From contig JAGTSD010000035.1 of NCBI GenBank assembly GCA_018262135.1, positions 1 to 15,723 on the forward strand: 15,723 nt of DNA, read 5' to 3'. The translations under genes and the position numbers were made by a program. Below are positions 1 through 15,723 of the stretch, piece after piece. The notes beneath the pieces were generated by a model that was given only the letters and a program-made list of their open reading frames with translations, was not told the DNA's origin and ran no database searches. The DNA is from Pseudomonadota bacterium (GTDB taxonomy: Bacteria; Pseudomonadota; Gammaproteobacteria; Competibacterales; Competibacteraceae). Every line of letters starts with the position of its first letter. Positions within the stretch are counted from its first letter, which is position 1.

Positions 1-497
1 ACGCTCTGGACGCCCACCTGTCTGACAAGCTCATGCAACTGGTTAAAGAGGGGATGCTGCCTTTTCACGCCGTGACCAGCGACCGGTTGCAGCCGCCGCG
101 CCCCGGCGAATCCGATCCACCCCGCGCCGGGCGTTTTGCCTCGCCGGATGCCCTGCTGACGCCGTCCTACATGGCTGCCGCCGCCGTGGACCCGGACATT
201 CGCATCGAGCCGGCCTGGAAGGTCTCGATCGTGTACGGCATGCCCTGCGCCATCTACCACCAGTTGCCCGCCGCCTACTATCTGGCCGCACGCTTTCGCG
301 ATGATTTTGAAGCCGCCGTACTCCACGCGGTCAATGGGGGCGGCCAGAATCAGGCGCGCGCCATCCTGACCGGCGCTCTGGTCGGTGCTCAGGTGGGTCT
401 GTCGCGCATTCCCCAGCGGTTTCTCGACGGGCTGGAAAACGCCGCTGTTCTGGGTCGGTTGGCCGCCGACCTGGCTGCAAACCTGGAGGCTGGGTGA
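1..497 (+). CDS. ADP-ribosylglycohydrolase (DraG/ARH-like) family protein, 3' end only
   Basis: The frame is open from base 3, so the gene begins left of the window; about 164 C-terminal codons are visible, ending in TGA at 495-497. The last third matches the C-terminal helix bundle of the ADP-ribosylglycohydrolase fold: an AVLHAVN helix, a glycine-rich turn, then ILTGALVGAQVGLSRIP and a terminal L-x-x-A helix pair. Family members normally remove ADP-ribose from modified proteins or small molecules using two Mg2+ ions bound partly by a G-D-T-D motif in that turn. Here the turn reads NGGGQNQ, so the metal-binding aspartates are absent at this site. I recall divergent relatives with this turn, and infer an altered or non-hydrolase role. 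The N-terminal metal sites lie outside the window. The family call is fairly sure, the activity is not. Confidence 0.75.
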   Translation, partial: ALDAHLSDKLMQLVKEGMLPFHAVTSDRLQPPRPGESDPPRAGRFASPDALLTPSYMAAAAVDPDIRIEPAWKVSIVYGMPCAIYHQLPAAYYLAARFRDDFEAAVLHAVNGGGQNQARAILTGALVGAQVGLSRIPQRFLDGLENAAVLGRLAADLAANLEAG

Positions 498-603
498 GAT
501 TCTTGATCGAAGTGTTCGCGTATCATTGCAACCCATCCAATGGCTGACGGTCATTGGCAGTAGTGGATTACCGCATGAATTCTGACAGGTCATGGTCTCG
601 AAC

Positions 604-688
604 TGTAGGATGGATCAGCGCAGCGAAATCCACCAGCCTACAGCGGGTCTCACAGAAGGTGGATTGCGGTACGCTGACCCATCCTACG
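604..688. repeat. Imperfect inverted repeat, REP/MITE-like
   Basis: Two 31-nt arms, 604-634 and 658-688, are reverse complements at 26 of 31 positions and are separated by 23 nt. The left arm starts TGTAGGATGGATCAGCG and ends AATCCACC; the right arm mirrors it. The element lies in the non-coding interval between the first gene and the DUF3079 gene. Palindromes carrying GTAGGRTGGRT...AATCCACC are, from memory, common dispersed repeats in several gammaproteobacterial genomes. The sequence shows only this one copy, so dispersal is an inference. As RNA the arms would fold into a long stem that could also stabilise or end the upstream transcript. Confidence 0.75.
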
Positions 689-748
689 CATCAGAACCTT
701 TTTGCAGCAGCCCACTAAGCTTCAGTGGGATCGCGGTTGGAGACTGAA

Positions 749-976
749 ATGGCAAAAAAATTTCCAAGGCATGCCAAGCATCCCGAGCGAATCTGCTGGG
801 GGTGCGATAAATACTGCCCGGCCGATTCGCTGCAGTGTGGAAATGGCTCGGAACGCACGCAGCATCCGGCTGAGATCTTTGGAGAGGACTGGTACGAGTG
901 GGGACTCGACTTTGCCGAGAAACCAGCCGAAACCAGGGACCCTCGGCCCGGTAGGGCCAGCGAGCGCATGGCGTAA
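749..976 (+). CDS. DUF3079 domain protein, small Cys-containing
   Basis: A 75-aa protein. An ATG at 725 exists, but the start at 749 is preferred because GGAG at 739-742 sits 6 nt upstream and because the conserved DUF3079 segment begins there with MAKKFP. The first ~50 residues carry the family signature: K-x-P-x-H-x-K-H-P-E-R, I-C-W-G-C-D-K-Y-C, a C-G-N-G-S-E-R-T-Q-H-P block and D-W-Y-E-W-G. Four cysteines in C-x2-C-x3-C plus a later C-G-N-G suggest a small metal-binding fold, which is inference. The ~25-residue tail after the tryptophan motif looks low-complexity and may be an extension past the usual family end. Function of the family is unknown. It stands alone 29 nt before the archease gene. 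Confidence 0.8.
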   Translation: MAKKFPRHAKHPERICWGCDKYCPADSLQCGNGSERTQHPAEIFGEDWYEWGLDFAEKPAETRDPRPGRASERMA

Positions 977-1005
977 CAAGGCGAACCGAAACCCGCTGAG
1001 ATTTC

Positions 1006-1422
1006 ATGATGTCCTGGGAGCACTTCGATCACGGCGCCGACATCGGCGTGCGGGGGTACGGCGCCAGCCCGGCCGAGGCCTTCGGCCAGGCTGCCTTCGC
1101 CCTGACGGCGGTCATCACCGACCCGGCCACGGTGAACCCGAAAGTCGCGGTTCATGTCGCCTGTGAAGCGCCCGACCTGGAACTGTTGCTGGTGGACTGG
1201 CTCAACGCCCTGATCTACGAAATGGCGACTCGCAAGATGCTGTTTGGCCGCTTCGCCGTCCGCATCGCCGGCAACACCCTCCAGGGCGAGGCCTGGGGCG
1301 AGGCGGTGGATCGCGCCCGCCATCCGCTGGCGGTCGAGGTCAAGGGCGCCACCTACACCGCCCTGCGGGTGGAACAGAATCCGGCTGGCCTCTGGCTGGC
1401 CGAATGTGTGGTTGATGTCTGA
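1006..1422 (+). CDS. Archease, RtcB ligase activator
   Basis: A 138-aa archease, full length for the family. Archease speeds guanylation and turnover of the RNA ligase RtcB and binds metal through conserved acidic residues. Visible hallmarks are W-E-H-F-D-H-G-A-D near the N-terminus (Asp12), Asp39, the strongly conserved run [18 protein letters not shown] at residues 67-83, [13 protein letters not shown] at 105-117, and the terminal C-V-V-D-V with Asp137. The gene lies 19 nt before rtcB, so co-transcription is likely and the functional pairing is the established one. Either of two adjacent ATG codons (1006 or 1009) could be the start; no strong ribosome-binding site separates them. No RtcR-type regulator is visible in the window. 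Confidence 0.92.
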
Positions 1423-1441
1423 ACGAACCGGAGGCGATTCC

Positions 1442-2872
1442 ATGGACACCGCACGCTTGATCCGCCGTGATGAATTCACCTGGGAAATCTCCCCCAGGGG
1501 AAAAATGCGGGTGCCGGCCATCCTCTACGCCGATGAAGCCCTGATCCGCGCCATGGATGAGAAGGTATACGAACAGGCGGCCAACGTCGCCACGTTACCC
1601 GGCATTGTCCGGGCGGCTTACGCCATGCCCGACGCGCACTGGGGCTATGGCTTTCCCATCGGCGGGGTAGCGGCCTTCGATCCGGCCGCGGGTGGGGTCG
1701 TCTCCGCCGGTGGCGTCGGCTTCGATATTTCCTGCGGGGTACGCACCCTGCACACCGGCCTGCAGCGGCCGGACATCGAGGCCATCAAACCGGTTCTGGC
1801 CGAGGCCCTGTACGCCTGCATTCCCTGCGGGGTCGGCAGCACCGGCTCCATCCGCCTCAACGCTCGGGAAATGAGCGCCATGCTGACTGACGGGGCGCGC
1901 TGGGCGGTCCGGCGCGGCTATGGCACGGCGGAGGACCTGGAACGGATCGAGGAGGGGGGGCGGATGCCGGAGGCGCAGCCAGACGAGGTTTCGGATCAGG
2001 CCAAGCAGCGCCAGCGCGACGAGATGGGCACACTCGGTTCCGGCAACCACTATCTGGAAGTACAGCATGTCGCCCGGGTGTTCGAACCGGCCATCGCCGC
2101 CGCCTATGGCTTGCAGGAAGGCGACGTGGTGATCAGCATCCACTGCGGCTCGCGCGGCCTGGGCCACCAGATCGGCACCGATTTTATGAAAAAGATGCTG
2201 GCCAGCGCCGAACGCTACGGCATTCACCTGCCCGACCGGGAACTGGCCTGTGCGCCCATCGAATCACCCGTCGGGCAATCCTATCTGGGGGCGATGCGGG
2301 CCGGCATCAACTGCGCCCTGGCCAACCGCCAGATTCTCACTCACCTCACCCGCGAGGTGTTTCGCGATCTGCTGCCCGACGCACGCCTGACCTTGCTGTA
2401 CGACGTGTCGCACAACACCTGCAAGCTGGAGGAGCATGTTGTGGACGGCGTACCCCGGCGGTTGTTCGTCCATCGCAAGGGCGCTACCCGCGCTTTTGGT
2501 CCCGGCCATCCGGCGGTCGCCCCGGCCCTGCGTGCCGCCGGCCAGCCGGTGCTGATCGGCGGCACTATGGGCACGGCATCCTACGTCCTGGCCGGTACGG
2601 CCGAGAGCGAGGCCCGCAGCTTCGGTTCGGCCTGTCACGGCGCTGGCCGCGCCATGAGCCGCCATCAGGCGACCCGCCAGTGGCAGGGCCGGCAGGTGGT
2701 GGACGATCTGGCCGCGAAGGGCGTGCTGATCCGCAGCCCGTCGCTGCGCGGGGTGGCGGAGGAAGCGCCGGGAGCCTACAAGGAGGTCGGCGCGGTCGTG
2801 GACGCCGCCCACCAGGCCGGTCTGGCGCGCAAGGTGGCGCGGCTGGAGCCGCTGATCTGCATCAAGGGCTGA
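1442..2872 (+). CDS. rtcB: RtcB, RNA-splicing 3'-5' ligase
   Basis: A 476-aa GTP- and Mn2+-dependent ligase that joins RNA 2',3'-cyclic phosphate or 3'-phosphate ends to 5'-OH ends, used in RNA repair and tRNA splicing. The frame is open further upstream, but the ATG at 1442 follows GGAGGC and gives the standard N-terminus. All active-site landmarks are present: F-D-I-S-C-G with Asp95 and Cys98, G-S-G-N-H with Asn202/His203, S-I-H-C-G-S-R-G with His234, D-V-S-H-N with His324, and S-A-C-H-G-A-G-R with His399, the residue that becomes guanylylated. The enzyme should therefore be active. It is paired with the upstream archease, its known activator. The next ORF begins 7 nt after the stop, suggesting translational coupling. 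Confidence 0.96.
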   Translation: MDTARLIRRDEFTWEISPRGKMRVPAILYADEALIRAMDEKVYEQAANVATLPGIVRAAYAMPDAHWGYGFPIGGVAAFDPAAGGVVSAGGVGFDISCGVRTLHTGLQRPDIEAIKPVLAEALYACIPCGVGSTGSIRLNAREMSAMLTDGARWAVRRGYGTAEDLERIEEGGRMPEAQPDEVSDQAKQRQRDEMGTLGSGNHYLEVQHVARVFEPAIAAAYGLQEGDVVISIHCGSRGLGHQIGTDFMKKMLASAERYGIHLPDRELACAPIESPVGQSYLGAMRAGINCALANRQILTHLTREVFRDLLPDARLTLLYDVSHNTCKLEEHVVDGVPRRLFVHRKGATRAFGPGHPAVAPALRAAGQPVLIGGTMGTASYVLAGTAESEARSFGSACHGAGRAMSRHQATRQWQGRQVVDDLAAKGVLIRSPSLRGVAEEAPGAYKEVGAVVDAAHQAGLARKVARLEPLICIKG

Positions 2873-2879
2873 GATTCGC

Positions 2880-3092
2880 ATGACCCCGACCGATCGCCGC
2901 CTGGAGCGGCTGCGGCAGGCTTACCTGCGCCTGCGGGACGTGCTGCCACAGGATACCCACACTCAGGAACGGCTCTATCAGGCCTATCAGGAGCTGGGCG
3001 AACAGATGCGCGGTCTGCGCGATGCCCCGTCCGCCAGCGGCGAGCCGTACCGGGTCGTTTACGAAGCGCTGCGAGGGGAGGCCGGCGGGTAA
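2880..3092 (+). CDS. Small helical hypothetical protein in the rtcB unit
   Basis: A 70-aa protein of no family I recognise. It begins with ATG 7 nt after the rtcB stop and ends 20 nt before the prenyltransferase start, so it sits inside a tight same-strand series. It is rich in Arg, Leu, Gln and Glu; residues ~5-48 look like one or two amphipathic helices with leucine/tyrosine spacing that could form a coiled coil. There is no signal peptide, membrane segment or cysteine. Its position suggests expression with RtcB, but nothing in the protein itself ties it to RNA. It could be a conserved lineage-specific partner or a chance ORF; spacing and codon use in step with the neighbours favour a real gene. 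Confidence 0.6.
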   Translation: MTPTDRRLERLRQAYLRLRDVLPQDTHTQERLYQAYQELGEQMRGLRDAPSASGEPYRVVYEALRGEAGG

Positions 3093-3112
3093 GGACCTGG
3101 CTGGAAGGAAGA

Positions 3113-4069
3113 ATGACGAGCGCGCATCTGGAGCAGGGACTGGTGTCAGGGCAAACGAGGAGCACCGGAGCCACCGTGCGCGTCTGGCTGAAAGCGGCCC
3201 GCGCGCCCTTTCTGACGATGAGCGTCATTCACTGCCTGCTGGGAGGCCTGATCGCCCTCTGCCAGGGACCGATAGATCCAGCGCGGTTCCTCATCGCCAC
3301 CCTGGGCGTAGCAATGGCTCACGCCGCCGCCAATTTGATTGATGACTATTTCGATTTTGCCACCGGCAACCTCGCCAACAAGACCCGGCAGTTCCACGAC
3401 AGCCCGCTGATCGCCGGCCAGGTGACGCCGCGGCAGGTGGGGATCGCAGCCGTGATCTGCATCGTGCTGGCGGTCGCCGCCGGGCTCTATGCCCTCGTTC
3501 GGGGGGAAACCCCGGTACTCGGCCTGATGCTGGCCGGTGGGTTCGGCGTGCTGTTCTACACGGCCCCGCCGCTCCGGCTCAATTACCGGGGTTTCGGTGA
3601 ATTCCTGCTGTTCCTCCTGGTCGGTCCCGCCCTGATCGCCGGGATGAGCCATGTCCTGACCGGACGAATCACCGCCGGGGCGATGGTAGCCTCCATCCCG
3701 GTCGGCCTGTTCGCCACGAACGTCGTGCTGGTCAGCAACCTGTTCGATCACGATGACGACCGGCGGGCGGGGAAGGGTACCATTCCGGTCCGGTTCGGCC
3801 GGGCATTCGCCGTGCGACTGCTGGCGGCATCGTCCGCCCTGGCCTATGGTGCGATTATCGGCGGGGTGGCGTTCGGCCTGCTGCCGGTGGGGTGTCTGCT
3901 GGCCCTCCTCACCGCGCCGCTGGCGGTCGGGGTGATCGGCGCGGCCCGTGATTATCTCGACCCTGCGCGCTACACCCCGGCGATGGTCCGGGCGATCCGG
4001 CTGGCGGTGGCGGTCGGCCTGATCCTGTGCGGTGCGTATGGCTGGACGGCCCTGCATGGGTCTTTTTAA
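3113..4069 (+). CDS. UbiA-family membrane prenyltransferase
   Basis: A 318-aa integral membrane protein with about eight to nine hydrophobic segments from residue ~33 to the end. UbiA-type enzymes transfer a polyprenyl chain from its diphosphate to an aromatic or related acceptor at the inner membrane. The two Mg-diphosphate motifs are visible: N-L-I-D-D-Y-F-D at 74-81 and N-L-F-D-H-D-D-D at 209-216, each at the expected place. The MenA-like features (N-x-x-D-D-Y-x-D-x-x-T-G, and Y-T-A-P-P-L-R-L at ~149-156) suggest a 1,4-dihydroxy-2-naphthoate prenyltransferase or a relative, but no other quinone genes are nearby and the acceptor cannot be deduced. A purine-rich GGAAGGAAG lies just before the ATG. 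It closes the archease-rtcB series. Confidence 0.85.
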   Translation: MTSAHLEQGLVSGQTRSTGATVRVWLKAARAPFLTMSVIHCLLGGLIALCQGPIDPARFLIATLGVAMAHAAANLIDDYFDFATGNLANKTRQFHDSPLIAGQVTPRQVGIAAVICIVLAVAAGLYALVRGETPVLGLMLAGGFGVLFYTAPPLRLNYRGFGEFLLFLLVGPALIAGMSHVLTGRITAGAMVASIPVGLFATNVVLVSNLFDHDDDRRAGKGTIPVRFGRAFAVRLLAASSALAYGAIIGGVAFGLLPVGCLLALLTAPLAVGVIGAARDYLDPARYTPAMVRAIRLAVAVGLILCGAYGWTALHGSF

Positions 4070-4231
4070 GCAGGTCACGGCCGCTCAACCGCAACCGTGT
4101 AGCCGGGGGATGAGGTCCGACACCATCGGCAGTTGGAATCGCACCGCCAGGCGGTTGCCGTTGCTACTGTTGAATGGAACGGCCGCGCATGATTTTGGGT
4201 CAACCTTTGCTCACGTTCGGAGGCATTCCCC

Positions 4232-4753
4232 ATGAAGTGGAGCGTTCTGCCCTTGCTATTGTTCCTGGTTGCCTGTCGAACGCTGGACAGCGCGGACGGG
4301 ACCGGCGCCGACCGTATTCCGATCGGGACGCTCGCCGTTCTGCATCAGGATCTCGTCATCCCGCCCAACCAGGCCGGCGTATTCATCCAGGGTACGCCTA
4401 TCGGCGACCGCTACCGGTATGATGCCGCCTGCCGGCTGGAAGTGCTCACGGTGGACGCGACGTTCCGCACGGTGGTCGCCGACCGCTTTACTGTCGTGCG
4501 CGTCGTGCAGGACTGGGAGCGTTTTTCCCAGCGCGAAAGCGGCCTGCGCCGCGTCAGTCTGGATTATGACGGTCCGGCGCTGCTGCGGTTCTCCACGACG
4601 CTTTACCTGCAATCGGATCGCCAGCCCGACGTGTTCCGGCTGGTCTGTAGCCACTTGCAGGACAGCGGTCAGAATCCCCGCTTCCTGACCGCTGCCGAAA
4701 TCCGTACCACCTTGGCGCCGGTCATGACCTTGCAGGACGCGCCGCCGCGCTGA
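4232..4753 (+). CDS. Putative outer-membrane lipoprotein, unknown function
   Basis: A 173-aa protein. Residues 1-15 form a lipoprotein signal peptide: Lys2, a leucine-rich core, then the lipobox L-V-A-C with Cys15 as the lipidated residue. Arg at position +2 rather than Asp favours outer-membrane sorting. The mature part is mostly beta-strand-like with alternating hydrophobic residues, including P-I-G-T-L-A-V-L-H-Q-D-L at ~30-41 and a Y-R-Y-D-x-x-C-R-L segment; Cys68 and Cys139 could form a disulfide in the periplasm. I do not recognise a named domain. An AGGAGG-like GGAGG precedes the ATG by 8 nt. The gene follows a ~160-nt non-coding gap and so may have its own promoter, though none stands out. 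Confidence 0.75.
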   Translation: MKWSVLPLLLFLVACRTLDSADGTGADRIPIGTLAVLHQDLVIPPNQAGVFIQGTPIGDRYRYDAACRLEVLTVDATFRTVVADRFTVVRVVQDWERFSQRESGLRRVSLDYDGPALLRFSTTLYLQSDRQPDVFRLVCSHLQDSGQNPRFLTAAEIRTTLAPVMTLQDAPPR

Positions 4754-4779
4754 CCGACCTCACGCGCATTCATTAAAAT
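4750..4779 (+). promoter_or_regulatory. Possible sigma-70 promoter of the secreted small protein gene
   Basis: CTGACC at 4750-4755 and TAAAAT at 4774-4779 are spaced by 18 nt and would start transcription near 4786, about 29 nt before the ATG at 4815. The -10 stands out in otherwise GC-rich sequence. The -35 overlaps the stop codon of the preceding lipoprotein gene. This is pattern matching only. Confidence 0.3.
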
Positions 4780-4814
4780 AGCGCCATATCTGACATCCGG
4801 AATCGGGGGACGCC

Positions 4815-5090
4815 ATGAACTACTGGATTTGGGCGGCATTGCCAGGGCTGCTCGCCGCCCCGGCACTGGCGGCCAACAAGTGTGTGGAGATGAACGGGCG
4901 GATTTTCTACCAGGACGCGCCGTGTCCGCCGAACACGCATGGCGGCGACCTGCGTTTGAACGTCAACCGACCTTTTACCGGCCAGTCCAGCCGCCCCGCT
5001 ATGGAAGGAGCGATCACGATCACCCCCGCAAGCGACCCACAAAACGAAGCGGTGCCCGATGCACAACAGCCCCGGGATGCTCGGCCGTAG
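4815..5090 (+). CDS. Small secreted DUF4124-like protein
   Basis: A 91-aa exported protein. Residues 1-19 or 1-20 are a signal peptide ending A-P-A-L-A-A, with cleavage just before N-K-C. The mature start, K-C-V-E-M-N-G-R-I-F-Y-Q-D-A-P-C at 22-37, has the DUF4124 pattern: a short beta hairpin with an N-G-R/K turn followed by Y-x-D-x-P-C. Cys23 and Cys37 probably pair. The rest is Pro/Gln/Asp-rich and looks disordered. DUF4124 proteins are periplasmic or envelope-associated with unknown role. GGGGGA lies 6 nt upstream of the ATG. It follows the lipoprotein gene by 61 nt, and both products are predicted to act outside the cytoplasm. Confidence 0.7.
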   Translation: MNYWIWAALPGLLAAPALAANKCVEMNGRIFYQDAPCPPNTHGGDLRLNVNRPFTGQSSRPAMEGAITITPASDPQNEAVPDAQQPRDARP

Positions 5091-5130
5091 GAAATATCCG
5101 GAGGGCCACGTTCGCCTGGCCGGGCCCTGA

Positions 5131-5379
5131 CCCGGCGTATCGAACCGGACAGACCCAGGATGGCGACCCGACGGCGTTCCCGAGCGGCTGACCGTTGGTA
5201 TCTGGTTGGCTGGCCAGGTCCGCAGCGGGCGACTGGCGGCGAGCGACGATCTCGACCGGGGGGGCTTTTTTCGCCCGACCGCGCTGCCCGAGCCGCTGGC
5301 CTTTCCCACCGACCGGCAGGTGCTGGCCGAACTCCAGGCGGGTGCCTCCGACCGGATTCCCAACTCGCCCCCCGGTTGA
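5131..5379 (+). pseudogene. Possible C-terminal remnant of a Nudix hydrolase
   Basis: One frame is open from just after a TGA at 5128-5130 to TGA at 5377-5379 (82 codons) with no ATG start. Its second half reads like the tail of a Nudix-fold protein: L-T-V-G-I-W-L-A-G as a core strand, a charged A-S-D-D-L-D turn, then F-F-R-P-T-A-L-P-E-P-L-A-F-P-T-D-R-Q-V-L, close in style to the W-F-x-x-x-x-L-P-x-P-L-A-F-P-T-D-R ending I recall in that family. The catalytic Nudix box (G-x5-E-x7-R-E-U-x-E-E-x-G-U) is absent here and upstream. I infer a decayed fragment. The alternative is a chance open frame in GC-rich DNA. Apart from this, 5091-5406 shows no gene. Confidence 0.35.
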
Positions 5380-5406
5380 GAGCGCCGGTCCGGGGGTGTT
5401 CTCATT

Positions 5407-6711
5407 TCAAACGGAGAATCCCCGGCTTTCCATTTTGATGCAAAGGTTGGAAAAAAAGCGCGATTCCAGAACCGCGCTCATCAGGGTTTTCTTGACGACA
5501 GGTAAATTCAGGAAAGCGCCCAGAACTGCACGCATGTATTCATGTGTTTTGCTCTGCGGATGGCTGAAGATTTGATAGGGCAGGGTTCCCCGTTCCAGAC
5601 TTTGGGCGATCACCCGCTGAATGGTGGTTTCAGGATACAGGACCCGCTGGGGCCTTTTCACCATCCGCAGGGAACCCTTGATTTTACATTTGAGCGCACA
5701 AACTCCACAGCCAATGCAAATGCTGGAATCCACCCTGAATTGCTTTTTCTTTTTCGTGGTTGGATGCTTGATCGGTATCGCTTCGATGGCGTTGATGGGA
5801 CATGCCTTCTCGCACGCTCCGCAACCCGGACATTCTTCGTCAATAATTTCAGCCATGAAGTTTGAAGTGACCACCGTGTTGGCATAACCGAACTGACTGA
5901 TTCCCCGCAGGCAGTTGCAGCAGTCGGAACAACAGTGGCACATGAAACTCACATGGCGCTGCACGTTATCCGCGTTAAGGACCAGTCCCATCTCTTTGGA
6001 TCGCGCCAGAATTTCCAGCATCTCGGATTTGGAGGAGGGTCTGGCCAGGCCGTGATGGATCAGATAGCTGGCGCCCGAGTCGAAGGAGGTGCAGCCATCC
6101 AGCGGCACTTTGCAGGTTTTTTCTCCAGTATGATGTTTCTCATGCCGGCAGGAACAAATCCCGATGGAGTATTGATGCGCCTGCTCGATGATCGCTTCCG
6201 CCTTTTCATAGTCCAGGATCTCGGCAAATACTTCGGGAGCGAGCGATTCCTTATGGACCAGGGTCCTCATCACCGAGACCTGCTGGCCGTCTTTGAAATT
6301 GGCGGCGTACAGGGAATCATCCCCAGACAGGTACTGGTTGAACAGTTCGGCCCATCTTTTGCTCCGGGTATCCGGGCCGGTACGCATCATGGTGAATTCA
6401 AAAATGCCGATCACCATGGGGGATGGCATGTAGTGATATTCACCCTTGATTTTGATGTCGATGACCAGACCTTTGTCACAGACGATATCCAGCAATTGGC
6501 GCAGCCGCGTTTCCTCGATCCCGGTGGTCTGCTGGACTTTCCGAAAGGAGGACAAGGCATATGGCATGGCGGCCACCAGCTCGGCCTCGTCGTGAGTAAA
6601 TACCTCCTTCAGGAGCGCATAAAACGCCTCGTTGTTCGGTACGCGCATCGAAAGATGATCAATTTTTTCACCCAGGCGGGTATAAAGATCCTTCGCAACC
6701 AGATGCCCCAC
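5407..6711 (-). CDS. Cysteine-rich 4Fe-4S cluster protein with winged-helix-like N-terminus
   Basis: A 434-aa protein with a GTG start; GGAG lies 10 nt upstream. Residues ~25-95 resemble a winged-helix domain. The centre has C-S-C-R-H-E-K-H-H at 186-194, then Cys200 and Cys207. A dense cluster M-C-H-C-C-S-D-C-C-N-C-L follows, with Cys258, 260, 261, 264, 265 and 267. Two ferredoxin motifs come next: C-P-G-C-G-A-C-E-K-A-C-P (294-304) and C-I-G-C-G-V-C-A-L-K-C-K (332-342), the latter with Lys where Pro is usual. The layout matches a family of cytoplasmic 4Fe-4S proteins common in anaerobes and archaea whose reaction is unknown. Redox or metal sensing is inference. Base composition is clearly nearer 50 % GC than its neighbours, which hints at horizontal acquisition. 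It has no operon partner. Confidence 0.85.
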   Translation of the reverse strand: MGHLVAKDLYTRLGEKIDHLSMRVPNNEAFYALLKEVFTHDEAELVAAMPYALSSFRKVQQTTGIEETRLRQLLDIVCDKGLVIDIKIKGEYHYMPSPMVIGIFEFTMMRTGPDTRSKRWAELFNQYLSGDDSLYAANFKDGQQVSVMRTLVHKESLAPEVFAEILDYEKAEAIIEQAHQYSIGICSCRHEKHHTGEKTCKVPLDGCTSFDSGASYLIHHGLARPSSKSEMLEILARSKEMGLVLNADNVQRHVSFMCHCCSDCCNCLRGISQFGYANTVVTSNFMAEIIDEECPGCGACEKACPINAIEAIPIKHPTTKKKKQFRVDSSICIGCGVCALKCKIKGSLRMVKRPQRVLYPETTIQRVIAQSLERGTLPYQIFSHPQSKTHEYMRAVLGAFLNLPVVKKTLMSAVLESRFFSNLCIKMESRGFSV

Positions 6712-6847
6712 GAGGTTCTTGCTCCGTTGAATGTTTCGTAATCACCACCGTCATGCGTTAGGCCATCGCCCGTCCCTCCGGCTGGCCAGCACGATGGGCG
6801 GGGTCTCATCCAGCCGATGGAACTGACTTGTCGGCGGGGGGATTTGG

Positions 6848-7345
6848 TCAGACCGGTTCGCAATCCAAGCCGGGAGACCTGCGCTTGTCGTTCCGGCGCG
6901 TCAGGAGCAGTGGTCCGGAATTCGGGCACTTGTTCACCGCGATATAGACTTCGCGCAGGAACAGGCTCAACGCCGCGATCATGGTCAGCATCGTCAGCAC
7001 GAACAGGCTGGCGACCAGCTTTGCCAGCTCCACCACCAGCAGCGCTCCCAGGAATGTGCTGGCCACCACCAGACAGACCAGGAGCCCGCCCAGCCCCGCG
7101 GATAAAATCGCAAGGTAGATCAGCCTCCTGCGCTGGTTTAATACCGCCAGCTCCTGGTTTGCTTCGGTGATGCACTCTTCGGTCCATTCGGTTGGACCGG
7201 CTTGCAACTGGCGTCGCCGGTCAACGATGCGGCCCAGGCGGGTGTTCAGGATCGTGATCAACGTCCCCAGGGCTACCAGCAGGAACGCGGGCGCGACCGA
7301 AAGCTGAATGGCATGGGTGATGGCGGTGAGATTTTGGGATTCCAT
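6848..7345 (-). CDS. DUF2721 membrane protein
   Basis: A 165-aa protein from the ATG at 7345. An in-frame TTG at 7381 overlaps the stop region of the upstream gene, but residues before M-E-S-Q-N-L do not fit the family. Neither start has a good ribosome-binding site. The N-terminal I-T-H-A-I-Q-L-S-V-A-P-A-F-L-L motif and the following R-L-G-R-I-V-D-R-R-R-Q-L are DUF2721 signatures. Three hydrophobic segments are visible, at ~8-33, ~76-103 and ~104-131, with a charged cytoplasmic loop containing E-L-x-x-L-x-x-R-R-R between the first two. The C-terminal ~25 residues are basic and soluble. Role unknown. It lies directly after the zinc-ribbon gene on the same strand and is probably co-transcribed with it. 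Confidence 0.82.
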   Translation of the reverse strand: MESQNLTAITHAIQLSVAPAFLLVALGTLITILNTRLGRIVDRRRQLQAGPTEWTEECITEANQELAVLNQRRRLIYLAILSAGLGGLLVCLVVASTFLGALLVVELAKLVASLFVLTMLTMIAALSLFLREVYIAVNKCPNSGPLLLTRRNDKRRSPGLDCEPV

Positions 7346-7373
7346 GCAGGGGCCTGATGAGTAACAGGGGCGC

Positions 7374-7667
7374 TCAGTCAAAATCGAACAAGTCGCTCAG
7401 AAAACCACGCTTTTTCTTGTGGGGATAAGGGTGGTCGTTCCGGTAGGGTCGCTGCTCAGGATGGTAGCCGGGTTGGGAGGGGAGAGGAGCGACCGGGACC
7501 TCGCGTGGCGGCGCGCTGGCTGGCATGGTGACGAGGGTCCGCTCGATCAGCTTGTCGAGTTCGCCGCGATCCAGCCAGACGCCCCGGCACTGCGGGCAAT
7601 AGTCAATTTCGATGCCTTGCCGTTCCGACATCACCAGGTTCGTATCCGTGCAGACGGGACATTTCAT
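7374..7667 (-). CDS. TFIIB-type zinc-ribbon protein
   Basis: A 97-aa protein. The ATG at 7667 is chosen over one 33 nt further upstream because AGGGTG precedes it and the zinc-ribbon domain starts at its second residue. The N-terminus M-K-C-P-V-C and the later Y-C-P-Q-C-R-G-V-W-L-D-R-G-E-L form the zf-TFIIB domain with Zn ligands Cys3, Cys6, Cys24 and Cys27. The R-G-x-W-L-D-x-G-E-L motif after the second knuckle is diagnostic. The second half is a Pro/His-rich linker ending in a K-K-K-R-G-F-L-S-D-L-F-D-F-D tail, a basic then acidic C-terminus common in these bacterial proteins. Nucleic-acid or protein binding is presumed, not shown. The stop overlaps the region just before the DUF2721 gene. 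Confidence 0.85.
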   Translation of the reverse strand: MKCPVCTDTNLVMSERQGIEIDYCPQCRGVWLDRGELDKLIERTLVTMPASAPPREVPVAPLPSQPGYHPEQRPYRNDHPYPHKKKRGFLSDLFDFD

Positions 7668-7773
7668 GGGAATCACCCTGTAGGCTGAAGAATGAAACAA
7701 CTCAATGATTGACCGCCCTGGACATGCCGCGTTCCTTCGAGTTCGTGGAGCCTGACGGAAGGGGCCGGGCGCA

Positions 7774-8538
7774 CTATCCTATCCCGGGCCGTGACCGGCT
7801 CAGCATTTCCTCGGCATACAGCGCGGCGCCAACCATGCCGGCCTGATTGAGAAAACGAGCGGGGACCACCGGCGTATGCGTGGTAATGCGCGGAGCGTAC
7901 TTGTGCAGCTTTTTGCTGGCACTGCCGCCGAGCACGATCAGATCGGGCCAGAACAGGTTTTCCATGGTGATCAGGTAGTGGTTCAGGCGATCGCCCCAGT
8001 CTTTCCACTTGAGTTTTTTGGCGGCGCGCACGGCATCCGCGGCGTAGCGTTCGGCCTCCAGGCCATTGTCGAGAATGACGTGGCCCAGCTCGGTGTTGGG
8101 CAGAAGATGTCCGTCGCTAAACAGGGCCGTTCCGAGTCCGGTGCCAATCGTGACGATGAGTACCACGCCGGCGACATCCCTGCCGGCGCCAAAGCGCATT
8201 TCGGCCAGCCCGGCGACATCAGCATCGTTGGCGACCTGCACCGGGCATCCGGTCTGCAATGAAAAATAGTCGGCTACGGGCAGACCGATGAAGGAGGGGT
8301 CAATGTTGGCCGCCGTGCGGGCAACGCCGTGCTGGATGGCTGCGGGAAACCCGATGCCGACGGGACCGGACCAACGATGCTGCTGGATGAGTTCCTTGAC
8401 CGTGATGCCGATGGATTCGGGAGTGGCCGGGCGGGGTGTCTCGATGCGGAGGCGTTCGCTCGCCAGTTCCCCGGTCGAGGTTTCGACAATGGCGCCCTTG
8501 ATTCCCGTTCCGCCAACATCAATACCCAGGATTTGCAT
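7774..8538 (-). CDS. ppgK: Polyphosphate glucokinase (ROK family)
   Basis: A 254-aa cytoplasmic sugar kinase, predicted to phosphorylate glucose using inorganic polyphosphate (and probably ATP). The N-terminal phosphate loop is D-V-G-G-T-G-I-K-G at 7-15. V-A-N-D-A-D at 102-107 holds the catalytic Asp105. [10 protein letters not shown] at 130-139 and N-T-E-L-G-H at 148-153 bind phosphate donor and sugar. The C-terminal W-K-D-W-G-D-R-L and L-G-G-S-A-S-K-K stretches are typical of polyphosphate glucokinases rather than of other ROK proteins. The ROK zinc motif is absent, as expected for this subgroup. AAGGAA precedes the ATG. Polyphosphate use would suit an organism that cycles polyphosphate or glycogen, which is inference. 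It reads away from the crotonase gene across a 200-nt gap. Confidence 0.88.
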
Positions 8539-8585
8539 GCTTGGTTCCTTTTCAAGGTGAACTTGGGTGACTTCATATCACATCA

Positions 8586-8598
8586 CACATCAGATGTG
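8586..8598. promoter_or_regulatory. Short perfect palindrome between divergent genes
   Basis: CACATC-A-GATGTG forms 6-nt arms around a single base, about 48 nt upstream of the ppgK start and 140 nt upstream of the crotonase start. The position suits an operator, but no regulator gene is adjacent and short palindromes arise by chance. Confidence 0.25.
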
Positions 8599-8738
8599 CG
8601 GCCAACCAGCGAGGAGTTTTGCGAGAAGCGATTTTCGCTTCCATGCGATCGCCGAACGGTCGGGGGGCGGATCCTCGACACGTGTTGAAATGGGTAAAAT
8701 CGCTACTCCACTAATTTGAACCCGGAGGATGACGCCCG

Positions 8739-9545
8739 ATGAATCTGCCGCCGTTGACCGATGCCCTGCTGGAGTTCGAAAACCGCGTTGCCACGCTGAC
8801 CCTGAACCGGCACGACGTGCGCAATGCGCTTACCGGCACTCACCTGATTGACGATATCGTCGCCGTCGCCGAATGGGTGAATCGCGATGACGCAGTGTCG
8901 GTGCTGGTTCTGACCGGGGCCGGTTCGGCCTTTTGTTCCGGCGGCAACGTCAAGGATATGGCCGAACGCAGCGGCGACTTCGCCGGCGACGTGGCCGAAG
9001 TGGCCAGCCGGTATCGGCGCGGCATCCAGCGCATCCCGCTGGCGTTGCAACAGGTCGAGATCCCCATCATCGCTGCGGTGAACGGGCCGGCCATGGGCGC
9101 TGGCTTCGATTTGGCGAACATGGCGGATATTCGCCTGGCGTCCAGTACGGCGACGTTTGGCGAAACCTTCCTCAACCTCGGTCTCATTCCAGGGGATGGC
9201 GGCGCGTGGTTCCTGCAGCGACTGATCGGTTATCAGCAAGCGTTTGAGCTGACCTTGAGCGGCCGGATCATCACCGCGGCCGAGGCCAGGGCCCTGGGGA
9301 TCGTACTGGAGGTCGTGGAGCCAGAGCAGTTGATGGCGCGCGCCCGGGAACTGGCGACCGGCTTCGCCCGCCAGCCGCCCAGGGCGCTGCGCCTGACCAA
9401 GCGGCTGATGAAGGTGGCGCAGCGGATGGAGCTGAAAGATTTCCTCGACCTGTGCGCCAGCTTCCAGGGCCAGTGTCACCACGAACCCGAGCATCTGGAA
9501 GCGGTCCGACGTCTGTTGCGGAGCAAGACAGTACAGCCCAAATGA
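8739..9545 (+). CDS. Crotonase/enoyl-CoA hydratase-isomerase family protein with altered catalytic residues
   Basis: A 268-aa crotonase-fold protein, the usual family length. GGAGG lies upstream of the ATG at 8739. The CoA/oxyanion-hole elements are intact: A-F-C-S-G-G-N-V at 64-71 and N-G-P-A-M-G-A-G-F at 115-123, followed by D-L-A-N-M-A-D-I-R-L-A-S. By my alignment to mitochondrial enoyl-CoA hydratase, the two catalytic glutamates (Glu144 and Glu164) correspond to Asp124 and Phe144 here. Glu142 and Asp153 (in I-P-G-D-G-G) lie nearby and could act instead, as in isomerase-type members such as PaaG, where an Asp in that loop is catalytic. I therefore call the superfamily firmly but not hydratase activity. 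No other beta-oxidation genes are adjacent. Confidence 0.88.
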   Translation: MNLPPLTDALLEFENRVATLTLNRHDVRNALTGTHLIDDIVAVAEWVNRDDAVSVLVLTGAGSAFCSGGNVKDMAERSGDFAGDVAEVASRYRRGIQRIPLALQQVEIPIIAAVNGPAMGAGFDLANMADIRLASSTATFGETFLNLGLIPGDGGAWFLQRLIGYQQAFELTLSGRIITAAEARALGIVLEVVEPEQLMARARELATGFARQPPRALRLTKRLMKVAQRMELKDFLDLCASFQGQCHHEPEHLEAVRRLLRSKTVQPK

Positions 9546-9684
9546 ACGATCCCGCTGGCGTCAGGGTACGCAGAGCCTTACGGCAAGCGGGTCCATGCTC
9601 CCAGTCGCCAGGTCAGGCGGGGAGGCGGCAGGAAACACGCCCGCGGCAGGGAGACGGTTCCGGCGGAACGCCGATGAATCCCGA

Positions 9685-9972
9685 GGACGCAACGCCGGCT
9701 GCACGCAGGGCGGTGAGCCGGCGGTGTTCGATCCAGCGGTTTATTACGGTGACCGTGAGGCCGATCTGGCGATGACCGAGCTGTTTGGCGGATTTTTGGA
9801 CCGCTTTTACGCCGCCTATCGGGAAGCCTTTCCGCTGGCGGCCGGCTATCCGCAACGGCGGACCCTCTACAACCTGTACCACGTGCTCAATCATCTCAAC
9901 CTGTTTGATGGCGGTTACTGCGCCCAGGCCGAACGGATGATCGAGCAGTTGCTGGCGGAACTGAAGGGTTGA
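9685..9972 (+). pseudogene. Fructosamine/ketosamine kinase, C-terminal remnant
   Basis: From ~9685 the frame reads N-A-G-C-T-Q-G-G-E-P-A-V-F-D-P-A-V-Y-Y-G-D-R-E, then A-M-T-E-L-F-G-G-F and Y-N-L-Y-H-V-L-N-H-L-N-L-F-D-G-G-Y. This is the unmistakable C-terminal third of fructosamine-3-kinase family proteins, which phosphorylate glycated lysines so that the sugar falls off. The family is about 290 aa; only ~95 are left. The F-D-P Asp that binds Mg is present, but the catalytic H-G-D-L-W segment that should come just before N-A-G is absent, and the sequence upstream to 9546 shows no kinase homology in any frame. An ATG at 9595 opens the frame but would give a non-kinase leader. A truncated gene is the best reading. 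Confidence 0.82.
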
Positions 9973-10005
9973 GCGAATCCCTGCTCATCGCTCCCGCAGA
10001 GCGCA

Positions 10006-10866
10006 CTATCCGAGTGGTTTACAGCGCCCGGTTGGGTATATGGGGGGCCAGATCTCCTCGAACGATTCGGCCGGGCCGTTATTTTCGCGGATCGAGCCGC
10101 GGTAGCGAACGCTGGCCACGTCGCGCGAGGCTTCTTCGACGACCTCGAGCACTTCGGCGTCAATCTCGACCACATCGGTTTGCTGCGCCGCATTCCCACG
10201 TCCGAGGAGGCTGGTTTTCAGTTCGGCGAACATTTCCGGCGTCGTGAACTCGCGCAGGTCGTCGAGATTGCCAGCATCGTTGGAGGCTTGAAGCCGAATG
10301 AAATTCACCCGGGCCTGGCGGGTGAAACCGGCCACATCGAAATCGGCCGGGATGCGGTTATTAAAAACGGGCGCGGCATCAAACGAATGGGCACTTCTCG
10401 GCGTGGCGCCACCTGCGTAGCCGTGGGGCGCCGATGCGCCCGGAGCTGGACCGGCGGGCGCGTAGTGCAAGCTGCCCGTCCCTGCCATGGCCGGTTGCTG
10501 GGCTGCTGCCCGGCGGCGCAGGATGAACCCGACCACAGCCAGAGCCACCATGACGAGCAGGACGATCATCATCAGCGAAGCGAATTCCTCGCCAAACCCC
10601 AAATAGGACGCCAGTGCGGCCAGGCCCAGCCCGGCAGCCAGGCCTGCAATCGGTCCCATCCACGAACGCCTGGCTGGGGCCTGCGAGGCTGCCGCTGCCG
10701 GCGAGGTCTGGGTCGGTGCCGCGCCGGGCGTCCGGTCTGGCGCATCCATGTTCCGTTGCATGCCGGAGGACGTACCACCACCAACCCGTTTGGCGGCTTC
10801 CGCATCCATCAGAGTCAGCGACAGACCAAGGGTCAAAACTGCGGCCAGCAGAGAGAAGATTTTCAT
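10006..10866 (-). CDS. Tim44-domain membrane protein, C-terminus apparently truncated
   Basis: A 286-aa protein. The ATG at 10866 is preferred over one 12 nt upstream because GGAG lies 6 nt before it. Residues 1-24 are a signal peptide or anchor ending D-A-E-A, then comes an Ala/Pro/Thr-rich linker. Hydrophobic segments follow at ~70-90 and ~97-117, capped by R-R-R. Another linker leads to the Tim44-like domain from ~172: N-F-I-R-L-Q-A-S-N-D-A-G-N-L-D-D-L-R-E-F-T-T-P-E-M, later Q-Q-T-D-V-V-E-I-D-A-E-V-L-E-V-V. Bacterial relatives usually end with a W-H-L-x-K-P...G-W-x-L-A-G-I-Q-Q strand. Here the match stops at E-E-I-W (residue ~273) and 13 unrelated residues follow. I found no frame that restores the ending. 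Function in bacteria is unknown; membrane-linked binding is presumed. Confidence 0.82.
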   Translation of the reverse strand: MKIFSLLAAVLTLGLSLTLMDAEAAKRVGGGTSSGMQRNMDAPDRTPGAAPTQTSPAAAASQAPARRSWMGPIAGLAAGLGLAALASYLGFGEEFASLMMIVLLVMVALAVVGFILRRRAAAQQPAMAGTGSLHYAPAGPAPGASAPHGYAGGATPRSAHSFDAAPVFNNRIPADFDVAGFTRQARVNFIRLQASNDAGNLDDLREFTTPEMFAELKTSLLGRGNAAQQTDVVEIDAEVLEVVEEASRDVASVRYRGSIRENNGPAESFEEIWPPIYPTGRCKPLG

Positions 10867-10878
10867 CAGGAACTCCAT

Positions 10879-11258
10879 ACAGGGAAAAGGTTGAATGGCT
10901 GAAGCATAGGGACTCGCAAGCGGGCAAAAAATTCAAAATCAACCAGCCGATCCTTGAAAAGACAGCCCTGCCTTCCGGGCAGGCACGCATCCCGCGGCGC
11001 GAGGAATCACTTGACCATCAGGAATCGCTGGATATCGGTTGACCACGAACCACCTCAGTGCGTGGGACTCTGGGCTACAGCCATGTAGTTGATGCTCGGA
11101 TCGAACGGCGCGGGAGGGGAGGATATTGCGCAGCGCGCTCACTGTTGGCTACCGAAAGATCAAGATTTGTAGGTAATTTGTATAATTATTTCATGAATAT
11201 ACGCATAGTCCTGAACTATTGCAAGTGTTTTGTAAAATTTTTGTAAAATAAATTTCGG
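10879..11258. other. Intergenic region between trxC and the Tim44 gene
   Basis: No convincing gene is present. The right part (about 11155-11255) is an AT-rich island containing TATAAT at 11181-11186 and repeated TTGTAAAAT-like runs; no properly spaced -35 was found on either strand. The left part carries the hairpin described separately at 10957-10983. A 62-codon plus-strand frame across the middle has no ribosome-binding site or family likeness. Confidence 0.5.
10957..10983 (-). terminator. Possible terminator between trxC and the Tim44 gene
   Basis: On the minus strand CCTGCC, a 5-nt loop and GGCAGG form a 6-bp stem (10967-10983), followed after GCTGTC by TTTT at 10957-10960. It would stop leftward read-through from trxC before the Tim44 promoter region. 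The gap before the T run makes it weak, and it lies about 275 nt past the trxC stop. Confidence 0.35.
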
Positions 11259-11690
11259 CTATCGTGCCTGTGCCCAGCGAACGATATCCGCCGTACCCAG
11301 CGCGCCAGCCTGCCGGGCCACCTCGCACCCCGCGCGGAAGAGGATCAGCGTCGGAATACTCCGAATGCCGAACCGCGCGGCGAGCCCCTGCTCCTGTTCG
11401 GCATCAACCTTGGCCAGGCGCACGCGCGGCTCAAGCTGTGCCGCCGCCTGCTCGTAGGCTGGCGCCATCATCCGGCAGGGACCGCACCAGGGCGCCCAGA
11501 AATCCACCAGTACCGGAATATCGTTGTGGTTGATGTGTTTTTCAAGGGTGGTGGCGGTCAAGGCTACCGGTTGGCCGGCAAACAGGGGGCGATGGCACTG
11601 GCCGCAGCGGGGCTGTTCGGCCAGCCGCGCCGCGGGCACGCGGTTGACTGCACGGCAATGCGGGCAGACGAGATGCAACGAGTCGATCAT
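11259..11690 (-). CDS. trxC: Thioredoxin 2 (zinc-ribbon thioredoxin)
   Basis: A 143-aa protein-disulfide reductase of the TrxC type. The ATG at 11690 is chosen because AGGAG lies 6 nt before it; a frame extension of 8 codons upstream has no such site. The N-terminal zinc module has C-P-H-C (Cys9, Cys12) and C-G-Q-C (Cys29, Cys32). The thioredoxin domain follows with V-L-V-D-F-W-A-P-W-C-G-P-C, active-site Cys69 and Cys72, the buried Asp63 of the V-D-F-W motif, and the cis-proline loop S-I-P-T. TrxC is cytoplasmic and stress-induced in enteric bacteria, and its zinc module tunes its redox potential. Here it is the first intact gene behind a heat-shock-type promoter and the deleted cbpA-cbpM pair, so heat-shock expression is likely by context. 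Confidence 0.92.
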   Translation of the reverse strand: MIDSLHLVCPHCRAVNRVPAARLAEQPRCGQCHRPLFAGQPVALTATTLEKHINHNDIPVLVDFWAPWCGPCRMMAPAYEQAAAQLEPRVRLAKVDAEQEQGLAARFGIRSIPTLILFRAGCEVARQAGALGTADIVRWAQAR

Positions 11691-11738
11691 GGAAATCTCC
11701 TGGGGAGGTAGCACTATTCAGCGGGTGTCGGCGGCGCG

Positions 11739-11849
11739 TCAGCCCAGCCCGGCCCGGCGCAGGCGCGCCCGCAGCTCGTCCATTTCTTCCAGCACATCCG
11801 CCACCAGGGCCGCCAGTTCCGGGACGGCGTCGAAATCCCGCTCCAGCCC
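11739..11849 (-). pseudogene. cbpM 3' remnant (chaperone modulator CbpM)
   Basis: On the minus strand, in a frame different from the J-domain fragment before it, codons read [31 protein letters not shown] and end at TGA (11739-11741). This is the charged C-terminal helix pattern of CbpM/MerR-like modulators, which bind the J domain of CbpA and inhibit it. Only about 35 codons remain and no start belongs to them. In intact relatives cbpM directly follows cbpA, so order and strand fit a deletion that joined the start of one to the end of the other. The match is from memory of the family pattern; the helix is short, so the name is less sure than for cbpA. Confidence 0.65.
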
Positions 11850-11950
11850 GGGTGGTACTGGCGCGCGAGCTTGCGTAAAGCTTTCTTGATGTCCTCCGCC
11901 GTGGCGTCGCGGGCCACGCTCGGGGTCTGGTAGTAGTCCTTGAACTCCAA
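11849..11950 (-). pseudogene. cbpA: cbpA 5' remnant, J domain broken inside the HPD motif
   Basis: A TTG start at 11950 with AGGAG 7 nt upstream opens the frame M-E-F-K-D-Y-Y-Q, then [12 protein letters not shown] and L-A-R-Q-Y-H-P. This is the first ~34 residues of the CbpA/DnaJ-class co-chaperone, whose J domain stimulates DnaK ATPase through the His-Pro-Asp loop. The match ends at His-Pro: the next codon is Gly, and the frame runs on into unrelated residues to a TAG at 11714. The glycine-rich linker and the substrate-binding domains (about 270 aa) are gone. The usual Leu-Gly and Tyr in the first helices are Pro-Ser and Leu here, signs of relaxed selection. The expression signals upstream are intact. 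Confidence 0.85.
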
Positions 11951-11995
11951 GCGGGTGCTCCTCTCGGTCAGGTTCCGGGCAGTTTCACGGGAACG

Positions 11996-12024
11996 ATATG
12001 GGGATGCCGGCGGTGTTGATCAAG
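11996..12024 (-). promoter_or_regulatory. Sigma-32 heat-shock promoter, leftward (cbpA remnant, trxC)
   Basis: On the minus strand CTTGATC (12024-12018) is followed after 14 nt by CCCCATAT (12003-11996). The -10 fits the sigma-32 consensus CCCCATnT fully, and the -35 fits CTTGAAA in its first five bases, much like the E. coli dnaK promoter. Transcription would start near 11988, about 38 nt before the cbpA start codon. Confidence 0.75.
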
Positions 12025-12026
12025 CC

Positions 12027-12055
12027 CTTGAAATCCGGTGGAACACACCCACTTT
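12027..12055 (+). promoter_or_regulatory. Sigma-32 heat-shock promoter, rightward (hsp20 pair)
   Basis: CTTGAAA at 12027-12033 matches the sigma-32 -35 exactly. After 13 nt comes ACCCACTT (12047-12054), six of the seven defined positions of CCCCATnT being matched less well than on the other strand (two mismatches). Transcription would start near 12061, giving a 5' leader of about 50 nt. Only 2 nt separate this -35 from that of the leftward promoter. Confidence 0.7.
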
Positions 12056-12060
12056 CCTTG

Positions 12061-12082
12061 CGTCGCCGGCCATCCGGCGATG
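12061..12082 (+). promoter_or_regulatory. Stable hairpin at the 5' end of the hsp20 mRNA
   Basis: TCGCCGG and CCGGCGA flank a 4-nt CCAT loop (12063-12080), a perfect 7-bp GC-rich stem that extends by a G-U and a C-G pair to 12061-12082. It would begin at or within a few nucleotides of the predicted transcript start. It does not cover the ribosome-binding site at ~12097-12102, so a ROSE-type thermosensor is not indicated; 5'-end protection of the mRNA is a possible role. Confidence 0.5.
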
Positions 12083-12109
12083 GAAGCAACCTGAATGGAG
12101 GAATTGACG

Positions 12110-12547
12110 ATGTATCGTTCCCTGTTTCCCCGTGATGTCTTCGCCGAACTGGACCGCTTGCAGCACGAGTTGCAGCAAGCCTTCGAGGTTTCCCCCAGCA
12201 TTCGCGGCATTGGCCGGGGCGGGTTTCCGGCCCTGAAGGTGGGGGGCACGCCGCAGGCGGTAGAGATCTACGCCTTTGCCCCGGGACTGGATCCAGCCAC
12301 CCTGGACGTCAAGCTCGAGCGCGATGTGCTCAGCATCGCCGGCGAGCGCAAGGGGGCGCTGCCCGTGCCGGAGGAGAAGGCGGCGGTGCACATCAACGAA
12401 CGCTTTGCGGGCCGTTTCCGTCGAGTGGTGAGTCTGCCCGACGACATAGACCCCGACAGCGTGTCCGCCGACTATCGGGACGGAGTGCTGCACGTCAGCA
12501 TCAAGCGCCGTGAATCGGCTCAGCCCCGCCGGATCAGCATCGAGTAA
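12110..12547 (+). CDS. Small heat-shock protein Hsp20, first of a pair
   Basis: A 145-aa alpha-crystallin-type chaperone that binds unfolding proteins and keeps them refoldable. The ATG at 12110 follows GGAGGA by 7 nt; an ATG at 12095 overlaps that site and is rejected. Residues 1-~40 are the variable N-terminal arm (M-Y-R-S-L-F-P-R-D-V-F-x-E-L-D-R-L), and ~42-135 the alpha-crystallin domain. The domain shows A-V-E-I-Y-A-F-A-P-G-L, R-F-R-R-V-V-S-L-P-D-D-I-D and D-G-V-L-H-V-S-I. The C-terminal I-S-I is the I-x-I motif that docks into a neighbouring subunit during oligomer assembly. It is the first gene behind the rightward sigma-32 promoter and precedes its paralogue by 16 nt. Confidence 0.93.
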   Translation: MYRSLFPRDVFAELDRLQHELQQAFEVSPSIRGIGRGGFPALKVGGTPQAVEIYAFAPGLDPATLDVKLERDVLSIAGERKGALPVPEEKAAVHINERFAGRFRRVVSLPDDIDPDSVSADYRDGVLHVSIKRRESAQPRRISIE

Positions 12548-12563
12548 TCGAGGAGGAACCGCC

Positions 12564-12944
12564 ATGAGCGACAACACTGCTGCGACCCGAGCCACCCAGG
12601 CTGCGCGACCGGAGGCCCTCCTGCTGCCGCCGGTGGACGTGATCGAGAACGGAACCGGCATCATCCTGTATGCGGATTTGCCAGGGGTATCCAAGGACAC
12701 CCTCAACGTGCATGTGGAAGCCGATACGCTGACCATCGAGGGCCGCTTGAGCCTGGCCGTGCCGGAAGGCCTGGAGGTCAGCCACGCCGAGGTGAGCCTG
12801 CCGGGCTATCGGCGCACGTTCACCCTTTCCCGGGAACTGGATACCACCAAAGTGTCCGCCGAGTTCAAACAGGGCCTTTTGACGCTGCGGATTCCCAAGG
12901 CCGAATCCGCCCAGCCGCGCAAGATCGCTGTCAGTGTGGCTTGA
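12564..12944 (+). CDS. Small heat-shock protein Hsp20, second of a pair
   Basis: A 126-aa small heat-shock protein. The ATG at 12564 has AGGAGGAA 6 nt upstream, and begins 16 nt after the stop of the first hsp20 gene, so the two share a transcript. The N-terminal arm is short and Ala/Thr-rich. The alpha-crystallin domain starts at ~22 with L-P-P-V-D-V-I-E-N and shows I-I-L-Y-A-D-L-P-G-V, L-P-G-Y-R-R-T-F-T-L-S-R-E-L-D and Q-G-L-L-T-L-R-I-P. It ends R-K-I-A-V-S-V-A, a looser I-x-V form of the oligomerisation motif. Both paralogues share E-S-A-Q-P-R just before that motif although the rest has diverged, pointing to an old tandem duplication and perhaps hetero-oligomers. Confidence 0.92.
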   Translation: MSDNTAATRATQAARPEALLLPPVDVIENGTGIILYADLPGVSKDTLNVHVEADTLTIEGRLSLAVPEGLEVSHAEVSLPGYRRTFTLSRELDTTKVSAEFKQGLLTLRIPKAESAQPRKIAVSVA

Positions 12945-12951
12945 TCCATAA

Positions 12952-12973
12952 CTGCCGCCCCCGGGGGCGGCAG
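12952..12973 (+). terminator. Terminator after the hsp20 pair
   Basis: A perfect 22-nt palindrome, CTGCCGCCCCC and its mirror GGGGGCGGCAG, begins 8 nt after the stop of the second hsp20 gene. Only CTTT follows, so the U tract is short; still, the position and stem strength favour a terminator for the heat-shock transcript. Confidence 0.6.
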
Positions 12974-13286
12974 CTTTGGCGTCCAAATGCTTCCTGATCT
13001 TTTTAGTACAGAAATATAAAAAAAGTGATTTATTTTTGAGTATTTTACATACTGTATTATTTGTTTTTTTCGTGTTATAAAAAACAAAACAATAAAACCA
13101 GACCTGCCGTGAGGCAGGGATGGAAAGCTGTGAATTTTAAGCTGACTTTGTTTCAGGAAAGCCGGACTACCGAGGGTGATCTTCATGAAGGTCGCACTAG
13201 GTTGTACGGCTTTTTTGTTGGCTCATACGGGCCAACGCCGCTTTTTGTTGAAGCGAAAGGGGTCCGTCCGGTCTTGCATCAAAACG
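12974..13286. other. AT-rich intergenic stretch
   Basis: The stretch 12995-13100 is strongly AT-rich, with A and T runs unlike anything else in the window apart from 11155-11255. It contains the minus-strand terminator described separately. From 13119 to 13286 a plus-strand frame starting at 13184 (M-K-V-A-L-G-C-T-A) runs into the glycosyltransferase gene on the other strand, lacks a ribosome-binding site and resembles no family; I do not call it. No RNA gene or promoter pair was recognised. Confidence 0.5.
13080..13118 (-). terminator. Rho-independent terminator of the glycosyltransferase gene
   Basis: On the minus strand CCTGCC-TCAC-GGCAGG (13118-13103) is followed after TC by a T-rich run with interspersed G and A (13099 down to 13080). 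Stem, tight loop and U-rich tail are all present. It lies about 170 nt after the glycosyltransferase stop. Confidence 0.6.
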
Positions 13287-14471
13287 CTACGAATCGGAGT
13301 TTTTGAGTGTCCGGCGATGGCGAAGAGCGATCAGTTTGTCGTACAGCGTCAGATAAGCACTTGCCTCGGCTGACGGGGTAAATCGTGTTGTAACCCATTC
13401 GCGTCCAGCCTTGGCCCAGTAAGCTCGCCGCTCGGGTTCCATCTTGAGCAGACGCAAGGTCATCTCCGCCAGCGCCAGCGGATTGCCAGGGGGAATCATC
13501 AGGGGCGCCAGTGGCGAGCCGGTCAAGATGTCCGCGGTGCCGCCACGCCGGCTGGCGATCACGGGGCGACCACAAGCCAGCGCCTCCAAAACCACGGCCG
13601 GCAAACCGTCGTTGATTGCCGGATACCAGAACACATCCAACAAGTTGTAATAGGCGACAAGTCGCTCTTGTGGCAGCCAGGGGAACTCATGGATAGCCGA
13701 CCGCATCTGGGGATGGCGGGCCAAAAATGCCGACAGGACAGAGGAGGCATCGGTGTGGCTACCCCTGATGACGAGCAAATGCGCCTGGGGATATTGGCGG
13801 CGTAGTAGCGCGAAGGCTCGCAAGGCGAGAGTCAACCCCTGTGGTTGACGGGTTTCGCCGATGCAACCAATTTGAGGAAAGGCATTCTTGAGACTCAGTT
13901 CGGCCAGCCATGTCTCATCGGGCAAGAGAGGCCGAAATTGCTGGTTATCGACCCCATCGGGTATCCACTGAATCCGTCCGGTCGCACCGAGCATGCCCGC
14001 CAGCCGGCACAACTCACGGGAGGCACCGACCACGGCATCGGCATGCCGCAGCGCGAATAACAGTGCCGCCTGCCGCTCTGGATCAAAACAGTCACGCTGG
14101 AGATCGTTCCCGCAGGAGGTTAATACATACGGGACCGAAGCATAACGCGCCGCCAGCGCTACCGGAAACCCGGTCAGACTGGGCTCGATGCCGTGCAGGC
14201 AGCGATAGGGGCCGCGTTCGCGGAGCAACCAGAAAGCCTGTTGATGCGCCTCGCCCCAGGATGACGCCTCCACGCGCAACACCGCGCTGGCAGTGGTCGT
14301 GGAGACCGTCACAGACGGTGTGGAACCGGTGTGTTTGAGCGCAATGACGTCGAGGGGCAAGCGACATTGCAACTGTTGGGTTAAACGGGCGACGGCGAGA
14401 GCCAGGCCACCGCGATCAGGTGGAAAGACAGGTGTGACTAAAGCGACAGGCAGGGAAGCGGAGGGCGGCAT
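13287..14471 (-). CDS. Glycosyltransferase, GT4 family
   Basis: A 394-aa GT-B-fold enzyme, cytoplasmic or membrane-associated, expected to move a sugar from a nucleotide donor to a glycan or lipid. The first strand, P-V-A-L-V-T-P-V-F-P-P-D-R-G-G, close to the N-terminus, supports the ATG at 14471; a GTG at 14522 would add 17 residues, and neither has a clear ribosome-binding site. The N-terminal half holds L-T-S-C-G-N-D, D-A-V-V-G-A-S-R-E and W-I-P-D-G-V-D. The C-terminal half has I-G-C-I-G-E-T-R-Q-P-Q-G-L and the donor loop N-D-G-L-P-A-V-V-L-E-A-L-A-C-G-R-P-V-I-A-S, with Asp where the E-x7-E motif usually has its first Glu. Donor and acceptor are unknown. It stands alone, without other polysaccharide genes. 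Confidence 0.88.
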   Translation of the reverse strand: MPPSASLPVALVTPVFPPDRGGLALAVARLTQQLQCRLPLDVIALKHTGSTPSVTVSTTTASAVLRVEASSWGEAHQQAFWLLRERGPYRCLHGIEPSLTGFPVALAARYASVPYVLTSCGNDLQRDCFDPERQAALLFALRHADAVVGASRELCRLAGMLGATGRIQWIPDGVDNQQFRPLLPDETWLAELSLKNAFPQIGCIGETRQPQGLTLALRAFALLRRQYPQAHLLVIRGSHTDASSVLSAFLARHPQMRSAIHEFPWLPQERLVAYYNLLDVFWYPAINDGLPAVVLEALACGRPVIASRRGGTADILTGSPLAPLMIPPGNPLALAEMTLRLLKMEPERRAYWAKAGREWVTTRFTPSAEASAYLTLYDKLIALRHRRTLKNSDS

Positions 14472-14619
14472 GGCGTTAACAGGCAATCGTAATTTATTCG
14501 CGTTCCTCGCTGGGAAAGTCACCCATCGGGGCTACTCTTGAAAATTCGGTCCGGTCGGGGCCAACCCAACTGGGGTCATGAAGGGCCATTTCGATCTCAT
14601 GCCGTGCATCCGGGAGGCC

Positions 14620-15564
14620 TCAGCGGGTCTGCGCCAGCCAGCCATCCAGGGCCTGGGCATTAAGTACGAGATACTCGTCCAGCAGCACGTGGAGCGATTT
14701 AGTTGTCAGCTGCCAGTCCTGGCGCGCGGCCTCGGTTTCCACCAGCGCCCACAGGCTGGCCAGCAGCCGTGCACCGCGTTCCGGGCCACCGTCCTGTTCG
14801 CGCTCGGCGAGCGCCACCTGCGCCGCGAGCAGGCGCAGCAGGTCGCCGCCCAGGCGCGACACATCCCGAACCTGGCCGAAGTGGGCCAGGTAGAGCGCGG
14901 GCGGCCGATAGGACAGAATCCGTTCCACCGAAGCCCGCATGGCCGCGGGGTCGAACTGGGTGGGCGCGATAGCCGGCAGTATGGAGGGCCGGCTATCCAC
15001 GTCCAGTTCGCGCAGGGAGATGCCGAAGGCCTCGCCGGTGAAGATGCCGCCGCTACGGGTGTCGAGCAGGCTCAGGTGGTGGCGGGCGTGACCGGGCGTG
15101 TCGAGGCATACCAGCATTCGACCGCCGAGATCGAGGGTATAGCCATCATCGGCGGCGAGGATACGGTCGGCCGGCACAGGTAACAGCGTACCGTACAAGC
15201 GGCGGGCCTCGGTCTCGCCATACACGGCTTGCACGGCGGCGAACAGCGGGGTGGGGTCGGCCATGTGCCGTGCCCCGCGCGGATGCACCACCAGCCGCGC
15301 CTCGGGAAACGCCTGCATCATTGCCCCGGCGCCGCCGGCGTGGTCCAGATGGACGTGGGTCAGAAACACGTAATTCACGCTGGTCGGTGCCAGCTCCAGG
15401 CTCCGCAAGGCGTCCAGGGTGCGCGGCAGACAGGCGTTGGTGGCGGTGTCCACCACGGCGACCCGGCCGCCCTCGACGATGAGATAAATAGCGGCCAGTC
15501 CGGGCCGGAGATAACCGGCGTCAAGGGCATAAATGCCGTGTTCGTAGCGCAACAATTCGACCAT
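14620..15564 (-). CDS. Metallo-beta-lactamase-fold hydrolase
   Basis: A 314-aa MBL-fold protein. The N-terminal strands L-I-V-E-G-G-R-V-A-V-V-D-T lead to the metal motif T-H-V-H-L-D-H-A-G-G (His70, His72, Asp74, His75). D-T-P-G-H-A supplies His159, F-T-G-E-A-F-G carries Glu178 where a bridging Asp is usual, and A-H-F-G provides His228. Two-metal hydrolysis in the glyoxalase-II/RNase Z-like part of the superfamily is likely, but the Glu may alter metal binding. The last ~75 residues are a helical extension of the kind seen in MBL proteins acting on thioesters, lactones or similar small molecules. The substrate is unknown. ATG at 15564 is preceded by a plausible purine stretch; a possible gene diverges from it at 15595. 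Confidence 0.88.
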   Translation of the reverse strand: MVELLRYEHGIYALDAGYLRPGLAAIYLIVEGGRVAVVDTATNACLPRTLDALRSLELAPTSVNYVFLTHVHLDHAGGAGAMMQAFPEARLVVHPRGARHMADPTPLFAAVQAVYGETEARRLYGTLLPVPADRILAADDGYTLDLGGRMLVCLDTPGHARHHLSLLDTRSGGIFTGEAFGISLRELDVDSRPSILPAIAPTQFDPAAMRASVERILSYRPPALYLAHFGQVRDVSRLGGDLLRLLAAQVALAEREQDGGPERGARLLASLWALVETEAARQDWQLTTKSLHVLLDEYLVLNAQALDGWLAQTR

Positions 15565-15594
15565 GTTCGAGCGGCAGAGCGGGGAAATCGGGAA

Positions 15595-15723
15595 ATGGTA
15601 ACCTCAATCAGCTATGGGCGTGCATTTTCCTGGCTGGGGTTATTGAGTGGCTCGCACACGACCCGCGAGGTGACACCCCATGCGCGCACGGCGATGGAGC
15701 TGATTCAGCAGTTCGTGCCGGTG
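15595..15723 (+). CDS. Start of a possible unknown gene, cut by the window end
   Basis: An ATG at 15595 opens a frame that stays open for 43 codons to the window edge. A purine-rich AGCGGGGAAATCGGGA precedes it. Visible residues include S-W-L-G-L-L-S-G and, near the edge, A-M-E-L-I-Q-Q-F-V-P-V. I recognise no family. Strand and spacing fit a gene divergent from the MBL hydrolase, but the piece is too short to be sure. Confidence 0.4.
   Translation, partial: MVTSISYGRAFSWLGLLSGSHTTREVTPHARTAMELIQQFVPV

Follow-up and report, generated by a model that had tools for sequence, protein, structure and literature searches.

A deletion scar joining the start of cbpA to the end of cbpM upstream of trxC in a Competibacteraceae genome

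The window, the whole stretch of 15,723 nucleotides analyzed here, is contig C306 of a 2.59-Mb assembly of 469 contigs that is 75.5% complete and represents an uncultured relative of Competibacter. On its minus strand, the remains of a cbpA gene and of a cbpM gene are joined in different frames in front of an intact trxC, and a putative heat-shock promoter and a ribosome-binding site stand before them (Table 1). The ribosome-binding site is also present upstream of cbpA in all five intact relatives described below.

Table 1. Features of the scar and its surroundings, in window coordinates
Feature	Position	Strand	Basis or remark
trxC, intact thioredoxin 2 with N-terminal zinc ribbon	11259..11690	-	NCBIfam NF008229 TrxC, 155.8 bits (cut-off 125); Pfam Thioredoxin and Zn_ribbon_Thio2 over cut-offs
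78-codon open frame created by the join (J remnant followed by cbpM sequence out of frame)	11714..11950	-	translation; TAG stop 23 bases before trxC
cbpM remnant: last 35 codons (coiled-coil helix) and stop	11739..11847	-	one frame off the cbpA remnant; tblastn with CbpM of G019
Deletion junction	11847..11849	-	G 11848 possibly from either side; ~1051 bp missing; alignment to intact loci
cbpA remnant: TTG start and first 34 J-domain codons, ending His-Pro	11849..11950	-	Pfam DnaJ, 33.1 bits; 86-93% DNA identity to intact cbpA of G019, G040, G044 and G045
AGGAG ribosome-binding site of the former cbpA	11958..11962	-	read in sequence
Putative sigma-32 (heat-shock) box CTTGA-N16-CCCCAT	11998..12024	-	74 bp before the start codon; sole zero-mismatch match in the window
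hsp20, divergent neighbor upstream of the scar	12095..12547	+	Pfam HSP20, 72 bits

A sequence-only reading of this region had recognized, on the minus strand, the first ~34 codons of the J domain of a CbpA, as far as His-Pro. The Pfam DnaJ match (PF00226) bore this out, scoring above the cut-off of 27.8 bits with an E-value of 6.1e-8. It covered only profile positions 1-30 of 63. In the 78-residue frame the HPD motif reads HPG, so that a complete J domain with HPD is missing, and a Pfam search of the frame found none of the DnaJ C-terminal substrate domains (PF01556), which are present in the orthologue of G019.

The same reading had the frame switch at this point into a helix typical of the CbpM C-terminus and stop at 11739-11741. 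The second frame starts from 11849 and gives a piece of 36 residues, for which neither Pfam nor NCBIfam returned a CbpM profile match. This counted against the claim until direct comparison with the CbpM of the intact relative G019 overturned it. In tblastn, the whole G019 protein matched window positions 11858-11745 with 87% identity (E 9.7e-15). A second comparison gave 97% identity over 34 residues (CbpM residues 68-101; E 1.0e-15), and at the DNA level the identity to G019 and G044 was 86-90% over about 100 bases. The short CbpM helix is thus invisible to the profile libraries, and whole-protein comparison is needed to find it. Only CbpM residues 64/68-101 were recovered, and their frame lacks its own start. 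In the CbpM proteins of E. coli and Klebsiella, the corresponding residues, Gly69-Leu98, form the C-terminal coiled-coil helix (PMC4063869).

The helix-turn-helix-like, J-binding N-terminal part of CbpM was sought in the same genome with PF13591 (MerR_2), and no match was found at E <= 1. Nor did this profile and the whole CbpM search reveal a cbpM elsewhere in the assembly, which is incomplete.

Thirty-nine genomes of the family were searched at the DNA level with both halves. Five (G019, G040, G044, G045 and G046) contained both halves, apart. Measured from where the His-Pro codons end to the codon preceding LERDF, the spacing was 1050 bp in G019, G044 and G045, 1048 bp in G040 and 1101 bp in G046. 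All five had trxC-like DNA downstream of cbpM, with the trxC start in frame in four. The cbpM-trxC gap was 13-31 bp in G019, G045 and G046, about 310 bp in G044 (L098, 3208-3517) and 48 bp in the window. In G040 (L097, Ca. Competibacter phosphatis), two single-base shifts near the start of trxC (about 3994-4030, reverse strand) put the ATG and the body in different frames; these either stem from sequencing errors at runs of C or are a genuine lesion.

Four of the five intact contigs come from CPB_M38 (RXIW01000021), UBA2792 (DEHU01000020), UBA6584 (DJIW01000047) and Ca. Competibacter phosphatis SBR_G GAO5 (NZ_SPMZ01000078). They resemble the window in gene order, ribosome-binding site, J-domain start, CbpM end and the trxC that follows. 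The start codon is TTG as in the window, but GTG in UBA6584, and the heat-shock-like box of the window recurs in two of the four, with a variant in a third. What sets the window apart is the loss of about 1051 bp and the change of four J residues. A wider set of 80 named cbpA-like loci was fetched with the fused frame as query. In 71 a CbpM match was found, in every case at a distance of 693-823 bp past the J match, whereas the gap in the window is 3 bp; it was missing at the other nine, some of which are short contig ends.

A cbpA-cbpM pair of the window type was absent from the seven same-genus genomes searched, and the ancestry of the locus within the genus is therefore unseen. One of the genus, G006, has a CbpM-like C-terminus at a contig end (locus L110, C161:12015-12170). 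It was considered as a second scar and rejected, being only 44% identical and lying at the contig end beside other genes, one of which we take to be a polyhydroxyalkanoate synthase subunit gene.

Against G019, G044 and G045, the missing stretch of about 1051 bp begins at the HPD Asp in cbpA and extends to approximately residue 67 of CbpM, which falls in the final third of cbpM. A loss of this length gives a one-base frame change, as observed. Alignment to the intact cbpA-cbpM-trxC loci, as the sequence-only reading had proposed, placed the join at 11849-11847 and corrected two of its details. The deletion had been put at roughly 1.2 kb, larger than the alignment gives, and CCCGG had been suggested as the micro-homology used. 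The cbpA side supplies ...CACCCG(G) and the cbpM side (G)GCTGG.... After CCG, intact cbpA reads GAC, the first G of which is common to both sides, and the CbpM codons before CTG/TTG in the five relatives are CGA, CGG, CAA, CGG and CGG. The intact loci thus allow the sharing of G 11848 only, or of nothing, which rules out CCCGG and leaves an overlap of 0-1 base. Such a join would fit illegitimate end joining or slippage better than recombination between repeats.

The 78-residue junction frame was also searched against a protein database of 5.8 billion sequences, which returned seven proteins. Six were ordinary J-domain proteins. The seventh, P0002 (78 aa), matched over its whole length, junction included, and differed from the window at three residues (L8 for Q8, F25 for L25 and M41 for T41). 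P0002 is a different sequence carrying the same join. It stands for a cluster of 20 member sequences, for which one contig of 2713 bases is noted. Its source is not given; P0002 and the window may derive from one sample, and the window's own protein may be among the cluster members. A search of viral contigs yielded no relative of the fused frame. Together with the five intact relatives, this second copy of the junction upheld the proposal that one deletion explains both halves and their order.

The sequence-only reading had also pointed to J-domain substitutions at normally fixed positions, and had taken the event to be possibly old. The substitutions were confirmed at four positions by counts over 79 of the 80 named loci (L191 was left out). 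Position 10 is L in 76 loci and M in three, and P in the window. Position 11 is G in 75 and S in the window; position 25 is F or Y in all 79 and L in the window; position 31 is K in 77 and Q in the window. P0002 shares P, S and Q with the window but retains F25. The deletion and three of the changes are thus older than the divergence of the two copies, and L25 came later.

Compared with its nearest J sequence, that of G040, the J half has five nonsynonymous and two synonymous differences, whereas pairs among the five intact relatives have 1-5 nonsynonymous and 5-19 synonymous. With the nearest relative as reference and only seven differences in 34 codons, the probability of at least five nonsynonymous was 0.005 if one difference in five is nonsynonymous under constraint, and 0.001 to 0.029 for shares of 0.15 to 0.30. 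The CbpM half, with three nonsynonymous and 11 synonymous differences from G019, showed no excess of amino-acid changes and no signal of decay, and neither half of the scar contains a stop or frameshift. The proposed old age therefore stood in part: the changed J positions, three of them common to P0002, speak for it, and the open frames and the CbpM half against it. By this record the scar appears neither brand-new nor ancient. At silent sites, the J half is nearest G040 (dS 0.09) and the CbpM half nearest G044 and G019 (0.42 and 0.50), which hints at a mosaic history of the locus.

Exact copies of the heat-shock-like box were found 73 and 76 bp before cbpA in G019 and G044, and a one-base variant in G040; none was found in G045 and G046. 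Among the named loci, seven of 76 upstream regions contained the box, against two of 4211 background stretches. When two mismatches were allowed, the window gave six boxes where 4.93 were expected, which is no excess; one such box lies at 12027-12053 on the plus strand. Between the putative promoter and trxC there is no terminator-like site, and one weak sigma-70-like match lies inside trxC. The trxC product has both the zinc ribbon and a thioredoxin domain with CGPC. As read from these elements, a heat-inducible transcript from the putative promoter into trxC is likely. On the other side of the promoter are two tandem hsp20 genes (12095-12944), divergent from the scar, whose listed frames overlap (12095-12547 and 12510-12944).

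Elsewhere in the genome, contig C399 carries an intact CbpA-like paralogue, 53% identical to the CbpA of G044, beside other heat-shock-type genes. A search with the whole G044 CbpA for the missing part of cbpA gave only this paralogue, the remnant itself and a weak DnaJ, an absence that weighs little at 75.5% completeness. The binning fits, since the contig's enoyl-CoA hydratase gene finds its closest counterparts in same-genus genomes (83-85%). A metallo-beta-lactamase-like protein (79-83%) is equally near same-genus and other family members. Of 25 relatives compared, the one that best matches the gene at 1424-2872, presumably RtcB-like from its sequence, belongs to another family (G033, 72%), and a 54% paralogue is on C35 of the same genome. 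Judged by these genes, the contig belongs to the family, though not every gene tracks the genus.

Could the assembler have made the join, the genome really having an intact cbpA-cbpM pair? The assembly, from a metagenome, is fragmented and incomplete, which speaks for such an assembly or binning artefact. On the other hand, assemblers join at repeats of k-mer length, whereas 0-1 base is common to the two sides here. The J positions are changed as expected after loss of function, and no cbpM was found elsewhere in the assembly, though this is incomplete. An assembly error is also made unlikely by P0002, in which the junction recurs alongside three different residues, and we consider an artefact highly improbable. 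The view that CbpM is not involved, and that a truncated J gene runs into an unrelated coiled-coil-like frame, could draw on the failure of the profiles to recognize the 36 residues. It is refuted by the near-identity of the tail, in protein and in DNA, to the CbpM C-terminus of intact cbpA-cbpM-trxC loci, and by its same place relative to trxC.

The new frame might also have been kept because it is useful, with a role as leader or short protein in coupling or tuning trxC translation under heat shock. It begins at the old promoter, ribosome-binding site and start codon, is open for 78 codons in two variants and ends just before trxC. However, the changes hit the most conserved J residues, the sequence past the join is out-of-frame cbpM, and the two variants differ at three residues. 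Stop-free frames of about 78 codons also often arise by chance in GC-rich DNA. We regard such a use as hardly credible.

The scar is real, well supported and a case of ordinary two-gene deletion and pseudogene formation. With high confidence, we interpret the locus as a two-gene null allele of an ancestral heat-shock operon, cbpA-cbpM-trxC, whose putative promoter now serves mainly trxC. A single deletion, its extent given by comparison, removed the middle of the two genes, and the small overlap makes RecA-independent illegitimate recombination the most likely route. No J co-chaperone can be made, because the Asp of HPD, the rest of the J domain and the C-terminal domains are missing, and no J-binding CbpM, because the start and the N-terminal domain are gone. 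The J remnant has drifted since then at otherwise nearly fixed positions. Since the putative promoter, the ribosome-binding site and trxC were kept, with no terminator-like site between, the unit is probably still transcribed into trxC, as a heat-shock transcript of a short meaningless frame followed by trxC. The loss was probably tolerated: it took away the co-chaperone along with the inhibitor dedicated to it, and the paralogue on C399 may be the reason that both could be spared. That the deletion was favored, not just tolerated, by moving trxC about 1 kb nearer a heat-shock promoter and by making the start of cbpA a short leader frame in control of trxC output, is very unlikely. If true, one deletion would have created a new heat-to-thioredoxin wiring, and two or more variants would have kept it.

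Pseudogenes that arise when one short-homology deletion spans two genes are a known general kind in bacteria. The present scar is like them in its clean join, out-of-frame fusion and intact flanking genes; only the genes hit are particular. In E. coli, cbpM lies downstream of cbpA in one operon, the same order as the remnants here, and the helix retained in the window corresponds to the C-terminal coiled-coil dimerization helix of CbpM (PMC4063869). Unlike the E. coli pair, the window can make neither protein in working form. A literature search found no publication on loss of cbpM in Competibacteraceae among the matches listed.

For annotation, the case shows that when an assembly changes frame at a fixed motif, the cause can be a genuine deletion, which intact relatives resolve; annotation by profiles alone would name a DnaJ-like gene at the scar and overlook the CbpM end. 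It also offers a clean, dated case in which a co-chaperone and its dedicated inhibitor were lost in one event, with a paralogue as a possible backup.
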